A DNA stretch of 64,000 bases, taken from Nitrospirota bacterium. GTDB lineage: Bacteria; Nitrospirota; Thermodesulfovibrionia; Thermodesulfovibrionales; JdFR-88. The stretch spans positions 1 through 64,000 of the forward strand of contig JAJYIR010000011.1 of assembly GCA_021789935.1 (NCBI GenBank), written 5' to 3'. The position numbers and the translations under genes are program-made. Below, piece after piece: positions 1-64,000 of the stretch. Every line of letters starts with the position of its first letter. Within the stretch, counting starts at the first letter, position 1. Below the pieces are notes generated by a model. It saw nothing but the letters and a program-made list of their open reading frames with translations, did no database searches and was not told the origin of the DNA.

Positions 1-302
1 GGAGCTTTTCGGCAGCAAGTGTCGGTCCAAATCCTATGTACGCTTCCTTATATGAAAAGAGCGCCTTGGCCTTGATTTCTGAGGCTATCCGCCTGTTGGA
101 CAGCTTGCCACGAGCCTTGTGGGCGACACCCTTTTCTCCTTCCGACCGAATCACCCTTACAAGCCGCCTTACTTTGCCTTTCTGAAAGCCTTAAGACCTG
201 GGCCGCCATTGCCTGCATAATCTGCCCTGCAATAGCCTCCTGTGTCACCTTGAGCCTTTTCAGCTCCCGTATGCTCATTTTGATAATGTCCCTTTCCGGC
301 AT
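1..302 (-). pseudogene. ISNCY-type transposase, 5' fragment, frameshifted and cut by window edge
   Basis: The reading frame starts at an ATG at 302 with a good AAGGAGG ribosome site and begins MPERDIIKMSIRELKRLK, the N-terminus typical of ISNCY-family transposases. It runs in frame to LSERQ near 175. A one-base shift is then needed to continue as VRRLVRVIRSEGEKG and on to GPTLAAEKL at the edge. The first frame alone reads through into unrelated residues. The extra base lies in the AAAG run at about 171-177. The helix-turn-helix N-terminal region is recognisable; the catalytic part lies outside the window. The shift would inactivate the protein unless it is a sequencing error or a programmed shift. 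Family assignment is from recalled sequence similarity. Confidence 0.75.
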
Positions 303-343
303 GACCCCCTCCTTCAAAAGAGGAAATCATAACCTGTCTATAG

Positions 344-394
344 GACATTTCTACTTTGCTGGAACGGAATATGACATTATCATTTTGCTGTAAC
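344..394. repeat. Tandem imperfect 22-bp repeats at the insertion-sequence end
   Basis: Two 22-bp direct repeats lie at 344-365 and 373-394, matching at 17 positions. Both start GACATT and share TTTGCTG followed one base later by AAC. They sit just upstream of the transposase start codon, where transposase-binding repeats are expected at the end of such elements. A related pair of repeats occurs at 44329-44380. The exact element boundary is not visible. Confidence 0.55.
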
Positions 395-504
395 ATCAGT
401 TTTTTTCAAATTAAACCGGACAATGTCAAATTCGGCACCGGCCATATGCGGCAGATTTCTATCCGGTTGACAGTCCGGCCTCCGTGGAGGAAAATCAAAA
501 AACG

Positions 505-1425
505 ATGCGCTCATTTTCCCTCTGCGTTTTGGCGATTTTCGGCCTGGTAATGCAACTGGCTGCCACAGCCGCAGCCGCCGGGCATCCGGCTGTCAGAAAT
601 GCCTTCCCATTCAGTCCGCAAAATACCCTTATAGGGGCCGTGCGTTGGCATGTCATAAAAAATGACGAGTCTCTCATCGAACTGGCTCCGGAATATGATG
701 TGGGGTACAACGAAATAGCCGACGCGAACCCAGGCGTGAACGTCTGGGTCCCCGGCAACGGCAGAGTTGTAAGAATACCGTCTTTAAAAATGCTCCCGAA
801 CGCGCCGTACCGGGGGATAGTTGTCAACGTTGCAGAGATGAGGCTTTACTACTACATAAAGAAAAGCAACCGCACATTCGTTTTGACTTTCCCCATAGGC
901 ATTGGCATGGAGGGGTTTAATACTCCGCCCGGGGTATATCGTATCGTACAGAAGATAAAAAACCCTTCCTGGTACGTCCCCGATTCCATCAGGAAGGCAG
1001 ACCCCGAACTGCCTTCGTTCATTCCCGCGGGCAGGGACAATCCGATGGGGCGCTTTGCACTGAGGCTCTCGCGGCCCACTTACCTGATACACGGCACCAA
1101 CAAGCCTTTTTGCGTCGGCCGCATGGCAAGCCATGGCTGCATAAGGCTTTATGGCAGGGACATAAAACAACTGTTTGAAATGGTGCCAGTAAATACGCCG
1201 GTCACGATAATATACCAGCCCGTAAAGGTGGGCGTAAGAGATGGCGACATTTATGTGGAAGCCCACAAGGACTACCTTCACAAGGGACAAGACCCTTATG
1301 ACGCAATAGCCCGCTGGCTGCTTTTAATGAAAAACTACCACCCTATAGACGGGAAAAAATTAAGGAAGACGCTGAAAGAAAGGACGGGGATTCCCGTGAA
1401 TATCACGGACCATCCCCGCCCTTAA
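505..1425 (+). CDS. L,D-transpeptidase (YkuD/ErfK family) with LysM-like N-terminus
   Basis: This is a 306-residue exported protein. A signal peptide (FSLCVLAIFGLVMQLAATAAAA) is followed by a LysM-like segment at about residues 47-93 and a YkuD catalytic domain. The active-site signature is clear: an HGTN block near residue 196, then SHGCIRLY with the catalytic Cys at about 212. Family members form 3-3 peptidoglycan cross-links or attach proteins to peptidoglycan in the periplasm. I chose the ATG at 505 because GGAGGA lies at 486-491, although its spacing is long; an in-frame GTG at 484 is possible but has no ribosome site. It is convergent with the lipoprotein gene downstream. Confidence 0.9.
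   Translation: MRSFSLCVLAIFGLVMQLAATAAAAGHPAVRNAFPFSPQNTLIGAVRWHVIKNDESLIELAPEYDVGYNEIADANPGVNVWVPGNGRVVRIPSLKMLPNAPYRGIVVNVAEMRLYYYIKKSNRTFVLTFPIGIGMEGFNTPPGVYRIVQKIKNPSWYVPDSIRKADPELPSFIPAGRDNPMGRFALRLSRPTYLIHGTNKPFCVGRMASHGCIRLYGRDIKQLFEMVPVNTPVTIIYQPVKVGVRDGDIYVEAHKDYLHKGQDPYDAIARWLLLMKNYHPIDGKKLRKTLKERTGIPVNITDHPRP
1385..1418. terminator. Composite hairpin at 3' end of the L,D-transpeptidase gene
   Basis: CGGGGAT (1385-1391) pairs with ATCCCCG (1412-1418), and inside it CCGTGA (1394-1399) pairs with TCACGG (1403-1408) around an ATA loop. Read leftward it is followed by TCCTTTCTTTC, a pyrimidine-rich stretch, so it could end transcripts of the lipoprotein gene coming from the right. There is no clean U-tract in either direction, so this is tentative. 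Confidence 0.35.
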
Positions 1426-1465
1426 AAGAAGTCTGTTCAACCTGAATAAATCTGATTTAAAAAAA

Positions 1466-1849
1466 CTATTTCCTCTGGCCCAGTTTGAATGCCTTCTCGC
1501 ATATCTTTGCGGCCTTCTCCGCACGGTTCGCTGCGTCTTCGGCCTTTGTGGCCGCAGCCTCCGCCTTGTCAGCGCTTGCGCTGGACGCGGTCTTGGCCTC
1601 TTCTGCCATCTGTTTTGCGTTCGCCACATCAGTTTTCAGTGACTCAATATCCGCGCTCTGTGTACCCATCTTAGACTCGAGGTCCGCGACCTTTTTATCG
1701 AGATCGTCAAGACGGCTTTCAACCTTTGCCAGCCTGTCGGACAAAGGCTGAATCTGCTGCTGCACAAAAGTCTTGCTGGCGCACCCGGCAAGGAAAATAA
1801 ACATTGCAAAAACCACGAGGGACTTCGCGACCAAAAATTTCTTCTTCAT
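1466..1849 (-). CDS. Alanine-rich coiled-coil outer-membrane lipoprotein (Lpp-like)
   Basis: This is a 127-residue protein with a lipoprotein signal ending LAGC (lipidated Cys near residue 23). A long heptad-patterned coiled coil rich in Ala, Lys and Glu follows (segments such as SRLDDLDKKVADLESK and KAEAAATKAEDAANRAEKAAK). This architecture matches Lpp/alanine-zipper lipoproteins, which tether the outer membrane to peptidoglycan or act as structural spacers. It ends LGQRK, with a terminal Lys as in Lpp proteins attached to peptidoglycan; the L,D-transpeptidase encoded next door could in principle make such a link (inference). An AAGGAGGAG ribosome site precedes the ATG at 1849. Confidence 0.85.
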   Translation of the reverse strand: MKKKFLVAKSLVVFAMFIFLAGCASKTFVQQQIQPLSDRLAKVESRLDDLDKKVADLESKMGTQSADIESLKTDVANAKQMAEEAKTASSASADKAEAAATKAEDAANRAEKAAKICEKAFKLGQRK

Positions 1850-1960
1850 CTGCTCCTCCTTGGAATTAAATTTTTACAAAGATGAGATGCCTCTAACAAA
1901 AACGTTCCTGCCTTTTTTCATATTTTTTTGTCTCAGAGGATGCACACTCTCATTGTAAAA

Positions 1961-1989
1961 ATTATAGGACCAATTGCCATGGTTGGCAA
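1961..1989 (-). promoter_or_regulatory. Sigma-70 promoter of the lipoprotein gene
   Basis: On the minus strand TTGCCA (1989-1984), a 17-base spacer and TATAAT (1966-1961) form a near-consensus promoter. The predicted start is near 1954, giving a leader of about 105 nt before the lipoprotein ATG at 1849. Confidence 0.7.
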
Positions 1990-1991
1990 TT
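1972..1991. promoter_or_regulatory. 8-bp palindrome over the -35 box, operator candidate
   Basis: AATTGCCA (1972-1979) and TGGCAATT (1984-1991) form a perfect inverted repeat with a 4-base spacer. It overlaps the -35 element of the leftward lipoprotein promoter and lies upstream of the rightward ubiX gene. The position suits a repressor or dual regulator. The cognate protein is not evident in the window. Confidence 0.45.
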
Positions 1992-2057
1992 TATATTCCC
2001 AAAGGCAAAAAACTCAAAAAAAGAAGACAAAGTGTTGTGTTATCATGGGTCAAGGCT

Positions 2058-2648
2058 ATGGAGCGTTATATTCTGGGCATAAGCGGGGCGAGCGGGCAGG
2101 CAATTGGGCTAAAACTCCTGCGTGAGCTCCTTGGCAGGGATTTTGATGTCCATCTTGTGATATCGAGACACGCCCTTCCGGTCATCGCCCAGGAAACCGG
2201 GATACAAATCGGTCTGGACAAGCCCCGGGACGAAGAGACTTTACGGGGAGGGGTAAGCAGCGGAAGACTTTTCCGGTACCGTGAGGATGAGATGGAGGCC
2301 CCTATAGCTAGCGGTTCCTTTAAAACGAAGGCCATGTTCATAGCACCCTGCTCTATGAAAACACTCTCCGCAGTGGCCATCGGGTATGCCGCCAACCTCC
2401 TTGAAAGAGCGGCGGATGTGACCATAAAGGAGGGGCGGAAGCTGATCCTGTGCCCCAGAGAGATGCCTTTCAGCGCGATACATCTTGAGAACATGCTTAA
2501 GCTGGCCAGGATCGGCGTGGCCGTCGCCCCGCCTGTTGCGGCGTTTTATCAGATGCCCAAAAACCTTGAAGATATGGTGGATTTTTTCGCCGGGAAGCTG
2601 CTCGATTCCGCGGGGATTGAAAACGAAACGTTCAAAAGATGGCGGTAA
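2058..2648 (+). CDS. ubiX: Flavin prenyltransferase UbiX/Pad1 family
   Basis: This 196-residue flavoprotein begins MERYILGISGASGQAIGLKLL, the FMN-binding start of UbiX. Family members attach dimethylallyl phosphate to FMN, making the prenylated flavin cofactor used by UbiD-type decarboxylases in quinone or aromatic-acid metabolism. Other conserved stretches are IAPCSMKTLSAVAIGYAANLLERAADV and LCPREMPFSAIHLENMLKLA. The length matches the family (about 190-200 residues) when translation starts at the ATG at 2058; an upstream in-frame ATG at 1974 would add a basic 28-residue extension with no homology I recognise. No ubiD gene lies in the window. Confidence 0.9.
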   Translation: MERYILGISGASGQAIGLKLLRELLGRDFDVHLVISRHALPVIAQETGIQIGLDKPRDEETLRGGVSSGRLFRYREDEMEAPIASGSFKTKAMFIAPCSMKTLSAVAIGYAANLLERAADVTIKEGRKLILCPREMPFSAIHLENMLKLARIGVAVAPPVAAFYQMPKNLEDMVDFFAGKLLDSAGIENETFKRWR

Positions 2649-2732
2649 CAAGGACATTCCGTTAGTTGGTTTAGATCCAAACATATGACCTATGTCATGC
2701 ACCCGTTCAAAAAAAAGTGTTATAACTAAATC

Positions 2733-2990
2733 ATGGCAAAGGAAGGTTGTCCCGGAAGCCGCGAGATAAGAGAGCCCTACCCGGAGGAACTACGGTGCCG
2801 CCAGTGCGGCACGGCAACGGAGATCTGGTCTGACGAGCCCGAAACGGAGTGCAAGGGTTGCGGCAAGACCATTTCAAGAGATATGAGTTACAACTGCGTC
2901 CTCTGGTGCCCCGCAGCAAAACAATGCGTCGGCCAGGAAAAATACGCCAAACTCACCATGGCCATGAAGAGACCAAAGACCGGGGACTAG
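2733..2990 (+). CDS. Small cysteine-rich protein with zinc-ribbon-like CxxC pairs
   Basis: This 85-residue protein has CRQCG and CKGCG pairs about 18 residues apart (a likely zinc ribbon), then a second Cys cluster CVLWCPAAKQCVG. I recall similar short proteins in anaerobic bacteria but no assigned function. A TATAAC box at 2721-2726 lies only six bases before the ATG and no Shine-Dalgarno sequence is visible, so the mRNA may be leaderless. A redox or metal-binding adaptor role is only a guess. Confidence 0.75.
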   Translation: MAKEGCPGSREIREPYPEELRCRQCGTATEIWSDEPETECKGCGKTISRDMSYNCVLWCPAAKQCVGQEKYAKLTMAMKRPKTGD

Positions 2991-3021
2991 GCTTTCAAGT
3001 TTTATTTTTCCGGCAGGGGAT

Positions 3022-3561
3022 CTAGCTCCCCCCGCATTTGGCTATTTCCTGCTTCACTGCTGCAGCATCAGGGGCGGAAGGGCTTTGCTTGAGATATGCC
3101 TTGAACATCTTGACCGCTTCTTTTTTCTGGTGCAGGTCGTAAGCGAGCACCACTCCCATGTTCCTCAGGGCAATAGCGTGATCGGGATTTATCGAAAGGA
3201 CCTTCTTGTACTCCTCAACCGCTTTCATGGACTGGCCGATATTCCTGTAACAGGTACCCATGTCCACTCTCACATCCAGATCCTTGGGGTCAAGTTTCAA
3301 TGCGGCCCGGTACGCGTCTATCGCATCCTTGTATCTGCCTGAATCCATGGACGCATTGCCCAAATCGATCCAGGCCCGGAGATTCTTCGGGTCTTCGCTT
3401 ACAGCCACTTTAAGCACCCTGAGTTGGCTGTCAGCGTCCACCCTGGCCCCCGCATATCCATACTGTCCAGCCTGGCCTTGCTGTCCGCTGGTCCCGCTTT
3501 TCTGGCAGGCAAAAATCAGAGAGGCCGGTATCAGGAGGCCAAAAAGAAACAATTTCCTCAT
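3022..3561 (-). CDS. TPR-repeat lipoprotein
   Basis: This 179-residue protein starts MRKLFLFGLLIPASLIFAC, a lipoprotein signal with the lipidated Cys at residue 19, then a Gly/Gln-rich linker. About three tetratricopeptide repeats follow (for example LRAWIDLGNASMDSGRYKDA, then LDVRVDMGTCYRNIGQSMKA). TPR lipoproteins generally serve as protein-interaction scaffolds at the envelope. The ATG at 3561 has AGGAGG about ten bases upstream and gives a proper signal peptide, so it is preferred to the longer frame from 3606. The partner is unknown. Confidence 0.85.
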   Translation of the reverse strand: MRKLFLFGLLIPASLIFACQKSGTSGQQGQAGQYGYAGARVDADSQLRVLKVAVSEDPKNLRAWIDLGNASMDSGRYKDAIDAYRAALKLDPKDLDVRVDMGTCYRNIGQSMKAVEEYKKVLSINPDHAIALRNMGVVLAYDLHQKKEAVKMFKAYLKQSPSAPDAAAVKQEIAKCGGS

Positions 3562-3672
3562 CAAATCAAAATCCTCCTGTTGGGAGCATACTCGTTTATT
3601 GTACATAATTTAAATATTTTTTTGTAAAAATCGAATACGCTGACCTGAGAGCCCTGGAAGGTTTTTAAATCA

Positions 3673-3701
3673 TTGGCTATAAATAAAACGATTGCTATAA
3701 T
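3673..3701 (+). promoter_or_regulatory. Extended -10 promoter for a candidate small RNA
   Basis: TTGGCT (3673-3678), a 17-base spacer and TATAAT (3696-3701), with the extended TG at 3693-3694. Predicted start is about 3707-3708. No rightward protein-coding gene follows; the next gene is on the opposite strand. Confidence 0.7.
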
Positions 3702-3706
3702 AAATC

Positions 3707-3778
3707 AGCCTTAAACGAGTTGTACCCTCCCGCTCGATAAGGCCTCGCCTGGGGAAGCCCCATTTCCCTGGGCTTTTT
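3707..3778 (+). ncRNA. Candidate C-rich small RNA, about 70 nt
   Basis: This is a free-standing transcription unit between two leftward genes. A strong promoter sits just upstream. A hairpin CGAG (3716-3719)/CTCG (3733-3736) exposes ACCCTCCC (3724-3731) in its loop, and a 10-bp terminator stem follows at 3747-3773 with its own GCCCCAT loop and TTTTT at 3774-3778. The C-rich loops are complementary to Shine-Dalgarno-like GGGAGGG, as in known C-rich regulatory RNAs. I do not recognise a named family. The unit is well supported by signals; the function is inferred. Confidence 0.6.
3747..3778 (+). terminator. Rho-independent terminator of the candidate small RNA
   Basis: GCCTGGGGAA (3747-3756) pairs with TTCCCTGGGC (3764-3773), ten pairs including two wobble pairs, with a 7-base loop and five T's directly after on the plus strand. 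Confidence 0.75.
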
Positions 3779-3787
3779 ATTGGGCAC

Positions 3788-3985
3788 CTATTCGCCTTCT
3801 TCCAAGGTAATGGCTTCTACCGGGCAGTTTTCGGCGGCCGCCTCGCAGCATCCGGCAAATTCGCACCCTTCAGGGTCCATGACTTCCGCCTTGCCCAAGT
3901 CCTGATTCAGGTGAAACACGGCCGGGCAAACTTCCTGACAGTTGCCGCAGCCAATGCACTTTTCAAAATTTATTACCGGTCTCAT
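3788..3985 (-). CDS. Single-cluster [4Fe-4S] ferredoxin
   Basis: This 65-residue protein begins MRPVINFEKCIGCGNCQEVCP, giving the CxxCxxC part of a cluster site, with the fourth ligand in ENCPVEAI. An extra pair of cysteines in CEFAGCC is typical of this small-ferredoxin group. It would carry low-potential electrons in the cytoplasm. The ATG at 3985 gives the usual length; a TTG at 4051 would add an untypical 22-residue leader. No Shine-Dalgarno sequence is obvious. It lies about 95 bp downstream of the transporter gene, in the same direction, so it may be co-transcribed. Confidence 0.85.
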   Translation of the reverse strand: MRPVINFEKCIGCGNCQEVCPAVFHLNQDLGKAEVMDPEGCEFAGCCEAAAENCPVEAITLEEGE

Positions 3986-4080
3986 ATATGTATTATATTC
4001 AAACTGGGCAGCCAGTGAGAATGAAAAAAGGGATACGGATTTTTCAGGCAAAAAAGAAAAAAGAAAAAATCCAAGCGGTT

Positions 4081-5313
4081 TTACTGGCCGGACGGCCTGA
4101 AGCCGGGTTCCGGCTCTTTAAAGGAACGGATTATCGCCAGCCCTGAAACAAAAAGGATACCGACGGCGGCAATAGCCGGCCTCTGGGAGCCGGTCGCATG
4201 CGAAACCACCCCGAAGATAATTGGGCCTGCAACCGCCGATGTCTTCCCTACCATGGAATAGACTCCAAAATATTCCGCCTCCCGCCCTTGGGGAACGAAC
4301 CTTGAAAAAAGGGCCCTTGAAGCGGCCTGTATGCTGCCAAGCCCCAGTCCTGCGACCCCTGCCACAACCCAGAACTGGTCTTTCTGTTTTACAAGGCAGG
4401 CCGCTACGGTCACCATCACCCACAGAAAAAGGGTAAGGACTATCACTTTTTTGGGTCCCCATGCATCGATCGGCTTTGCCGATGCTACAGAGCCAAGGAA
4501 AGCCGTGACCTGCACAGCCAGATACAAAAAAACGAGTTCCCGGGGATTAAAACCAAGGCTAACTGTGGCGAATATGCTTGAAAAAACTATTACCGTGTTC
4601 ACCCCGTCCTGGTAAAGGAGGTAAGACAGAAGGAAAGTCCTGGACTCCCGGTTTCCGGCCCATAAACCCTTCAAAGTGGAAATAGCTTTTTTTGTTCCAT
4701 CGACCGCATATTGGAGGACACCGCCTCTGGCCGGGACATCCCGCGGCAGAAGAAAAAAAGCCGGAAGCGAAAAAACAAGGAAAAATGCGGACACTGAAAG
4801 CCATATGTACGGAAAATTGCCTGTCTTGAGCATGGGAAGGGCAATAAGAAGGGAGCAGATGGCCCCTGCGTAACCCAGTGCAAAGCCCATGGCCGAAACA
4901 CGTCCCCAATACCGCCCCGGGGCAAGGTCCGGCAAAAAGGCGTTATAGAACACAAGCCCCCCTTCCCTGGCTGCATTGGCTGCCACTATAAGCAGGAAGC
5001 CTTCAAATACGCGGCCGGCCTTGAGGAAAGAGAACATGGCAACTGAAACAATGCAGGCCATGGTGTAAAAAGCAAGAAAAAGTTTCCTTCTGCCCGCCCT
5101 GTCCGCTATGCCTCCGGCAAAAGGTGAGGTGACCGCCGCAATCAACATGCTCACTGAAATGGCCCTTCCCCACCAAAGGTCGCCAAGCCCGGCGGTATTT
5201 CCGACAACACGGTTCGCGTAAAATACGGGAAATATCACCGCCGCTATTACGGCGGAGTAGCTTGCGTTTGCGAAATCATAAAAACACCATCCCAAAATCA
5301 CATTTTTTTTCAT
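4081..5313 (-). CDS. MFS transporter, UMF1/Atg22-like family
   Basis: This 410-residue protein is predicted to have about 12 membrane helices. It starts MKKNVILGWCFYDFANASYS, the WxxYDFANSAY-like signature of the UMF1 (Atg22-like) group, and has the MFS loop motif GGIADRAGRRK between helices 2 and 3. Members are found widely in bacteria, and Atg22 in yeast exports amino acids from vacuoles; the bacterial substrate is generally unknown. It probably acts in the inner membrane as a proton-coupled carrier. The start at 5313 follows a weak -10-like TATTAT. Confidence 0.85.
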   Translation of the reverse strand: MKKNVILGWCFYDFANASYSAVIAAVIFPVFYANRVVGNTAGLGDLWWGRAISVSMLIAAVTSPFAGGIADRAGRRKLFLAFYTMACIVSVAMFSFLKAGRVFEGFLLIVAANAAREGGLVFYNAFLPDLAPGRYWGRVSAMGFALGYAGAICSLLIALPMLKTGNFPYIWLSVSAFFLVFSLPAFFLLPRDVPARGGVLQYAVDGTKKAISTLKGLWAGNRESRTFLLSYLLYQDGVNTVIVFSSIFATVSLGFNPRELVFLYLAVQVTAFLGSVASAKPIDAWGPKKVIVLTLFLWVMVTVAACLVKQKDQFWVVAGVAGLGLGSIQAASRALFSRFVPQGREAEYFGVYSMVGKTSAVAGPIIFGVVSHATGSQRPAIAAVGILFVSGLAIIRSFKEPEPGFRPSGQ

Positions 5314-5422
5314 CTGACATGCCTATAATAGCCAATTAAAAGCTGTTAATGAAAAATTTATTTATTTAACGGTTTTTTTGAATTACAATACACTTTCAGA
5401 GCGAAAGGAGAATTTGACACGG

Positions 5423-6106
5423 ATGAGGAAGCAGATAATCATTTTCTTTTTTTTGGCCTTTGGGTCCATGCTGGCGGCCGCGCCGGCAATGGCGGGGATT
5501 AACCTTGGATTTTCAATCGGCAATGGTGGCCTGAACAATTTTTTTCTCTCCGCGGGAGACTATTATGCGGCACCTCAGAGGGAGGTCGTGGTTGTGCAGA
5601 GGGGCGTACCGGAAGACGACGCTCCGGTTGTCTTTTTCCTGGCAAGAAGAGCGCACTGCTCACCAGTCAGGATAATTCGCATGAGGCACAGGGGATACAG
5701 CTGGTGGCGCATAACGATGGCGCTGCGTCTGAATCCGGACATATACTACGTCCCGGTGAGGGATGAAAGAATGGGCCCCCCCTACGGCAGGGCATACGGA
5801 TTTTACAGGCACAGTGGCCCAAGGTATTTAACCGATCAGGATGTAGTCAATATGGTCAATTTAAGGTTCATCTCATCTTATTATCATGTGCCGCCTGAGC
5901 AGATAATCGAGCGAAGGGACCGCGGGGAGGATTTTGCTTCCATCCAGAGGTACTACGCCGGACGGTACCGGGACAGGCATTACGGGGATGGACACGAAGG
6001 GCATCGCCACTGGAATGATGACTCCCACGATGACGTACACGATCACGGGCATGGTGGTGATCGTGACGGCCACGGCTGGGGCCACGGCAGGGGAGACGAC
6101 AACTAG
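5423..6106 (+). CDS. Periplasmic protein with His/Asp-rich C-terminal tail
   Basis: This 227-residue protein has a signal peptide (MRKQIIIFFFLAFGSMLAAAPAMA), a middle region rich in Tyr and Arg without a family I can name, and a last ~40 residues alternating His, Asp and Gly (segments such as DVHDHGHGGDRDGHGWGHG). Such tails often bind divalent metals (Ni, Zn, Co, Cu). AAGGAG lies about 12 bases before the ATG at 5423; an upstream TTG at 5378 is less likely. Two bases separate it from the Nudix gene, so the two are probably co-transcribed. A metal-buffering role is an inference. Confidence 0.75.
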   Translation: MRKQIIIFFFLAFGSMLAAAPAMAGINLGFSIGNGGLNNFFLSAGDYYAAPQREVVVVQRGVPEDDAPVVFFLARRAHCSPVRIIRMRHRGYSWWRITMALRLNPDIYYVPVRDERMGPPYGRAYGFYRHSGPRYLTDQDVVNMVNLRFISSYYHVPPEQIIERRDRGEDFASIQRYYAGRYRDRHYGDGHEGHRHWNDDSHDDVHDHGHGGDRDGHGWGHGRGDDN

Positions 6107-6108
6107 AG

Positions 6109-6606
6109 ATGTCCGATGAGCTTCTGGAGATAGTAAACGAGCAGGGCCAGGTAACAGGGATCGCCAGCCGCTCTGAGATTCACGGCAATCCGGCCCTCAT
6201 GCACCGGGTTGCCCATGTGCTCGTTTTCAACGGGCAGGGTGAAATACTACTGCAGAAGCGCTCGCTTAAAAAGGACGTGGCCCCAGGCTTGTGGGACACA
6301 TCGGTGGGCGGCCATGTGGACCCGGGCGAAAGCCCGGAGGCCGCGGCGCTGCGCGAAATGAAGGAAGAACTGGGGGTGGAGGGGCAGATAGAGTTTCTCC
6401 ACTCCTATAAACATTCAAACCCCTATGAGACGGAGCTTGTCTACACGTTCCGCGCCGTTATCGACGGCGGATTCAGGTTCAACCCCGAAGAGATTGATGA
6501 AATCAGGTTCTGGGGACTGGACGAGATCAAAACCAGTTTTGGGAAAAATGTTCTCAGCGACAACTTCGAGCACGAGATCAAGACATATCTTCGAAGGTCC
6601 CAATAA
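6109..6606 (+). CDS. Nudix hydrolase (IPP isomerase-like/YfcD group)
   Basis: This 165-residue cytoplasmic protein has a full Nudix box, GHVDPGESPEAAALREMK followed by EELGV, matching Gx5Ex7REUxEExGU. The start MSDELLEIVNEQGQVTG and the HRVAHVLVFNGQGEILLQKRS region resemble the YfcD/isopentenyl-diphosphate-isomerase-like Nudix group, whose substrates are mostly unassigned nucleoside or prenyl diphosphates. It follows the His-rich gene by two bases. Its 3' end overlaps the convergent CapD-like gene by 29 bp. Confidence 0.88.
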   Translation: MSDELLEIVNEQGQVTGIASRSEIHGNPALMHRVAHVLVFNGQGEILLQKRSLKKDVAPGLWDTSVGGHVDPGESPEAAALREMKEELGVEGQIEFLHSYKHSNPYETELVYTFRAVIDGGFRFNPEEIDEIRFWGLDEIKTSFGKNVLSDNFEHEIKTYLRRSQ

Positions 6607-8521
6607 TTTCCTGCCCCGCGAAATTCGGCACAATCTTCCGCAGTTCCGCAACGGCCCCTCCGGCGTCTTTTCTTGAAAGATGGCACTTCAAAGCGCTCAG
6701 ATGCCAGTCCAGTTCCTCACGGCTTGGCACCTTGCCCGGGACCGCTGTCCTGAGTTTTTCAAAAGGGGAAGGAACGGCCAGCTCGGTCTCATCGAAGAGC
6801 TCTTCATAGAGCTTCTCCCCCGGCCTCAACCCCGTGAACTCTATTTTTATATCATCGTATGGCACAAATCCCGAGAGCTTTATCATATTCAGGGCCAGGT
6901 CCAGCACCTTTATCTGCTCTCCCATTTCAAGAACGAATATCTCTCCGCCCTTTCCCGCCGAAGCCGCGACCAGCACCAGGTGGACCGCCTCCTCCGTAAG
7001 CATGAAAAACCTCTTCACCTCAGGATGGGTAATGGTAAGCGGCCCGCCCCTCTTGAGCTGCTCCCTGAAAATGGGCACAACGCTCCCGTTGCTGCCAAGC
7101 ACGTTGCCGAACCGGACAGTCGTGTACCGGGTGCGGGCGGAACTGTTCATCCTCATCGCCAGAAACTCCGCAACCCTCTTTGTGGCGCCCATGATGCTCG
7201 TCGGGTTCACTGCCTTGTCGGTGGAGATCATCACAAAATTCTCCACATGATGGAGGGATGCAACAGTTATAAGATTGCCGGTGCCAAAGATGTTGTTCCT
7301 GACAGCCTCAAGGGGGTTATGCTCCATAAGAGGCACATGCTTATGGGCGGCGGCGTGAAATACTATCTGCGGGGCATTCATGGAAAAAAGGTGCTCAAGG
7401 GTGGCCTCGTCCCTCATGTCCCCCACGACGGAGACCAGTTTCGGAGCCGGGCCCCCATTTTTTTTGACGGCTTTTTTTTGCAGTTCGCCATCGATTTCAA
7501 ACAGCCCGTTTTCATACCTGTCAAACAGCACGAGCCTTGAGGGCCTGTATTCCATGATCTGACGGCACAACTCCTGCCCTATGGAGCCGCCCGCCCCCGT
7601 CACAAGGACGGTTTTTCCCCTTATGAATCCCTTTACCGATTCCCTGCCGGTCCTCACCGGTTCCCGCTGCAGGAGGTCCTCCAGCTGAAGTGCCTTTATC
7701 TGGGAAACCGAGACTTTCCCGTCCAGTATATCGCCCAGCCCCGGCAGGGTCTTTATCGGCAGATGGCAGCTCTTGCACAGATCATATATCCCGTTTATTG
7801 CCTTATGGCCAGCCCCCGGCATGGCGATCAATATCTCGTCCGGCTTGTGCCGCCTGAGGATATTGGGAAGTTCTGCCATGCCGCCGAATATTGGGACGCC
7901 GTGTATCATCAGGCCTTTTTTGTATGAATCATCATCTATGAAACCGACTGGCTCATAAGCATATTTAGGGTTATTTTTCATGTCCCTCACAATCATCTCA
8001 CCGGCGTCTCCGGCCCCGATTATGATGACCCGCCTGCCGCCTTTTTCCTGGCGAACGGTCTCCTTGAAACTCCTGATGGCGAGCCTTACCCCGCCCTCCA
8101 GCATGATTAACAGCACGCAGTCCAGAACATATATGGACAACGGATACCCCGAGCCGCCCAAAAGGTATCTGACTGAAAACGCGAAAAGCACGCTGCCGAA
8201 GGTCACGTGCCTGGCAAGTTTTTTCAGATCGTTCACGCCAAAATACCGCCATAGATCCTTGTACAAACCCGCCTTAAGGGAAAAGGCAAGACGTACCGCC
8301 AGCAGACAGGGAAGATATAAAAAAAACTGCCCCAGGTAATCAGGCGGGATCCTCAGATCGAACCTGAGAAGAAAGGCGAGATAATTGGCCCCGGCCGCCA
8401 CCGACAGATGGAGCAGCGTAACGGCGATCCTCCTGTTTTTTACAATGAATACCCTGTTGTTTACAATGAATGTCCGTGCGCGAAAGGCAAAAAAATCAAA
8501 AAAACCATCAGGCCGCGTCAT
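6578..8521 (-). CDS. Membrane-bound UDP-sugar 4,6-dehydratase (CapD/WbpM/PglF family)
   Basis: The 647-residue protein has four or so N-terminal membrane helices, a first nucleotide-binding-like domain (VIIIGAGDAGEMIVRDM), and a C-terminal SDR domain with GAGGSIGQ and the SxMxxxK signature STDKAVNPTSIMGATK. PglF and WbpM convert UDP-GlcNAc to the 4-keto-6-deoxy sugar, the first step to bacillosamine or QuiNAc-type residues. A ribosome site AAAGAGG precedes the ATG at 8521, and the start overlaps the 3' end of the sugar transferase gene by 14 bp. It is the last gene of the leftward polysaccharide locus. The exact substrate is inferred. Confidence 0.9.
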   Translation of the reverse strand: MTRPDGFFDFFAFRARTFIVNNRVFIVKNRRIAVTLLHLSVAAGANYLAFLLRFDLRIPPDYLGQFFLYLPCLLAVRLAFSLKAGLYKDLWRYFGVNDLKKLARHVTFGSVLFAFSVRYLLGGSGYPLSIYVLDCVLLIMLEGGVRLAIRSFKETVRQEKGGRRVIIIGAGDAGEMIVRDMKNNPKYAYEPVGFIDDDSYKKGLMIHGVPIFGGMAELPNILRRHKPDEILIAMPGAGHKAINGIYDLCKSCHLPIKTLPGLGDILDGKVSVSQIKALQLEDLLQREPVRTGRESVKGFIRGKTVLVTGAGGSIGQELCRQIMEYRPSRLVLFDRYENGLFEIDGELQKKAVKKNGGPAPKLVSVVGDMRDEATLEHLFSMNAPQIVFHAAAHKHVPLMEHNPLEAVRNNIFGTGNLITVASLHHVENFVMISTDKAVNPTSIMGATKRVAEFLAMRMNSSARTRYTTVRFGNVLGSNGSVVPIFREQLKRGGPLTITHPEVKRFFMLTEEAVHLVLVAASAGKGGEIFVLEMGEQIKVLDLALNMIKLSGFVPYDDIKIEFTGLRPGEKLYEELFDETELAVPSPFEKLRTAVPGKVPSREELDWHLSALKCHLSRKDAGGAVAELRKIVPNFAGQEIIGTFEDMS

Positions 8522-9182
8522 GTCCGCCTCTTTTCCCCGTTTTCGTTTTCGGGAAACCTTTTCGCGCGATCCGCAAAAAAGTCTGCATTATGAACATAAA
8601 ATCAGCCAGCACGTTTTTCCGGCTTTCCACATACTCCGACGAAAGCCTGATCTTCTCCGGGAGCACTCTGGTCAAATAACACTCCTCCCAGCCCGGCGAT
8701 AAAGCCAGCACCGTTTCCTCGTCCGCATACCGGATAGACGCCGGGTCCGTGATTCCAGGCCTTACTTTCAGGAGACTTTCGTACTCCTGCCTGAAGAACT
8801 CGACATATTTTTTGATCTCCGGCCGGGGGCCCACAAAACTCATCTCTCCCCTGAAGACATTTATCAGCTGGGGAAGCTCGTCTATCTTGTATTTCCTCAA
8901 TATCCTGCCCGCCATCGTTATCCTCCTGTCGCCCCGTACGGTGACCGGCTGGCCGCCCCCTGCCGGATCACAGCGCATGCTTCTGAACTTGTACAACTTA
9001 AACGGCATGAAATTCCGGCCTATCCTTTCCTGCCTGAAAAAAACCGGCCCCCCGCCTTCCAGCTTTATCATCACCGCCGCCATAAAAAAGACCGGCAAAA
9101 AAACAACCAGCCCTATTAAAGAAAAAAAAATGTCGAACAATCTTTTAAAAAACCATGATTTTTCATACGGGCTTTTAGCCAT
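8508..9182 (-). CDS. Initiating phosphoglycosyl transferase (PglC/WcaJ-type bacterial sugar transferase)
   Basis: At 224 residues this is the short, monotopic form with one membrane-inserted helix (LFDIFFSLIGLVVFLPVFF). Conserved motifs follow: GGPVFFRQERIGRN, FKLYKFRSM, KIDELPQLINVFRGEMSFVGPRPE. These enzymes transfer a sugar-1-phosphate to undecaprenyl phosphate and so start each repeat unit at the cytoplasmic face. The PglC-like size and the neighbouring PglF-like and PglE-like genes suggest an amino-deoxy sugar as first residue. The start codon sits inside a 26-bp tandem duplication and has no clear Shine-Dalgarno sequence. Confidence 0.9.
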   Translation of the reverse strand: MAKSPYEKSWFFKRLFDIFFSLIGLVVFLPVFFMAAVMIKLEGGGPVFFRQERIGRNFMPFKLYKFRSMRCDPAGGGQPVTVRGDRRITMAGRILRKYKIDELPQLINVFRGEMSFVGPRPEIKKYVEFFRQEYESLLKVRPGITDPASIRYADEETVLALSPGWEECYLTRVLPEKIRLSSEYVESRKNVLADFMFIMQTFLRIARKGFPKTKTGKRGGHDAA

Positions 9183-9197
9183 GATTTTTCATACGGG
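9153..9197. repeat. Tandem 19-bp exact repeat (26-bp period) over a start codon
   Basis: CCATGATTTTTCATACGGG occurs at 9153-9171 and again at 9179-9197. The right copy contains the start codon of the sugar transferase gene and the left copy encodes residues 4-10 of its product. The right copy also creates a five-codon upstream frame (MKNHG, stop) overlapping the start. Confidence 0.85.
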
Positions 9198-9256
9198 AAG
9201 GATTTTTCTGATTTTAAGATGCTGGCGGACTGCATCCGCCGCTTGCCTGGGTTTGC

Positions 9257-10492
9257 TTACCCGAGTATGTCCCTGACCGCGGTTATAACCCTTTCCTGGC
9301 CGCCGGGTGTCATCTTTGTATACATGGGCAGGCTCACCGCTTTCTCATAGGCCCTGAGCGCGTTTGGGAAATCCTCCGGTTTCAGGCCGTACCTGCTGCG
9401 CCAATACGGGTGAAGATGAAGAGGGATGAAATGGACGCTGCAGCCTATACCCTTTTTCGCCATCAGCTCTATGAACCTGTCACGGTCGATGCCGGCCTTA
9501 TCCGAAAGGCGTATCACATACAGATGCCATGCATGGACGTCCCCCAATTTCGCGCGGGGCGGCAGGACGACCGGGAGGTCTGCTAATGCCTCGTTGTATC
9601 TGCAGGCCATTTTTGAGCGTATCCTGTGGAAGCGCCATGCCTTTCTGAGTTGATGTATGCCGATTGAAGCGGCAAGGTCCCCCATGTTGTATTTGAACCC
9701 CGGCGCCACTACTTCATACCGCCAGGATGGGGTCTCGGCCTGATACCTGTCAAAGGCGTCACGGCTTATGCCGTGCAGTCTCATTACCCGGCAGCGGCGG
9801 ACCATTTCCGGGTCCCTGGTCACAACCATCCCTCCCTCCCCGGTGGTTATGGTCTTGGTCGCGTAAAAGCTGTAAACAACGGCATCGCTGCCAAGGCATC
9901 CGATAAGGGAATTCCTGTACAATGCCGGGATGGCATGCGCGGCATCCTCTATCACCCTTAAGCCATGGCGGCCGGCTATCCTTAATATTTCGTCCATTTC
10001 GCAGGGCAGTCCGCCGAAGTGGACCGGGATTATCGCCTTTATGTTCTTTTCTTTTCTCTTGTTCCGGGCAAGATATCGCTCGATCCTGGAAGGGTCAATG
10101 TTCAAGGTGGCCGGGTCTATATCTATAAAAACGGGGTCCGCCCCGAGATAGCGGGCCACCTCCGCGGTGGCGGTAAAAGTATACGGGGTCGTAATAACAG
10201 AGTCGCCTGGCCCTACCCCGGCGGCATCAAGGGCAAGGTGAAGGCCCGAGGTGGCCGAGTTGACCGCTATTGCCTGCGCGCCGCCGCCGATGAAGGCTGC
10301 AAATTCCTCCTCCAGCTGTCTTGTCCTGGGACCGGTCGTTATCCAGCCGGAGCGCAGCGCAGATACCACCTCCGCTATCTCCTCCTCCCCTATATCGGGA
10401 AGGGCAAACGGAATGAACCCGTCCGCCCCCTTTGCCGCCGCTAAAAAAGCCCTTTCACCCCTGGGCATTGCGCGCCCCCAGACCGTCCGCAT
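9257..10492 (-). CDS. PLP-dependent sugar aminotransferase (DegT/DnrJ/EryC1/StrS family, PglE-like)
   Basis: This 411-residue fold-type-I aminotransferase has the family's early motif ([20 protein letters not shown]), the [13 protein letters not shown] phosphate-binding loop, VIEDAAHAI, and the PLP lysine in [14 protein letters not shown]. Members aminate 4-keto (or 3-keto) nucleotide sugars. With the CapD/PglF-like dehydratase two genes downstream, the product is probably a UDP-4-amino-4,6-dideoxy sugar. The ATG at 10492 follows AAGGGG and overlaps the upstream glycosyltransferase gene by 38 bp; an ATG at 10468 is an alternative. Confidence 0.9.
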
Positions 10493-11672
10493 CTTTATGG
10501 CCCCTTGCGTTCGCGGATTCCCCCGTGTTTCTGTAAGACGTCACCTTACGGCCGCCTGCGGCCTTGAGGACCCCAAGAAAAAAGCCGGCATTGGCAAGCA
10601 AAAAACTGAATACCTGGCCCGCAACTGGAATGCGGACCCTGATTTTTTCGGCCGCATAGCCAATAATTCCAAGGCAATAAAACGCGGTCTGCATGTAAAA
10701 AAAGCCCATGTAGAAGCGCCCTTCCGGCAACAGAAAACAGTTTGCGGCGAAAAGCAGGAGCATGAAATAGGGGGTAAGCCACCTGAGTATTTTATGGGAG
10801 AAGACAGCGGCAAAAAGCATCGGGTTCCTGAACGGGTTAAGAAGATGCATCCGGCTGAACGTGCCGGCAATGTTCCGGAGTGTCATCCTGGCACGCGCCT
10901 CCAGTTCTCCGTTCATGGAAGTAGGAAACTGGTCAAACACTATGGCGCTCTCCTCGTGGACAACCCTGTAACCCATTGCCGCAATGTCCAGCGGTATTAC
11001 GCAGTCGTCGCCGTGTCTTGCCTCAAAGGACCTGAAAAGGTCCTTTCTGAATGCCATTATCATGCCGGATGCGGTATGCAGAAGACCAAGCCTGCTTTCG
11101 AGTTTTCTCAGCAGCATCTCGTAGCGCCAATAAAAACAATGGCTCTCCCCTATTGATGAACCGTCCCGCCTGAGCATTAACCTGCCGCTTACGCACCCGG
11201 TTCTCCGGTCGCCAAAATGCCTCACAAGCGCCTTTATCGCACTTCGATCAAACCTGCTCCTGGCATCCGTAAGGACGATGATCTCCCCCTTCGCATGCGG
11301 GATCGCCCTGTTTTGAGCAAGGCTCTTGCCTCCGGCTTCAACCCTGATCATCCGGACCTTTGGGATGGCACCAGGCAGTTTCCCATTTTGAAACATCCCC
11401 TCCACTATGCGTTCCGTCTGATCGGTTGACCCGTCGGAGGCCACCAGTATTTCGCACCGGTCCGCGGGATAATCAAGGGAGAGCAGGTTTTTCATCCTTC
11501 CCTCGATCGTCTGTTCCTCATTGCGCACGGTCAGGAGCACCGTCACAAACGGGGATTTTGACCTTTTCTCTTCCCTGCGGCCCTTGCACCAGGACAGTGC
11601 GGCAAGCAGAAGCAGGTATCCGGCCCAGGCATAGACCAGCGTTCCAAGACAAAAAAAGAAAAGCGTTTTCAT
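10455..11672 (-). CDS. Membrane glycosyltransferase family 2
   Basis: The 405-residue protein has an N-terminal helix ([20 protein letters not shown]), a cytoplasmic GT-A domain with [23 protein letters not shown] and VLTDARSRF (the DxD-like metal site), a later GDDCVIPLD motif, and C-terminal membrane helices. This layout is that of processive or membrane-anchored GT2 enzymes that add sugars to lipid-linked intermediates. The ATG at 11672 gives a proper N-terminal helix; a TTG ten codons upstream is possible. Donor and acceptor cannot be read from sequence. Confidence 0.85.
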
Positions 11673-11744
11673 GCCGGACAGACCTGATTGGATTTCACAC
11701 AAGTCTGGGGCTCTGGATATTCGCCGGTCTGGATTTTTTCCTTT

Positions 11745-12959
11745 TCACACATATTTCTGTTTTTCTCCATGGATATATTGGGGCCTTGCGTATGCGGCCT
11801 TTTTTCTCCACCTGGAAGTGCAGATGATCTTAGAGGTGTCGCAGCTTCCGGCGTATTTTTTCGCTATCCCGATGACCTCCTCCATAAGGCCCTTTTTCAG
11901 GGTGGTGGGGTTCAGCCCGAGGTCCAGGAGGCACTTGTTTTCCACCGAAAGGTCATTTTCGTCTGCCTCGTTCCTGGGGTTTTCCAGGTAGGCTATGGAT
12001 GCCCCGGACAGCCCGGACACTATCTTTGCGAGGTCCCTCACACGGTGGGTCTCGGTCATCTGGTTGATTATCTTGACGCCTTCCTTCTTTTCAGGCGGGT
12101 TCAAAATGGCAAGCTCTATGCACCGCACCGTATCGCGGATGTGGATGAATGCCCTGGTCTGCCCTCCCGTCCCGTGGACGGTAAGAGGGTGCCCTATTGC
12201 GGCCTGCATAAGGAACCTGTTGAGGACCGTCCCGTAATCTCCGTCATAATCGAACCGGTTGACAAGCCGGTCGTCCAGTGCGGTCTGGGCGGTGTTAGTA
12301 CCCCATACTATCCCCTGGTGGAGGTCGGTTATCCTTAGCAGGTCGTTTTCCGCATAGTACTGAAACAGCAGCGCGTCCTGGCACTTTGTCACATGGTAGA
12401 GGCTACCCGGTCTTGGGGGGTACATTATCCGCGTCTCCACCTCCCTGGCCCCGTCCAGCATCTTCACCTTCAGATAGCCCTCCGGTATCTTGATCCCGGC
12501 TGTGCCATAGCCGTAAACCCCCATCGTGCCCAGATGAACCACGTGGACATCAAGGCCGGATTCACTTATTGCACAAAGCAGGTTATTGGTGCCGTTCAGA
12601 TTATTGGCCACGGTATACCGTTTTTGCCTTGGAGATTTCATCGAATATGGGGCGGACCTCTGCTCGGCAAAGTGCACCACCACCTCCGGCGCATACCCCT
12701 TTATCGAGCCCAGGAGGCGTTCGTACTCCATCGAGACGTCCAGATTAATGAACTGTATCTGCCTGCCGGTGAGTTCCTGCCAAACCGCAAGCCTGGTCAT
12801 TATGGGGGTGATCGGGGTGAGAGAGCCGCACCCGAGCTCATTGTCTATGTTCCTGCGTGAAAGATTGTCGGCTATTAAGACGTCGTGCCCCCTGCCGGAC
12901 AGATAAAGAGATGTAGGCCACCCGCAAAATCCGTCACCGCCCAACACCATGACTCTCAT
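11745..12959 (-). CDS. sqdB: UDP-sulfoquinovose synthase, alphaproteobacterial SqdB type
   Basis: This 404-residue SDR-family enzyme has GGDGFCG (residues 7-13) for NAD, HFAEQRSAPYSMKS, HLGTMGVYGY (144-151), YHVTK (188-192; catalytic Tyr and Lys) and ITDLHQGIVWGT. These blocks match SqdB of phototrophic and rhizobial proteobacteria, which makes UDP-sulfoquinovose from UDP-glucose and sulfite. The start ATG at 12959 overlaps the stop of the upstream GT4 gene (ATGA), indicating translational coupling. In sulfolipid synthesis a GT partner uses this sugar, but here the setting is a polysaccharide locus, so a sulfonated glycan is inferred. A second, different homolog lies at 23696-24844. Confidence 0.87.
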   Translation of the reverse strand: MRVMVLGGDGFCGWPTSLYLSGRGHDVLIADNLSRRNIDNELGCGSLTPITPIMTRLAVWQELTGRQIQFINLDVSMEYERLLGSIKGYAPEVVVHFAEQRSAPYSMKSPRQKRYTVANNLNGTNNLLCAISESGLDVHVVHLGTMGVYGYGTAGIKIPEGYLKVKMLDGAREVETRIMYPPRPGSLYHVTKCQDALLFQYYAENDLLRITDLHQGIVWGTNTAQTALDDRLVNRFDYDGDYGTVLNRFLMQAAIGHPLTVHGTGGQTRAFIHIRDTVRCIELAILNPPEKKEGVKIINQMTETHRVRDLAKIVSGLSGASIAYLENPRNEADENDLSVENKCLLDLGLNPTTLKKGLMEEVIGIAKKYAGSCDTSKIICTSRWRKKAAYARPQYIHGEKQKYV

Positions 12960-14239
12960 AACAGTTTTTCCCTCCGTTGTCTTGCTGAAGATTGTTCTGC
13001 CCTGAGCACATGCTCCAAAATGATCTTGCACATGGCGTCCCGCTGCCTCTCCATCGTGAATTTCGAGGCGGTTTCCAATCCTTTCTTTCCGAAGCCCTCG
13101 CGCAGCTTTTTTTCCCTGCACAATATCCTGATCGCCCTGGCCAGCGCTTCCGGGTTGCCGGGCGGGACCAGCAGCCCGTTCACACCCTCCTCAACTATCT
13201 CGGGCACCCCTCCCACTCTACTTGCCACTACAGGAAGGCCCCTCGCCATCGCCTCATAGAGCACCTTCGGTATCCCCTCCGTACGGGATGGCAAGACGAA
13301 TACATCGGCGCTGTCATAGGCCGAAAACAGGTCCTTTCCGGGCTGTACAAAGCCGGCAAACTCGAAGTACCCGTTCAGGCCCGCCTCCGCAACCATCCTC
13401 TGCAGCCGCTTTTTCTCTTTTCCATCTCCAACCAGGCGAAACACCAACCGGTGACAACCGGACCTCACAAGGAGTTCAGCCGCACGGACCAGATCGCCAA
13501 GCCCCTTTTCCGGCGTAAGCCTGCCGACAGTCAAAAAATTCAACCTCGCAGTGTCTCCCGTATTTTTTCCCCTCATTACGTCCCGGCCGGAAATTATCGA
13601 CGGATATATCTTGTGGATGGACCGGCAGCTCTTTTTATAGATATCCTTTAATTCTTCCCCGACCACAAATACGGCCCCGCCCACGGCCGTGCTCATGGAG
13701 AACCTCTGGACCATCCTGGAAACCGCCATCAGGGCCGCTGCTTTGACCCCGGTATAACCGTGGCTCCTTACCTCCTCGACAAGATTGCTCCTGTAATAGA
13801 AAAAGGCCTTTTTGCCGCTTTTTCTGAGGAACCTGCCGGCCAGGTCCGCCAGAACATGACCACCCATGATCCACGCGACATCAAAGCCGGACAGTTCCCG
13901 CCGAAGACGGCGCGCGGTCCCCCGCCATATGAACGGCAGTTCCAGGTACAACTGAAATGTGGTCTTGTAAAACGGAATGGGGATTACTCTTACCTTGCCG
14001 TCTCCCATCGGGATATCCAGACGGCCTCCTTCAGTCTTGCTCTGCTTCAGGGGGGCAAACAGCAGCAGCGAATCCACCTTCTCCCTGAAGGAGAGGACAA
14101 AATTTATAAACGGAGCGTTAGTGCTGTAACTTGCGCCGTCAAACCAGAAGGGCTGATCGAGGAGCACCGCCATCTTCAGCCCGGGGCCCTCTTGCACTTC
14201 GGCGTTGCTTCCCATCCGCGCCGCTACGAGCTTTGACAT
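12956..14239 (-). CDS. Glycosyltransferase family 4
   Basis: This 427-residue GT-B protein has a C-terminal domain with LNFLTVGRLTPEKGLGDLV, an FVLPSRTEGIPKVLYEAMARG donor-site block with the E-x7-E pattern, and GVNGLLVPPGNPEALA. The ATG at 14239 has GGAGGG eight bases upstream and overlaps the polymerase gene by 16 bp. Its stop overlaps the sqdB start, so the two are made together; it is the best candidate in the window for a sulfoquinovosyltransferase, though that rests only on coupling. Confidence 0.87.
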   Translation of the reverse strand: MSKLVAARMGSNAEVQEGPGLKMAVLLDQPFWFDGASYSTNAPFINFVLSFREKVDSLLLFAPLKQSKTEGGRLDIPMGDGKVRVIPIPFYKTTFQLYLELPFIWRGTARRLRRELSGFDVAWIMGGHVLADLAGRFLRKSGKKAFFYYRSNLVEEVRSHGYTGVKAAALMAVSRMVQRFSMSTAVGGAVFVVGEELKDIYKKSCRSIHKIYPSIISGRDVMRGKNTGDTARLNFLTVGRLTPEKGLGDLVRAAELLVRSGCHRLVFRLVGDGKEKKRLQRMVAEAGLNGYFEFAGFVQPGKDLFSAYDSADVFVLPSRTEGIPKVLYEAMARGLPVVASRVGGVPEIVEEGVNGLLVPPGNPEALARAIRILCREKKLREGFGKKGLETASKFTMERQRDAMCKIILEHVLRAEQSSARQRREKLL

Positions 14240-15621
14240 TGTGGCTGCCCTCCCCCCCGTTCCGTTATGACAATCTTCCGGAATGCAAGAGCGAGCCCAA
14301 CAAAATACCATAGGTGATTGTCATTCAATGTGGGCGCAAACTGGCTCGCAAACAGAAAGGTTATAAACATTATCTGGAAGGCCCTGGCCAGCAGGATGCC
14401 CTCCTCGTCACGCATAAGCCTTTCAATCGAAAAAAGCTTCTTCAGCAGCGCTGCGCAGAGTGCGATAAAAAATATCATCCCCGCCATCCCGTATTCCATG
14501 AGGACATTCATGAAAAAGTTATGCCCGGTATGCTCTGTGCTCAGGCCCAAACGCTTCGATATCTCATATTCCTGGCTGCCAGGACCGGAACCGGCAAGAG
14601 GGTGCCGCATGAACGTCTCCCAGGACGCAATCATTATGCCGTACCTCAGCTCTTTGTGATATTGCCCGGCAGTGATGTCCTCAAATCTGCCTTCAAAATT
14701 GGCATTGCTTATCACGAGATATCCTCCTATCAGGGCGAAAACAAGAAAAACGGCGGCCATTTTCCTGCTTCTGAACCTGAACGCCATAAGAAGGACAGAG
14801 AGGGCCAAAGCCAATACCCCGGACCTGGAAAAGGTCATGTAAATCGCGGCGCAGCTCAAAATAAAAAGAAGCAGATAAAATGCGCGGCGGTTTCCACTTG
14901 AGGTCCGCACAAAAAAGCCGATAAAGGGCAAGCCGACCAGCATCGCCCTTGCGACAATGTTCGGGAATTGTATCAGCGTCATATTCAAAAGAGGGAACTT
15001 ATCGGCCCATAAATTTATGTGCTTCCCGAACAAATCGGTTTGAAACATCCTCAGGATGTAAGGTTGCCTGTAGTAAATGACAAGAAAACCGGCGATGAGT
15101 ATGAGGACCATCTGCATGGCAAAATAGGAATTAAAACAGGTATAGAGGTCCTTCCTGGTGGAAATGATACGGAAGACCATGTAGGCGAGCAGGCCTTTGA
15201 GGAATATGCTCTGCAGGGCAGCCAGTCCGTCCTTGAGCGCAATCTGGCTGTTGGCCGCCGAGATCACCCCTACGTATATGAAAGAAGCAAAAAGCGCTCC
15301 CAAAACCCAGTCCCCTGATGGGGCCGTTTTTTTCTCAAAGTGTCTTTTCACAATAAACCAGAACAGGACCAGAAGCGACAACAGCTTTGGGGGGGAACCT
15401 ATGGACGGGACCGTTAAGGAATCGAACAGATAGAAAAGAGGATAGAGAAAAACACCGTACCTGAGGTCCCGCATTACGAGAAAGCAAAAAAAGACCGGCA
15501 GGATCGCCGCGGCAAAACGGGCGCCGTAAGCCATCACCCCGAAAACAGCAGCCAGGGCAAGGGCGCAGGCGGCCGCCATCGCTCTGTCACCGAGGCTTAT
15601 CCTAAGACTGCCTATGCTCAT
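14224..15621 (-). CDS. O-antigen ligase/polymerase family membrane protein (Wzy/WaaL-like)
   Basis: This 465-residue protein has about ten to twelve predicted membrane helices. The O-antigen-ligase signature is present: HPLAGSGPGSQEYEISKRLG, then EHTGHNFFMNVLMEYGMAG. Such proteins polymerise or ligate lipid-linked glycan at the periplasmic face. A second member of the family, with a frameshift, is encoded at 27941-29378, so one may polymerise and the other ligate. The ATG at 15621 is chosen; a GTG at 15666 would add a polar leader. Confidence 0.82.
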   Translation of the reverse strand: MSIGSLRISLGDRAMAAACALALAAVFGVMAYGARFAAAILPVFFCFLVMRDLRYGVFLYPLFYLFDSLTVPSIGSPPKLLSLLVLFWFIVKRHFEKKTAPSGDWVLGALFASFIYVGVISAANSQIALKDGLAALQSIFLKGLLAYMVFRIISTRKDLYTCFNSYFAMQMVLILIAGFLVIYYRQPYILRMFQTDLFGKHINLWADKFPLLNMTLIQFPNIVARAMLVGLPFIGFFVRTSSGNRRAFYLLLFILSCAAIYMTFSRSGVLALALSVLLMAFRFRSRKMAAVFLVFALIGGYLVISNANFEGRFEDITAGQYHKELRYGIMIASWETFMRHPLAGSGPGSQEYEISKRLGLSTEHTGHNFFMNVLMEYGMAGMIFFIALCAALLKKLFSIERLMRDEEGILLARAFQIMFITFLFASQFAPTLNDNHLWYFVGLALAFRKIVITERGGGQPQCQSS

Positions 15622-15678
15622 TTGGCAATATGATCCCTGGTCATTGGTCTTGCAGTGGACCCGCACCGGCCCGCTGTT

Positions 15679-17166
15679 TCAATTCAGCCTGAACCACCCC
15701 GGAAAGTAGGCGGCCAGGGCATGCCGCATCGAGCGCCTCAATTTTTCAGGGTTGTGGATCGAGTAATAAAGGAGATGGCTAAGTATCTGCCGGATGTAAG
15801 CATAAGGGCTCTTTCGATGCCTGTCGTGGACGATTCTCAGTGTCTTCAGATAAAGGGCCTCCAGCTTTTCCTCCGTGTCCAGGTCGTTTACGGTGGTCTT
15901 TACCAGCGTTCTGCCGCAAGCGTCCCATTGGTCTTTTTTGCCTGGAATCCACCGGATGCCCCCCTGGCCGCTTTCGACCATACCGTACAGTTCAGTGCCG
16001 GGATAGACGTCCAGCAGGTTGATGTTGACCCCGTCCAGCTCTGAATGGCGTATGAACTCAATGGTCTCCTCGGCGGTATCGCTGCTCTCGTAGGGGAGGC
16101 CGAAGATAAAGCTCCCGACAACTTCCCGGATGCCCGCGGCCTTTGCCGTTCCGATAGCCGAAGCCAGCTTCTGCTTTGTCGCACGCTTTCCCAGATGACG
16201 CAATACGGTATCGGAAGCCGATTCCATCCCAAAATATACGTAAACGCATCCCGCCTCCCTGGCAGCTCGCGCGCGCTCAAGATCAATATTGTTCACATTC
16301 GTCTCATAACCCCAGCCGATCAGATTGTTCAGGCCCCGCTCCATATAGCGCGCACAAAAGTCCATGAACCACTCTTTACGTATCCCGAAGATCGAGTCTT
16401 CGAAGTAAACCCGGCTTATCCCGTATCTGTCATGGAGGTACTGCACCTCATCGATGACGCTCCCGACCGAACGGGTGCGGTGTTTCCGGGTCAATACCGG
16501 CTGGCAGAACTGGCAGCCATAGGGACAACCGCGGGAAGCGAAAACCGGCAACATCAGATGGTGCTTCCCGGTGAACCGGTCGTAGTAACGGTCATAAAGG
16601 GTCAGGTCGTAGTACTTCCCCCAATCAGGGGTGGGAATGATGTCAATGTCCCGAATGAGCTCTGCATTCCCATTGTCCGCCACTTCGCCGGCATCCGAAA
16701 AAACAACTCCTTTTACACCCCGGAAGGGGTGCCTGGCGGACAGCAGGTTCTCTATGACATCGCTGAAAACCAACTCTCCTTCACCTCTGATCACTGCATC
16801 AACGGCATTTTCGCGCGCAACTTCATGGGGAAGCGCCGTGGCGTGGGCCCCTCCGTAAATCACAAGGGTTTTTGGCGACGCCGCCTTTATCTCTTCCGCC
16901 ACCGCCAGGGAGAAAGGATAGTTGTAGGTCTTGGCCGTGATCCCGCAAACGTTTGTTCCTGCCTCCAGCACCCGCGTGACCACGTCCTTGATGCCATATC
17001 GCTGAGGCAGCATCTCGACGATCTCCGTATCTATTTCGTTTTTAAAACGTTTTTCGGCGTAAGCCGCCAGGAAAGCCAATCCGGCAAACGGGGTCGGCTC
17101 TGACATTCGTTTTCTGCGCTTTATATCTTCCGGATTTATGAGCAATATTTTCAGCGGTTTTCTCAC
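15679..17166 (-). CDS. B12-binding-domain radical SAM protein
   Basis: The 495-residue protein has an N-terminal cobalamin-binding-like Rossmann domain (residues about 1-150; YGGAHATALPHEV, VIRGEGE). The usual DxHxxG lower-ligand motif is not visible. A radical SAM barrel follows with the [4Fe-4S] motif CPYGCQFC near residue 215, then YFGMESASDTVLRHLGK. Members in glycan loci carry out methylation or rearrangement, but the substrate here is unknown. A GTG at 17166 follows GGAGGG at five bases. It lies inside the leftward operon between a deacetylase and a polymerase gene. Confidence 0.85.
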   Translation of the reverse strand: MRKPLKILLINPEDIKRRKRMSEPTPFAGLAFLAAYAEKRFKNEIDTEIVEMLPQRYGIKDVVTRVLEAGTNVCGITAKTYNYPFSLAVAEEIKAASPKTLVIYGGAHATALPHEVARENAVDAVIRGEGELVFSDVIENLLSARHPFRGVKGVVFSDAGEVADNGNAELIRDIDIIPTPDWGKYYDLTLYDRYYDRFTGKHHLMLPVFASRGCPYGCQFCQPVLTRKHRTRSVGSVIDEVQYLHDRYGISRVYFEDSIFGIRKEWFMDFCARYMERGLNNLIGWGYETNVNNIDLERARAAREAGCVYVYFGMESASDTVLRHLGKRATKQKLASAIGTAKAAGIREVVGSFIFGLPYESSDTAEETIEFIRHSELDGVNINLLDVYPGTELYGMVESGQGGIRWIPGKKDQWDACGRTLVKTTVNDLDTEEKLEALYLKTLRIVHDRHRKSPYAYIRQILSHLLYYSIHNPEKLRRSMRHALAAYFPGWFRLN

Positions 17167-17211
17167 GGTCCCCTCCGTATTTGACTGCGTTACAGTTCTC
17201 TCATACGTTTT

Positions 17212-17955
17212 TTAATTTTTTTTATTAAAAATTCTGCCGAGCTTCACCATTTGATTCACCGGCGGCGTGCCGAGCACCCCGCACATCTTAAGCCTGTACC
17301 GCCAGCGGCAATCGCGAACGTTTATGCCTGTTCTTGGTATCGAGTAGCGGTCCTCCACGATGCCCGGGGGCAGCGCAAGCGCCGCAGCCATCGCATAGCC
17401 TGCTTCAGGCACCATTTCCATGACCTCCCTTGTGAAGTCTCCGGACGGGTAGGCGAACGACAGGACTTGTGTCCCAAGACGCTCCCCGATCACTGCCCCG
17501 GACTCCGACAGCTCTCGCATGGATTGTGCCGCCGGGATTTCCGAAAGCCTGGAATGGCTGAGTGTATGGGACCCGACGCACATGCCGGCCAAGGTCATTT
17601 CACGAAGGTTGCCCCAGCTCATGGCCGCACCCTGTTCCGGCCTTTCGTGCCAGGTGATCATGTTATGTTCTATGAAGTCCACGGTCACGAAGAAGGTTGC
17701 TGTAAAGCCAAATTCAAGCAGTACCGGGAAGGCCTCGGTATAATTGTCCAGATAGCCGTCGTCAAAAGTCAGAACTATTTCCTTGCGGTTTTTTTTGTTT
17801 TTTCCTGTTTTTTTGAAGCCCTCTTCCAGAGATACGCCATGGTACCCCTTGTCCGCAATAAATTGCATCTGCCACCGGAATTCCTGCACGGTCACAGACA
17901 AGGGCAATTCTCCATCATTGCGTATGCTGTGGTAATTCAGTACCGTCAGGGGCAT
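17212..17955 (-). CDS. Polysaccharide deacetylase (NodB/CE4 family)
   Basis: This 247-residue protein has the CE4 motifs TFDDGY (metal and catalytic Asp residues), SHTLSH (metal His pair) and FAYPSGDF. The family removes N- or O-acetyl groups from glycans in a metal-dependent reaction. No signal peptide is visible, so it may act on a cytoplasmic intermediate or be a sugar-specific cytoplasmic deacetylase. The ATG at 17955 follows CAGGAG, and the gene overlaps the GT4 gene upstream by 10 bp. Confidence 0.88.
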   Translation of the reverse strand: MPLTVLNYHSIRNDGELPLSVTVQEFRWQMQFIADKGYHGVSLEEGFKKTGKNKKNRKEIVLTFDDGYLDNYTEAFPVLLEFGFTATFFVTVDFIEHNMITWHERPEQGAAMSWGNLREMTLAGMCVGSHTLSHSRLSEIPAAQSMRELSESGAVIGERLGTQVLSFAYPSGDFTREVMEMVPEAGYAMAAALALPPGIVEDRYSIPRTGINVRDCRWRYRLKMCGVLGTPPVNQMVKLGRIFNKKN

Positions 17956-19136
17956 AAAAATCTCCTGCCCGCTTCATGTATCGCCGATTTCAACTGCCGC
18001 TCTACGGAATACTGCCGGGCGGACCGGAAGGCCCCTTCCGAGAGCCGGCCAAGCGTCTCCGGCGAGTCGATGAGCCTCTGTAAAACCAGCGACAAGGCCT
18101 CTGCCGTGAGCAGAGGAAGCAGTATGCCATTTCCCCCATCTTTCACCATATCAGGGATACCTCCGACCCTCGATGCGACCACGGGAAGACCAAAAGAAAA
18201 CGCCTCGGGGACCACTTTGGGCGTTCCCTCGCTCCGGGACATCAAGAGAAAGACATCCGCCCCGCCATAAAAATCAAACAGCCGCCGTCCGTATGGAACG
18301 AACCCGCGGAAACTCACCATCGCTGAAACGCCGGCCTTCCCGGCCAATGCACGCAGCCTGCACTCATCCGGTCCAGCCCCAATGATATCCAGATGTACGG
18401 AGCCCTCACACTTATGCAGAAGCCCAACCGCCTCAATGGCGATGTCGTACCCCTTATACGCTGCAAGATATCCAACCATTAGCAACCGGAGAGGCGCCTT
18501 GCCGGTGCGGAAGGGTTTTTCCACTTCTTGCCGTTGGGCGAGCTGCGCTTCGCTCACTGCCGAGGCATAATAGAGTATCGGATCCAGGGAACGGTACCGT
18601 TCGAACAGTGCTCTTCCTGTTACCACACCCACACAGTGCCGGAGCATACTCGCGATAGAAAACCGGATACACCGGCACCAAAGCCCTGCAAGCACACCCC
18701 TGCCCCCCTCCGGGTTGCGGCCCAGTATCTCGAAGGTGTCATCGCCCCTAAGGTAGAGAATGCATCTCTTGCGCATGATCCTGGCGAAAAAATAGGCCAC
18801 ATGGCTCATCGGATCCGGATCTATGATCACCACGGCGTCCCACCGTTCGGACAGCCGTCTGAATAACCTGAATATCTGAAGAGCGATCAGGATGAACTTC
18901 CTGCCGTAAAGGTCAAACCCCGAGGTCCACCCGCTCAGGGGATGCACAACTATTCCGGCAAGGTCCACGCCATATCCTTCGCCGCCTCCTCTCAGGACCG
19001 GGCAGAGCAGCTCGATATCGAGAAATTGCGGGGCATGGCCCAGCATATTGAAAATAGAGGCCTTGCAAAAGTATCCCTCTCCATTTTTCATCAATGGCAT
19101 CCCGACAAAGACCATTCCTACGCGGGGTTTTTCCAT
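17946..19136 (-). CDS. Glycosyltransferase family 4
   Basis: This 396-residue GT-B enzyme has the C-terminal donor domain visible as LRLLMVGYLAAYKGYDIAIEA, VFLLMSRSEGTPKVVPEAFSFG (E-x7-E type) and VASRVGGIPDMVKDGGNG. It resembles the other GT4 in the locus (12956-14239) in that last block. It probably adds one sugar of the repeat unit on the inner-membrane cytoplasmic face. Its start lies five bases downstream of the methyltransferase gene. Confidence 0.87.
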   Translation of the reverse strand: MEKPRVGMVFVGMPLMKNGEGYFCKASIFNMLGHAPQFLDIELLCPVLRGGGEGYGVDLAGIVVHPLSGWTSGFDLYGRKFILIALQIFRLFRRLSERWDAVVIIDPDPMSHVAYFFARIMRKRCILYLRGDDTFEILGRNPEGGRGVLAGLWCRCIRFSIASMLRHCVGVVTGRALFERYRSLDPILYYASAVSEAQLAQRQEVEKPFRTGKAPLRLLMVGYLAAYKGYDIAIEAVGLLHKCEGSVHLDIIGAGPDECRLRALAGKAGVSAMVSFRGFVPYGRRLFDFYGGADVFLLMSRSEGTPKVVPEAFSFGLPVVASRVGGIPDMVKDGGNGILLPLLTAEALSLVLQRLIDSPETLGRLSEGAFRSARQYSVERQLKSAIHEAGRRFLCP

Positions 19137-19141
19137 ATCTG

Positions 19142-19966
19142 TTACTTCCGCGCCACCAGGTGAGTTGTAGGCGACAGGATGTCCGGCAACATGGATTCCC
19201 CGGCAAGGCCAAGCAACCGGCCGGCAAAACTCCAGAAGACCCCCTCCCGGCCGGCCATAAGGTTGTTATACAGTTTTTTGTTGGAGAGAACCTGCCTGAA
19301 AAATGGCGCCACCTCCCTTCTCCATCCGGGGTAGGCGTGATACCGTATATCGTCAAGATCGCTGGATTCAAACCCTTTTCGCGGCCGGAATGCCCTTACA
19401 TATGATTTCCTCATAGGGCCCGGCAACCAATGCGGAAACCAGAGGTTCACATGCCCCTCGAAAGGCCACAGGGCGTTCGGGACGCGCGCAAAAAAGAGCC
19501 CTCCATCCTTCAAAACCCTTGTGACCTCTTTCATGGCGGCACGCACATCTGCAACGTGCTCCAGGACTTCGTTCATGACAACGATGTCAAAAGAACCATC
19601 ATCGAAAGGGAGTCCCGAAGCGTCACAGTGGATAAAGATATTTTCAGGGAGCCCCGCCAGGCGGGCCCTCAGCTTTGAGATACTGATGTTGTCCCCCTTG
19701 ATGTCGGCGCCAACCGCCATGCAGTTCATCAAATTAAGGGCAACTACAAGGCCCCCCTCTCCCGAACCCGCGTCCAGGACCCTTTTGGAGACTATATTTT
19801 CATACAGGCATATCCGGCGGATAAGCTTATCCTGGAACTCATGCTGCCGAAGTTTGTAATCAATGAATTTTGCGAATTTATCCGGAGACAGGCAGTCCCT
19901 GCTGTTTTCCCATTTCGCCAGCAGAAGCCGCAGCAATTCTTCTCTGATAAGCATCTGATCATCCAT
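19142..19966 (-). CDS. SAM-dependent class I methyltransferase
   Basis: At 274 residues it has the SAM-binding motif VLDAGSGEGG, followed by VGADIKGDNI, FDIVVMNEVLEHVADVRAAM and RVLKDGGLFFARVPN, the standard Methyltransf_11 layout. The VPNALWPFEGHVNLWFPHW region is common in methyltransferases of polysaccharide loci. It may O-methylate a sugar or cap the chain. Two ATGs (19966, 19957) are near the start and neither has a clear ribosome site. Confidence 0.85.
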   Translation of the reverse strand: MDDQMLIREELLRLLLAKWENSRDCLSPDKFAKFIDYKLRQHEFQDKLIRRICLYENIVSKRVLDAGSGEGGLVVALNLMNCMAVGADIKGDNISISKLRARLAGLPENIFIHCDASGLPFDDGSFDIVVMNEVLEHVADVRAAMKEVTRVLKDGGLFFARVPNALWPFEGHVNLWFPHWLPGPMRKSYVRAFRPRKGFESSDLDDIRYHAYPGWRREVAPFFRQVLSNKKLYNNLMAGREGVFWSFAGRLLGLAGESMLPDILSPTTHLVARK

Positions 19967-20016
19967 GATTTTCAGTTTTTAAACCTTAGACTTCCGCGCC
20001 GCAAAAAAGCAGTTTT

Positions 20017-20982
20017 TTATCGGCCCTTGTTCGCGTGTAAATAGCTGGAGAGAAGGGCAAGGGCAGACTGTGCCCTGATCTTCGCCGTCCCGGTCCTGAA
20101 AGATTCTTTCATGAAGAAGCGGCCCTTTTCCCAGTTCGATTTCAGGAGCTCAATGCGTCCCTGTCTGAGATTATTGCAGGCCATCATTTTTTTGTTGTTT
20201 TTCAAAACATCCTTCATGGCAAGATTTAATCCTCTTTTTTGTTCAGGGTCGAGCCCGGCAAATACGGATAAACGATAATCGTTCATTTTCCGGACCACAT
20301 CGGTATTCCATTGCCCGGAAGTGACCTGCGAGTCATGCGTTCTCCAACAGCCGAGAATCGTGTTGCAGAACCGGAATTTACCCGCCCGGGCAAGGGTGAG
20401 CCATGTAGGATAATCCACACATGGCACACCGGCCAATTGTTTAAATCCGCCTATCCCCAGGAGAGCGTCCTTTCTGATCATCACCGAAACTGCCGGAATG
20501 ATATTGGATTTGATAAGGTAATTAAACGGATTGCCGTTCAACCCCGGCTTTGTTCGCGGGCAGGCGGGTTTGATGCCGATATGTTTCTCAGTTTTATCGA
20601 CCACACGGGCTGCACCCCAGGACAAAATACATCCGGAATCGAAGAGCGGCAATTGCGCTTCCAGCTTGTTCTTCGGCCAAAAATCATCGCCCTCCAAAAT
20701 CGCTATAAACTCTCCCTTCGCCACCGCGAGCGCCCTGTTGTAGCTTTCAACAAGCCGGAAGATGCCTTTGTTCTCCTGGTATAAATATTTTATCCTGCTG
20801 TCTTTAAAGGACGCGATCACCGAGGCCGTTTTATCCGTTGAACCGTCGTCTATGATGATCTGCTCCCAGCAGGTGACAGTCTGCTCCAGAACGCTCCTTA
20901 CGCACCTGCCTATATAAGGTGCATGGTCAAAGGTCGGTGTGATTATGGAAACCAGGGGATCCATTGCCTCCGCGCTCATCAC
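20017..20982 (-). CDS. Glycosyltransferase family 2
   Basis: This 321-residue GT-A enzyme has the start PLVSIITPTFDHAPYIGRCVRSVLEQ, IIIDDGSTDKT for nucleotide binding, and FIAILEGDDFWPKNKL carrying the DD metal-binding pair. There are no clear membrane helices. It is likely a peripheral transferase for one sugar of the repeat. The first codon could be GTG (20982), ATG (20979) or ATG (20964); the sequence does not decide. Confidence 0.87.
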   Translation of the reverse strand: MMSAEAMDPLVSIITPTFDHAPYIGRCVRSVLEQTVTCWEQIIIDDGSTDKTASVIASFKDSRIKYLYQENKGIFRLVESYNRALAVAKGEFIAILEGDDFWPKNKLEAQLPLFDSGCILSWGAARVVDKTEKHIGIKPACPRTKPGLNGNPFNYLIKSNIIPAVSVMIRKDALLGIGGFKQLAGVPCVDYPTWLTLARAGKFRFCNTILGCWRTHDSQVTSGQWNTDVVRKMNDYRLSVFAGLDPEQKRGLNLAMKDVLKNNKKMMACNNLRQGRIELLKSNWEKGRFFMKESFRTGTAKIRAQSALALLSSYLHANKGR

Positions 20983-21000
20983 AATATTTTCATTTTAAAT

Positions 21001-22533
21001 TTACGCCTTGCTGCGGCCTGCGACTTTGACCCCGATGAGGTCCATCACAGACACCTTGGCGCCCGCGTCGAGTTTCCTCCAAAAAGAGAACGTCAGCAGG
21101 ACCAGGCCGGTCATGAAGAAGATGGCCCTCGGCACGAAACCCGCCCCGGTCACGGAGATCGTCAAGGCGGCCGCCCCGAAAACCGCCGTATGAAACACGA
21201 ACCTCATCCACCCGCCGCCTGCATGGAAACCTGTTTTGCCGGCCGGGTGCACCCTGGAGGCGGCGGCAAAAAGCAGCACGGCGTCCAGGAGCGCCCTCAA
21301 CGTCCAGCAAAGGGCCGTCCCCTCTATGCCCCAAAGCGGTACAAGGACCACCAGCAAAAAAACGTAAACCGGCAATTCGATAAGGTGGAACCTGGCCGTA
21401 ATGTCCGGCCTGCCCGTCGCCAGCAAAAGATTGTAGGGAATGTAAGCGAGCACGTTCGCCAGGTAGCCCGCCGCAAGTATCATGAGCACTGAGGAGCTCC
21501 TGGCGGCATATCCGGCGCCAATCCAGACCCGGAGGAAATCCTTCCCAAAAAGGAGGATGAAAGAGGCCGTCATCCCGGCCGTTAAAAAAAGGAATTTCAG
21601 CCCGTGCGCGGCCAGCACGTTTATCCTTTCTCTTTGTCCCGCCCCGTGCAGTCCGCTCATGGCGGGAAATAGCGTGGAGGTAAGGGCGGACGGGATTATC
21701 GCAAGCCTGTTTATTATTTCGAACGGGACGGTGTAGAACGCGACCGCAGACACGGAGACGACAGCTCCAACAAAAAACCTGTCCATGTTTTCAAAGACCG
21801 GGGCCAGAAAACTGGATACCGAGACCCATCCGCCAAACCTGGCCAGCAAACGGACATCGGAGAGCCCGGCCCCTCCGCCTCCATGCAGTATTTCCGGGCA
21901 TATGCGCGCAGACAACAGAAAAAAAAGCACGAGATAAAGATAAAGCACAAGGACCAATGCAAGGATTATATAGGGGAAAGGCCATCCAAGGATGGCGCCC
22001 GCAAGCGGCACTGTGGAATTGCATATGCTTAACGGAACCCTTACCATGTTTATCAGGTCGAACCTCTGGAAGGCCGCCAGCAGGCTCCTGAAAGAATTAG
22101 CCGCAAGGACGGCGGGAAAACCTAAACTTGCCATGTAAAAGCCCTGCCTCGCCTCCACAAGCAGGCCCTTGTTGATTTTCAATATCCGGCAGGTAAGATA
22201 TGGGGCCGCAACCGCTAGCGCAATCATCGCCAGAAGTCCGAGGGCAGTCTGGGCGCCAAACCCCGAGAGCGCTATCCTTTTTATGGCGGCCCTGTCCCCT
22301 TTGCCAAGGGCCTGAGCGCAATACCTGGTAATCGCCGGGGAAAAACCAAACCCGAACATTTGCGCATAGCCGATCGTAATCCAGATGAGGGAAAGCAACC
22401 CGAAGCGCTCCGTCCCCAGCGTCCTGACAAGGGGGGGAATGCTGAAAATAATGATAAGACTCGGAATTGCCCGCCCAAGCAGATTAAAAACCGTGTTCCG
22501 GGCCAAAAGCCTGCCTGTTATGTCAAAACCCAT
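21001..22533 (-). CDS. Wzx-type polysaccharide flippase (MOP superfamily)
   Basis: This 510-residue protein has about 14 predicted membrane helices and begins MGFDITGRLLARNTVFNLLGRAIPSLIIIFSIPPLV, typical of the polysaccharide-transport branch of the MOP exporters. Wzx moves undecaprenyl-linked repeat units across the inner membrane. Its presence with Wzy-like and Wza/Wzc-like proteins supports a Wzx/Wzy route rather than an ABC route. The ATG at 22533 follows CAGGG. Confidence 0.88.
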   Translation of the reverse strand: MGFDITGRLLARNTVFNLLGRAIPSLIIIFSIPPLVRTLGTERFGLLSLIWITIGYAQMFGFGFSPAITRYCAQALGKGDRAAIKRIALSGFGAQTALGLLAMIALAVAAPYLTCRILKINKGLLVEARQGFYMASLGFPAVLAANSFRSLLAAFQRFDLINMVRVPLSICNSTVPLAGAILGWPFPYIILALVLVLYLYLVLFFLLSARICPEILHGGGGAGLSDVRLLARFGGWVSVSSFLAPVFENMDRFFVGAVVSVSAVAFYTVPFEIINRLAIIPSALTSTLFPAMSGLHGAGQRERINVLAAHGLKFLFLTAGMTASFILLFGKDFLRVWIGAGYAARSSSVLMILAAGYLANVLAYIPYNLLLATGRPDITARFHLIELPVYVFLLVVLVPLWGIEGTALCWTLRALLDAVLLFAAASRVHPAGKTGFHAGGGWMRFVFHTAVFGAAALTISVTGAGFVPRAIFFMTGLVLLTFSFWRKLDAGAKVSVMDLIGVKVAGRSKA

Positions 22534-22548
22534 TTTTACCCTGCTGCA

Positions 22549-23688
22549 TTATTGTTTTATTTCCGGGACGTCATGGGAAGCTGTTCCCGGCAGGACGCCC
22601 CGGCAAGGGAGATCGTAAGTCTGATGTTTAAAAAAGGCCGTTCGCCCCAATGGGATTTTTCCCTGCGCTACCGTACGGAAGGGGTCATACCCGCCAGCCC
22701 ATGCGCCGTATATCCAGACATGGTTGTAGGAGCGCAACAGTTTTTTAACCAGGGGCCTGAACTCATCCAGGTCTTTTATCTTCGACGCTCCGCAACTGCC
22801 CTCCTTCATCCAACCCTTCTTTGCTCCGCTGCTTATCCACGGTGCGATAGTGCCTCCCAGTGCCAGGTTCGGATACTTCTCCAGCAGGGGCTCGTAATCC
22901 ATGCCCCTCTGCTTTATCCCTCGCTCAAGCCCCTCAAGAGATTCCTGGCAGTAGGTGAGGGATATTTCCCCCCCGCTTATGACGATTATGCGCGAGTGCT
23001 TACTTCCGGCCCGCTCAAGCAGGCCGCGTATTATATAGGTAAAAGACCTGTAATGCCTTCCACTCGAAAAAAACGGCCTGCTCCCTTTCCCGGAAAGCCC
23101 TGTGTCCAGAAACCATATTGTGGCCCCCGGGTATTGCTTGTCCGCGATATCGCACATCCGGACGCCAACAGCTTCGAGACTCCTTTTCACTTCACCTTCC
23201 GGTTTGCCGATCCGTTTGGCCAGGCGCGATATGTCACTCACTCCATAGTCGTTGTAAAGCTCCGGGTCTATTACTATGCCTGGGGACCCAAGCCTTCGCG
23301 AGATGGCAAGCGATATCCTCATCCTTGTGAAAAAATCCTCGAGCGCCCCTTCTTTGTTGTAAATATCCATTCCCTTTATCCGCCTGAAAGCGGGTGTGTT
23401 TGAAAGGGGCGAATGGGTTTTGCCGCCTTCCTCGCTTCCCACGAACCTATTAAAAAAAATCCATGGCCATATCTGCTTTCCGGATTTGTCCCTGAAAAAC
23501 CTTACCGCCTTGGCAAAGTCACTCATGCTGTGGTGTCCGGTATCGTATGGGCTGGTCAACCGCACCGCAACCCCATCGTAGGAGGACCTGTTTATGGCCT
23601 TCATCTTTGCCAGGCCAAAATTATTCATCGGGCCCGCGGAGAAACTCACCAGCAGAAGATACGGCAGGAGATGAGAAAACATTTTCAC
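22549..23688 (-). CDS. Exported protein of unknown function, possibly TIM-barrel glycosidase-like
   Basis: The 379-residue protein has a short hydrophobic N-terminus (MFSHLLPYLLLVSFSAG) and then alternating strand and helix segments, such as YDGVAVRL, IWPWIFFNRF, GIVIDPELYNDYG, ATIWFLDTG and HVWIYGAWAGGYDPF. The spacing resembles a TIM barrel, and the acidic DPE motif and late aromatic motif are what one sees in glycoside hydrolases, but I cannot name a family. Start may be GTG at 23688 or ATG at 23682. It sits between the flippase and a SqdB-like gene, so it probably acts on the exported glycan (inference). Confidence 0.65.
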   Translation of the reverse strand: MKMFSHLLPYLLLVSFSAGPMNNFGLAKMKAINRSSYDGVAVRLTSPYDTGHHSMSDFAKAVRFFRDKSGKQIWPWIFFNRFVGSEEGGKTHSPLSNTPAFRRIKGMDIYNKEGALEDFFTRMRISLAISRRLGSPGIVIDPELYNDYGVSDISRLAKRIGKPEGEVKRSLEAVGVRMCDIADKQYPGATIWFLDTGLSGKGSRPFFSSGRHYRSFTYIIRGLLERAGSKHSRIIVISGGEISLTYCQESLEGLERGIKQRGMDYEPLLEKYPNLALGGTIAPWISSGAKKGWMKEGSCGASKIKDLDEFRPLVKKLLRSYNHVWIYGAWAGGYDPFRTVAQGKIPLGRTAFFKHQTYDLPCRGVLPGTASHDVPEIKQ

Positions 23689-23695
23689 TTATTTT

Positions 23696-24844
23696 TTATC
23701 TCCATTTGATGCCGCGGAATATAGCTTCCCTGTTGATCGTCGTCCTGTAACCCGCTACCATATGGAACATCCCCTCAAGGACATCATCGGTCAGATAATG
23801 AGGTTTCAGACCCAGCTCCATGAGCCCGGTATATTTTGGGTTGTAATAATGCTCCTCCTGCTCCACCCTTGGGTTTTCCATATTCTCTATCCTCACTTCG
23901 TACCCCAGCTTTTCGCCCGCTTTTTTAACCATCGCGGCCAGCTCTTTCACGGTGAAGGTTTCGGTTACCTGATTGAAGACCCTGAGCTCCCCCGGACCGG
24001 GAGGGCGCATCGAAGACAGGTACACACACTGCAAGGTATCCTTGATGTTGATATACCCCCGCACCTGCCCTCCTTTTCCGTAGACAGTCAGCGGATGCCC
24101 GGCAACGGCCTGGACAATGAACCGGTTCAGGACCGTGCCGAAGACCTCGTCGTAATTGAAATTGGGCATAAGGGCCGGGTACATGCCATCCTCTTCCGTT
24201 GATATGCCGTAGACCGGGCCCTGCATCAGATCGGTAATGGACAGCCCCCAGGTCCTCGCAAAAAACCAGAGCAGGTCTGTGTCCTGTATCTTCGATGTAT
24301 GGTAGATGGAGCCTGCCTGCCTTGGGAATAGAAACTTGTCCTTTCTGCCCTTGTGCGCTATCTCTATCCATCCCTCTTCTATGTCTATGTCCGGGGTCCC
24401 GTACTCCCCCATCGTGCCCAGCTTGACAATATGGCAGGCAGCGCCCGTTTCCCTGACCGCGTAAGCCAGGTTAAGCGTGCCCACAAGGTTGTTCATTAGG
24501 GTAAAGGCTGCGGTGTCCCTGCCCATCATGGAATAAACGGCGGAAGGCTGTTCCGCATAATGCACCACCACATCCGGACGGCATTTGCTGAACACCGAGA
24601 GGAGAAAATCATAATCGGTAATGTCCCCTGGCAGCACGCGGATGGCCTTCCCCCCCATATCCTTCCATGTCTTTGCCCTCCTGGGGAGTTCGGGAGTTAG
24701 AATAAGGGGCGGACAGCCCAATCTTTCCGATGCTTTCCGGCGAAAATAGTTATCAACGGCCGTGACCTCATGCCCTTTGGAGGAGAAATGCATGCATGTT
24801 GCCCATCCCAGATAGCCGTCCGCTCCGAGAATCAGCACCTTCAC
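23696..24844 (-). CDS. UDP-sulfoquinovose synthase-like, plant/cyanobacterial SQD1 type
   Basis: This 382-residue SDR enzyme has GADGYLG (7-13), HYAEQPSAVYSM, KLGTMGEYGT (141-150), FPRQAGSIYHTSK (Tyr 181, His 182, Lys 185) and ITDLMQGPVYG. These blocks match the SQD1 class, which retains Glu in GTMGE, unlike the other homolog in this locus (GTMGV). The expected reaction is sulfite addition to an NAD-oxidised UDP-glucose, giving UDP-sulfoquinovose; related enzymes could use other acceptors. Its ATG overlaps the stop of the upstream dehydratase gene (ATGA), so translation is coupled. Confidence 0.82.
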   Translation of the reverse strand: MKVLILGADGYLGWATCMHFSSKGHEVTAVDNYFRRKASERLGCPPLILTPELPRRAKTWKDMGGKAIRVLPGDITDYDFLLSVFSKCRPDVVVHYAEQPSAVYSMMGRDTAAFTLMNNLVGTLNLAYAVRETGAACHIVKLGTMGEYGTPDIDIEEGWIEIAHKGRKDKFLFPRQAGSIYHTSKIQDTDLLWFFARTWGLSITDLMQGPVYGISTEEDGMYPALMPNFNYDEVFGTVLNRFIVQAVAGHPLTVYGKGGQVRGYINIKDTLQCVYLSSMRPPGPGELRVFNQVTETFTVKELAAMVKKAGEKLGYEVRIENMENPRVEQEEHYYNPKYTGLMELGLKPHYLTDDVLEGMFHMVAGYRTTINREAIFRGIKWR

Positions 24845-25989
24845 GCTATTCCCTCCGCCAGCCCCGCACTGCCCTCCTGGCCGCTCCAGGCATTATCTAG
24901 AAGTCCGTTTTTAAACAGATAGTCCTTAAGCTCGTCCCTTCCCATGGGCTTTTCCGTGGCCGAGACATACGATTTTGCAAGGCCCGTGGAAACCACCTCG
25001 GAGTAGGAATAATCAATGGATTGATAGATCGACTTGAAGGCCGGGGTTATGACAAACATGTCCTTCAGTTCCATGGAACGGGAGACCTCTTCATCGCTCA
25101 TCAGTTCTTCATAGAGTTTCTCACCCGGTTTTGCCCCGATCTCGACCGTCCTGATGCCGGAGGGTTTGTGCCCGAACCTGGGGGCCATTATTTCGATTAG
25201 TACATCCGCGAGGTCGGATATCCTGACTACCGGCATCTTGGTGACGAATACCTCTCCGCCTCTCGCCAGGGTTAGAGCCTTGAGCACAAGACTTGCCGAT
25301 TCACGGATGCTCATTATAAAACGAGTCATTCTTTTGTCCGTAAGCGTAACCGGCCCGCCCTTGCTGATCTGGCTGATGAATAAGGGCAGCACCGACCCCC
25401 TCGACCCGATCACGTTTCCGAACCGCGAGCTGCTGAATATGGTGCCGTCGCCGTTTTTAAGCGCGTTTGCAGCGGTAATCAGGCGCTCTCCCATCAGCTT
25501 TGACGTGCCCATGACGTTTGTTGGATTAACCGCCTTGTCGCTGCTCGTAAAAAGAACGTGCTTCACGCCGCCCGCCTTCGCAGACCGTATGATGTTCTCA
25601 ACGCCGTAGATGTTCGTCTGGGCAACGTCAAAGGGGTTGTATTCGGAGAGTATGACATGCTTGAACGCCGCGCAATGGATGATTATATCCAGACCTTCGG
25701 AGAGTTTCTTCAGTTTTTCCGGGTCCCGGACGTCCCCCAGAAAACAAAATACGTTCCTGCTTTTATACCGCTCCATCAGAAAAAAAAGAGCGGACTCGTT
25801 GTTGTCAACTAATCTCAACTCGGCGGGTCCGAAGGCATAAAGCTGCCTTACTATCTCATTGCCCACAGTACCCGCCGCCCCTGTTACGAGTATTTTTTTC
25901 CCGTTATAAAATTCTTTCAAAATCTCCACCCCGGGAAAGACGTCTTCTGACCTTTCTGATTTTTCAAACAGCCTTAAGTATGTCTTCAC
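24841..25989 (-). CDS. Soluble nucleotide-sugar 4,6-dehydratase-like SDR (FlaA1/PseB/CapD type)
   Basis: This 382-residue protein has GAAGTVGNEI for NAD, GDVRDPEKL, HCAAFKHVILSEYNP, SSDKAVNPTNVMGTSK (the SxMxxxK variant active site) and SSRFGNVIGSRGSV. It is the soluble version of the CapD/PseB family; members invert or retain C5 during UDP-HexNAc dehydration. A GTG start at 25989 follows GGGAGGGGA. It overlaps the epimerase gene upstream by 26 bp and is coupled to the SQD1-type gene downstream. It is a second 4,6-dehydratase in the locus, pointing to two different deoxy sugars. Confidence 0.86.
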   Translation of the reverse strand: MKTYLRLFEKSERSEDVFPGVEILKEFYNGKKILVTGAAGTVGNEIVRQLYAFGPAELRLVDNNESALFFLMERYKSRNVFCFLGDVRDPEKLKKLSEGLDIIIHCAAFKHVILSEYNPFDVAQTNIYGVENIIRSAKAGGVKHVLFTSSDKAVNPTNVMGTSKLMGERLITAANALKNGDGTIFSSSRFGNVIGSRGSVLPLFISQISKGGPVTLTDKRMTRFIMSIRESASLVLKALTLARGGEVFVTKMPVVRISDLADVLIEIMAPRFGHKPSGIRTVEIGAKPGEKLYEELMSDEEVSRSMELKDMFVITPAFKSIYQSIDYSYSEVVSTGLAKSYVSATEKPMGRDELKDYLFKNGLLDNAWSGQEGSAGLAEGIA

Positions 25990-26965
25990 CGGCGCTCCCC
26001 TCCCTCAGGTAATATTCAAGTGTCTTTTCAAGCCCCAGGTCAGTGCTGCAGATGGGTTCAAACCCCAGCATACGCTTTGCCTTCGAGATGTCCGAATAAT
26101 TTCTTTTTACGTCCCCCTGCCTCTGCCTGCCAAAAAAAATACCGACCTTCTTGCCGGTCCTTTTTTCGATAAGGCCTTTTATGCTCAAGGCCATCTCGTT
26201 AACCATGGTCTCGCGGTGGGTGGCTATCTGGAAAACCTCGCCCCCCAGTTCGGCCTGTCCGGCCAATTCTATGGCCCTCACGATGTCCTCTATATAGATA
26301 AAGTCCCTCGTCTGGCTGCCGTCCCCGTATATCTCAAGGGGTTGCCCGGCCAGGGCCCGCCTCATAAATCTGGCCACAACGCTGTCCTTATGCCCGCAGC
26401 CGGGACCGTACACGTTTCCGAATCTGAGGGAAATCGCCGGCAGTCCGTAAGACCGCCAGTAGGCCTGGCAATAGCCCTCTCCCGCAAGTTTGCTCGCGCC
26501 ATAAGGTGAAACCGGCCTGGGGGCCTTGCCCTCATGTATGGGAGGCTCAACTTCTCCCACCGGAGCGCCGGAAGAGGCAAAGATGAATTTTTTTACTCCG
26601 GCGTGCCTTGAGGCCTCAAGCATATTGAGAGTGCCTATCACGTTTGCCTCCATGTCCGCCCTGGGGTTCTCGACGGACTGCACTACCCCGGTGTTCGCCG
26701 CCAGGTGCACCACCGTGTCCACCCCTTCAACGCTTTCCACACAAGCGGCATAGTCCTTTATGTCCCCGATGGAGACGGATATTTTTTTCATGGGGTCTCC
26801 TATCCCGCAGTTAAAACGGATAGTAGAGACCATCGCGCTCACGGAACCAGGATTAAGGTTGTCCAAAACCCTTATCCTTATGCCCCCGTGATTTTTCAGA
26901 AGATATGCTCCAAGGTTAGAACCTATGAACCCGCATCCCCCAGTAATAAGCCACACTCCATTCAC
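25964..26965 (-). CDS. NAD-dependent sugar epimerase/dehydratase (GalE-like SDR)
   Basis: The 333-residue extended SDR has GGCGFIG (GxxGxxG), VVHLAANTGVVQSVENP, SSGAPVGE (catalytic Ser region), YGASK (Tyr/Lys) and LRFGNVYGPG. It resembles UDP-glucose or UDP-GlcNAc 4-epimerases and related enzymes; the substrate is unknown. The start is a GTG at 26965 with AAAGGAGG eleven bases upstream. It is the first gene after the ops-type element and strong promoter, so it heads the second part of the polysaccharide operon. Confidence 0.87.
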   Translation of the reverse strand: MNGVWLITGGCGFIGSNLGAYLLKNHGGIRIRVLDNLNPGSVSAMVSTIRFNCGIGDPMKKISVSIGDIKDYAACVESVEGVDTVVHLAANTGVVQSVENPRADMEANVIGTLNMLEASRHAGVKKFIFASSGAPVGEVEPPIHEGKAPRPVSPYGASKLAGEGYCQAYWRSYGLPAISLRFGNVYGPGCGHKDSVVARFMRRALAGQPLEIYGDGSQTRDFIYIEDIVRAIELAGQAELGGEVFQIATHRETMVNEMALSIKGLIEKRTGKKVGIFFGRQRQGDVKRNYSDISKAKRMLGFEPICSTDLGLEKTLEYYLREGSAGEDILKAV

Positions 26966-26993
26966 CTGGATCGAGCCTCCTTTACAGTTGCGG

Positions 26994-27011
26994 GCATGCT
27001 ACCGCCCTGGC
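26994..27011 (-). promoter_or_regulatory. ops/JUMPstart-like antitermination element
   Basis: On the minus strand the sequence reads GCCAGGGCGGTAGCATGC. Its core GGCGGTAGCAT fits the RfaH recruitment consensus GGCGGTAGYNT at every position, and the flanks match the JUMPstart element (GCCAGGGGCGGTAGCGTGC) with one missing G and one G-to-A change. GGGC and GCCC around the core can form a small hairpin, as expected for ops exposed on the non-template strand. It lies about 95 bases after the predicted transcription start and 30 bases before the first gene. A NusG paralog is encoded at the head of the same locus. Confidence 0.82.
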
Positions 27012-27110
27012 CTGATTTTTTTGGCCTCTTGCCTTTGAAAAATGGATAACAATAATGCATTTTCAGGGAAAAACAAAAAAGATTTTTATAACAACTAACG
27101 GTTGTATTTC

Positions 27111-27139
27111 AGTATAAATAGGCGGCGGGGTGATGTCAA
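27111..27139 (-). promoter_or_regulatory. Strong sigma-70 promoter for the distal polysaccharide operon
   Basis: TTGACA (27139-27134), 17-base spacer, TATACT (27116-27111) on the minus strand. The predicted start is near 27104, inside a small inverted repeat ACAAC-TAACG-GTTGT (27091-27105). The leader then runs about 140 nt through the ops-like element to the GTG at 26965. Confidence 0.8.
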
Positions 27140-27216
27140 GAGGAAATTACAGAATTTTTTATATTTGAGATTGGAATTTCAGATAACGTGGGTTTCTTTA
27201 CGGCGCGTGAGAGTGC

Positions 27217-27960
27217 TCAGGACCTGGACGGATCTCCTGCCATGGACTCTCCGTTTACTATGCTCCTGGGGTTCAGGATAAAGAGGTCCCGCGCAAGACC
27301 GCAGCCGAATCTTGACGCAACCATTGCGTGCGCCTCGGAGAGGACAGGCGGGCGCCGTCTGGTGTCGTGCGCATCAGAGGCCACAACATGGACCATGTCT
27401 TTTTTCAGCAGCTTGAAACTGGCCTTCTGTATATCAGAGCCGAACTTGCCGGTTATGCTGCCCGCCGTGATCTGGCAAATCGCCCCGGCCTTCATGAGCT
27501 TCCGAAGGATGGAGATATCCTGGAGTATGGCCAGGTTCCTTTCGGGGTGTGTTATCACCGGCGTGACTCCGTTTACCCTGAGACCGGCTATCATCTTTTC
27601 GATTTCTGCGATCGGCGGAAGCACATAAGCCGGAAGTTCCAATAGAAGGTAATTCTTGTCGTTTATAAGTGGAAGAGCGCCCCTCCGGACGTCCTCTATA
27701 AGGCCCCTCGAAATATGTATGTCCGCTCCCATATAAATGGCAACTCCGTTTGCGCCGCCGTTCAGGCCGCCAATGGCGTGGGCTATGGACTGCCTGGTGT
27801 TGTCATAAACCCCGCTTTTTATATGAGGGGAGGCCACGATGCCCTCAATGCCGTCCTCCCTGGCTATTCCAAGCATCTCCATCGTCTGCGCCATGTCCTC
27901 GGGGCCGTCATCAAGCCCTGGCAGTATGTGGCAGTGTATGTCAATGTACCCGTTTCCCAT
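27217..27960 (-). CDS. CpsB/YwqE-type PHP-fold protein-tyrosine phosphatase
   Basis: This 247-residue protein begins with IDIHCHILPGLDDGPED, the metal-binding PHP motif of CpsB/CapC phosphatases. It continues with ASPHIKSGVYDN, VITHPERN and VASDAHDTRRRPP, all metal ligands. The family dephosphorylates the tyrosine cluster of the matching polysaccharide kinase and so controls chain length and export. The Wzc-like kinase is encoded three genes upstream, so the pair forms a phosphorylation cycle. The ATG at 27960 overlaps the end of the frameshifted polymerase frame by 20 bp. Confidence 0.92.
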   Translation of the reverse strand: MGNGYIDIHCHILPGLDDGPEDMAQTMEMLGIAREDGIEGIVASPHIKSGVYDNTRQSIAHAIGGLNGGANGVAIYMGADIHISRGLIEDVRRGALPLINDKNYLLLELPAYVLPPIAEIEKMIAGLRVNGVTPVITHPERNLAILQDISILRKLMKAGAICQITAGSITGKFGSDIQKASFKLLKKDMVHVVASDAHDTRRRPPVLSEAHAMVASRFGCGLARDLFILNPRSIVNGESMAGDPSRS

Positions 27961-29378
27961 CTGCGCCTGCCGTTATTCCAGCAAGGTCCCCTCTTCCATT
28001 ATTCGTTACGTCCGCGCCTCCCATATGGACACGCGATGCCGCAAACCCCGCAACGGCGGCAAAAGTGATTGCATTTGAAGGAATGTGCAGATTAAAATCC
28101 AAAAAACTGTGGACAAGCATATAAGCCACTGACGCCAGCAGCCCGGCCGTAAAATAAGACTGCCTCTGCCGTCCGTAATAATTATATACGCCCCTGGCGA
28201 ACGACGCAAAAAAAAAACAGCATGAAAAAAAGTCCGGGGATGCCGGTTTCCACGGCCAGGTTTATGTAATCGTTATGGGCGAAGTCGAAGGTCTTCTGCA
28301 GGAATGGATTGTACAGCGGGAATATATCCCTGAAGGTGCCGAGTCCGGTGCCGGACCATTTGAAATCCCAGGCCGCCCGAAGCGACGCCTCCCATACTTT
28401 CAATCTTGTCCCGAAGGAGAGCCCCCCGGCTTCGAACCTGGCGACTACCGGGGAAATTCCCGCATAAAGAACATAAAACACTAAGGCCACGGCAAAAAAA
28501 CCCATGTAATAAAAGGCCCTGTTCCGCGGCCGCCTTCCCCTTTTTGGGGCCATCGCCAGAAAAACGAGCATCGAGGCGAAAAAACTGGCTATCCCGCCCC
28601 TGGAAAGGGAGTAAAAAAGGCCGGCAGCCATTACCGCGGCCGCCAGGGCATAAAGCACTGCTTTTCCCGCCCTCCTGGCCTCAAACGCAAGAGCAAGCCC
28701 GGGAGGGATGATCATGCCCATGAACCCCGCGAAATGGTCCCGGTTGACAAATGGACCGAAGGGCCGCACTGCGTCACGGACCGTTCTGAACCAGTAAATC
28801 CTTCCATCCCATGTGGATTTTTGTATGACCGAGAAGACCACAAGGCCAAGACCGAAAAAGACAAGAATTGAAAAGGCACGCTTCGGGGACGTCTTATCCC
28901 TGCCCGCGCGCTCCGCAATGATGTAAACCATTATACAGACCGCCAGCCTGAGAACGGCCTCCATGCTCTCATGGCTGTTTATGCTCAGGCAGTGCCAGGC
29001 CGGCGGGCGAAGCGAAAGGCGCTCTATTAACCCGTATCCCTTTTTTGAAAAAAACGCCATTGCCTGAACAGGCAGCGGCACCAGGCCCAAAAGCGCCGCC
29101 GCCATAAAACCTGAGGCGGAGATGCACAATCCCGCCCTCCATGAGAAAATTCGCCCGAGGTCCCGTGGGGCAGCCTTTCCGCCTTCAGTCCCCTTACCCG
29201 GCCAGGGCACCGCATCCCGATACCATTTATCGCCCGAAAATCGGCAATCGTGTATCCTGATGTTGAAATACACTGTTACCGCAATGCCAGTCAGGCCGGC
29301 CGCCCATGGCTCAACGGAACCAAACAGAAGCACTGAGGCCATTATAATGAAAGCCAGAAAAATGGAATCGCATTTCAA
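27941..29378 (-). pseudogene. O-antigen ligase/polymerase family gene with a T10 frameshift
   Basis: Reading from a TTG at 29378 (overlapping the upstream stop as TTGA), the protein has about ten membrane helices and the motifs HNDYINLAVETGIPGLFFML. At a run of ten T's on the coding strand (28217-28208) the zero frame ends at 28182. Losing one T restores ASFARGVYNYYGRQRQSYF and continues through VHSFLDFNLHIPSNAITFA, a conserved C-terminal motif of this family, to a stop at 27941. The full product would have about 480 residues. The gene may be phase-variable by slippage, rescued by transcriptional slippage, truly broken, or a sequencing artefact. Confidence 0.8.
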
Positions 29379-30694
29379 AGCTTTTTCTCTTCTTTGAACA
29401 TTTTGGTCTTCCAGGTGCCCGATCCAGGCTGGAGAACGGAAATCCGGATGTCGTCCACCCATGCGTCGCTTGGGGCCGGCTGGTCCAGTTTCAGGGCACT
29501 GTCCCTTGCTATGCCGGCCTTGAGCAGCCGGCATCCATCGGGTGCCCTGAATGCAAGCGACAGCTCCCGCCAATCCCCTGTGCCCCTCAATGCCGCCGAG
29601 CGCTCATGATATCCCCCGCACGCGCGGCTGCGGACCTCAAGATAAATCCCGCTTGCCGTTTTAATGCCCCTCGTCCTTATGTCGGCCTTTAATTCATATG
29701 AGCGGTTTGGGACCACCCTTATGTACTGCCATAACCACAGTCCCGGTCCTCTGCTCCCATCAAACCCGATATGCAGGCTTCTTTTCCCCTCCGTGCGGAT
29801 ATTCCCGTCATATGAGAAATCGAAACCCCGTTCCTGCCTTGCCATCCAACCAAAACACGTTTCCTCTCTCTCCTCAAGCGGCCCCTCAAACCCCCCGTTT
29901 ATTATGACCGTCCCCCCATCTGCCGTGCCTCCGGTGCCCGTGCTCGCGGCGCCGCCCAAAAAACGCCGCCAGAAATCCCATGCCTCATCGTAGCGCCCAT
30001 CAGAAATCAGGAGCCTGCAAAGAGAGGCCGAGCGGTCCGTGCCGACAAGTCCCTGCGAAAGCCTGAAAAAAGACAGCGCCTCATTCGCCATTCCGCTGCC
30101 AAGCAGGTAATCCATGTATCCCGAATAGGCCTCTGTTGTGCGGGGCAGGACCTTTTGGACCATGTAATTTTGAGGTGTGTTCATAATCAGGAAAAGACCA
30201 GACACGCCCGCTTCGGAATCCGGCCTGAGTTCAATGCACCTTCTGAAACATGCCGCCGCCTGGTCCTCCTCTCCGGCTTCCAGCCTGAATATCCCTATGT
30301 TCCATAGATCCGCCTCATAGGAATTCCTGAGCATTTCATATCTTGATATGGCGGCATCGGCATCCCGGTTCTTTCCGGCCAGGCGGCAGGCCAGTGCCAT
30401 TTGGTACCATGCGGGGGCGTAAAAAGGGTCCCGGCCCACCGCTCGCCTGTAAAGGCCTATCGCCTTGTCCAGCCCCGGGCTTGCCAGGCTGTAGTGGCTC
30501 TTGAGGGCAAGTTCATAGAGCACCCGGGCATTACCGGGGGCCCCGATGGAGGCAATATCAAGAGCTGAACGGCCGCCCGATCTGCAGGCAATATCCGCCA
30601 GGACGTCCGCGCCCAGCCTGTAAACAATAAAAAAACCGATCAGATGGACGAAGGCGAAAAAGAGCCTGCGACGTGTTTCATGCCTAGACGTCAT
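29375..30694 (-). CDS. Membrane-anchored TPR protein with C-terminal carbohydrate-binding-like domain
   Basis: This 439-residue protein has an N-terminal helix (LFFAFVHLIGFFIVYRLGADV) and TPR-like repeats at about residues 60-230 (AIGLYRRAVGRDPFYAPAWY; AAACFRRCIELRPDSEAG). A beta-rich domain follows from about 260 to the end (INGGFEGPLEER; SYDGNIRTEGKRSLHIGFDG; WVDDIRISVL), whose pattern is that of a CBM4/9-like jelly roll. Together these suggest a periplasmic scaffold that holds nascent glycan near the polymerase encoded just downstream. The ATG at 30694 overlaps the kinase gene by 11 bp. Function is inferred. Confidence 0.75.
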   Translation of the reverse strand: MTSRHETRRRLFFAFVHLIGFFIVYRLGADVLADIACRSGGRSALDIASIGAPGNARVLYELALKSHYSLASPGLDKAIGLYRRAVGRDPFYAPAWYQMALACRLAGKNRDADAAISRYEMLRNSYEADLWNIGIFRLEAGEEDQAAACFRRCIELRPDSEAGVSGLFLIMNTPQNYMVQKVLPRTTEAYSGYMDYLLGSGMANEALSFFRLSQGLVGTDRSASLCRLLISDGRYDEAWDFWRRFLGGAASTGTGGTADGGTVIINGGFEGPLEEREETCFGWMARQERGFDFSYDGNIRTEGKRSLHIGFDGSRGPGLWLWQYIRVVPNRSYELKADIRTRGIKTASGIYLEVRSRACGGYHERSAALRGTGDWRELSLAFRAPDGCRLLKAGIARDSALKLDQPAPSDAWVDDIRISVLQPGSGTWKTKMFKEEKKL

Positions 30695-32906
30695 CGCGGT
30701 AATAAGCCGAATAATACCGGTAGCGCATGTCATTCCCCTTGACGCCGTTTATGACCAGGCCCAGCACCTTGGAATTCACATACTCCAGGACCTTTTTTGT
30801 CTCTTTGAGCGCGTCCTTGGTCGTCTGGCCGCTCTTGGCAACCGTTATTACTCCGTCGACAAGGTTGCAAAGACAGACAGAATCCGCCATGCCCAAAACG
30901 GGGGCAGAGTCTATTATGATGAAATTATAAGTGCTCCCAAGCCGCTCCAGCAGTTCCTTCATTTTGGCGGAGCCGAGAAGCTCGGAGGGGTTCGGCGGCA
31001 CGGGACCAGCCGGGATTACATCGAGGGCGGGAACAGACGTGCTCCTAATGAGCCCGTCTTCACTAAACTCCATGTTGCCCGAGAGGTATGTTGAAAGCCC
31101 CCTGCCGTTTTCAATGCCAAAAATCTTGTGAAGATTCGATTTCCTCAAGTCCGCATCGACAATTACCCCCTTCCCCAGGTATTTGGTCAGAGCAATGGAG
31201 GTGTTGCAAGCCACGGTGGTCTTGCCCTCTCCTTCCCCGGGGCTCGTTATCAGTATCGTCTTTGGCGGTCTCACCGCGGATGAAAAGAGGATAAAAGTAC
31301 CCACCGAGCGGAACGCCTCGGCAAGCGGCCCCTTGTTGTCGGCGTGAGAGACAAGGGATAGTTCCTCCAGTTCGGCCCTTTTCCTGCGGGGGATCACGCC
31401 TAGCGGAGCCAGTTTCATCTTTCTTTCTATCTCAGAGATGTCCTTGACGGTGTTGTCCAGGTACTCTGCAAAAAAGACCGCCCCGATGCCGCCCGTAAAA
31501 CCAAGAAAAAGGGCAACCATAAGGTTTCTCGCCTTTTGGGGCGATGATGGCTTTTTGGGCAGCCGTGCCCAATCCAGAACCTGGATATTGGTCGAAGTCA
31601 TGGTAGCGGATACGGTGATCTCCTTCAGCCTCTGCAACAGGCTTAAGTAGAGCACCTGGTTTGTGTCCACCTCCCGTTTCAGTATCTGGTACTCAACCAT
31701 CTTTCTCTGAAAATCGATTGCCGCTTTTTTCTGGGAATCAAAGACCCGTTTGAGCTTGTTCTCTTTATTTAAGGCCGCCATGTACTCCCCTTTAATGGAC
31801 TTGAAGATACCCAGCTCATCTTTCCGTATGGAGGCGGCCATGGATATGATCTGGCTTTGAAGGTTCTTCATCTGCGGATATGACGGCTTGAACGTCTTCA
31901 GCTGATTGTTGTATTGCGCCACAAGGGTTGCATACTGGGACTTCATCTGCTGGATAAGCAGGTTGTCTATGACCTCACGGCTGTTCTCCCCGGCTTCCTT
32001 CAGCTCAGCGTAACGGGATTCCTTTCCTATCCGTTCGGCCACCGCCTGGTCCAGGGACTCCGCCATATATCCAAGTGTATAGTCCACAAGGCTCTGCTTG
32101 ACACGGTCTTTGTCTTCTATATAGAGCATCTGGTTGCCCGCAGCATATTGATTGAGCTTCCCCTCGGAGTCCTCAAGCCTTGCTTTCATGATCTTTATCT
32201 GCTGTTCAAGCCAGCCCCTTGCCTGACGGCCGGCGTCATACTGGCTCTCAACGTTATAATCTATATAGGCGGTTGCAATGGCGTTGGCCGCGTCCCTTGC
32301 GAGAGCCGGGTCATGGGCGGCGAAACTCACGTTTACAAGCTGCGAATTGGGCACAGGGTCCACCTTGACCCTTTTCAAAAAGGGCTTCACTATGCCTTCA
32401 CCTGCCGCATCCGGCCCTCTCTCGTCCCCCTCTTCCTGCAAGAACGGGAAGATGCTGAACACCGCCCCTTCCTTGAATGCCTGCCGGCTGCCCGCGGGCA
32501 CGAATTCCTTATTGCCGCCTAAATTCAGTTTTCTTATGACCCGATCGGCAATGTTTCTGCTTTTGAGTATTCTGTATTGCGTCTGATAATAGCCGTCATC
32601 ATTTTGCCCAGCCTCGTAAGCCCCCTTGAACGCAAGGATGTTTGGGGTCTCTTTGTCTATTTTTATGGTCACAGTGGCCGTGTAAACGGGTTTAACCATG
32701 AAATTGGAGACAACGGCAGCCACCATGACAAACGTGAGAAAGGCGGCCAGTATCCACCTTCTTCCCGAAAGGACGCGCAGATAATCCCTAAGATGGATGT
32801 TTTCATTCTCTTCCATCTGGATGCCCGCAAGTGCCGCTGCCGGAGATAGTTGCTGCGGCCCGGCGGGATGACCACTTAAGCCATATGGCTGCAATTCCTT
32901 GTCCAT
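30684..32906 (-). CDS. Wzc-like polysaccharide co-polymerase with BY-type tyrosine kinase domain
   Basis: The 740-residue protein has a Wzz domain with two membrane helices (about residues 45-65 and 455-475) flanking a long coiled coil. A cytoplasmic kinase follows with Walker A SPGEGEGKTT, Walker A' VIVDADLRKSN, Walker B FIIIDSAPV and a C-terminal tyrosine cluster YRYYSAYY. Wzc autophosphorylation and dephosphorylation drive chain polymerisation and export. The ATG at 32906 follows GAAGGGG; a TTG at 32927 would overlap wza. The upstream Wza-like and downstream CpsB-like genes complete the module. Confidence 0.92.
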   Translation of the reverse strand: MDKELQPYGLSGHPAGPQQLSPAAALAGIQMEENENIHLRDYLRVLSGRRWILAAFLTFVMVAAVVSNFMVKPVYTATVTIKIDKETPNILAFKGAYEAGQNDDGYYQTQYRILKSRNIADRVIRKLNLGGNKEFVPAGSRQAFKEGAVFSIFPFLQEEGDERGPDAAGEGIVKPFLKRVKVDPVPNSQLVNVSFAAHDPALARDAANAIATAYIDYNVESQYDAGRQARGWLEQQIKIMKARLEDSEGKLNQYAAGNQMLYIEDKDRVKQSLVDYTLGYMAESLDQAVAERIGKESRYAELKEAGENSREVIDNLLIQQMKSQYATLVAQYNNQLKTFKPSYPQMKNLQSQIISMAASIRKDELGIFKSIKGEYMAALNKENKLKRVFDSQKKAAIDFQRKMVEYQILKREVDTNQVLYLSLLQRLKEITVSATMTSTNIQVLDWARLPKKPSSPQKARNLMVALFLGFTGGIGAVFFAEYLDNTVKDISEIERKMKLAPLGVIPRRKRAELEELSLVSHADNKGPLAEAFRSVGTFILFSSAVRPPKTILITSPGEGEGKTTVACNTSIALTKYLGKGVIVDADLRKSNLHKIFGIENGRGLSTYLSGNMEFSEDGLIRSTSVPALDVIPAGPVPPNPSELLGSAKMKELLERLGSTYNFIIIDSAPVLGMADSVCLCNLVDGVITVAKSGQTTKDALKETKKVLEYVNSKVLGLVINGVKGNDMRYRYYSAYYRDDV

Positions 32907-32910
32907 TCGT

Positions 32911-33921
32911 TCAATATCCCCTTCCAACCGATATCGAGTGGGTGTAAACAGAGCTCCTCAACCCCTTGAAAAACTCCTTGATGGTGCTTGACCGCACTAT
33001 GATCACGTCCTTGTCTTTTATATAGATATCCGGGCTTTTCCCGCTGAGTATGGAGTCATAGTCTGCTACGAGCAGTTTCCTCCGGCCGCCTCCGGCGTTC
33101 CTGTATATCTTTATGTTTTTTACCGCCTCGAAATTGAGCCCCTTCGCCATACTGATGGCCTGCGTAAGAGTAATGTTGCCGGTAAGCATGAAAGAACCCG
33201 GCGACCCTACCGCTCCGTCCACGAAAAACCGGCCGGCACGAGGGATGTTTATGACATCTCCCGATTTCACTGGTATGTTGAGCCCCGCGCTTCCTTTCAT
33301 CAAAAGTTCATTCAAATCTATCTTTAAGGTTTTTGTTTTTCCTTTCGAAGCCCCTTTTGGCCCGGCCTGCCTGCTGATAAAGCATAGATTTGAGGCCTCA
33401 TCGGTAAGCCCCCCGGCCATCGAAAGCATATCGAGCAGATATTTAGGCCCCGACACGGTAAAGACCTGCGGGTTGTGCACCGCCCCTAAAACGGTTATCC
33501 GGCGGCTGCGGTATTCCTCCACAAACACCTCTACCACGGGGTCTTGTATGTAAGCACGCAGTTTAGCGGCTATTATCGTCTCCAGTTCCGGAGGCGTAAG
33601 CCCAGCGGCCTTCACTTCGTTCACAAGAGGCAGCTCTATCATGCCAGTTTCACTTATCCGGGCAGTGGCCGAAAGTTCATCTACCCTGAAAACGCTTATC
33701 TGAATAAGGTCCTCCGGTCCAAGCCTGTAGTCCCTGGCCGAACCGGGCGCCCCCTGCGTCATAGCCCTTTTTACGAGCTCTCCGTTAAGCAGGCCGGCAC
33801 GGTCTTTTCCTGAATATGCGTTTCTTATGACGTGCTGGTACTGTTGGCCCGGCGCACAGGAGGCAAAAGCCAGGCAGACAAAAACAATTAACGCTACAAG
33901 TATTTTGTTAAATGTCTTCAT
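32911..33921 (-). CDS. Wza-like outer-membrane polysaccharide export lipoprotein
   Basis: At 336 residues it starts MKTFNKILVALIVFVCLAFASC, a lipoprotein signal. A Poly_export (PES) domain follows (YRLGPEDLIQISVFRVDELSATARISETGMIELPLVNEV) and then SLBB domains (RITVLGAVHNPQVF; FFVDGAVGSPGSFML). Wza-type octamers form the outer-membrane exit channel. The ATG at 33921 was chosen because it gives the lipobox; the longer frame from 34191 would run into the FecR-like gene. It lies 16 bp after the FecR-like gene. Confidence 0.92.
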   Translation of the reverse strand: MKTFNKILVALIVFVCLAFASCAPGQQYQHVIRNAYSGKDRAGLLNGELVKRAMTQGAPGSARDYRLGPEDLIQISVFRVDELSATARISETGMIELPLVNEVKAAGLTPPELETIIAAKLRAYIQDPVVEVFVEEYRSRRITVLGAVHNPQVFTVSGPKYLLDMLSMAGGLTDEASNLCFISRQAGPKGASKGKTKTLKIDLNELLMKGSAGLNIPVKSGDVINIPRAGRFFVDGAVGSPGSFMLTGNITLTQAISMAKGLNFEAVKNIKIYRNAGGGRRKLLVADYDSILSGKSPDIYIKDKDVIIVRSSTIKEFFKGLRSSVYTHSISVGRGY

Positions 33922-33937
33922 TTTGCCTGCTGTCCGC

Positions 33938-34693
33938 CTATGGTCTGTAAGGGCTGGCTTCGTTCCATCCCCGGCCTTGCTCCACAGAGACCCCGGCAAT
34001 CGTGCCGGCAACCATGGCGCCTCCAATCGCGGCGGCCTCGGCAACCGAGCCCGAGCCGCCCGCTCCCACCGCTCCCGCACCACCTGCGGACCCGGCGCCC
34101 GATGCTCCTGTGTCTGACGCGACGTCAATATCTTCTCCGCGACTATCCATGCTGGCATATTTCGCCGTGCCTTTTTTGACCACCAGCGCACCCGACTGTG
34201 TCTTTACCATGGTCCGCCCTCCGTAAAAGAAAAGGCCGCCGGTAAAACCGGACGTCCCCGGAGACATCATCAGATTATCAGGGGTCAGCACCGCGAATTT
34301 CGAGAGGCCCCCGCCGTTTATCCCTATGCGTCCTTTAATTAGCGCTATGACGTAGGAACGGCCGCCACCCTGCCCTCCCCTGAAAGAGACAGCCGAGTCC
34401 CCGTCCAAATCCATGCGCGTGCCGTCTGTAAAAAGAAAAGAGATCGTGCCGCGCGAGGTGCTGAAAACCTCGCCCATTGCCACCGGAAAGATACCGTCCA
34501 GCTTCAGCCATTGCCCGGCTAGAAATACCCGGACCTCGCCTTTGGGATAGGCATTGCCTATTAGTGAAGAGGCCGGCTTGGAAACCGTCCCCTTAAATGT
34601 GTTTGGCGAGGCGGCAAGGGACGCCGAAGAAGAAAGATTGATAAAACCCATCAAAAAGGCGATCAGCATCAGGGATGAGGCTTTTCTTGGCAT
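33938..34693 (-). CDS. FecR-domain exported protein with Gly/Ala-rich tail
   Basis: The 251-residue protein has a signal peptide, a FecR-like segment (EVRVFLAGQWLKLDGIFPVAMGEVF, then SFLFTDGTRMDLDGDSAVSF), and a C-terminal stretch of Gly, Ala and Ser with few other residues (about 180-230). FecR domains in anti-sigma factors sense substrates, but this protein lacks a cytoplasmic part and no sigma-factor gene adjoins it. In exopolysaccharide loci such proteins may bind glycan. AAAGGAGG precedes the ATG. It heads the wza-wzc gene series. Confidence 0.8.
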   Translation of the reverse strand: MPRKASSLMLIAFLMGFINLSSSASLAASPNTFKGTVSKPASSLIGNAYPKGEVRVFLAGQWLKLDGIFPVAMGEVFSTSRGTISFLFTDGTRMDLDGDSAVSFRGGQGGGRSYVIALIKGRIGINGGGLSKFAVLTPDNLMMSPGTSGFTGGLFFYGGRTMVKTQSGALVVKKGTAKYASMDSRGEDIDVASDTGASGAGSAGGAGAVGAGGSGSVAEAAAIGGAMVAGTIAGVSVEQGRGWNEASPYRP

Positions 34694-34801
34694 GGTGCCC
34701 TCCTTTGAGTTGCCAAAGTTTTAGCACAACTATAAGTTTCAATTATACAACCTAGAGTAATCCCCTTGCCGTGGTTTGTCAAGTGCTTTTTTGGACTTTT
34801 T

Positions 34802-35287
34802 TTATACGCGTATGATCAGGCAGTTGTCTGTCTCAAGGGTCCATCCCAGGGCATCCAGGAGAACCAGGCACCTTTCAGAGCCCTTGGTATACCGCTTGAA
34901 TATCCCGTAAAAACCGGCGAAAGGGCCATCTTTTATCACTATCTGCCCGCCTTCGCGGATTTCCTCCGGCTGAAGCGCGATTACTCCGCCAGCCATTTTG
35001 ACCCTTATAGAATCTATGATCTCACCGGGCACCGGCATGGGAGAAGCCCCTCCGACTATGTACCGCACCCCTCGCGTGTAACTTATCATGCGGCAGCGCT
35101 CCGCGGGATTGAAGCGTACAAAGATATAGCATGGGAAGAGAGGCTCAACTGTCTCGACTATACCTTTGCTTCTGAACCTCTTCTGCCTTAAAAGCGGGTT
35201 CAGTGTCTCTATTCCCGCACCTTCCAGGCGTCGGGAGACGGCGTTTTCATGACCTCGCTTAAGGTATACCGCGTACCATTTTTCCAT
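34802..35287 (-). CDS. NusG-paralog transcription antiterminator (RfaH/LoaP/UpxY type)
   Basis: This 161-residue protein has an NGN domain (MEKWYAVYLKRGHENAVSRRLE; LFPCYIFVRFNP; RYIVGG) and a C-terminal KOW domain starting REGGQIVIKDGPFAGFYGIF. Specialised NusG paralogs at the head of polysaccharide loci join RNA polymerase at ops-type sites and suppress early termination, often also helping ribosome recruitment. The ops-like site at 26994-27011 is the obvious target. The promoter at 35298-35327 would start transcription only about four bases before the ATG, and no Shine-Dalgarno sequence is visible. Confidence 0.9.
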   Translation of the reverse strand: MEKWYAVYLKRGHENAVSRRLEGAGIETLNPLLRQKRFRSKGIVETVEPLFPCYIFVRFNPAERCRMISYTRGVRYIVGGASPMPVPGEIIDSIRVKMAGGVIALQPEEIREGGQIVIKDGPFAGFYGIFKRYTKGSERCLVLLDALGWTLETDNCLIIRV

Positions 35288-35297
35288 TCAGGAAAAG

Positions 35298-35327
35298 ATT
35301 CTAAACCGGAAGGGGCGAATAAGTCAA
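35298..35327 (-). promoter_or_regulatory. Promoter of the NusG-paralog gene
   Basis: TTGACT (35327-35322), 18-base spacer, TAGAAT (35303-35298) on the minus strand. Ten bases separate the -10 box from the ATG at 35287, so the mRNA leader should be very short. Confidence 0.6.
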
Positions 35328-35386
35328 CCTGCAGTTGCAATAACACTCTCGGAGATTGCATATTCAACACCGCCCGGCCTTGCTGT

Positions 35387-35392
35387 TATAAT
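35387..35392 (+). promoter_or_regulatory. Likely -10 box of the ligA promoter
   Basis: TATAAT at 35387-35392 with a weak TTCAAC at 35363-35368 (18-base spacer). It would give a leader of about 50 nt before the ligA ATG and is divergent from the NusG-paralog promoter. Confidence 0.4.
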
Positions 35393-35448
35393 ATGTCCGT
35401 TTTCCGGAGATGAAAGACCCGCTTATATTTTGGAGATAAAATATATCC

Positions 35449-37512
35449 ATGCCTGAAAAAAGAGATGCCCCCCAGGAAGTAAAGAAGGAGATAGAGTCTC
35501 TGGTCAAGGAGATCAATTACCACAATTACCGTTATTACGTGCTCGACTCCCCGGTCATTACGGACGAGGAATACGACAAGCTCTACCGCCGCCTGGCGCA
35601 GCTTGAGGAAAAATACGGTTACGTGATCCCGGAGTCCCCCACCATGCGGGTGGGAGCCGCCCCCCTGGAGAAATTCGCCAAGGTAAGGCACACCGTTCCG
35701 ATGCTCTCCCTGGACAACGCGTTCTCCCATGACGAACTCCGTGAGTTCGACCGCAGGATAAAAAGGCTCCTTGAGCGTGAAGAAGACATAGAGTACACCG
35801 TGGAGCCCAAATACGACGGGTTGGCGATAGAGCTCACGTATGAGGGAGGGCTCCTTGCCAGGGCGTCCACAAGGGGGGACGGATTCGAAGGGGAGGACGT
35901 TACCCGGAACATAAGAACGATCAAGTCCGTCCCGATAAAAATCGAGGAGGACGGCGGGGTCCCGCAGGTGATAGACCTTCGGGGCGAGGTGTACATGGAT
36001 ATTGGGGAGTTCAAAAAACTGAACCGCCGCAGGGAAGATGCGGGGGAGCCTGTCTTCGCCAATCCAAGGAACGCCGCGGCAGGAAGCGTGAGGCAGCTGG
36101 ACCCATCCGTCACGGCGGAAAGGAGATTGTTTCTGGCCTGCTACGGGATGGGGGCGGCAAAGGGGGTGGAGTTCAAGAGCCACTCGGAGTTCATGGACTG
36201 GCTCAGGGAGAAAAGGTTTCCCGTGCCCGCCGTGTTTGAAAAGGCCAAGGGTATGGAAAACGTGCTCGGGGCCGTAGAGAAAATCGAGAAGAAACGCGAG
36301 AGCTTCAGGTTTGAAATTGACGGGGCCGTAATAAAAGTGGACGATTTAGGGCTCCAGCAAAAGCTGGGATCAAAAACAAGGGAGCCCCGCTGGGCCATCG
36401 CCTACAAATTTACGGCCCACCAGGCCACCACTAAAATAAAGGACATAAGAGGAAGCGTGGGCCGAACGGGCGTCATAACGCCTTATGCCGTTTTCGAGCC
36501 GGTAAGGATAGGGGGCGTAACGGTAACAAAATCAACCCTCCATAATTGGGACGAGATAAAGAGAAAGGACATCAGGATCGGGGACACTGTCGTCGTGGAA
36601 AGGGCGGGGGACGTCATACCGCATGTGCTCATGACGATCAAGGAAAAAAGGACTGGAAAGGAAAAAGAAGCGCCCGTCCCCGCGCACTGCCCGATTTGCG
36701 GCGGAGAGGTGGTAAGGGAGGAAGGCGAAGTGGCAGTAAGATGCGTGTCCCTCTCCTGCCCCGCCCAGGTGCAGGAGAAGATAATACATTTTGCAGGAAG
36801 AAACGGGATGGATATAGAGGGGCTTGGCGAAAAGAACGTGGAGCTCCTTTACACAAAGGGCCTCATAAAAAAATTCGAGGACCTCTACGGGCTTAAAAAA
36901 GAGGACCTCCTCCGCCTGCCCAGGTTCGCCCAGAAATCCGCCTCCAACATGATGAACGCCATAGAGCGCAGCAAAACTCCCACCATGGCCAGACTCCTCT
37001 ACTCCCTGGGGATACCCCATGTGGGCGAGTATGCGGCACGGCTCCTTGCCAAAAACTTTACGCAGCTTGAAGACCTCTATCATGTGCAGCCTGAAAAAAT
37101 GAGGTCGATAAAACACCTGGGAGACAAGATCGCCAACTCCATTTCGGTCTTTTTCAAGGACGAGAAAAACATAAAAACCATGGAGGCGCTTAAATCGGCC
37201 GGGCTGCAAATACAAAACCCGGACTTCATTGGGGAAAAGAAAAAGCAAAAAAAACAAAAACTCCCCCTGGAGGGGATGACCTTCGTGATTTCCGGCACGC
37301 TGCCTGCGCCCCGGAAGGCGGTGGAGGAGATGATAGAGGCCGAAGGGGGGCACGCCTCATCCGCGATCTCCGGCAACACCGATTACCTGGTAGCCGGCGA
37401 AAAACCTGGCTCCAAGCTGGACAGGGCCAGGGAACTTAGCGTAAAAACCGTCTCCTATGAGGAACTTCTGGAGTTGATAAAAGGCCGCTCCAAAAACCCG
37501 ACGCTCTTTTAA
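35449..37512 (+). CDS. ligA: NAD-dependent DNA ligase
   Basis: The 687-residue protein has all parts of bacterial LigA: the Ia domain for NMN (YYVLDSPVITDEEYDKLYR), the adenylated lysine in EPKYDGLAIEL (Lys 121), an OB fold, a C4 zinc finger beginning CPICGGEV near residue 414 and ending CVSLSCPAQ, helix-hairpin-helix repeats, and a C-terminal BRCT domain (MTFVISGTLPAPRKAVEEMI). It seals nicks in replication and repair. A GGAG lies some 14 bases before the ATG. Full length for the family. Confidence 0.97.
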   Translation: MPEKRDAPQEVKKEIESLVKEINYHNYRYYVLDSPVITDEEYDKLYRRLAQLEEKYGYVIPESPTMRVGAAPLEKFAKVRHTVPMLSLDNAFSHDELREFDRRIKRLLEREEDIEYTVEPKYDGLAIELTYEGGLLARASTRGDGFEGEDVTRNIRTIKSVPIKIEEDGGVPQVIDLRGEVYMDIGEFKKLNRRREDAGEPVFANPRNAAAGSVRQLDPSVTAERRLFLACYGMGAAKGVEFKSHSEFMDWLREKRFPVPAVFEKAKGMENVLGAVEKIEKKRESFRFEIDGAVIKVDDLGLQQKLGSKTREPRWAIAYKFTAHQATTKIKDIRGSVGRTGVITPYAVFEPVRIGGVTVTKSTLHNWDEIKRKDIRIGDTVVVERAGDVIPHVLMTIKEKRTGKEKEAPVPAHCPICGGEVVREEGEVAVRCVSLSCPAQVQEKIIHFAGRNGMDIEGLGEKNVELLYTKGLIKKFEDLYGLKKEDLLRLPRFAQKSASNMMNAIERSKTPTMARLLYSLGIPHVGEYAARLLAKNFTQLEDLYHVQPEKMRSIKHLGDKIANSISVFFKDEKNIKTMEALKSAGLQIQNPDFIGEKKKQKKQKLPLEGMTFVISGTLPAPRKAVEEMIEAEGGHASSAISGNTDYLVAGEKPGSKLDRARELSVKTVSYEELLELIKGRSKNPTLF

Positions 37513-37560
37513 GTGGCCAAACCGGCCCGCCCTAAAAAAACCCTCCAAGACTGAAAGCCG

Positions 37561-38094
37561 CTAAGGCTGTTTGCGGGCCTGCTCCAGCAGGAACCTTAGC
37601 GCCTCAAGGGCCGCCTCTTTCTTGTTCTCGTTCCTCCCGCCCTTAAGCAAAAGTTTTTTGGCAATGGCTCCGGCCTGGGCGCCGGCCAGCCACCTGGAGC
37701 AAAGGCCTATGTAAACAAGCCCGACCTCTTTCCCTTCCAGCGCGTCCGGTCCAAGGTTTCCCGTAGTGGAGAGGGCAAAATCAGAGCCAAGCAATTCCAT
37801 GGCGCCTCTTGCCATCTCGATCGCCGTTTCTTCACTGACGGCGCCTGAAGCCGCTATTACATCCGCCGGTACTTTAAGGACCGTTTCCTTTGACCTCGCG
37901 GAGTAAGAGATGACGCCCGCATCGAAAAAGACGCTCGCGCCGGGAAGCTGAGTGATATAGTGGCCAATAAGCCCTCCGGTGCAGGATTCAGCGACCGAGA
38001 GCGTCAGCCCCTTGCCTTTAAAGAGGCTGTGCAGACCGGCCACGACCTTAAGTACCTCGCCGGGAAGACCAGTGGAGGCATCGTCTTTTTCCAT
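37561..38094 (-). CDS. CinA C-terminal-type nicotinamide-nucleotide amidase
   Basis: The 177-residue protein corresponds to the stand-alone CinA_C/PncC family: LSVAESCTGGLIGHYITQLPGAS (catalytic Ser/Thr region), VISYSARSKETVLKVP, GAVSEETAIEMARGA. These enzymes deamidate NMN to NaMN in NAD salvage. The usual GxAGPxGG loop reads TTGNLGPDALEGKEVGLVYIG, a variant. The neighbouring ligA releases NMN during ligation, so their proximity is functionally sensible, though the two genes are convergent. The ATG is at 38094. Confidence 0.87.
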   Translation of the reverse strand: MEKDDASTGLPGEVLKVVAGLHSLFKGKGLTLSVAESCTGGLIGHYITQLPGASVFFDAGVISYSARSKETVLKVPADVIAASGAVSEETAIEMARGAMELLGSDFALSTTGNLGPDALEGKEVGLVYIGLCSRWLAGAQAGAIAKKLLLKGGRNENKKEAALEALRFLLEQARKQP

Positions 38095-38270
38095 GTTTTG
38101 CCTGTTTCTATTCCCTTCGGGAATCGAATGTAAGGATTTCCCCGATTTACCGGAAGCACCGGAGTTTTTTTGGCATAATGTACTTCAAATCATATCCTTT
38201 TCCTGTCTTTATTTATTATACTATCAGAACAAAAACCTGATTTCACAAAGACGCAAAAATTCCGATTTCC

Positions 38271-40001
38271 ATGAAGAAAAAACTTTTATATCCGTTTTTT
38301 GCCGTCCTGATGGTCCTGATCGCATCCGGCAGCGCCAAACCGGCGCAGGCGGCAGGCGCGGCCAGGCACGTGGCTGGACTTGCCTCCCGGCTGATCAGTC
38401 CACAGAGCAAAAAATGCATAGACTGCCACCTGATTTATACGCCAGGCATTGTTGAGGAATGGCTCTCCAGCTCCCATTCCACAACAACCCCGGCGGAAGC
38501 CCTTAAGAAGCCGTCCATTGAGCGCCTTGTCTCCGCAAAGAATTTCCCGAAAAAAATAAAAAACTACGTGGTTGGATGCTATGAGTGCCACGGAGCGAAC
38601 ACCCGGGCACATAAAGACAACTTCCAGCACTTTGGCGCAAGCATAAACGTGATCGTCTCCCCGCTTGATTGCGCCGTTTGCCATCCTACGGAGCAAACTG
38701 AATTTGATCAAAGCACGGAGTCATACGCCTGGGGCAACCTGGAGAACAATCCCCTGTTCCATACGCTTATGGACACCATTATAGGGACAAAGGACGTGTC
38801 GGACGGCAGGATCATCATCGAAAAACCCGAAGCGGGGCTGGAGGACAATGCCTGTTACAGCTGCCATGGGCTTCCCATAAAAATGACCGGGATGAAGCAG
38901 TTGTCCACGCCGGTGGGTATCATTAATGTTCCGGATCTTCAGGGATGGCCCAATACCGGCATCGGACGTATCAACCCGGACGGTTCCAGGGGGGCATGCG
39001 AGGCCTGCCATCCGGGCCACTCTTTCTCAATGGAAGCCGCCAGGAAACCGTACACGTGCGCCCGGTGCCACACGGGGCCGCATGCCCCGGCCTGGGACGT
39101 GTATAAAGAAAGCAGTCATGGGGGGATTTTTCTTGCCAACGGGGCAGGATGGAATTTTACGCACACTCCATGGAGGCCCGGCATAGATTTCAAGACACCT
39201 ACCTGCGCGGCCTGCCACAACAGTCTTCTGGTAGGGACGGACGGCAAGGTTATTGCCGCCAGGACGCACGATTCAGGGTCCAGGCTTTGGATAAGGCTGC
39301 TGGGGCTTATCTACTCGACAGCCCAGCCTAAAAGCGGCGACACCACCATGATAAGAAATAAAGACGGCCTGCCGCTGCCCTCCACTTTTGAGGGGGTCCC
39401 GGCCTCCCGGTTCCTTATAGGCAAAGCCCAGCAGGAAGACCGTGAAGACTCGATGAAATCCGTCTGCAATTCCTGCCACGGCAGCCAGTGGACGGACGGC
39501 TATTTCACAAAGATGAACGACACCGTGCAGGCGGCGGATAAAATGACTGATGCCGCCACAAAGATCATGGATGAAGCGTGGCGGCGCGGCCTCTCCGACA
39601 AGACCAATCCTTTCTCGGATGAAACGGAGATGGACTGGGTGCGGCAGTGGTTCTTATATGCAACCTCCGTAAAGTACGCCGCAGCCATGGCAGGCGCAAC
39701 GGACTACCTGGCCTTCAATAACGGTTTTTGGAATTTAAGCTACAACCTGAGAGAGATGGAAAGCCGCATAAATGGGACGCAAACGCTTAAAGTGGAGCCC
39801 CAAAGGCCCAGGCTTATCCACATCCCTGAAATTACGCCAAAAACAAAAAAGACCCCCCGGCCAAAAAGGAAATTTAAAAGGAAAATCACCCGGAAAAAAC
39901 GCGTAATAAAAAAACGCAGAACAATAAGGAAGAAAAGGAAGAAAAGAGAAAAAAGGGGTATAAAGGGGAGAAAAAAGCAAAAAGAAAAACGTAAAAAATA
40001 G
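38271..40001 (+). CDS. Octaheme c-type cytochrome (HAO/OCC family) with polybasic C-terminal tail
   Basis: The 576-residue protein has a signal peptide (to about residue 28) and eight CxxCH sites at residues 49, 103, 134, 195, 243, 263, 312 and 399. The first is followed by IYTPGIVEEWLSSSH, the layout of hydroxylamine-oxidoreductase-like octaheme cytochromes. A helical region follows the last heme (WFLYATSVKYAAAMAGATDYL). Residues 524-576 hold 36 Lys/Arg out of 53, which is not part of the HAO fold. It probably works in the periplasm in N-compound or other electron transfer. Whether the P460-type cross-link Tyr is present cannot be settled by eye. No Shine-Dalgarno sequence is evident. Confidence 0.88.
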   Translation: MKKKLLYPFFAVLMVLIASGSAKPAQAAGAARHVAGLASRLISPQSKKCIDCHLIYTPGIVEEWLSSSHSTTTPAEALKKPSIERLVSAKNFPKKIKNYVVGCYECHGANTRAHKDNFQHFGASINVIVSPLDCAVCHPTEQTEFDQSTESYAWGNLENNPLFHTLMDTIIGTKDVSDGRIIIEKPEAGLEDNACYSCHGLPIKMTGMKQLSTPVGIINVPDLQGWPNTGIGRINPDGSRGACEACHPGHSFSMEAARKPYTCARCHTGPHAPAWDVYKESSHGGIFLANGAGWNFTHTPWRPGIDFKTPTCAACHNSLLVGTDGKVIAARTHDSGSRLWIRLLGLIYSTAQPKSGDTTMIRNKDGLPLPSTFEGVPASRFLIGKAQQEDREDSMKSVCNSCHGSQWTDGYFTKMNDTVQAADKMTDAATKIMDEAWRRGLSDKTNPFSDETEMDWVRQWFLYATSVKYAAAMAGATDYLAFNNGFWNLSYNLREMESRINGTQTLKVEPQRPRLIHIPEITPKTKKTPRPKRKFKRKITRKKRVIKKRRTIRKKRKKREKRGIKGRKKQKEKRKK

Positions 40002-40004
40002 GCC

Positions 40005-40607
40005 TTACCTGTAAGAGGATTTGTCTCCTATGTCGCAGTGGATGGGCATAAATATCTTCCTGAAGGTAAAAAAAACATAAAGCGCGGCAATAAACATAAG
40101 CCCTGATTCAATGCCGGCCCTTCCCAGTCCGCCGGTTGAAAGTGCGACAAGATAAAGTGGCATCGCCATTGCAAGCAGATAACCCTCCGCAAGCCTGAAG
40201 CAAAATGCTTCCTTGGCTGCAACAAACCCGATGCAGCCCGCAAGCGGCAAAAAAAGCAACGAGGCCGGAGGCGTCCCGGAAATAAAAGAGAGAGCGTCAC
40301 CGTCCCCTTTTATAAAGATCACGGCCAGTGCGGCAAGGGCAATAAAGTATAGCCCTATCAATTTCCTTTTGAAACCGCCTATATAAAGGTGGATAAAAAA
40401 GACGTTAAGACCCGCGGCAAAATACAGGAGTGCCAGGAAAAGATCAAAATAAAGAGAGGCCCTTCCGGCGCTGACCGCCGGAGATAACACCCCGAAGGCG
40501 GCCAGTGCGGCAAGCATAAGGCCGGTCAGCGCAATGCCGGCCCTGTAAAGAAAGACCGTCACCCTGTCGGTCCTCGTAAGCGGCTGGTAAAGGATATAGT
40601 CGCCCAT
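40005..40607 (-). CDS. Integral membrane protein, DUF2301-like
   Basis: This 200-residue protein has six or seven predicted membrane helices. The FFIHLYIGGFKRKLIGLYF and AAKEAFCFRLAEGYLLAMAMPLYL stretches resemble the DUF2301 membrane family, which has no known function. Its ATG overlaps the stop codon of the small basic protein gene (TAATG), so the two are translationally coupled. It is convergent with the octaheme cytochrome gene, the ends being only three bases apart. Confidence 0.72.
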   Translation of the reverse strand: MGDYILYQPLTRTDRVTVFLYRAGIALTGLMLAALAAFGVLSPAVSAGRASLYFDLFLALLYFAAGLNVFFIHLYIGGFKRKLIGLYFIALAALAVIFIKGDGDALSFISGTPPASLLFLPLAGCIGFVAAKEAFCFRLAEGYLLAMAMPLYLVALSTGGLGRAGIESGLMFIAALYVFFTFRKIFMPIHCDIGDKSSYR

Positions 40608-40849
40608 TAACCGGCCCTTTTGACTCCCTTTTTTCTGCGGGAAACCCCGCCGGATTTCTTCAGGCCCGGTTTTCTCCAGAAAGAAAGGTCGTCAAACATG
40701 GTTTTCAACAGCTCAAACGGTGTCTTTCCGGCCGCTTCCTTGCACCTGCACGCCTCTTCACTGCTTCGCAAGCCGGGCAGGAATGCCTCAGCGGTCTGCT
40801 GACCGCTTTTTAGCCCATCGGTTTTCCCCATTTTTTTCTTTTGCTTCAT
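40607..40849 (-). CDS. Small basic protein of unknown function
   Basis: This 80-residue protein is rich in Lys and Arg at both ends and has a central segment ACRCKEAAGKTPFELLKTMFDDLSFW. I do not recognise a family. Support for it being real is the TAATG coupling to the membrane-protein gene and a TATAAT (40861-40856) exactly six bases before the ATG, which implies a leaderless mRNA. No ribosome site is visible. Confidence 0.55.
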   Translation of the reverse strand: MKQKKKMGKTDGLKSGQQTAEAFLPGLRSSEEACRCKEAAGKTPFELLKTMFDDLSFWRKPGLKKSGGVSRRKKGVKRAG

Positions 40850-40855
40850 ATTTTT

Positions 40856-40861
40856 ATTATA
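40856..40861 (-). promoter_or_regulatory. -10 box implying a leaderless mRNA
   Basis: TATAAT on the minus strand, six bases before the ATG at 40849. A transcription start seven bases after the box falls on the start codon. No good -35 element is visible. Confidence 0.45.
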
Positions 40862-40941
40862 ACAGGTTGGTGCAGGCCGGGAAGCGCGGGAGAGGCGGCT
40901 TTTTGTTTCTTCGTTTTTATCGCCTTTGCTTGGGCTTTAAT

Positions 40942-41712
40942 TTAAAATCTCCTTGTAAGGCCAAACAGAAGCCCGTAATTGTTCCCGGGCCGGTTGAATC
41001 CGGCTTTAATTCCTCCATCCAGGTCAACTCTTTCCGTAGGGGAATAGACCAGGCCGGCAAGGATGAAATTTTTGGGCGTAAGACTGACTGTTCCAGGGTT
41101 GTTGCTTGTGCCGATGTTGCCAACCAATTTCATTTTTTTCGTAAATCCATATTCCGTGGCCAGGGTGAGGCTAAAAGTTTTCTCTATATAGCCGGAAGTG
41201 TTTGGCTGGCAAATGAATTGCGCGTTGGCGTGGAAGAGCAAATCTGGTTCTGCTTCCAGAGTGCTTATCAACGTGATCCAGTAATTGGGTCTGCCCGCGC
41301 CAAGACCGCGTCCGGCATTCCCCGTGGGGACGGAAATGCCAGGTTTCAAGGCTATTAGAAAAGGGCCCTTTTCATAAAGCCGGTATTTGTACTCCAAAGT
41401 CACATCTGAAAGGCCGTCGGCTGTCTGCCCGTCAGCATGAAAAAACCAATAGGGCACGGTAAGGACAATATCCGCATTTTTGGAGGCGCCGTAAGAGATT
41501 ATGGATTTGAGCTGATAAACCTCTTGCCTTGTTTGCCCGTCCTCGTTCATTGAGTATTCCATGTCAAGCTCAGCCTCTTTATTGCCCTTGCCCTGGGTAT
41601 AGGCGTCATCGGTTATGAGCGGATGCGTGGCATAAGCCTGCATCGGGAGCAGGAAGAAATCAGCGAGAAAAAAGAACGCCAACAGGTGCCGCTGGAATCT
41701 TGTAATGTACAT
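40942..41712 (-). CDS. Outer-membrane beta-barrel, putative channel (Phenol_MetA_deg-like)
   Basis: The 256-residue protein has a signal peptide ending near MQAYA, then THPLITDDAYTQGKGNKEAELDMEYS, alternating amphipathic strands, and a C-terminal FGLTRRF with terminal Phe, the outer-membrane barrel signature. Proteins of this type are often annotated as outer-membrane transporters. It is the last gene of the cobalamin-riboswitch operon and probably lets cobalt or nickel cross the outer membrane (inference from context). A TTG at 41724 overlaps the upstream stop (TTGA) and may be the true start; the ATG at 41712 is used here. Confidence 0.78.
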   Translation of the reverse strand: MYITRFQRHLLAFFFLADFFLLPMQAYATHPLITDDAYTQGKGNKEAELDMEYSMNEDGQTRQEVYQLKSIISYGASKNADIVLTVPYWFFHADGQTADGLSDVTLEYKYRLYEKGPFLIALKPGISVPTGNAGRGLGAGRPNYWITLISTLEAEPDLLFHANAQFICQPNTSGYIEKTFSLTLATEYGFTKKMKLVGNIGTSNNPGTVSLTPKNFILAGLVYSPTERVDLDGGIKAGFNRPGNNYGLLFGLTRRF

Positions 41713-41720
41713 GCCCTTTA

Positions 41721-41996
41721 TCAATGGCCGGCATAAGTGTTGCCTCTTTTCAAAACGATGATTTCCATGATTTCCTGCCTCATGCCGTTTATAATTTGAA
41801 GAACATAATCATATCCCTCCCCGGTATGGGGAATAGTGCAGCCTGAGCAGTCTTTTATTCCGTTTTTAAATGTGAAGTCCCCGCCGCAGTCCATCAGGTA
41901 AAGCGGGCACCAGCAAAAAAGGCAGGATTTCCATTCCTTAAGGTCATGGCATGGGAAAAAACTGCAGTCCCGATGGACAAAATATTTGTAGTTCAT
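41721..41996 (-). CDS. Cysteine-rich small domain protein (cobalamin-locus type)
   Basis: This 91-residue protein reads NYKYFVHRDCSFFPCHDL, then CLFCWCPLY, then GIKDCSGCTIPH, carrying eight or more cysteines in the pattern of the cysteine-rich small domain often encoded with cobalamin and cobalt genes. It probably binds an Fe-S cluster, zinc or cobalt; its role is not established. It lies 82 bases after cbiQ, where cbiO would be expected, and is coupled to the outer-membrane barrel gene. Confidence 0.8.
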   Translation of the reverse strand: MNYKYFVHRDCSFFPCHDLKEWKSCLFCWCPLYLMDCGGDFTFKNGIKDCSGCTIPHTGEGYDYVLQIINGMRQEIMEIIVLKRGNTYAGH

Positions 41997-42078
41997 TCCG
42001 CTGTCCGGGCGAAATTCATCCTGAGAATCCCACTATTTTTAAAGCCCGGGCAACGGCCTGCTTTATCAGGTCCACGTT

Positions 42079-42879
42079 TTAGGGCCAGCCTTTCCAGGCA
42101 ACCGCAAAGTTGCAACCGAGCAATGCCAACAGGACCAAGCCTGCCATGGCACCGGCCAGGAGGTCCTTTGCCGGGACGGGACCGGTATAATAGGGAGGTG
42201 TTTTGGCATCTTCGTCATATCCCCGGGCCAGCATGGCTTTATAAATCCTGACACTGCGGTCAAAAGCCTTTATCAGCAGATTCCCGGCAACTATTCCTAT
42301 GTCCCTTGCCTGTCGATGCCAGGGCAGCCCTTCACCTCCACGGGCGCGCTGGGCCTTGCGCATGGTCGCGGCAATTTCCTCCAGAGACAACGCATAGCGG
42401 TAAATCATGTCCGCCAGGTCCAGCATCAATCCCGGCACTTTAAGAAGGCGGAGCGTGGCCAGGATCTCTGCCATGGGAGTTGAAAAAGAAAGCAGCATGG
42501 CCAGAGAGACTGCCGTAAGGACCCTAAGCATGATCAGGAAACCCATCGCCATCCCTTCCCGATACACGGCCAGGGAAATATGCCAGAAATTGACTGTGCC
42601 AATAACCGTATGGCCGGTGGTGAACATCAGGCTCAGGAGCACCAGCCAGGCCACACCGAAGGGTGCGGACATGCGCCACAACACTCTTTTTATCGGCAGG
42701 TGAAGCGTAAACATAAGGGCCAGGGTTACGAGCAAGGCCCCGGCCGCCAAGGGCCATTTAGTCAATACACTGACAATGACCACGGCGGACAGAAGAATAC
42801 CGGTCTTGATTCGCCCGTCCAGGCGGTGCAGGTAGGTCGTGCCTGGCAGCCGGTTACACACTGCAATGTTCATATTCAA
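42079..42879 (-). CDS. cbiQ: Cobalt ECF transporter T component CbiQ
   Basis: This 266-residue membrane protein has about six helices and the two coupling motifs of EcfT proteins, MRKAQRARGG and YKAMLARGYD, which normally dock onto the CbiO ATPase. AAAGGAG precedes the ATG at 42879. It is the third gene downstream of the cobalamin riboswitch, after cbiM and the cbiN-like gene. No CbiO gene follows in the window, which is unusual. Confidence 0.92.
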   Translation of the reverse strand: MNMNIAVCNRLPGTTYLHRLDGRIKTGILLSAVVIVSVLTKWPLAAGALLVTLALMFTLHLPIKRVLWRMSAPFGVAWLVLLSLMFTTGHTVIGTVNFWHISLAVYREGMAMGFLIMLRVLTAVSLAMLLSFSTPMAEILATLRLLKVPGLMLDLADMIYRYALSLEEIAATMRKAQRARGGEGLPWHRQARDIGIVAGNLLIKAFDRSVRIYKAMLARGYDEDAKTPPYYTGPVPAKDLLAGAMAGLVLLALLGCNFAVAWKGWP

Positions 42880-42891
42880 AAACTCCTTTGC

Positions 42892-43212
42892 TTAGTCTTT
42901 TTCTTCCCCTTCAAACAGCTTCTTCCAGTTATGTCCCACAATCAGACCCGCGAAAAAATTAGCCACGGAAAAGGCCCCGACCTGGGCGTCCCCGGGCAGA
43001 TTAATGAAAGGATGGGCCTTGACATGGGCCGCGCTGGAAGCCATTGCGTTTACAGTATCGTCTGTGCCGCCGCCAAGCATGCTATGCATGTCCATGTATT
43101 TGGCCGCAATGAAAATTATTGCCAGTATGGCGAACATGATTATCAACATCCATCGCGTAAAAGGGTCAAACCAGGAAGCAGTTTCTGCCATGGTATCATT
43201 ATTTGTTCTCAT
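42892..43212 (-). CDS. CbiN-like small membrane component of the cobalt transporter
   Basis: The 106-residue protein has two membrane segments (WMLIIMFAILAIIFIAAKYM and GAFSVANFFAGLIVG) with a periplasmic loop between, the topology of CbiN. Its sequence is divergent, so the assignment rests on size, topology and position between cbiM and cbiQ. CbiN activates CbiM for cobalt uptake. The ATG at 43212 lies five bases after the cbiM stop; longer frames extend into cbiM. Confidence 0.72.
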   Translation of the reverse strand: MRTNNDTMAETASWFDPFTRWMLIIMFAILAIIFIAAKYMDMHSMLGGGTDDTVNAMASSAAHVKAHPFINLPGDAQVGAFSVANFFAGLIVGHNWKKLFEGEEKD

Positions 43213-43217
43213 ATTGT

Positions 43218-43913
43218 CTATCTCTCCATCTCTATCTTCCCGATTTTGACGGATCTTTTCCTGTCTGTTACGCCTGGTAATAAATCCGGACGGCGATTGT
43301 ACATTACCTGCAACACGGCGGCTGTGAAAACGGCCTCGGCAATAGCCAGCGGCAACTGGGTCGGACCATACCCCGCAAAGAAAATCATCCATTGCCTTAC
43401 CAATGGAATATGGCCATGCAGGCTCAGGGACAACTCGAAGGCGGATGTCAGGTATGTCATCACATCACCCACAAAACCGGCAATGCCGCCCGCCAGCCAT
43501 AAGGGAGAATTGAAACGCCTGAGGAGTCTCCAGCACAGATAACCGGAAATTCCTCCGACTATGCCCATGGAAAAATCATTGGCTCCGATAGTGGTAATGC
43601 CGCCGTGTCCCAGAAACAAAGCCTGAAAGAAAAGCACTATGGCGGATATGACCGCCGTTGCAAACGGGCCGATAATTATTGCCGCAAGCGGCGTTCCGCA
43701 TGGATGGGAGCAGGAGCCGGTGACGGGGACCGGCAAATGCATGGCGGAGATCACAAAGACGGCAACCCCGACCATGGCAAGAAACGGCTTGTATGACAGG
43801 TTCTCCCGCACCCTCCGTTTGATTTCCCTTATGCCTGGAATAATGAAAAGTATCGTGGCGCCATACCAAAATACCCACGCCCTGGGTGGCAGAATCCCGT
43901 CTTCAATGTGCAT
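43218..43913 (-). CDS. cbiM: Cobalt ECF transporter S component CbiM
   Basis: The 231-residue membrane protein begins MHIEDGILPP, in which the free N-terminus and His2 coordinate the Co(II) or Ni(II) ion in CbiM/NikM. Other conserved parts are MHLPVPVTGSCSHPCGTPLAAII and GGITTIGANDFSMGIVG. It selects the metal within the inner membrane. GAGGAGG lies six bases upstream of the ATG. It is the first gene under the cobalamin riboswitch, supporting cobalt rather than nickel as the substrate. Confidence 0.93.
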   Translation of the reverse strand: MHIEDGILPPRAWVFWYGATILFIIPGIREIKRRVRENLSYKPFLAMVGVAVFVISAMHLPVPVTGSCSHPCGTPLAAIIIGPFATAVISAIVLFFQALFLGHGGITTIGANDFSMGIVGGISGYLCWRLLRRFNSPLWLAGGIAGFVGDVMTYLTSAFELSLSLHGHIPLVRQWMIFFAGYGPTQLPLAIAEAVFTAAVLQVMYNRRPDLLPGVTDRKRSVKIGKIEMER

Positions 43914-43993
43914 AAATTCCTCCTCGTTTTTTTAGGGTCATCATCCCGTTTTAATTCCAATTGCAATCTTCCTCCTTATAGGGCTTTAAAAAT

Positions 43994-44029
43994 AAAAAAA
44001 ATCCCGATGGCCGTTAGGACCATCGGGAT
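43994..44029 (-). terminator. Riboswitch-linked intrinsic terminator upstream of cbiM
   Basis: ATCCCGATGG and CCATCGGGAT (44020-44029 and 44001-44010) form a perfect 10-bp stem with a 9-base loop. On the minus strand it is followed by a run of T's (44000-43994). It lies between the cobalamin aptamer and cbiM, so it is the expression platform: cobalamin binding should favour it. Confidence 0.88.
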
Positions 44030-44127
44030 TGCACCCAGCTTCTTCATCCCTGAAACGTCATCCTTGAAAAGGGTTTTCCACGCCCGTACCTCTCTTAAAG
44101 ACAAGAAGGGATATTTTCAAGGCTATG

Positions 44128-44295
44128 AGCTTCCAGGCAGGTCTTCTGGCTCCCGGTTCATTCTTGCCTTCACCTTCCCATGCCCCTAAAGAAGCACAGT
44201 GGTTAGCCCGAAGGTTCGTCCCCGGTTACAGCGGCGGGACCGCTCCCGATTTCCACGGGATTCCCTTTTATGCCCATTAGGGCACCTGTAAGTCT
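44128..44295 (-). promoter_or_regulatory. Cobalamin riboswitch aptamer
   Basis: On the minus strand the element starts near GGTGCC (44286-44281) and contains AAAAGGGAATCCCGTGGAAA, then GAGCGGTCCCGCCGCTGTAA with the B12-box-type core. It closes with GCCAGAAGACCTGCCTGG (44149-44132). These are the conserved blocks of the adenosylcobalamin riboswitch class. It precedes an intrinsic terminator and cbiM, so high cobalamin should shut off cobalt import. The 44030-44128 interval probably supplies the antiterminator strand. With the promoter, it accounts for most of the 550-bp gap between cbiM and the barrel gene at 44466. Confidence 0.92.
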
Positions 44296-44301
44296 TAATA
44301 C

Positions 44302-44330
44302 ATTAAATCAGATGGCACCATGAAAGTCAA
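44302..44330 (-). promoter_or_regulatory. Promoter of the cobalt-uptake operon
   Basis: TTGACT (44330-44325), 17-base spacer, TTTAAT (44307-44302) on the minus strand. The predicted start near 44295 is at the 5' edge of the riboswitch. The -35 box touches the left copy of the IS-end-like repeat at 44329-44346. Confidence 0.6.
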
Positions 44331-44380
44331 ATGGCCGGTTTTGAGCTGTCAAGGCAAAATAGAAATGTCCGGTTTTGAGC
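44329..44380. repeat. Tandem 18-bp repeats resembling an insertion-sequence end
   Basis: AAATGGCCGGTTTTGAGC (44329-44346) and AAATGTCCGGTTTTGAGC (44363-44380) differ at one position and have a 34-bp period. The reverse complement of the right copy and its flank reads CCGGACATTTCTATTTTG, similar to the repeats at the transposase end at 344-394. No transposase lies nearby, so this looks like a solo end or remnant. Confidence 0.6.
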
Positions 44381-44465
44381 GCCGAATGCACCCGTATATT
44401 CGTGATTGCATATAGATCAGGAAACCGCAGCCTGTCTAATGTTCACGCACCTCTTCCGGCCAATC

Positions 44466-45533
44466 TCAGAATACATAGCGCACGCCAAACGAGGTCGTGT
44501 ATTGTGGCGCAAGCTGTACTCCGTTCAGGTTCTGATAAACAGGCAACTGGAGGAAGCTGTAAATCGAAAAATGAAAACTGACCGGCACGTCTATACCGGG
44601 GCTAAAATACAGTAATGTCCCTCCGGTGCTGACGGTGTCCGCCTGCGCCCCGGAATCGCGCTTAACAGTGCGGAAGTTGAGCTGGATCTGGGGGAAAAAA
44701 CCGGAAAATCCAATGTAGCGCAGACCAACATTTACGTTAAGACCGGCGCCGGGCCTGTACTGGTCTTTTGAATACAGGGCTGCCTGGAAAATCGCCTGGG
44801 TAAAGTAACCCCAGTTACGATTTAAGCCGTTGGCATAATATGCGCCAAGGATTACATCGGTCGTGCCGGTTCCCGGTTGCAAGCCGCGGTCAATAGGGAC
44901 CGGGCCGGGGGCGGACGGGTCGGTCGAGGTCCCTTTTTCAGTGTAGCTGCCGGTTGGCAGCTTGACCCCAAAGAGAACACCGAGGAACCTGCAACCGGGA
45001 ATAAAGTTTTGATAGCGCCCTGTTATCCTGATATCGCCTAGGCTTGAAGTATGCGAGTCATACTGCCCTCCGCCCGGGCCCGGGGTGAATCCGTCCGACG
45101 CTGTTCCGAGCGTGCTATGGCTGCGATCAGTCCATGGGACCTGAATATTAATTCCCCAGTCGGGGTTTTTGCTGTAATCGATGCCCAGCGTAAAATAGTT
45201 GTTTATGGTGTCTTTTTCGACTTCCTGGGGGCTGCCGTTGTTTACGACCCGGCTGGCTGCAGCGGGTGAGATTGTTCCTGTCCCGCTGCGCAGCTGATTC
45301 TGATTGAGGTAGTCCCAGCGCAAATCCAGCTTTAGTCCCGGCCTGGCGGAAAATTGCAGATTATTCCAATCGGGACTCAACATGCAGCCGCAGCTTGCGC
45401 ATGCCCCGGCATTTGTCGAAGCCGTAAGCCCGATGATTAAAGCCATCCAAATAACGGCAGTCAAGTTTAATGTTTGGCGCAGATATGTATGGCGCATGTG
45501 CTGCCTTGAAAGCGTTTCGTTACCGGTAATCAT
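44466..45533 (-). CDS. Outer-membrane beta-barrel protein with N-terminal CASCGC motif
   Basis: This 355-residue protein has a signal peptide ending near TNAGA, then CASCGCMLSPDW, followed by many amphipathic strands (LDLRWDYLNQNQL; NYFTLGIDYSK; DIRITGRYQNFI) and a C-terminal TSFGVRYVF with terminal Phe. It fits a channel-type outer-membrane barrel with a Cys-rich, possibly metal-binding, N-terminus. AAAGGAG precedes a short upstream frame (ATGCCTAATGATTAC, then stop) that overlaps the main ATG at 45533; an in-frame ATG at 45497 is another option. Its place beside the cobalt operon suggests metal uptake (inference). Confidence 0.75.
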   Translation of the reverse strand: MITGNETLSRQHMRHTYLRQTLNLTAVIWMALIIGLTASTNAGACASCGCMLSPDWNNLQFSARPGLKLDLRWDYLNQNQLRSGTGTISPAAASRVVNNGSPQEVEKDTINNYFTLGIDYSKNPDWGINIQVPWTDRSHSTLGTASDGFTPGPGGGQYDSHTSSLGDIRITGRYQNFIPGCRFLGVLFGVKLPTGSYTEKGTSTDPSAPGPVPIDRGLQPGTGTTDVILGAYYANGLNRNWGYFTQAIFQAALYSKDQYRPGAGLNVNVGLRYIGFSGFFPQIQLNFRTVKRDSGAQADTVSTGGTLLYFSPGIDVPVSFHFSIYSFLQLPVYQNLNGVQLAPQYTTSFGVRYVF

Positions 45534-45889
45534 TAGGCATTTTCTCCTTTATTTAAAAAAGTGTCCTGGAAAAGTTTTTTTGCAATCCCCCGTTAAATTA
45601 AAAACACCTTTTAGAATTTTTCCCCGCGTTCGCCGCGTCCTCAAAAAAGCGGCTTGCGCCAGGCACATATTCTGGAAAATTTTTTGGTGTCGCAAACGGA
45701 AGCCGCCAGTTCACAAGGGAAGCAAAAGGGACCAAAAAACTTCCCGGCGCCACCTCGTGAGCCTGCCGCTATCCCGGGAGCCCGCCATTACCGCCGTAGT
45801 TGGTGAAATCAGAAACCCACTCCGCCCGGCTTAAAAACCGTACGCGCGTCCGAGGAACAGGCAAGTGCCCGCGGCTTTAGGTTCGGGGA
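45534..45889. other. 356-bp stretch without a recognised gene
   Basis: The AT-rich part next to 45534-45600 is the leader of the barrel gene at 44466-45533. The GC-rich remainder has no start-to-stop frame with a ribosome site; on the minus strand about 57 codons stay open (around 45780-45605) with no start codon. It could be a repeat-element or gene remnant. I see no riboswitch or tRNA in it. Confidence 0.4.
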
Positions 45890-46183
45890 TTACACTCTGG
45901 GAGGTCTATCTTTATCGGATACAAGCAAAAGGGGTTTAAACGTTGGCTGCCATGCCGTATAAAAACCGGTGAATTCGGGAACAGGAAGGCAGCCGCAAAT
46001 CTGTTCATGATAGAAAGGCTTACCGGAGCTTGCGGGCTGAAACGGGCTGGACATATGGCACGTATCCAGTGTGACCAGCACTTTGTCTGAGCCGGGGGCA
46101 TGAATGACGGCAAGATTTACGGGTAATATTACAGACAAGAGTACGACGCATAAAACAGTCGGGCTTATTATCTTGCCGGGCAT
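45890..46183 (-). CDS. Small exported Cys-containing protein
   Basis: This 97-residue protein has an N-terminal hydrophobic signal (PTVLCVVLLSVILPVNLAVIHA) and the motifs LDTCHMSSPF, then EQICGCLPVPEF, ending FKPLLLVSDKDRPPRV. I recall similar short exported proteins near metal-transport genes but no assigned function. A promoter (TTGACG, 18-base spacer, TAGATT) ends five bases before the ATG and no ribosome site is visible, so the mRNA may be leaderless. It lies upstream of the barrel gene and is divergent from the DUF2318 lipoprotein gene. Confidence 0.65.
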   Translation of the reverse strand: MPGKIISPTVLCVVLLSVILPVNLAVIHAPGSDKVLVTLDTCHMSSPFQPASSGKPFYHEQICGCLPVPEFTGFYTAWQPTFKPLLLVSDKDRPPRV

Positions 46184-46188
46184 CGTTA

Positions 46189-46218
46189 AATCTATTTAAT
46201 TGTCTGTTTATGCGTCAA
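46189..46218 (-). promoter_or_regulatory. Promoter of the small exported protein gene (leaderless type)
   Basis: TTGACG (46218-46213), 18-base spacer, TAGATT (46194-46189) on the minus strand, five bases from the ATG at 46183. Confidence 0.5.
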
Positions 46219-46301
46219 CATCTAATTTCAATTATAATGTTTAGCCCTATTTTGGCAGTTCACCAATTAATGAGTATTGATCGGCAGCTTCTTTTAATAA
46301 T

Positions 46302-46331
46302 TTGATTAAATCCGCTTTGTACATTTAGAAT
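46302..46331 (+). promoter_or_regulatory. Promoter of the DUF2318 lipoprotein gene (leaderless type)
   Basis: TTGATT (46302-46307), 18-base spacer, TAGAAT (46326-46331), seven bases before the ATG at 46339. No Shine-Dalgarno sequence lies between them. Confidence 0.55.
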
Positions 46332-46338
46332 TGTTTTT

Positions 46339-46785
46339 ATGGCGCGAAATGCCAGGATGGCCTCTCTTGTTCCGGCGATATTGATTGCCTTTGCAATCTC
46401 GGCATGCAATAGAATTCCGCTTTATAAGGAGGCTCCGTTAAACCGCGATGGCGATATTGCAATAGGCATGAAGACCCTCAAAGAAAAGGTCCCGGAATTC
46501 TACACATTCGACCTTGATGGCCAAAGGATAAATTTCTTTGTAGTCGGGATAAACGGCAATGTCCAGTCTTATTTCGATGCATGCGCCATGTGTTACCCTG
46601 AAAAATTAGGTTATCGCGTAGAAGGCAAGGAGATCGTTTGCAGGGCATGCAACCTGCGGTACACGGCAGACGAATTGAAAACGGGGAAAGGGAGCTGCCA
46701 TCCCATACCGCTGCCCGGCCAGATAAAAAACGGGTTTTATATCATTAACAAAGATGCCATAAAGACCGGAGCGAAATATTTTTAG
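46339..46785 (+). CDS. DUF2318-type Cys-rich lipoprotein
   Basis: This 148-residue protein has a lipoprotein signal ending ISAC (residue 23). A DUF2318-like domain follows: FYTFDLDGQRINFFVVGING, FDACAMCYPEKLGY, then VCRACNLRYTADEL and GSCHPIPLP. The Cys pairs probably bind an Fe-S cluster or a metal. DUF2318 proteins occur with iron-permease and other metal-uptake genes, which fits the cobalt genes nearby. Function is not established. The likely leaderless promoter lies just upstream. Confidence 0.8.
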   Translation: MARNARMASLVPAILIAFAISACNRIPLYKEAPLNRDGDIAIGMKTLKEKVPEFYTFDLDGQRINFFVVGINGNVQSYFDACAMCYPEKLGYRVEGKEIVCRACNLRYTADELKTGKGSCHPIPLPGQIKNGFYIINKDAIKTGAKYF

Positions 46786-46844
46786 TCTTTCCGCCAGATT
46801 TTAAACTCGAATTCCCCAATTTCAGTTGCTAAAAAAACGTGAAT

Positions 46845-48428
46845 TTACCGCTCTATCCTTATATCCATGCCCTTGTCCATACTGTAGACCGGATACTGGA
46901 CATAGTTTTTTATCCATGGCTGGCGGACGGTGACGGACTTCGTATGCCAGAAGAAGACCCACGGCGCGTCACTCACTATAAGGTCTTCCGCCTTCTTGTA
47001 GTAACCATCGCGGACGGCCGTGGTGGTCGCGTGCTGCCCCTGCTCTATGAGGTGGTCGACTTCCCTGTTAGAGTACCTGGTACGGTTTCCCGCCGCCCCC
47101 ATGTTGGCGGAGTCGAAAAGCGGGTAGAGGAAGTTCTCCGGGTCCGGGTAATCCGCCCACCAGCTAAGCCAAAACATGTCCGGCTCCCCCTGGTTGATCG
47201 CCTCCTTGTAAGTGTTCCACTCAAGCTGTTTCAACTGGGCGTTTATCCCGGCTTTTTTAAGATACGCCTGTATGATCTCCGCCATATCGGCCACGTCCTG
47301 CTGGGAAGTGATATAAAACTTCACCTTCACTCCGGCGAAACCCTCCTGCCTGATGATGCGCCTGGCCTTCCGCGGGTTGTACTCATATGAGGAGGGAGCG
47401 GCCCAGTGCCTTAGCTCCGGAGGCACTGGCCCGTTTGCAAGCATGCCCCTGCCCTCCATGAACGTCTCCAGTATCTTTTTTCTGTCTATGGCGTAGTTTA
47501 GTGCCTGCCTCATGCGCCTGTCGTTAAACGGGGGTCTGGAGCAGTTGAGACCGAGATAGTATGTGTCTATCCCGTCCACCATGGAAATATATCTGCTCCA
47601 TTTAGGATCTTTTCTGAAACGGATGTAGTCCGCATCGGGAATATTTATTACGTCCAGGTTCCCGAGCTCGAACTCCACCACCTGGGTGAGTTCCTCCGGA
47701 ATGACCCTATAGACAATACCTTTCACCTTCGGCTGCCCCCCGAAATAATCACCCCTTGCCTTAAGCACCACTTTATCATTCGCCAGCCATTTTCCCAGTG
47801 TGAAGGGGCCTGTCCCCACCGGATGGGAGGAAAAATCCGGCCCCTCGGCCTGAACTGCCTCCCGCGGCACCACATAGGCCGCCGTCATCGAAAGCAGGTA
47901 CGGAAACGGGGAGAAGGGCTTTGACAGCCTGATGTCGAGAGAATAAGGGCCCCTCACGATTATCCCCTTCACATCGGGGGCAGCGCCCTTCATGAAATCC
48001 CTCGCCCCCTCTATCCTGGAAAGCACCCAGCTTTCGGGCGACAGGGTTTTTGGACTTAAGAGCCTCTCAAAGGAATATTTGAAATCCTCCGCCCTCACTT
48101 CGCGCCCGTTTGAGAACCTGACCCCCCGTCTCAGACGGAAACTGTAAAGAAGCCCATCTTTTGAAACCTGCCAGCTCCGGGCGATGTCAGGTTCTATACT
48201 TAGGCCCGGGCCTATCCTCAAAAGCCCGTTAAAAAGTTTTGCGGCTATGGACCCGCCCGGAACATCCGTTATAAGGGCAGGGTCCAGGGTGAAGGGATCT
48301 GCGGAAAGGCTGTAATATACGTACCCCGGCTTCCTGTCTTCAGAGGAGCAACCCGCAAGCAAAGCCGTCATGGAAAAAAAGACCATCAAAAAAAGAACGA
48401 AAAGGGCCCTTTTTTTTGTTTTTCCCAA
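46845..48428 (-). CDS. Peptide/oligopeptide ABC transporter substrate-binding lipoprotein (SBP_bac_5)
   Basis: This protein of about 527 residues has a lipoprotein signal (FLMVFFSMTALLAGC). The family-5 binding-protein fold follows, with FTLDPALITDVPGGSIAAKLF, RSWQVSKDGLLYSFRLRRGVRF, HPVGTGPF and MRQALNYAIDRKKI. It would capture peptides or similar ligands in the periplasm for a DppBCDF/OppBCDF-type permease, whose genes are not in the window. A TTG at 48428 is the best start because it lies just after the upstream gene's stop and gives a proper signal; longer frames overlap that gene. Confidence 0.88.
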   Translation of the reverse strand: MGKTKKRALFVLFLMVFFSMTALLAGCSSEDRKPGYVYYSLSADPFTLDPALITDVPGGSIAAKLFNGLLRIGPGLSIEPDIARSWQVSKDGLLYSFRLRRGVRFSNGREVRAEDFKYSFERLLSPKTLSPESWVLSRIEGARDFMKGAAPDVKGIIVRGPYSLDIRLSKPFSPFPYLLSMTAAYVVPREAVQAEGPDFSSHPVGTGPFTLGKWLANDKVVLKARGDYFGGQPKVKGIVYRVIPEELTQVVEFELGNLDVINIPDADYIRFRKDPKWSRYISMVDGIDTYYLGLNCSRPPFNDRRMRQALNYAIDRKKILETFMEGRGMLANGPVPPELRHWAAPSSYEYNPRKARRIIRQEGFAGVKVKFYITSQQDVADMAEIIQAYLKKAGINAQLKQLEWNTYKEAINQGEPDMFWLSWWADYPDPENFLYPLFDSANMGAAGNRTRYSNREVDHLIEQGQHATTTAVRDGYYKKAEDLIVSDAPWVFFWHTKSVTVRQPWIKNYVQYPVYSMDKGMDIRIER

Positions 48429-48450
48429 AATTCTGTCTTTTGCGTCCGGC

Positions 48451-49575
48451 TTAATATCTGAGAATGGCTCCGATTTTGCCCAAGTTCCGCAGCTTTTCGT
48501 TTTCAGGCACAACCTCCACACGTCCTCCATTCTCAACAGTCTTCTGCATGAGCAGGTCAATAAGGTAGTTTACACCATACATACCCCCGCCGCACCAGCG
48601 GCAGTTCTGAGGGCCGAGGGCCAGCGCGCCGCAATTGCGGCAGGCGTAGCCATCCTGTTTTAATGCCGGGTCCACAAGGAGAGTCATTATCTTTTTTTCT
48701 CCGGACATGAGCATCACGTCCTCTATCCCAAGGACAGCCTGGTTGTTCTTGTGCGCCCGGGTGACAAGCTCATCAACGGTTTCATTCTGCCGGCCGCCCT
48801 CATATGCGCTCACTATCGGCTGCACCCTATCCAGTATCTGCCGGGACGTCTCATACATTCCCGCATGGAACTCCCCGATTACCCTGCCAGCCAGGCCGGA
48901 GGGCAGTTTTTCCCTTCCCATGGCAAGGGTCTCCTGCGGGCCTCCGATAACTATCCTGGAGATGCCCTGTTTTTCGACGAAACCGGAAAGCTGCCGGACC
49001 ACCTCGTTCAAATGAAGGCCAACGTGGAAATCCGTGTGTCTTTCAAACCGGTCCTGCTCCAGGGCGAACCAGCCGCCCTTTTTGTGTTTGCCGATCACGT
49101 CCGGGGTCCTTACCTCCCCGTATTCGAGTATCTCCCCCATCTGGACGACAAACATCCTTGCCTCATCCTTGCTCAAAAGAAGGATGAGATGCCTTGGATA
49201 ATGGTCCATGAGGTCGAAAAGCGGTTTAAGATACGGCGTTGTGTCCACGAATATGCCGCTTTGTACAGGCATGGCAAGATGATATTCCTTCCAGAAGCCT
49301 CCGCTTTTCCGGGTAATCAGGCAAATCGCCTTTCTGAACTGGGGTTTCTGGCCGGTAAAGTAGTCCTCAAGGAGTTCAAGGTCTTCCTTTACTTTCTTGC
49401 AAACCGGTTTTTGTCTTTCCAGGCCCTCCGCCGTTTCCTTAAGCATGTTGCGGACTTTGATAATGTACTCGCCGTTTGGATTGGTAATCGGATCGACGTT
49501 CAGGTAAAGGCTCACGTAGTAATCGCCGCCGGGGTTTGTAGCGGCTATCCCCCTTAATTCCTCAAGATTCAGCAT
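48451..49575 (-). CDS. eRF1/Vms1-like protein (baeRF family) with zinc ribbon
   Basis: The 374-residue protein has an N-terminal domain (MLNLEELRGIAATNPGGDYYVSLYLNV), a central RNase-H-like eRF1 domain 2 segment (HLILLLSKDEARMFVVQMGEI; HLNEVVRQLSGFVEKQGISRIVIGGP), and a C-terminal ribbon CRNCGALALGPQNCRWCGGG. This is the layout of bacterial homologs of archaeal/eukaryotic release factor 1 and Vms1, proposed to cleave peptidyl-tRNA during ribosome rescue. AAGGAGG precedes the ATG at 49575. It overlaps the AI-2E-type permease gene by 14 bp. Function in bacteria is inferred. Confidence 0.8.
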   Translation of the reverse strand: MLNLEELRGIAATNPGGDYYVSLYLNVDPITNPNGEYIIKVRNMLKETAEGLERQKPVCKKVKEDLELLEDYFTGQKPQFRKAICLITRKSGGFWKEYHLAMPVQSGIFVDTTPYLKPLFDLMDHYPRHLILLLSKDEARMFVVQMGEILEYGEVRTPDVIGKHKKGGWFALEQDRFERHTDFHVGLHLNEVVRQLSGFVEKQGISRIVIGGPQETLAMGREKLPSGLAGRVIGEFHAGMYETSRQILDRVQPIVSAYEGGRQNETVDELVTRAHKNNQAVLGIEDVMLMSGEKKIMTLLVDPALKQDGYACRNCGALALGPQNCRWCGGGMYGVNYLIDLLMQKTVENGGRVEVVPENEKLRNLGKIGAILRY

Positions 49576-50626
49576 GGCCGCCTCCTTCCAGGTGTCCGAA
49601 TATTTCAAGAACTGAAATAAAAATGGCCAGTGTCAGAGGCCCAAGGACGAGCCCTATGATTCCGAAGAACTCCACTCCGCCCAGAACGCTGAAAAATATG
49701 AGAAGCGTGTTCATTTTTGTCTTGCCGCCTATGATAAACGGCCTTAAAAAATAGTCCACGAGCATGCTTATAAGAAATACTCCGACCAAAAGGAGCGTAA
49801 GCCCCTTAAGCGGATGCCCGGCAAGGAAAAAATAGATGGAGCCGGGAAGCCAGACTCCCGCAGTCCCTACAATCGGCACAAAGGAGGCTATAAACGTCAA
49901 GGCCCCCCAGAAGACGGGAGAGGAAACACCAAGAGCCAGGAACGTAACGCCGCCGATCAATCCCTGAATGATGGCCACCAGCACGCCTCCGAAGATGGTC
50001 GAAACCACCATGTCCTTTGCCTGCCCGATCAACCTGTTTTTATGCTTTTCAGGGAATGGCAGATAGTCTTTTATCCTGTTTATGTAGTCAGGCCCGTCCT
50101 TGAGGAAAAAGAAAATGGTGAACATCATCAACACGAAATCGAAGATCACAGTGAGGATGTTTTTTGCGCCTATTGACAGATCCTCCAGGAGATGCGCCCT
50201 CAGGCCCGCAAGCCACCGGCCCACTATCTCCTCAATGCTGGTATTGTTGGCCTCCAGAACAGGCCTTAAATGGGCCACTATCCACTGCACCGCCGGGTGG
50301 GAGAGCACCTGCTGAAGATTTATCTGCCCTTTTTCAAACTGCTGGACGAGCTGCCCCAATTCCAGGACAAGCACATACCCCATCGAGGATATGGGCCCAA
50401 AGATGACAAGGGCCACCACCAAAAGGGTGGCCAGTGAGGCAAGGGATTTTATCCTGAACCACTTAAGACAAATGACGTAAACAGGATAGAAGATTATGGA
50501 AAACACTGTTGCCCATGCTATGGGGCCCAGGAAAGGGGCGATTATCTCATACGTGAGATACCCCATGACGCCTATAAAAAACAGTACCACTATAAAGAAA
50601 ATGACCCGGTTGTCTTTACTGTCCAT
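49562..50626 (-). CDS. AI-2E family transporter (PerM/UPF0118)
   Basis: This 354-residue membrane protein has about eight helices. Conserved segments are FIGVMGYLTYEIIAPFLGPIAWATVFSIIFYPVY and PVFWGALTFIASFVPIVGTAGVWLPGSIYFF, typical of the family. Members export small molecules or ions (autoinducer-2 in one case, Na+/H+ exchange in others); the substrate here is unknown. Its ATG overlaps the stop of the amidotransferase gene (TAATG). Confidence 0.88.
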   Translation of the reverse strand: MDSKDNRVIFFIVVLFFIGVMGYLTYEIIAPFLGPIAWATVFSIIFYPVYVICLKWFRIKSLASLATLLVVALVIFGPISSMGYVLVLELGQLVQQFEKGQINLQQVLSHPAVQWIVAHLRPVLEANNTSIEEIVGRWLAGLRAHLLEDLSIGAKNILTVIFDFVLMMFTIFFFLKDGPDYINRIKDYLPFPEKHKNRLIGQAKDMVVSTIFGGVLVAIIQGLIGGVTFLALGVSSPVFWGALTFIASFVPIVGTAGVWLPGSIYFFLAGHPLKGLTLLLVGVFLISMLVDYFLRPFIIGGKTKMNTLLIFFSVLGGVEFFGIIGLVLGPLTLAIFISVLEIFGHLEGGGHAES

Positions 50627-51375
50627 TATAATCTTCCCTGTTTTCCGGTTTTGTCTTCCTGCTTCCTGGCCGCCTTTATGAAAGAGCTGAATATTTTTTC
50701 AGCAACGGGATCTCCGGCCATGCGCTCCGGATGCCATTGCACACCGGCAAAAAAACTGAGCTCCGTCGAGCATAAAGCCTCTACCAGCCCATCCTCAGAG
50801 CGCGCCACCGGGCAAAGAGCCCTTGCGGGCCTGCTTACTCCCTGATGATGGCTGCTGTTTACCATAAAACGCCCGGCAGGAAGAGGGCCTGCCCCCGTAA
50901 TTATTATTTCATGCGGGCCCCGCCGGTGCTCCACGGCTTCCCGTCGGGGTCCTGCCGCCGGAAGAGATCCGCCAAGATCGGTCTCCAGGTCCTGATAAAG
51001 ACTTCCTCCAAGGGCCACATTGATAAGCTGCATTCCGTAACATATGCCCAGAAGAGGTATGTTTTGATGAAAGGCAGACCTTACGAGGTATATCTCAAAA
51101 TCAGTCCTCCGGGATGAGACGACTTCCATTGAGACCCTCTCCTTTTCCCCATAATAAGAGGGCGCGATGTCGTCACCGCCCGGCACCATTATCCCGTCCA
51201 GAAATCCCAATACCTCCCGCGGACTGCCTGAGACTGGAACGGCCACGGGCACGCCTCCAGCCTTCAAAACCGCCAGGGCATACTCCTCTTTAAGAAAGGG
51301 CCGCTTCCCGTCTGGACAACACCCCGGGCCGGAGGTTATCCCGATAACCGGTCCTCTTTTTAAATACTTGGTCAT
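50626..51375 (-). CDS. Class I glutamine amidotransferase-like gamma-glutamyl hydrolase (PuuD/C26)
   Basis: The 249-residue protein has IMVPGGDDIAPSYYG, the nucleophile in LLGICYGMQLINVALGG, VNSSHHQGV and the QWHPER catalytic His. It belongs to the peptidase C26 group that includes PuuD, which hydrolyses gamma-glutamyl-GABA in putrescine breakdown. No other Puu genes are nearby, so the substrate may differ. It is translationally coupled to the downstream AI-2E-type permease gene. Confidence 0.87.
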   Translation of the reverse strand: MTKYLKRGPVIGITSGPGCCPDGKRPFLKEEYALAVLKAGGVPVAVPVSGSPREVLGFLDGIMVPGGDDIAPSYYGEKERVSMEVVSSRRTDFEIYLVRSAFHQNIPLLGICYGMQLINVALGGSLYQDLETDLGGSLPAAGPRREAVEHRRGPHEIIITGAGPLPAGRFMVNSSHHQGVSRPARALCPVARSEDGLVEALCSTELSFFAGVQWHPERMAGDPVAEKIFSSFIKAARKQEDKTGKQGRL

Positions 51376-51416
51376 TCCAGTGTCTGTCTCTAATACTTCT
51401 TTACACTTTTTCAGGC

Positions 51417-51483
51417 TGTCATTCCGGCTTGTCCGTAATCTTTTCCCTTTAAAAGAAGGATTCCCGGCGTTGCGGGAATGACA
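51417..51483. repeat. REP-like inverted repeat element
   Basis: TGTCATTCCGG (51417-51427) and CGGGAATGACA (51473-51483) form near-complementary ends of a 67-bp element between the amidotransferase start and the D-aminoacylase stop. GGAATGACA-type ends are common in dispersed short repeats of many environmental bacteria. No other full copy was found in the window. Confidence 0.55.
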
Positions 51484-51563
51484 AACAAAGCAAAGTTATT
51501 TATGAAACAGGACATTGGTACTGGCCCTTTGATATCGCGTCCCCAGGGGAAAAAACAAAAAAC

Positions 51564-53156
51564 TTATTTACCTTTCCTTAATATCCTGCCGGGCCGTCTT
51601 CCCGTAAGCATGCCTCCCGTTATGACCGCCTCGCCGTTTACGAGGAGATGCTCCACCCCCTGCGCCTTTAGAAAAGGCTCCTCAAAGGTGGCGGTGTCCG
51701 CCAGCCGCCCCGGGTCCATGACAGCTATATCGGCGGCAAAGCCTTCCTTTATCATTCCCCTTCCGGAAAGTCCGAAAGTGTCCGCGGGAAGTGAGGTTAT
51801 CTTTCTTATCGCTTCTTCCATGCTCATCAGCTTCTCTTCAATTGTATACCTTTTCAGGAAGCGGGGGAAGGTTCCAAAGGACCTTGGATGGGGCTTACCC
51901 TTTGCGCTGGGCCCTGAAAGTGAACGCGCTGAACTGTCGGAACCCACCATCACCCATGGCAGTCTGTAGAGGCTCCGCAGATTGTCCTCCTTCATGCTGT
52001 GGAATATGGCCTGCACCCGGACCTCGCCCCTGACAAGGATGTGAAAAAGCGTCTCAAGCGGAGGTTTTCCAAGCACCAGGGCTATCCCGTCCAGGTTTTT
52101 CCCCTCCATCCATTTATCTGCCTGATTAGGGGTGGAGGCTACATATACGCTTTCCCAATACAGGGAATCTTTTTGTATCTCTCCGGAAATTTTCTCGAGT
52201 GTCACGGGGTCCTTGAGCCTGGCAAGCTCCGCCAGCGCCCCACCCTCGTACGCCCATACGGGCAGTATCGTGTCCAGGTCGGTTGACGCGGCGGTATAGG
52301 GATAACGGTCCGCAGAAGCCTTCAGCCCGGAGGCCCTGGCTTCTTCAATCGTTCCTATCGCTTCCGATATCTTGCCCCAGTTCCTCCGGCCGGCGGTTTT
52401 CATATGGGAAACCTGCAGGCGCCCCGCCGCCCTGCCGATGGTTATGGCCTCCCGGAGCGCCTCGATAAGTTCGTCTCCCTCGCTCCTCATATGGGTGGCG
52501 TAAATGAAATTTTCCGAGTTTGACGCCCTTCTGCCGGCCTGGGCCAGCTTTACAAGCTCTTCAGTGCGGCTGTACGCCCCAGGCGGATAAATGAGGCCGG
52601 TGGAAAGCCCAATGGCCCCTGCCCGCAGGGATTCCTCAAGGTGGGCGGCCATGGCGTTCAGTTCTTCATGCGATGGTTCGCGGTTGTCGTAGCCCATGAC
52701 GGATGCCCTCAGATTGCCATGACCCGCAAGGGTGGCAAAATTCATGATTAGGCCGCGCTTTTCGAGTATGTCCAGGTATTGCCCCATACTCTCCCACCTC
52801 TCCGTTATCCCATATTCGACAAGATCGCTTTCCCTCTGCTGTCTGGCCGAGCCTGCGATCGGACCTCCGGAAAGGCCGCAGTTGCCGTTGATCTCGGAGG
52901 TGACCCCCTGGAAAAGCTTTCCCTCCGCAGCCATAGGGTCCGCAAGGAGAGTAAAATCGGAATGGCTGTGAGTGTCTATGAACCCTGGCGAGACATAAAA
53001 CCCTTTTGCGTCGATCACGGATGCGGCGTCTTCCCTGCGGGCCCTGCCCACGGACAATATGCGTCCACCCGAGACGCTTACGTCCGTTTCTACCGGCGGC
53101 CCTCCGCTTCCGTCAAAAACAGTCCCGCCGGATATGATGATGTCGAATTTTTTCAT
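51564..53156 (-). CDS. N-acyl-D-amino-acid deacylase family amidohydrolase
   Basis: The 530-residue protein has DIIISGGTVFDGSGGPP, the metal-binding FIDTHSHSD, GNCGLSG (the Cys ligand of D-aminoacylases), RLQVSHMKTAG and VMVGSDSSA. The family hydrolyses N-acyl-D-amino acids or related amides with zinc. No signal peptide, so cytoplasmic; perhaps it salvages D-amino-acid derivatives from peptidoglycan, consistent with the neighbouring amidase gene (inference). Confidence 0.88.
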   Translation of the reverse strand: MKKFDIIISGGTVFDGSGGPPVETDVSVSGGRILSVGRARREDAASVIDAKGFYVSPGFIDTHSHSDFTLLADPMAAEGKLFQGVTSEINGNCGLSGGPIAGSARQQRESDLVEYGITERWESMGQYLDILEKRGLIMNFATLAGHGNLRASVMGYDNREPSHEELNAMAAHLEESLRAGAIGLSTGLIYPPGAYSRTEELVKLAQAGRRASNSENFIYATHMRSEGDELIEALREAITIGRAAGRLQVSHMKTAGRRNWGKISEAIGTIEEARASGLKASADRYPYTAASTDLDTILPVWAYEGGALAELARLKDPVTLEKISGEIQKDSLYWESVYVASTPNQADKWMEGKNLDGIALVLGKPPLETLFHILVRGEVRVQAIFHSMKEDNLRSLYRLPWVMVGSDSSARSLSGPSAKGKPHPRSFGTFPRFLKRYTIEEKLMSMEEAIRKITSLPADTFGLSGRGMIKEGFAADIAVMDPGRLADTATFEEPFLKAQGVEHLLVNGEAVITGGMLTGRRPGRILRKGK

Positions 53157-53227
53157 AGAGGCAGTTCCCGCATCAGCAGCCTGGCCGGGTCCCGGACATC
53201 AGGACCGTTCCGTACCCATTTTTATTT

Positions 53228-54595
53228 TTATCTTTGCGCCATGGCGCGGAGTGCCCTCACAGGCACGCTTCTGAAATATCTTCCGATGCCCGCCGCTATG
53301 CCCTTTGCGACTTCATCAACATAAGAGCGCTCCTGGAGGAGCTGTTCGTCTTCAGTATTTGAGAGAAAGGAGGCCTCCACCAGCACAGCGGGCATCTTGT
53401 CTCCAACAAGCACGTAGAAAAGGGCCTCTTTTACGCCAAGGCCGGGCTCATTCGGATGGTAATCATGGACTTCGGAGCTTACGGAATTCTCGATATAGTT
53501 TGCGAGCCTTAAGGAACCGTCCCTTTTGTCCTCCAGCTGCAGAGAGGCAAGGATATAGTCAAGCTCCGTTCTGGCTTCCTTCTGCCTTTTCAGGGATATC
53601 TGGTTTTCCCTGGCCGCCACCCTGTTTGCCTCGGCATCGTTTGTCCAATTGAGAAAATAGGTGGTTATGCCGCGCGTAGCGGAATCAGAGCTCCAGTTTA
53701 TGTGTATCGAGACGAAGATGTCCGCATGGACCCTGTTGGCAAGAAGCGTCCTGTTATCAAGGGTGATGAACTTGTCCTTGTCCCTCGTCAGGAAGACCTC
53801 ATAATGAGGGTCCTTTCTCAGGATGCCTGCAAGCCTTCTGGCTATGGCAAGCGTGTATTGCTTTTCGTGGTGGCCGTCATTGCCGCTTGTACCGGGGTCT
53901 TTCCCTCCGTGGCCGGGATCGATTACCACGCGCCATTTATTAAATGGAAACTGGCCGCCTTCTGCTTCCTCCACCGATTGATGTTCCTTAACGGCGGAAA
54001 CACCGGCCCGGACACTATTGTTAACGGCCGCAGGCAACGATTTTTTTGCGGATATTTCCGATTTTTCTTTTTCTTTTATGGGTCCGCTTCGGGAGGCTAG
54101 CTGGCCGTTTAAGGCATCCTTCCTTATCTTGCTGATCTGAACGGCGAGCTCTGAGGCGGACTGGCGGACATCCTGACTTCCTTTCCCGTTGAACCCCTCG
54201 GAGAAATCAAGCACAAGGCCTGATGTTTTTTTACCTGACGGTCTTGTTATGCTCACATTCGGGGCGCTTTTAAATTCAAAAACAACCCTTACGGTCCTGG
54301 GACCGAACTGAGAGACCCTTACAGCTTTTATGATGCCCTCGGGCCTTAGCCTCTTTTGCAAAAAAAAGCCTTTTCTCAGGCTTGAGCCCAGGATATCCAC
54401 GTAAACCCTCTGCGGGTTGGAAAGGTCATGCTCATCGAAATCCACCTTCCCGCTGGTCACAATGGCACATTGCGCATGCCCGGGGCCTGACGATACCCTG
54501 ATGTCATTGAGCTCGCAGCCGGTCGCAGGCTTAAAACCAAGAAAAAGCGTAAGTAAGAAAAGGATAACCGGAAAAAATAAGGTCCGCCCCTTCAT
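53228..54595 (-). CDS. N-acetylmuramoyl-L-alanine amidase with AMIN domain (AmiC-like)
   Basis: The 455-residue protein has a signal peptide, an AMIN domain (IRVSSGPGHAQCAIVTSGKVDF; RVSQFGPRTVRVVFEFK), a linker, and an Amidase_3 domain with VVIDPGHGGKDPG (zinc His), FVSIHINWS and AVLVEASFLSNTED (catalytic Glu). It cleaves the stem peptide from peptidoglycan in the periplasm, typically during cell separation. The ATG overlaps the stop of the NifU-C gene (ATGA). Confidence 0.93.
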   Translation of the reverse strand: MKGRTLFFPVILFLLTLFLGFKPATGCELNDIRVSSGPGHAQCAIVTSGKVDFDEHDLSNPQRVYVDILGSSLRKGFFLQKRLRPEGIIKAVRVSQFGPRTVRVVFEFKSAPNVSITRPSGKKTSGLVLDFSEGFNGKGSQDVRQSASELAVQISKIRKDALNGQLASRSGPIKEKEKSEISAKKSLPAAVNNSVRAGVSAVKEHQSVEEAEGGQFPFNKWRVVIDPGHGGKDPGTSGNDGHHEKQYTLAIARRLAGILRKDPHYEVFLTRDKDKFITLDNRTLLANRVHADIFVSIHINWSSDSATRGITTYFLNWTNDAEANRVAARENQISLKRQKEARTELDYILASLQLEDKRDGSLRLANYIENSVSSEVHDYHPNEPGLGVKEALFYVLVGDKMPAVLVEASFLSNTEDEQLLQERSYVDEVAKGIAAGIGRYFRSVPVRALRAMAQR

Positions 54596-54825
54596 ACTGC
54601 CTTCACTTGGGATATCTCCGGCAGTTCCTTTTTAATTGTGGACTCCACCCAGTTTTTCATTGTAAGCATGGACATCGGACACCCTTCGCATGCCCCCTTC
54701 AGCCTTACGTATATGACACCGTCTTTTATATCAATCAGCTCAATGTCCCCGCCTTCGGATTTCAGCCCCCGGCGTATTTTCTCAAGCGTTGCTTCAAGTT
54801 TGTCCCTTAACGTGCTGTTTTCCAT
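54592..54825 (-). CDS. NifU C-terminal-domain Fe-S scaffold protein
   Basis: The 77-residue protein is the stand-alone NifU-C/Nfu fold: LRDKLEATLEKIRRGLKSEGGDIELIDI and the cluster-binding GACEGCPMS (CxxC). Dimers carry a [4Fe-4S] cluster between subunits and pass it to target proteins. The gene is coupled (ATGA) to the amidase downstream. An AT-rich upstream region carries TTGCAA and TAACAT with a 17-base spacer, a plausible promoter. Confidence 0.92.
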   Translation of the reverse strand: MENSTLRDKLEATLEKIRRGLKSEGGDIELIDIKDGVIYVRLKGACEGCPMSMLTMKNWVESTIKKELPEISQVKAV

Positions 54826-54984
54826 ATATATTTAACAAGATGTTAAAAAATAATATTAATTTTTGCAAGTAAAAAATGTATAGTGGGCCTACCCCGGAGG
54901 GCAAACGAACAAATCCCGCCGATCAAATCATCCTTGCATTCGAGATTAAGCAGGGAATTTCGGAATATTGCGCGAGGGTTTTTT

Positions 54985-56430
54985 TTATCCTTTCACCACG
55001 CCCATAGGCAAAAGCCTGGCCACTTTCGTCGAAAGCCCGGCCCCTTGTACCACATCCACCACGTTTGAAATATCCTTGTAGGCCTCCGGCATCTCCTCGG
55101 CAAGCGTCTGCTTTCCGGCCGACATCACGATTATTCCCCTGTCTTCAAGCTCCCTGTAAATGGACCTGCCTCTTGCCCGCCTCAAGGCCTCATGCCTTGA
55201 AAGCACTCTGCCAGCCCCGTGGCACGTAGAACCCCAGGTCTCTTCCATGGCCCTTTGAGTGCCCAGCAGGACGAAAGAGGCCCGCCCCATGTCCCCAGGC
55301 ACAAGCACGGGCTGGCCGGTCTCTTTATAAATGCCGGGAAGCTCCGGATGGCCCGGAGGGAAGGCCCTGGTGGCCCCTTTCCTGTGCACGGCCAGTTTCA
55401 TCATCCGTCCGTCCACCATATGGTCTTCCATCTTTGCCACGTTATGGGCCACGTCGTAAACCATCTCCATCCCGAGGTCCTTTGGCCCCATGCCCATCAC
55501 CCTCATAAAGGCCTCTCTGGTCCAGTGCATTATTGCATGCCGGTTGGCCCATGCATAATTTGCCGCAGCCCGCATCGCCCCAAGATAGTCCCTGGCCTCC
55601 CTGGAATTCATTGGGGCGCAGGCAAGCTCCCTGTCAGGCAGAATTATCCCGTATTTTTTTACGGCCTGTTCCATCACTTCCAGGAAATCCGTGCATACCT
55701 GATGCCCAAAACCCCTGGATCCCGTATGTATCATGACAGTGACCTGCCCCTGAAAAAGTCCCAGTTTGGCTGCCGCCTGTTCGTCATATATTTCGTCTAC
55801 TTTTTGTATTTCCAGAAAATGGTTCCCGCTGCCCAGGGACCCTATTTGCGAGTGGCCCCTTTCACGCGCCTTCATGCTTACCAGGGAAGGATCGGCGCCC
55901 TCCATCGACCCTCCGGACTCGGTCCGCTCCAGGTCCGCAAGACTGCCCATTCCCTTGCTGACGGCCCAGCGCGCGCCCAGGGCCATGACCTTCTCAAGCT
56001 CTTCCCGGTCAAGGCGGAGCTTGCCCTTGGAACCCACTCCTGAGGGCACCTCATCGTACAAAACCCCCAAAAGCTCCCTGAGCCTGGGGGCAACCGTGCC
56101 AGCCTTGAGATTGCTCTTTAAAAGCCTCACGCCGCAGTTTATGTCATAGCCCACGCCGCCCGGAGAGATAACACCGTCCTGCTGGCCGAAGGCGGCCACC
56201 CCGCCTATCGCAAACCCGTATCCCATGTGGATGTCGGGCATGGCGAGAGAGGCTTTTACTATCCCCGGCAGCGTCGCGACATTTGCCACCTGTTTTATCG
56301 CCCTCTCCTCAAGCCCCTCGCCCAACACTGCATCAAGATAGATAACGCCCGGCACCCTCATCCCCGGGACCCAGGTATCCGGTATCCCGATCCGGAATTC
56401 GTCTATTCTTTTTAGTGTTTGGACAGCCAT
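54985..56430 (-). CDS. rtcB: RNA-splicing ligase RtcB
   Basis: The 481-residue protein has AMPDIHMGYGFAIGGVAAF, GGVGYDINCGVRLL (Mn-binding Cys), HTGSRGFGHQVC, MNSREARDYLGAM and SSTCHGAGRVLSR-like WGSTCHGAGRVLS with the nucleotidyl His region. RtcB joins 2',3'-cyclic-phosphate and 5'-OH RNA ends using GTP and Mn, in tRNA or RNA repair. The ATG at 56430 follows AGAGGG; longer frames upstream are not conserved. The archease gene follows on the upstream side with the same direction. Confidence 0.95.
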   Translation of the reverse strand: MAVQTLKRIDEFRIGIPDTWVPGMRVPGVIYLDAVLGEGLEERAIKQVANVATLPGIVKASLAMPDIHMGYGFAIGGVAAFGQQDGVISPGGVGYDINCGVRLLKSNLKAGTVAPRLRELLGVLYDEVPSGVGSKGKLRLDREELEKVMALGARWAVSKGMGSLADLERTESGGSMEGADPSLVSMKARERGHSQIGSLGSGNHFLEIQKVDEIYDEQAAAKLGLFQGQVTVMIHTGSRGFGHQVCTDFLEVMEQAVKKYGIILPDRELACAPMNSREARDYLGAMRAAANYAWANRHAIMHWTREAFMRVMGMGPKDLGMEMVYDVAHNVAKMEDHMVDGRMMKLAVHRKGATRAFPPGHPELPGIYKETGQPVLVPGDMGRASFVLLGTQRAMEETWGSTCHGAGRVLSRHEALRRARGRSIYRELEDRGIIVMSAGKQTLAEEMPEAYKDISNVVDVVQGAGLSTKVARLLPMGVVKG

Positions 56431-56545
56431 TTCAGCCCTCTTCCGGGGTCTCGAATGTAAGGATTCCCCGCTTGCCCGTGTTCGCTGGCTTACCCTCCGG
56501 GATACGCTCACTATCCATTTTTAGCCCTCATATCTCTTTTGTTTC

Positions 56546-56974
56546 TCAGGTATCGAATATTACATCAAGGCTCCAGAGTCCGTCTTTTTTTTCGACCGCC
56601 AGTCCGTGATAGGTTGCCGCCTTTATAAGAAGACCCCTTGAATGCCTGCCTGGATCGAACTCCTCCCCGTAAACATCTGCCTTTAAGCTTCCCCTGCCGT
56701 TATTTTCCATCTCCATCTGCTTTATTTCCACCCGTTTGCCTATGAACCCGTACGCGTCAAAATGAAATACAAGCTCATTCAGAAAACCAACCAGGAGACC
56801 CTCCGGGCTTTCACTCCCGGCTGACACCTGGACAATCCGGTCCTCCCTCACTCCGCCAAGGTCGGTTATGAGACTGTACATGCCGGTTGCCGCAGCCTCG
56901 AAGGCCTCCCTGAGGCTTGCGCCCGCGGCCCTGATACCCGCGTCTCCGGATATGTCCAGCATCTCGTAATTCAT
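56546..56974 (-). CDS. Archease, RtcB activator
   Basis: This 142-residue protein begins MNYEMLDISGDAGIRAAGASLREAFEAAATGMYSLI, matching archease (the Asp that binds metal appears in ISGDAG) and later FHFDAYGFIGKRVEI, KADVYGEEFD and EVKAATYH-like LIKAATYHGLAV. Archease speeds guanylylation and turnover of RtcB. It lies 115 bp upstream of rtcB in the same direction, so the two form one unit. Confidence 0.9.
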   Translation of the reverse strand: MNYEMLDISGDAGIRAAGASLREAFEAAATGMYSLITDLGGVREDRIVQVSAGSESPEGLLVGFLNELVFHFDAYGFIGKRVEIKQMEMENNGRGSLKADVYGEEFDPGRHSRGLLIKAATYHGLAVEKKDGLWSLDVIFDT

Positions 56975-57178
56975 ACGCCAAACCTATCATGCATCCAAAA
57001 CAGAGTCAAGAAATGACTATTTAAAAAAGGTTTACATAAAAAAGCCCTTGCTTTTTTATAGGTTTTATTAATAATTAAGTTAGATTGTTTCAACTTTGGT
57101 TAATAATAAAAACATGAGCGGAGGCAAAACGGCAGCACAATAAGACGGGGCAGCGCAAAATTCTTCCGGAGGGCAAAT

Positions 57179-57583
57179 TTGACATCTGATGACAGCCGCT
57201 TCGCCAAGCCGGGACGCAAAAGGTCCGAAAACAGAAAGATGTTCACCGAGCAGGTCAGCCTTATACAGCAGTCTGACACTCAATGCCTCGGGCCAAAAAG
57301 TGAAGACCAGTCAACCGAGTGCGTCACTGTAAACGCAAGCAATTCCGGAGTAAGCATTTACTCTGAAAAACCACTTCAGTCAGGCTCACGTTTCATCATT
57401 TATTCAGGCAAGATATGGGATGTCCCAAAGCATGGGATAGTAATGTGGTGCAGAAAGATCGCCTCTGGCCTTTACAGGGCCGGCATAATGCTGGATCAAA
57501 AAAAGACCGAACCGGCAGATGCCTTGTTATGCGCCGAAAAGGCTGAAATTTTTAAAGGGCCTGATAAGAAAAACCGGAAATAA
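57179..57583 (+). CDS. PilZ-domain protein
   Basis: This 134-residue protein carries an RxxxR element (RSENR) and, about 35 residues later, NASNSG fitting the (D/N)xSxxG part of the c-di-GMP-binding motif, then GVSIYSEKPLQSGSRFIIYSG and VMWCRKIASGLYRAGIML. Such proteins change activity on binding cyclic di-GMP, linking it to motility or polysaccharide output. The best start is a TTG at 57179 with CGGAGGG six bases upstream. The 204-bp AT-rich gap before it (56975-57178) has an AAAAAAGC/GCTTTTTT palindrome near 57040-57060 and probably divergent promoters. Confidence 0.72.
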   Translation: MTSDDSRFAKPGRKRSENRKMFTEQVSLIQQSDTQCLGPKSEDQSTECVTVNASNSGVSIYSEKPLQSGSRFIIYSGKIWDVPKHGIVMWCRKIASGLYRAGIMLDQKKTEPADALLCAEKAEIFKGPDKKNRK

Positions 57584-57635
57584 TCAGTGGTCCCTCACCC
57601 TTCACAAAAAGGAAGGGGCCAGGGGCGGGAGTGGT

Positions 57636-59330
57636 TCACAGCCTCCCCGAGCGGATGATTGAGATCACCAGCCATAACCCGAATATCCCTGCAAAGAAAA
57701 AGCTCAGGAACCCAAGCACCGAGATACCGAATACGGTGGGCGGCACCCGCATGGCATGCATTATGGAGCCGCTTATTATCATGGCGCTGACGATCATGGC
57801 GAAGGCAACGCGGTTGGTTGACCGGTCCATGTCCTTTATCAGGTTTTCAAGCCCCAGGTGGTGGAGCTTCATATGGATATCGTTTTTAATGACCTTTCTT
57901 ATTATCTGGTGCGTGTACCGGGGCAGATAGAAAGCCAGTTCTCCCACCTCCTGGGCTTCAGTCCTCATCTTGCCAAGCACGTTCCGGGGGCTGAATTTCT
58001 GTTTCAAAAGCTTCACGGCATAAGGCTCCGATGCGGCGAAGAAATCAAATGACGGGTCAAGCTTCAGCCCTATGTGCTCAAGTATCAGCATCGATTTATT
58101 GATGAGCATCAACTCCCCCGGTATGCGCAGGTTGTGGCGCATGGCCAGCGTCAGAAACGCCTCCATGTATTCAGGGAGGTTTATTTCCTCAAGCGTAAGC
58201 CCGTACATGGGCTCAATCAGGTCGGCAAGCTTGGACTTGAACTCCCGCCGGAAGACCTCCGGGTCAACGTCCTCCTGCACATATCCAAGGGTGAAGTAGC
58301 TTTCTATCAGCCGGTCGTAGTCCTTGTTTATAAGGGCCACCAGGGTGCTGGCCAGGGCGTCCTTGACCTCGTTGGTGACCACCCCGATAATGCCGAAATC
58401 CAGGAAGGCCAGCTGTCCCGAGTGCATGACGAAAATATTTCCAGGGTGGGGGTCGGCATGAAAGAAGCCGTCCGTGAAGACCATCTTGAAATATGCGTCC
58501 ACCCCCAGTTTCGCAAGCCTTTTGCGGTCGAACCCCGCCTCCTCTATTCTCTTTATATCATCTATCCGGACCCCGTCTATCCGTTCCATCACCATCACTT
58601 TCTCAGTGAGATACTCGCCATATACCTGGGGGAAACGGATGTCGGGATTACCCTCGAAATTACGCCTGAAGCGGTTGCAGTTTTTCGCCTCCTGCACAAA
58701 GTTCATCTCTTTTTTTACGGTGCGGGCGAACTCATCCACCACGCCCATGGGATTGAAAAAGCGCACGCCGGCAACGTGGCGTTCCATCAGGCGCGCAATC
58801 GTGGTGAGGATAGAGATGTCTTCCTCTATGGTCTGTTTGATGCCCGGGCGCTGGACCTTGATTACAACCCTGGTGCCGTCCAGAAGCAACGCCCTATGGA
58901 CCTGTGCGACAGAGGCGGCTGCTATCGGCGTTTCGTCAAAACTGAGGAAAACCTTCTCCATCGGCATCCGGAGTTCTTCCTCTACGACCTTCCTGGCCTC
59001 CGTGCCCGGGAAAGGCGGGACCTCGTCCTGGAGTTTTTTGAATTCATCCGCGTACTCCGGGCCCACAATGTCCGGCCTGGCAGAGAGTATCTGGGCCAGT
59101 TTTATGAAGGTTGGACCAAGCTCCTCGAAGGCGAGCCTCAAATTCCGGGGCATGCCGGGGGCCCGGAGCGACGGCCATTGCCCGAAAGCCCTCAGGCGGG
59201 TGAGAAAAGGCACATAGCGGCCAAGACGGCCCTCATCCACTACGCGCCCAAAACCATATTTCAAGAAGACGTTTATTATCTGCTGGAGTCTTCTTGCTGT
59301 TTTATAGCGCTTGAGGAAAAAACGGTTCAA
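57636..59330 (-). CDS. UbiB/AarF/ABC1-family atypical kinase
   Basis: The 564-residue protein has the ABC1 core: the KxGQ-like element LGPTFIKLAQILSARPDIV, the AAASVAQVHRALLLDGTRVVIKVQRPG block, GFFHADPHPGNIFV and FLDFGIIGVV (DFG-type metal site). Two C-terminal membrane helices end the protein. UbiB-type proteins are ATPases or kinases needed for quinone biosynthesis or lipid handling. The phasin-like gene lies 46 bases upstream. Confidence 0.92.
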   Translation of the reverse strand: MNRFFLKRYKTARRLQQIINVFLKYGFGRVVDEGRLGRYVPFLTRLRAFGQWPSLRAPGMPRNLRLAFEELGPTFIKLAQILSARPDIVGPEYADEFKKLQDEVPPFPGTEARKVVEEELRMPMEKVFLSFDETPIAAASVAQVHRALLLDGTRVVIKVQRPGIKQTIEEDISILTTIARLMERHVAGVRFFNPMGVVDEFARTVKKEMNFVQEAKNCNRFRRNFEGNPDIRFPQVYGEYLTEKVMVMERIDGVRIDDIKRIEEAGFDRKRLAKLGVDAYFKMVFTDGFFHADPHPGNIFVMHSGQLAFLDFGIIGVVTNEVKDALASTLVALINKDYDRLIESYFTLGYVQEDVDPEVFRREFKSKLADLIEPMYGLTLEEINLPEYMEAFLTLAMRHNLRIPGELMLINKSMLILEHIGLKLDPSFDFFAASEPYAVKLLKQKFSPRNVLGKMRTEAQEVGELAFYLPRYTHQIIRKVIKNDIHMKLHHLGLENLIKDMDRSTNRVAFAMIVSAMIISGSIMHAMRVPPTVFGISVLGFLSFFFAGIFGLWLVISIIRSGRL

Positions 59331-59376
59331 AAAAGAAATTCCGGCCCGGACATATTCAGCTCCCTCTGGATTTTCC

Positions 59377-59709
59377 CTATTCGTCCGGTATTATTTTCTC
59401 TTCGGGTCCGGTCCGGGCTTCCAGCCTCTTGACCCGCAGAGACAAAGCCTGGACTTTCCTGCTGAGGGTCTCAACATCGTCCCTCGTCGGAAGGTTCATC
59501 TTCTGGAGCGCCTTTTCCACTACATCACCTACGGATTTATTGAACTCGGACGTGCTTTTTTCAGCCATATCAGTCCATTCCCTTATGAGTTTGGCGCCCT
59601 GGGACTGGCTGAGCTCGCCTTTTTTTACAAAATCATCAACAAATTCACTGAACTTTTCCTGGAGACCGACTCCTGCCAGCAGCGTTTTCCTGATAATATC
59701 AGTTATCAT
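59377..59709 (-). CDS. Phasin-like coiled-coil protein
   Basis: The 110-residue protein is largely helical: LLAGVGLQEKFSEFVDDFVKKGELSQSQGAKLI, then a C-terminal coiled coil (VETLSRKVQALSLRVKRLEAR). It resembles the small phasin-superfamily proteins often encoded next to UbiB/AarF genes. A role in lipid or polyhydroxyalkanoate granule surfaces is known for phasins, but no PHA genes are seen here. It lies 44 bases downstream of alaS. Confidence 0.72.
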   Translation of the reverse strand: MITDIIRKTLLAGVGLQEKFSEFVDDFVKKGELSQSQGAKLIREWTDMAEKSTSEFNKSVGDVVEKALQKMNLPTRDDVETLSRKVQALSLRVKRLEARTGPEEKIIPDE

Positions 59710-59753
59710 TAGAAGCCCCCGCTTTGATAGGTTTTTTATTTATTTTCAGATTC

Positions 59754-62381
59754 TCAGAGCTTCATCCTCTTTTCGACCATATCGTATACCTTTTGCAGGG
59801 CGCTGTCCAGTTTTTCGAGCTCTTTCGTCCCTCCCTGCGCCAGTTCCGGTTTCCCGCCGCCTCTTCCTCCGGCAAGGGCCGCAACCTCGCTCAATATATC
59901 GCCGGCCTTCACCCTTCCGGCAAGGTCTTTCGTGACAGTGGCAAGGAGCGCGCCCTCGCCCGTCGCCAGGACGATCACACCGGAGCCGATGCGGTCCCTG
60001 AGGCCATCGGCCAGTTCCCTCAATTCCTTCTGGTTAAAGCCGGATATTTTTTGGGAAAGCACCTTTATGCCGTTTACAGGCTTTGCCATGTCCATGAGTT
60101 CACCTGCCGCCCCCCTGGCGGAAACGGTCCTGGTCTTTTGCAATTCCTTCTCCATCGACTTGACCCGCTCGATCATCTCGCCTGCCTTCTCCAGGGGCTT
60201 GTCGGTCTTAAGCAGCGCGGCTATGTCCTTCAACTCGTTTCTTTTGGCCCTCATAAAACCCAGTGCGGCCTGCCCGGTAAGGGCTTCTATCCTCCGTATG
60301 CCGGAGGCGGCGGAGCCCTCCGCCACGATGATAAAAGGCCCTATCTCTCCGGTGGCCCTCACATGGGTGCCGCCGCAGAGCTCTTTGCTTACTGAAGGGA
60401 CGCTAACCACCCTGACGTGTTCGCCGTATTTTTCGCCGAAAAGGGCTGTAGCCCCGTGGGAGATCGCCTCATCCACTGCCATCTGCACGGTCTCGACGGG
60501 CCGGTTTGCCAATATCTCCCGGTTAACGATGTCCTCCACTTCTTCCAGCTCGCGCACCGTCAGCCCTGAAAAATGAGTAAAGTCAAACCGGAGCCTCTCC
60601 GGTTCAACCAGGGAGCCCGCCTGCTTTACATGCTCCCCCAGGACCGCCCTCAGCGCGGAATGAAGGAGGTGCGTGGCCGTGTGGTTCCCCATTGCAGCCC
60701 TCCTGAGGGATTCATCCACATGGGCGTCAACACTGTCCCAAACTCTGAGCCTGCCCTTTTCCACTTTCACATGGTGCGCGATAAAATCATCAAAGGGTTT
60801 CTTGGTGCCTGAAACTGCCAATGAGCTTTTTTCGGAGCTGATCCATCCCTTGTCGCCCACCTGTCCGCCGCTTTCACCATAGAACGGAGTTTTGTCCAGG
60901 ATGACAAGGGCCTCCTCGCCCGCCATGATCTCTTCCGCCACATGGCCATCTTTAATTATGGCCTTTACTACGGCCCCGGCCCTCATGGTCTCATAGCCAA
61001 GAAACCCGGTGGGGCCCAGCTCCGCGGCAAGCTCCCTGTATATGGATTCAGCCGCGCCCTCTTCCTGCACCCAGGACGCGCGCGCGCGTTCCTTCTGGGC
61101 CTGCATCTCCCGGGTAAAGCCCTCCTCGTCCACCGTGAAGTTTTCCTCCGCGGCTACGTCCCTCACTATGTCCAGCGGGAACCCGAAAGTATCGTAAAGC
61201 TTGAAGACCTCACTGCCGGGGATCGCCTTTTTGTTCTCCTTTTTCAGGGCTGCGAGCACTTCATCAAGGAGCCTCATGCCCTGTTCAAGGGTACCCTTGA
61301 ACCTCTCCTCCTCAAAAAGAAGCACCTTTTTTGTGCGATCAGCCTCCATGGCAAGCTCCGGGTAAACGGAAGACATCACCGCGGGCACGGAATCTGCCAT
61401 GCTCCACAGCGCCGGATCTTCGAGCCCCAGTTTTCTGGCGTAGCGCGAGGCCCTCCTTATGATGCGTCTGAGAACGTACCCCCTGCCCTCGTTGGAGGGG
61501 GTGACCCCGTCCGCAATCAGAAAAACGATAGACCTGAGATGGTCCGCAATGACGCGGATGGGAATGTTCAATTTTTCATCAGGGCCGTATTTTTTGCCGG
61601 AGTGCGCCTCAATGGCGGCGATGATTCCAGAGAACAGGTCTGAATCGAAATTATTCAGTTTGCCCTGAAGCACCGCCGATATCCTCTCCAGCCCCATGCC
61701 CGTATCTATGCTGGGCCTTGGAAGCGGGGTGAGCGCCCCGGATTCATCCCTGTTGTATTGCATGAATACGAGGTTCCATATCTCAAGGTACCTGTCGCAG
61801 TCGCACCCGGGCCTGCAGTCCGGTCTGCCGCAGCCCATCGAAGGCCCCTGGTCTATGATTATCTCCGAGCAGGGGCCGCAGGGGCCGGTGTCGGCCATCT
61901 GCCAGAAATTATCTTTGGCCCCGAGCCTTACGATGCGCTCCGCGGAGACACCCGCCGCATCCTGCCAAAGTCCCGCAGCTTCATCATCCTCCTCATAAAC
62001 CGTGACCCATAGTTTTTCAGCCGGGAGCCCGAACACGCCCGTAAGCAGCTCCCAGGCAAACCCGATGGCATCCCGTTTAAAATAGTCACCGAAGGAGAAG
62101 TTGCCCAGCATCTCAAAAAAGGTGTGGTGCCGTGCCGTATGCCCCACATTATCGATGTCATTGTGTTTTCCGCCCGCGCGCATGCATTTCTGGCAGGAAG
62201 CGGCCCTGCTGAACGGACGGGTCTCCTCTCCAAGGAAAACGCGTTTGAACTGGACCATGCCCGCGTTTGTGAAAAGAAGAGAAGGGTCGCCCGCCGGCAC
62301 AAGGGAGGAACTCCTTACCGTCTCATGGCCTTTGCTCCTGAAAAACTCCAGGAATGCCTTCCTTATCTCAACGCTTTTCAT
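59754..62381 (-). CDS. alaS: Alanyl-tRNA synthetase
   Basis: The 875-residue enzyme starts MKSVEIRKAFLEFFRSKGHETVRSSSLVPAGDPSLLFTNAGM, the class II AlaRS start. It has the editing-domain zinc motifs HTATHLLH and ELCGGTHV, and a C-terminal domain with GGRGGGKPELAQGG (C-Ala). It charges tRNA-Ala and clears mischarged Ser/Gly. Full length for the family. Its ATG overlaps the stop of the BamE-like gene (ATGA). Confidence 0.97.
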   Translation of the reverse strand: MKSVEIRKAFLEFFRSKGHETVRSSSLVPAGDPSLLFTNAGMVQFKRVFLGEETRPFSRAASCQKCMRAGGKHNDIDNVGHTARHHTFFEMLGNFSFGDYFKRDAIGFAWELLTGVFGLPAEKLWVTVYEEDDEAAGLWQDAAGVSAERIVRLGAKDNFWQMADTGPCGPCSEIIIDQGPSMGCGRPDCRPGCDCDRYLEIWNLVFMQYNRDESGALTPLPRPSIDTGMGLERISAVLQGKLNNFDSDLFSGIIAAIEAHSGKKYGPDEKLNIPIRVIADHLRSIVFLIADGVTPSNEGRGYVLRRIIRRASRYARKLGLEDPALWSMADSVPAVMSSVYPELAMEADRTKKVLLFEEERFKGTLEQGMRLLDEVLAALKKENKKAIPGSEVFKLYDTFGFPLDIVRDVAAEENFTVDEEGFTREMQAQKERARASWVQEEGAAESIYRELAAELGPTGFLGYETMRAGAVVKAIIKDGHVAEEIMAGEEALVILDKTPFYGESGGQVGDKGWISSEKSSLAVSGTKKPFDDFIAHHVKVEKGRLRVWDSVDAHVDESLRRAAMGNHTATHLLHSALRAVLGEHVKQAGSLVEPERLRFDFTHFSGLTVRELEEVEDIVNREILANRPVETVQMAVDEAISHGATALFGEKYGEHVRVVSVPSVSKELCGGTHVRATGEIGPFIIVAEGSAASGIRRIEALTGQAALGFMRAKRNELKDIAALLKTDKPLEKAGEMIERVKSMEKELQKTRTVSARGAAGELMDMAKPVNGIKVLSQKISGFNQKELRELADGLRDRIGSGVIVLATGEGALLATVTKDLAGRVKAGDILSEVAALAGGRGGGKPELAQGGTKELEKLDSALQKVYDMVEKRMKL

Positions 62382-62767
62382 TTGCTCTCAGTAGATGGGG
62401 AAACGAATTTCCTGGAAGATATCCCGGACGACGTCATCTCGGTTATCCGTCCGTCAGTAAAGAAAAGGCTGGTCTTGGAAAGAGAAAGCGTGTCCTTGTA
62501 AACCCACTCCTGCCTGCTTTTGCCATCGCTTGTAGGGGGCAGGATGTTCACCTCGGACGGTGCGCCCCAGGCATACCTCACCTCATCGGGCGTCATGCCC
62601 ATGGCCACTTTGCCTTCTCTTATCAGCTTCTGGGTGGCCTCCGGATAGCCGCTTATCTCTGAAGGCGAATATCTCACCTCCTGCTGGCAGCCCAAAAGTG
62701 CCCCAATAAGAAAAACAGCCGCAAGAAAAAAGACAGACACGAAAATGCTCTTTGGCTTTGCTCTCAT
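62378..62767 (-). CDS. BamE/SmpA/OmlA-like lipoprotein
   Basis: The 129-residue protein has a lipoprotein signal (FFLAAVFLIGALLGC) and a domain with LIREGKVAMGMTPDEVRYAWGAPSEV, the SmpA/OmlA pattern in which a GM-x-xxEV helix leads to WGxP. BamE stabilises the outer-membrane assembly machine, but many relatives are simple envelope lipoproteins. It is coupled (ATGA) both to recX upstream and to alaS downstream. Confidence 0.8.
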   Translation of the reverse strand: MRAKPKSIFVSVFFLAAVFLIGALLGCQQEVRYSPSEISGYPEATQKLIREGKVAMGMTPDEVRYAWGAPSEVNILPPTSDGKSRQEWVYKDTLSLSKTSLFFTDGRITEMTSSGISSRKFVSPSTESK

Positions 62768-63324
62768 TTGCCTTCCTCCTCTATTTTTAAAAAAACCTGT
62801 TTTATCGTCCGGGGTGAAAAACCCCTGCGGGCCAGGGCGCCGTACAATCTACTTTTTAAAGTCTCCCGGCTTCTTCTCAAAGTCCCCGGGCTTCCGTCGG
62901 TCCCGTGGTTTCCCCCCGGAGTCTCCGGGCCGGCCCTTTCCATGGTCCTGAGCTTTTTCAGGGCCATCCTCATGGCCCCTTCAGATTCATCATATCCCGC
63001 AAGCGCTTCATCAGCAAGACTGGCGGATATGCCCCTTTTAAGCAGATAACCCATGGCGCCGCGCCTGCCCAGCCCCCGGGTCTCCCTGGCAAGCCTCGCG
63101 AGCGACTCGGCAAGGGCCGAATCATTTATATAACCAAGTCTTTCCAGCTTTTGCAAGGCTTCATCGGCCTGCTGGCCGGTAAAACCCTTCAAAGCCATCT
63201 TTTCCAGCAATTCCGCGCTGCTTCTGCTTCTATAGCTCAGAAGCCTGAGGGCATAACTGAAGGCGCTGCCCGTCCCTTGCCCTTTACCTCTCCCGGCAGA
63301 AGACTTTTTTGGTGGAAATGACAT
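62764..63324 (-). CDS. recX: RecA regulator RecX
   Basis: The 186-residue protein has three RecX three-helix repeats: ALRLLSYRSRSSAELLEKMALKGF, LERLGYINDSALAESLARL and LKSRLYGALARRGFSPRTIKQVF. RecX caps RecA filaments and moderates recombination. The start ATG at 63324 follows an A-rich (CAAAAA)-type leader with no Shine-Dalgarno sequence. recA itself is not in the window. The 3' end overlaps the BamE-like gene. Confidence 0.88.
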   Translation of the reverse strand: MSFPPKKSSAGRGKGQGTGSAFSYALRLLSYRSRSSAELLEKMALKGFTGQQADEALQKLERLGYINDSALAESLARLARETRGLGRRGAMGYLLKRGISASLADEALAGYDESEGAMRMALKKLRTMERAGPETPGGNHGTDGSPGTLRRSRETLKSRLYGALARRGFSPRTIKQVFLKIEEEGK

Positions 63325-63386
63325 TTTTTTGTTTTTGTTTTTGTTTTTTTTGTTCTGAGGAAAACGGCGGCCCGGTTTTTTCTATG

Positions 63387-64000
63387 TCAGCGGGAGAACC
63401 GTTCAATGCTGGCATCCCCCCCGCTTTTCTGGTCAAACATCTCCTTGGTGTTGTGCACGCCCTTTACCTTGAGATCCAGGTCGTCCGGGTTGCTTGCCTG
63501 CTTCATGGCCTCCTCGTAGGTTATGAGCCCCGCACTGAAAAGTTCCAGGATGGACTGGTCGAATGTCTGCATGCCGTAATGGACCTTGCCCTGCTCTATG
63601 AAATCATGGATAAGGGAGGTCTTCCCCGGATCGGTTACGCAATCCCGTATGGTGGCTGTTGCGATCAGCACCTCCACGGCCGGCACCCTGCCCTTTCCGT
63701 CAGCTTTTGGAAGGAGTCTTAAAGATATTATGCCCTTCAGGATGGCCGCCAGCTGCAGGCGGACCTGGTTCTGGTGATAAGGCGGAAAGAAAGATATTAT
63801 CCTGTTTACCGTCTCCTGGGCATCCAGCGTATGCAGTGTGCTCAACACGAGATGGCCCGTTTCCGCAGCCGTCAGGGCGGTCTGTATGGTGTCAAAGTCC
63901 CTCATCTCGCCAACCAGGATAACATCCGGATCCTGCCTGAGGGCGGACCTGAGCGCCTTGGAGAAACTCTTCGTGTCGGCCCCGACCTCCCGCTGGTTAA
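63387..64000 (-). CDS. pilT: Twitching-motility ATPase PilT, 3' part, cut by window edge
   Basis: The visible part encodes about 204 residues: NQREVGADTKSFSKALRSALRQDPDVILVGEMRD (Walker B and Asp box region), then TAAETGHLVLSTLHTLDAQETVNRIISFFP (His box). It ends with the AIRNLIRE-like C-terminal segment read here as SILELFSAGLITYEEAMKQASNPDDL. PilT powers retraction of type IV pili. The N-terminal PAS-like domain and Walker A motif lie beyond the edge. Confidence 0.93.
   Translation of the reverse strand, partial: NQREVGADTKSFSKALRSALRQDPDVILVGEMRDFDTIQTALTAAETGHLVLSTLHTLDAQETVNRIISFFPPYHQNQVRLQLAAILKGIISLRLLPKADGKGRVPAVEVLIATATIRDCVTDPGKTSLIHDFIEQGKVHYGMQTFDQSILELFSAGLITYEEAMKQASNPDDLDLKVKGVHNTKEMFDQKSGGDASIERFSR

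Follow-up and report, generated by a model that had tools for sequence, protein, structure and literature searches.

The window analysed here, a stretch of 64,000 nucleotides from a Nitrospirota bacterium, contains a real, structured and conserved small RNA gene. We consider it probable, with some room for doubt, that the plus-strand segment 3707-3778 encodes a small, non-coding RNA about 72 nt in length, which has its own predicted sigma-70-type promoter and an intrinsic terminator and which would most likely act in trans through the pairing of C-rich loops with Shine-Dalgarno regions. Judging from covariance-model searches, this RNA represents the short branch, with two hairpins, of an RNA family found in one order of Nitrospirota.

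Structure and promoter of the RNA gene

The structured unit spans positions 3673-3778 of the plus strand and consists of an extended -10 promoter, two hairpins and a U5 tail (Table 1). In the promoter, TTGGCT (3673-3678) and TATAAT (3696-3701) are separated by a 17-nt spacer that includes TG at 3693-3694, and transcription is predicted to start at about 3707-3708. We dropped the idea of an IscR-like site in the -35 region because the sequence there is not palindromic. Since the flanking TPR and ferredoxin genes are both encoded on the opposite (minus) strand, the unit is part of neither neighbouring mRNA, and we infer that it is transcribed discretely.

An earlier note, made from the letters of this DNA alone, had proposed such a promoter, a hairpin with a C-rich loop and a terminator, lying between two leftward genes and without a coding role. 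The extended -10 promoter with its 17-nt spacing from TTGGCT is present as described, as is the position between two minus-strand genes; ACCCTCCC indeed occupies 3724-3731 within hairpin 1, and an open-frame check found no plausible peptide frame within the RNA. One detail had to be corrected: the terminator hairpin at 3747-3773 and its U5 tail are there, but the stem has 11 pairs, G-U included, rather than the 10 that had been counted.

The predicted fold of the 72-nt RNA was better than those of all 200 shuffled sequences (z = -3.65). In this fold, the hairpin 1 loop showed unpaired probabilities of 0.62-1.0, and the loops of the window form read UACCCUC(C) in hairpin 1 and GCCCCAU in hairpin 2. 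A consensus scan yielded 4 promoter-like sites, compared with 0.8 ± 1.0 in shuffled sequences, and 3 terminator-like sites, compared with 2.3 ± 1.7. Each on its own, the promoter and terminator signals are thus modest evidence.

Table 1. Features of the small RNA locus and its flanking genes, in window coordinates
Feature	Position	Strand	Description
TPR lipoprotein-like gene	3022..3561	-	Divergent from the RNA; among the loci examined, confined to the window's family and missing from some members
Promoter	3673..3701	+	-35 TTGGCT, 17-nt spacer, extended -10 TGCTATAAT; kept in the family alignment, G005 and G039
Hairpin 1	3708..3743	+	Stems GCCUUA/UAAGGC and CGAG/CUCG; fold and covariation
C-rich loop of hairpin 1, ACCCUCCC	3724..3731	+	Putative anti-Shine-Dalgarno-like seed
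Hairpin 2	3747..3773	+	Intrinsic terminator stem in the window; C-rich loop GCCCCAU
U5 tail of terminator	3774..3778	+	T5 in the DNA sequence
4Fe-4S single-cluster ferredoxin gene	3788 to about 3985	-	Convergent with the RNA; conserved neighbour, outside the RNA

Conservation within the window's family

A pattern scan of named genomes showed the members of the window's family to be Nitrospirota MAGs such as JdFR-88. BLAST recovered the unit in 10 of the 11 other genomes of this family, and a covariance model built from five family members (R1) found one copy per genome in all 12 family genomes, with E-values from 1e-17 to 9e-7. The family alignment keeps the -35 element, the AT-rich spacer, the extended -10, the CCCUCCC loop and both hairpins. 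The -35 element reads TTGACT in the 12 relatives aligned, leaving the TTGGCT of the window as the odd one out. The intergenic position is the same across the family, usually with the TPR gene on one side and the ferredoxin gene on the other; the gene order is UbiX-like gene, Zn-ribbon protein gene, TPR gene, RNA, and a ferredoxin gene facing the RNA. There are exceptions: no TPR gene was found in G011, nor was one in G005, whose ferredoxin gene is located elsewhere in the vicinity. The U5 tail is poor or absent in some relatives (G006, G007, G009 and G039), which makes termination in these less certain.

MAFFT alignments of all family members placed the second hairpin wrongly in some rows, and we therefore used model-guided alignments instead; these are biased toward the structure of the model, for which a slid-partner control was provided. 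In the model-guided alignment of 11 family members (10 distinct), compensatory double changes occurred in 8 of 19 pairs, compared with 1.8 in shuffled alignments, and within the family 5 of the 9 pairs of hairpin 2 carried them.

These data bear on one alternative, that a chance promoter happens to precede a chance terminator and the unit has no function. The terminator signal, being close to the shuffled expectation, is compatible with chance, but conservation and covariation refute this explanation, and we regard its probability as negligible. The unit is beyond chance because its promoter, loop and two hairpins are kept in all 12 family genomes together with compensatory changes, and the RNA itself is conserved order-wide, again with compensatory changes. 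Conservation of promoter, loop and terminator in relatives was one of the two tests on which the earlier note had staked its proposal beforehand, and the proposal came through it; the covariance search of related genomes that it had suggested revealed the RNA across the order, as described below.

An RNA family in one Nitrospirota order

G039, a genome of another family, has the RNA next to the same ferredoxin gene; its stems differ in sequence, and its GAUACCCUCCC loop is unchanged. Reading of the ferredoxin loci in family f12 identified a longer version, in which GCCUGUGCGGGAUGUUUUACCCUCCCUUCCCGCACAG is followed by two further C-rich-loop hairpins, the last of them being the terminator. We built a second covariance model, R2, from four f12-type long RNAs alone, leaving out the window RNA. 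This model gave matches in 31 of the order's 176 genomes, among them the loci already known in G002 and G003, and recovered the window RNA with 25.0 bits (E = 5.5e-5 in a 76-kb search). Because R2 was built without the window RNA and nevertheless finds it, this match independently supports placing the short and long forms in a single family. The weak R2 matches L145-L149 and L151 were judged to be junk when read.

A third model, R3, was built from 24 members and matched the window at 3703-3803 of the plus strand with 43.9 bits (E = 3.3e-8), the window sequence being among its rows. Besides this covariance match, the window RNA has the two loops by which the R3 family is recognized, ACCCUCC in hairpin 1 and a C-rich loop in hairpin 2. 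R3 matches were found in at least 47 of the 176 genomes of the order, distributed over eight families (f1, f4, f5, f6, f7, f8, f12 and f13). This count is a lower bound because the filters used in searches of more than 40 genomes drop weak matches; G008 and G010, for example, carry the RNA by R1 and were missed by R3. Families f2, f3, f9 and f10 gave no R3 match. In a draw of 396 genomes from the phylum, all 41 R3 matches fell in the same order, and none was found outside it.

In the alignment of the 24 members, 93.9% of cells pair, and compensatory double changes are seen at 23 of the 31 base pairs. The covariation score was 0.438, compared with 0.148 ± 0.012 in shuffled alignments and at most 0.112 with partners slid. 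Helices 1 and 2 differ between members at nearly every pair. The hairpin 1 loop, which the earlier note had singled out, contains ACCCUCC in 44 of 45 members (CCCCUCC in the remaining one, G001), flanked by bases that differ between members, and the hairpin 2 loop contains a C run in nearly all 45 members examined. Hairpin 2 is also the terminator in the window's family, and elsewhere a third hairpin, GGCCCUC/GAGGGCC, serves this purpose. The C-rich loop of the terminator, the third hairpin in other families and the order-wide spread are additions to what had been seen in the window alone.

A few weaker candidates were also inspected. The R3 match in G051 is doubtful (E = 4.7e-4); this locus, L131, is a diverged structured element that adjoins the ferredoxin gene at the expected place without the ACCCUCC loop, and it is possibly a decayed copy of the RNA. 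A weak R3 match within the window, at 62803-62985 (+; 14.6 bits, E = 0.14), lies in a GC-rich stretch and was judged on reading to be due to chance. Pattern matches in Acetobacter, Flammeovirga, Methylophilaceae and Planctomycetota were likewise set aside as chance, since R3 did not match them at E up to 1. A viral origin was rejected, as the conserved core pattern had no match in viral contigs.

Neighbouring genes and locus history

The same ferredoxin gene lies within about 1.5 kb of the RNA in about 30 of 46 inspected loci, mostly in convergent orientation. In other families, the ferredoxin gene is followed by a gene with a weak Pfam match to deoxyhypusine synthase.

On its other side, the RNA has different neighbours in different families. 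In f12, the stop codon of a TetR-type gene lies only a few bases (within about 10 nt) before the start of the RNA. In f6, and also in several f13 genomes, it is a DsrE-type gene whose stop lies within about 10 nt of that start, and in f6 this gene is itself preceded by a tetR gene. From this arrangement, the RNA may once have been, or in those families may still be, the 3' end of a tetR-dsrE transcript, and in the window's family it would since have become a free-standing unit under a promoter of its own. The same proximity to tetR and dsrE stop codons could be taken to mean that the element is chiefly a 3' untranslated region with a terminator, which stabilizes or ends tetR/dsrE mRNAs and of which the free-standing form is a relic. 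We regard this as quite improbable, since the RNA does not follow tetR or dsrE in the window's family, f8, f5, f4 or many f13 genomes, the window's family has a conserved promoter of its own and inverted neighbours, and an invariant loop is not needed for a terminator.

Proposed mechanism and candidate targets

The complement of ACCCUCC, GGAGGGU, is a strong Shine-Dalgarno sequence. In the mechanism that we propose, the RNA would act in trans on several mRNAs, the exposed ACCCUCC loop of hairpin 1 and CCCC loop of hairpin 2 pairing with G-rich, GGAGGGU-like Shine-Dalgarno regions. Such pairing would block ribosome binding and repress translation; by analogy with studied RNAs, mRNAs are probably switched off by this covering of the ribosome-binding site. 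We infer this pairing, the repression, the targets and any role of Hfq. Hfq is encoded in 15 of the 16 carriers tested, the exception being G039. Among three non-carriers tested, a small sample, it is missing in two, G019 (f9) and G012 (f2).

We searched the 12 family genomes for GGGAGGGTA, the 9-mer complement of the loop, within 10 nt of an ATG, and obtained 33 matches compared with 27 for the reversed pattern, a small excess. About 12 of the 33 are real starts, and about 7 of these belong to exported proteins, including multiheme cytochromes of G007 and G006; cysK in the window genome is also in the set. The exported proteins with an exact GGGAGGGTA at the start are L105, L094, L115 (G007), L093 (G009), L102, L112 (G006) and L111 (G008), several of them with CXXCH haem motifs. 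In 14 carriers of other families, we found few real GGGAGGGTA starts and no common class among them. Exported proteins and multiheme cytochromes as a target class are therefore a weak hint and not a result.

A fixed loop within freely changing stems is the pattern expected of either a pairing seed or a protein site. The invariant C-rich loops might accordingly bind a protein, with the RNA serving as a sponge or scaffold, and the order-wide constancy of the loop fits this possibility equally well. It would also agree with the weak outcome of the target search and with the fact that, like sponges, each RNA presents two to three similar loops. However, the bases flanking the loop vary, the loop is complementary to GGAGG-type Shine-Dalgarno sequences, GGA loops of the CsrA-sponge type are absent, and the three studied analogues with C-rich loops (NfeR1, sX13 and B11) work through base pairing. 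On balance, we think a protein site unlikely and favour mRNA pairing.

Combining mRNA pairing with the locus history leads to a wider scenario, which we advance tentatively and consider rather doubtful. The RNA would be an order-wide global regulator. It would have originated as the 3' element of a tetR-dsrE (sulfur-relay) locus that faces the ferredoxin gene, and in the window's family it would have turned into a free-standing small RNA under its own promoter, its third hairpin being lost and its second becoming the terminator. Through two C-rich loops, it would adjust how strongly redox and envelope proteins, exported multiheme cytochromes for example, are translated. With a calibrated model, a conserved seed and a list of members at hand, existing transcriptomes of the order can be used at once to test the RNA.

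Comparison with known small RNAs

The window RNA matched no Rfam 15 family at the gathering score, in agreement with the earlier note, which could assign it to no named family and held that it may be new. The sole Rfam match in the window is a cobalamin riboswitch (RF00174; 44119-44304, minus strand; 115.3 bits) upstream of minus-strand cbiM-, cbiN- and cbiQ-like genes, named from reading their sequences, for a cobalt uptake system. In the open-access literature searched, we found no small regulatory RNA family of Nitrospirota.

C-rich or CU-rich loops that target G-rich leaders or Shine-Dalgarno sites occur in RepG of Helicobacter, RsaE and RNAIII of Staphylococcus, and LhrC of Listeria. The window RNA resembles these in its C-rich loops, with relatedness judged from the Rfam scan alone.

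Three studied RNA groups share this design. NfeR1, of the ar14 family, uses three redundant anti-Shine-Dalgarno motifs to block G-rich translation starts independently of Hfq (PMC10746234). sX13 has three C-rich loops through which it represses mRNAs that carry G-rich motifs close to their start codons, with Hfq being dispensable, and RNAIII and HPnc5490 were compared alongside it (PMC3771888). B11/6C blocks G-rich translation start regions with two C-rich loops (PMC10470900).

The ar14/NfeR1 RNAs (cuckoo RNAs, RF02344) of Alphaproteobacteria are similar to the long relatives described here in their chain of three hairpins with C-rich, anti-Shine-Dalgarno-like motifs. They also share variable stems with constant loops and a sigma-70 promoter of their own (NfeR1, PMC10746234). 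They differ in phylum and in their CCUCCUCCC loops, compared with ACCCUCC and CCCC here, and the window form has two hairpins; the ar14 hallmark of three hairpins each with an unpaired CCUCCUCCC was found neither in the window form nor in its relatives. The 6C/B11 RNAs (RF01066) of Actinobacteria likewise have two C-rich-loop hairpins that pair with ribosome-binding sites (PMC10470900), whereas the loops here are not six-C runs. sX13 of Xanthomonas, compared by its published description only, is also highly structured, with C-rich loops and G-rich motifs near the start codon as targets (PMC3771888), but has 4C/5C loops, another sequence and another lineage.

These similarities raise the question of whether the RNA belongs by descent, as a divergent member, to alphaproteobacterial ar14 or actinobacterial 6C. 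A three-hairpin relative in G033, which has the same plan of three hairpins with C-rich loops, scored 32.1 bits against ar14 (E = 1.1e-4 in 201 bases) and 22.4 bits against 6C, both below the curated cut-offs of 58.8 and 47, respectively. The window RNA had no match to either family at E up to 10, its loop is ACCCUCC rather than CCUCCUCCC or six C, and R3 has no matches within the phylum outside the order. Common descent was thus already disfavoured, and we hold it to be very improbable. Based on these comparisons, the RNA family is new but of a known kind, probably working like ar14, 6C and sX13, and the analogy suggests another independent arrival at stable hairpins with C-rich, anti-Shine-Dalgarno-like loops.
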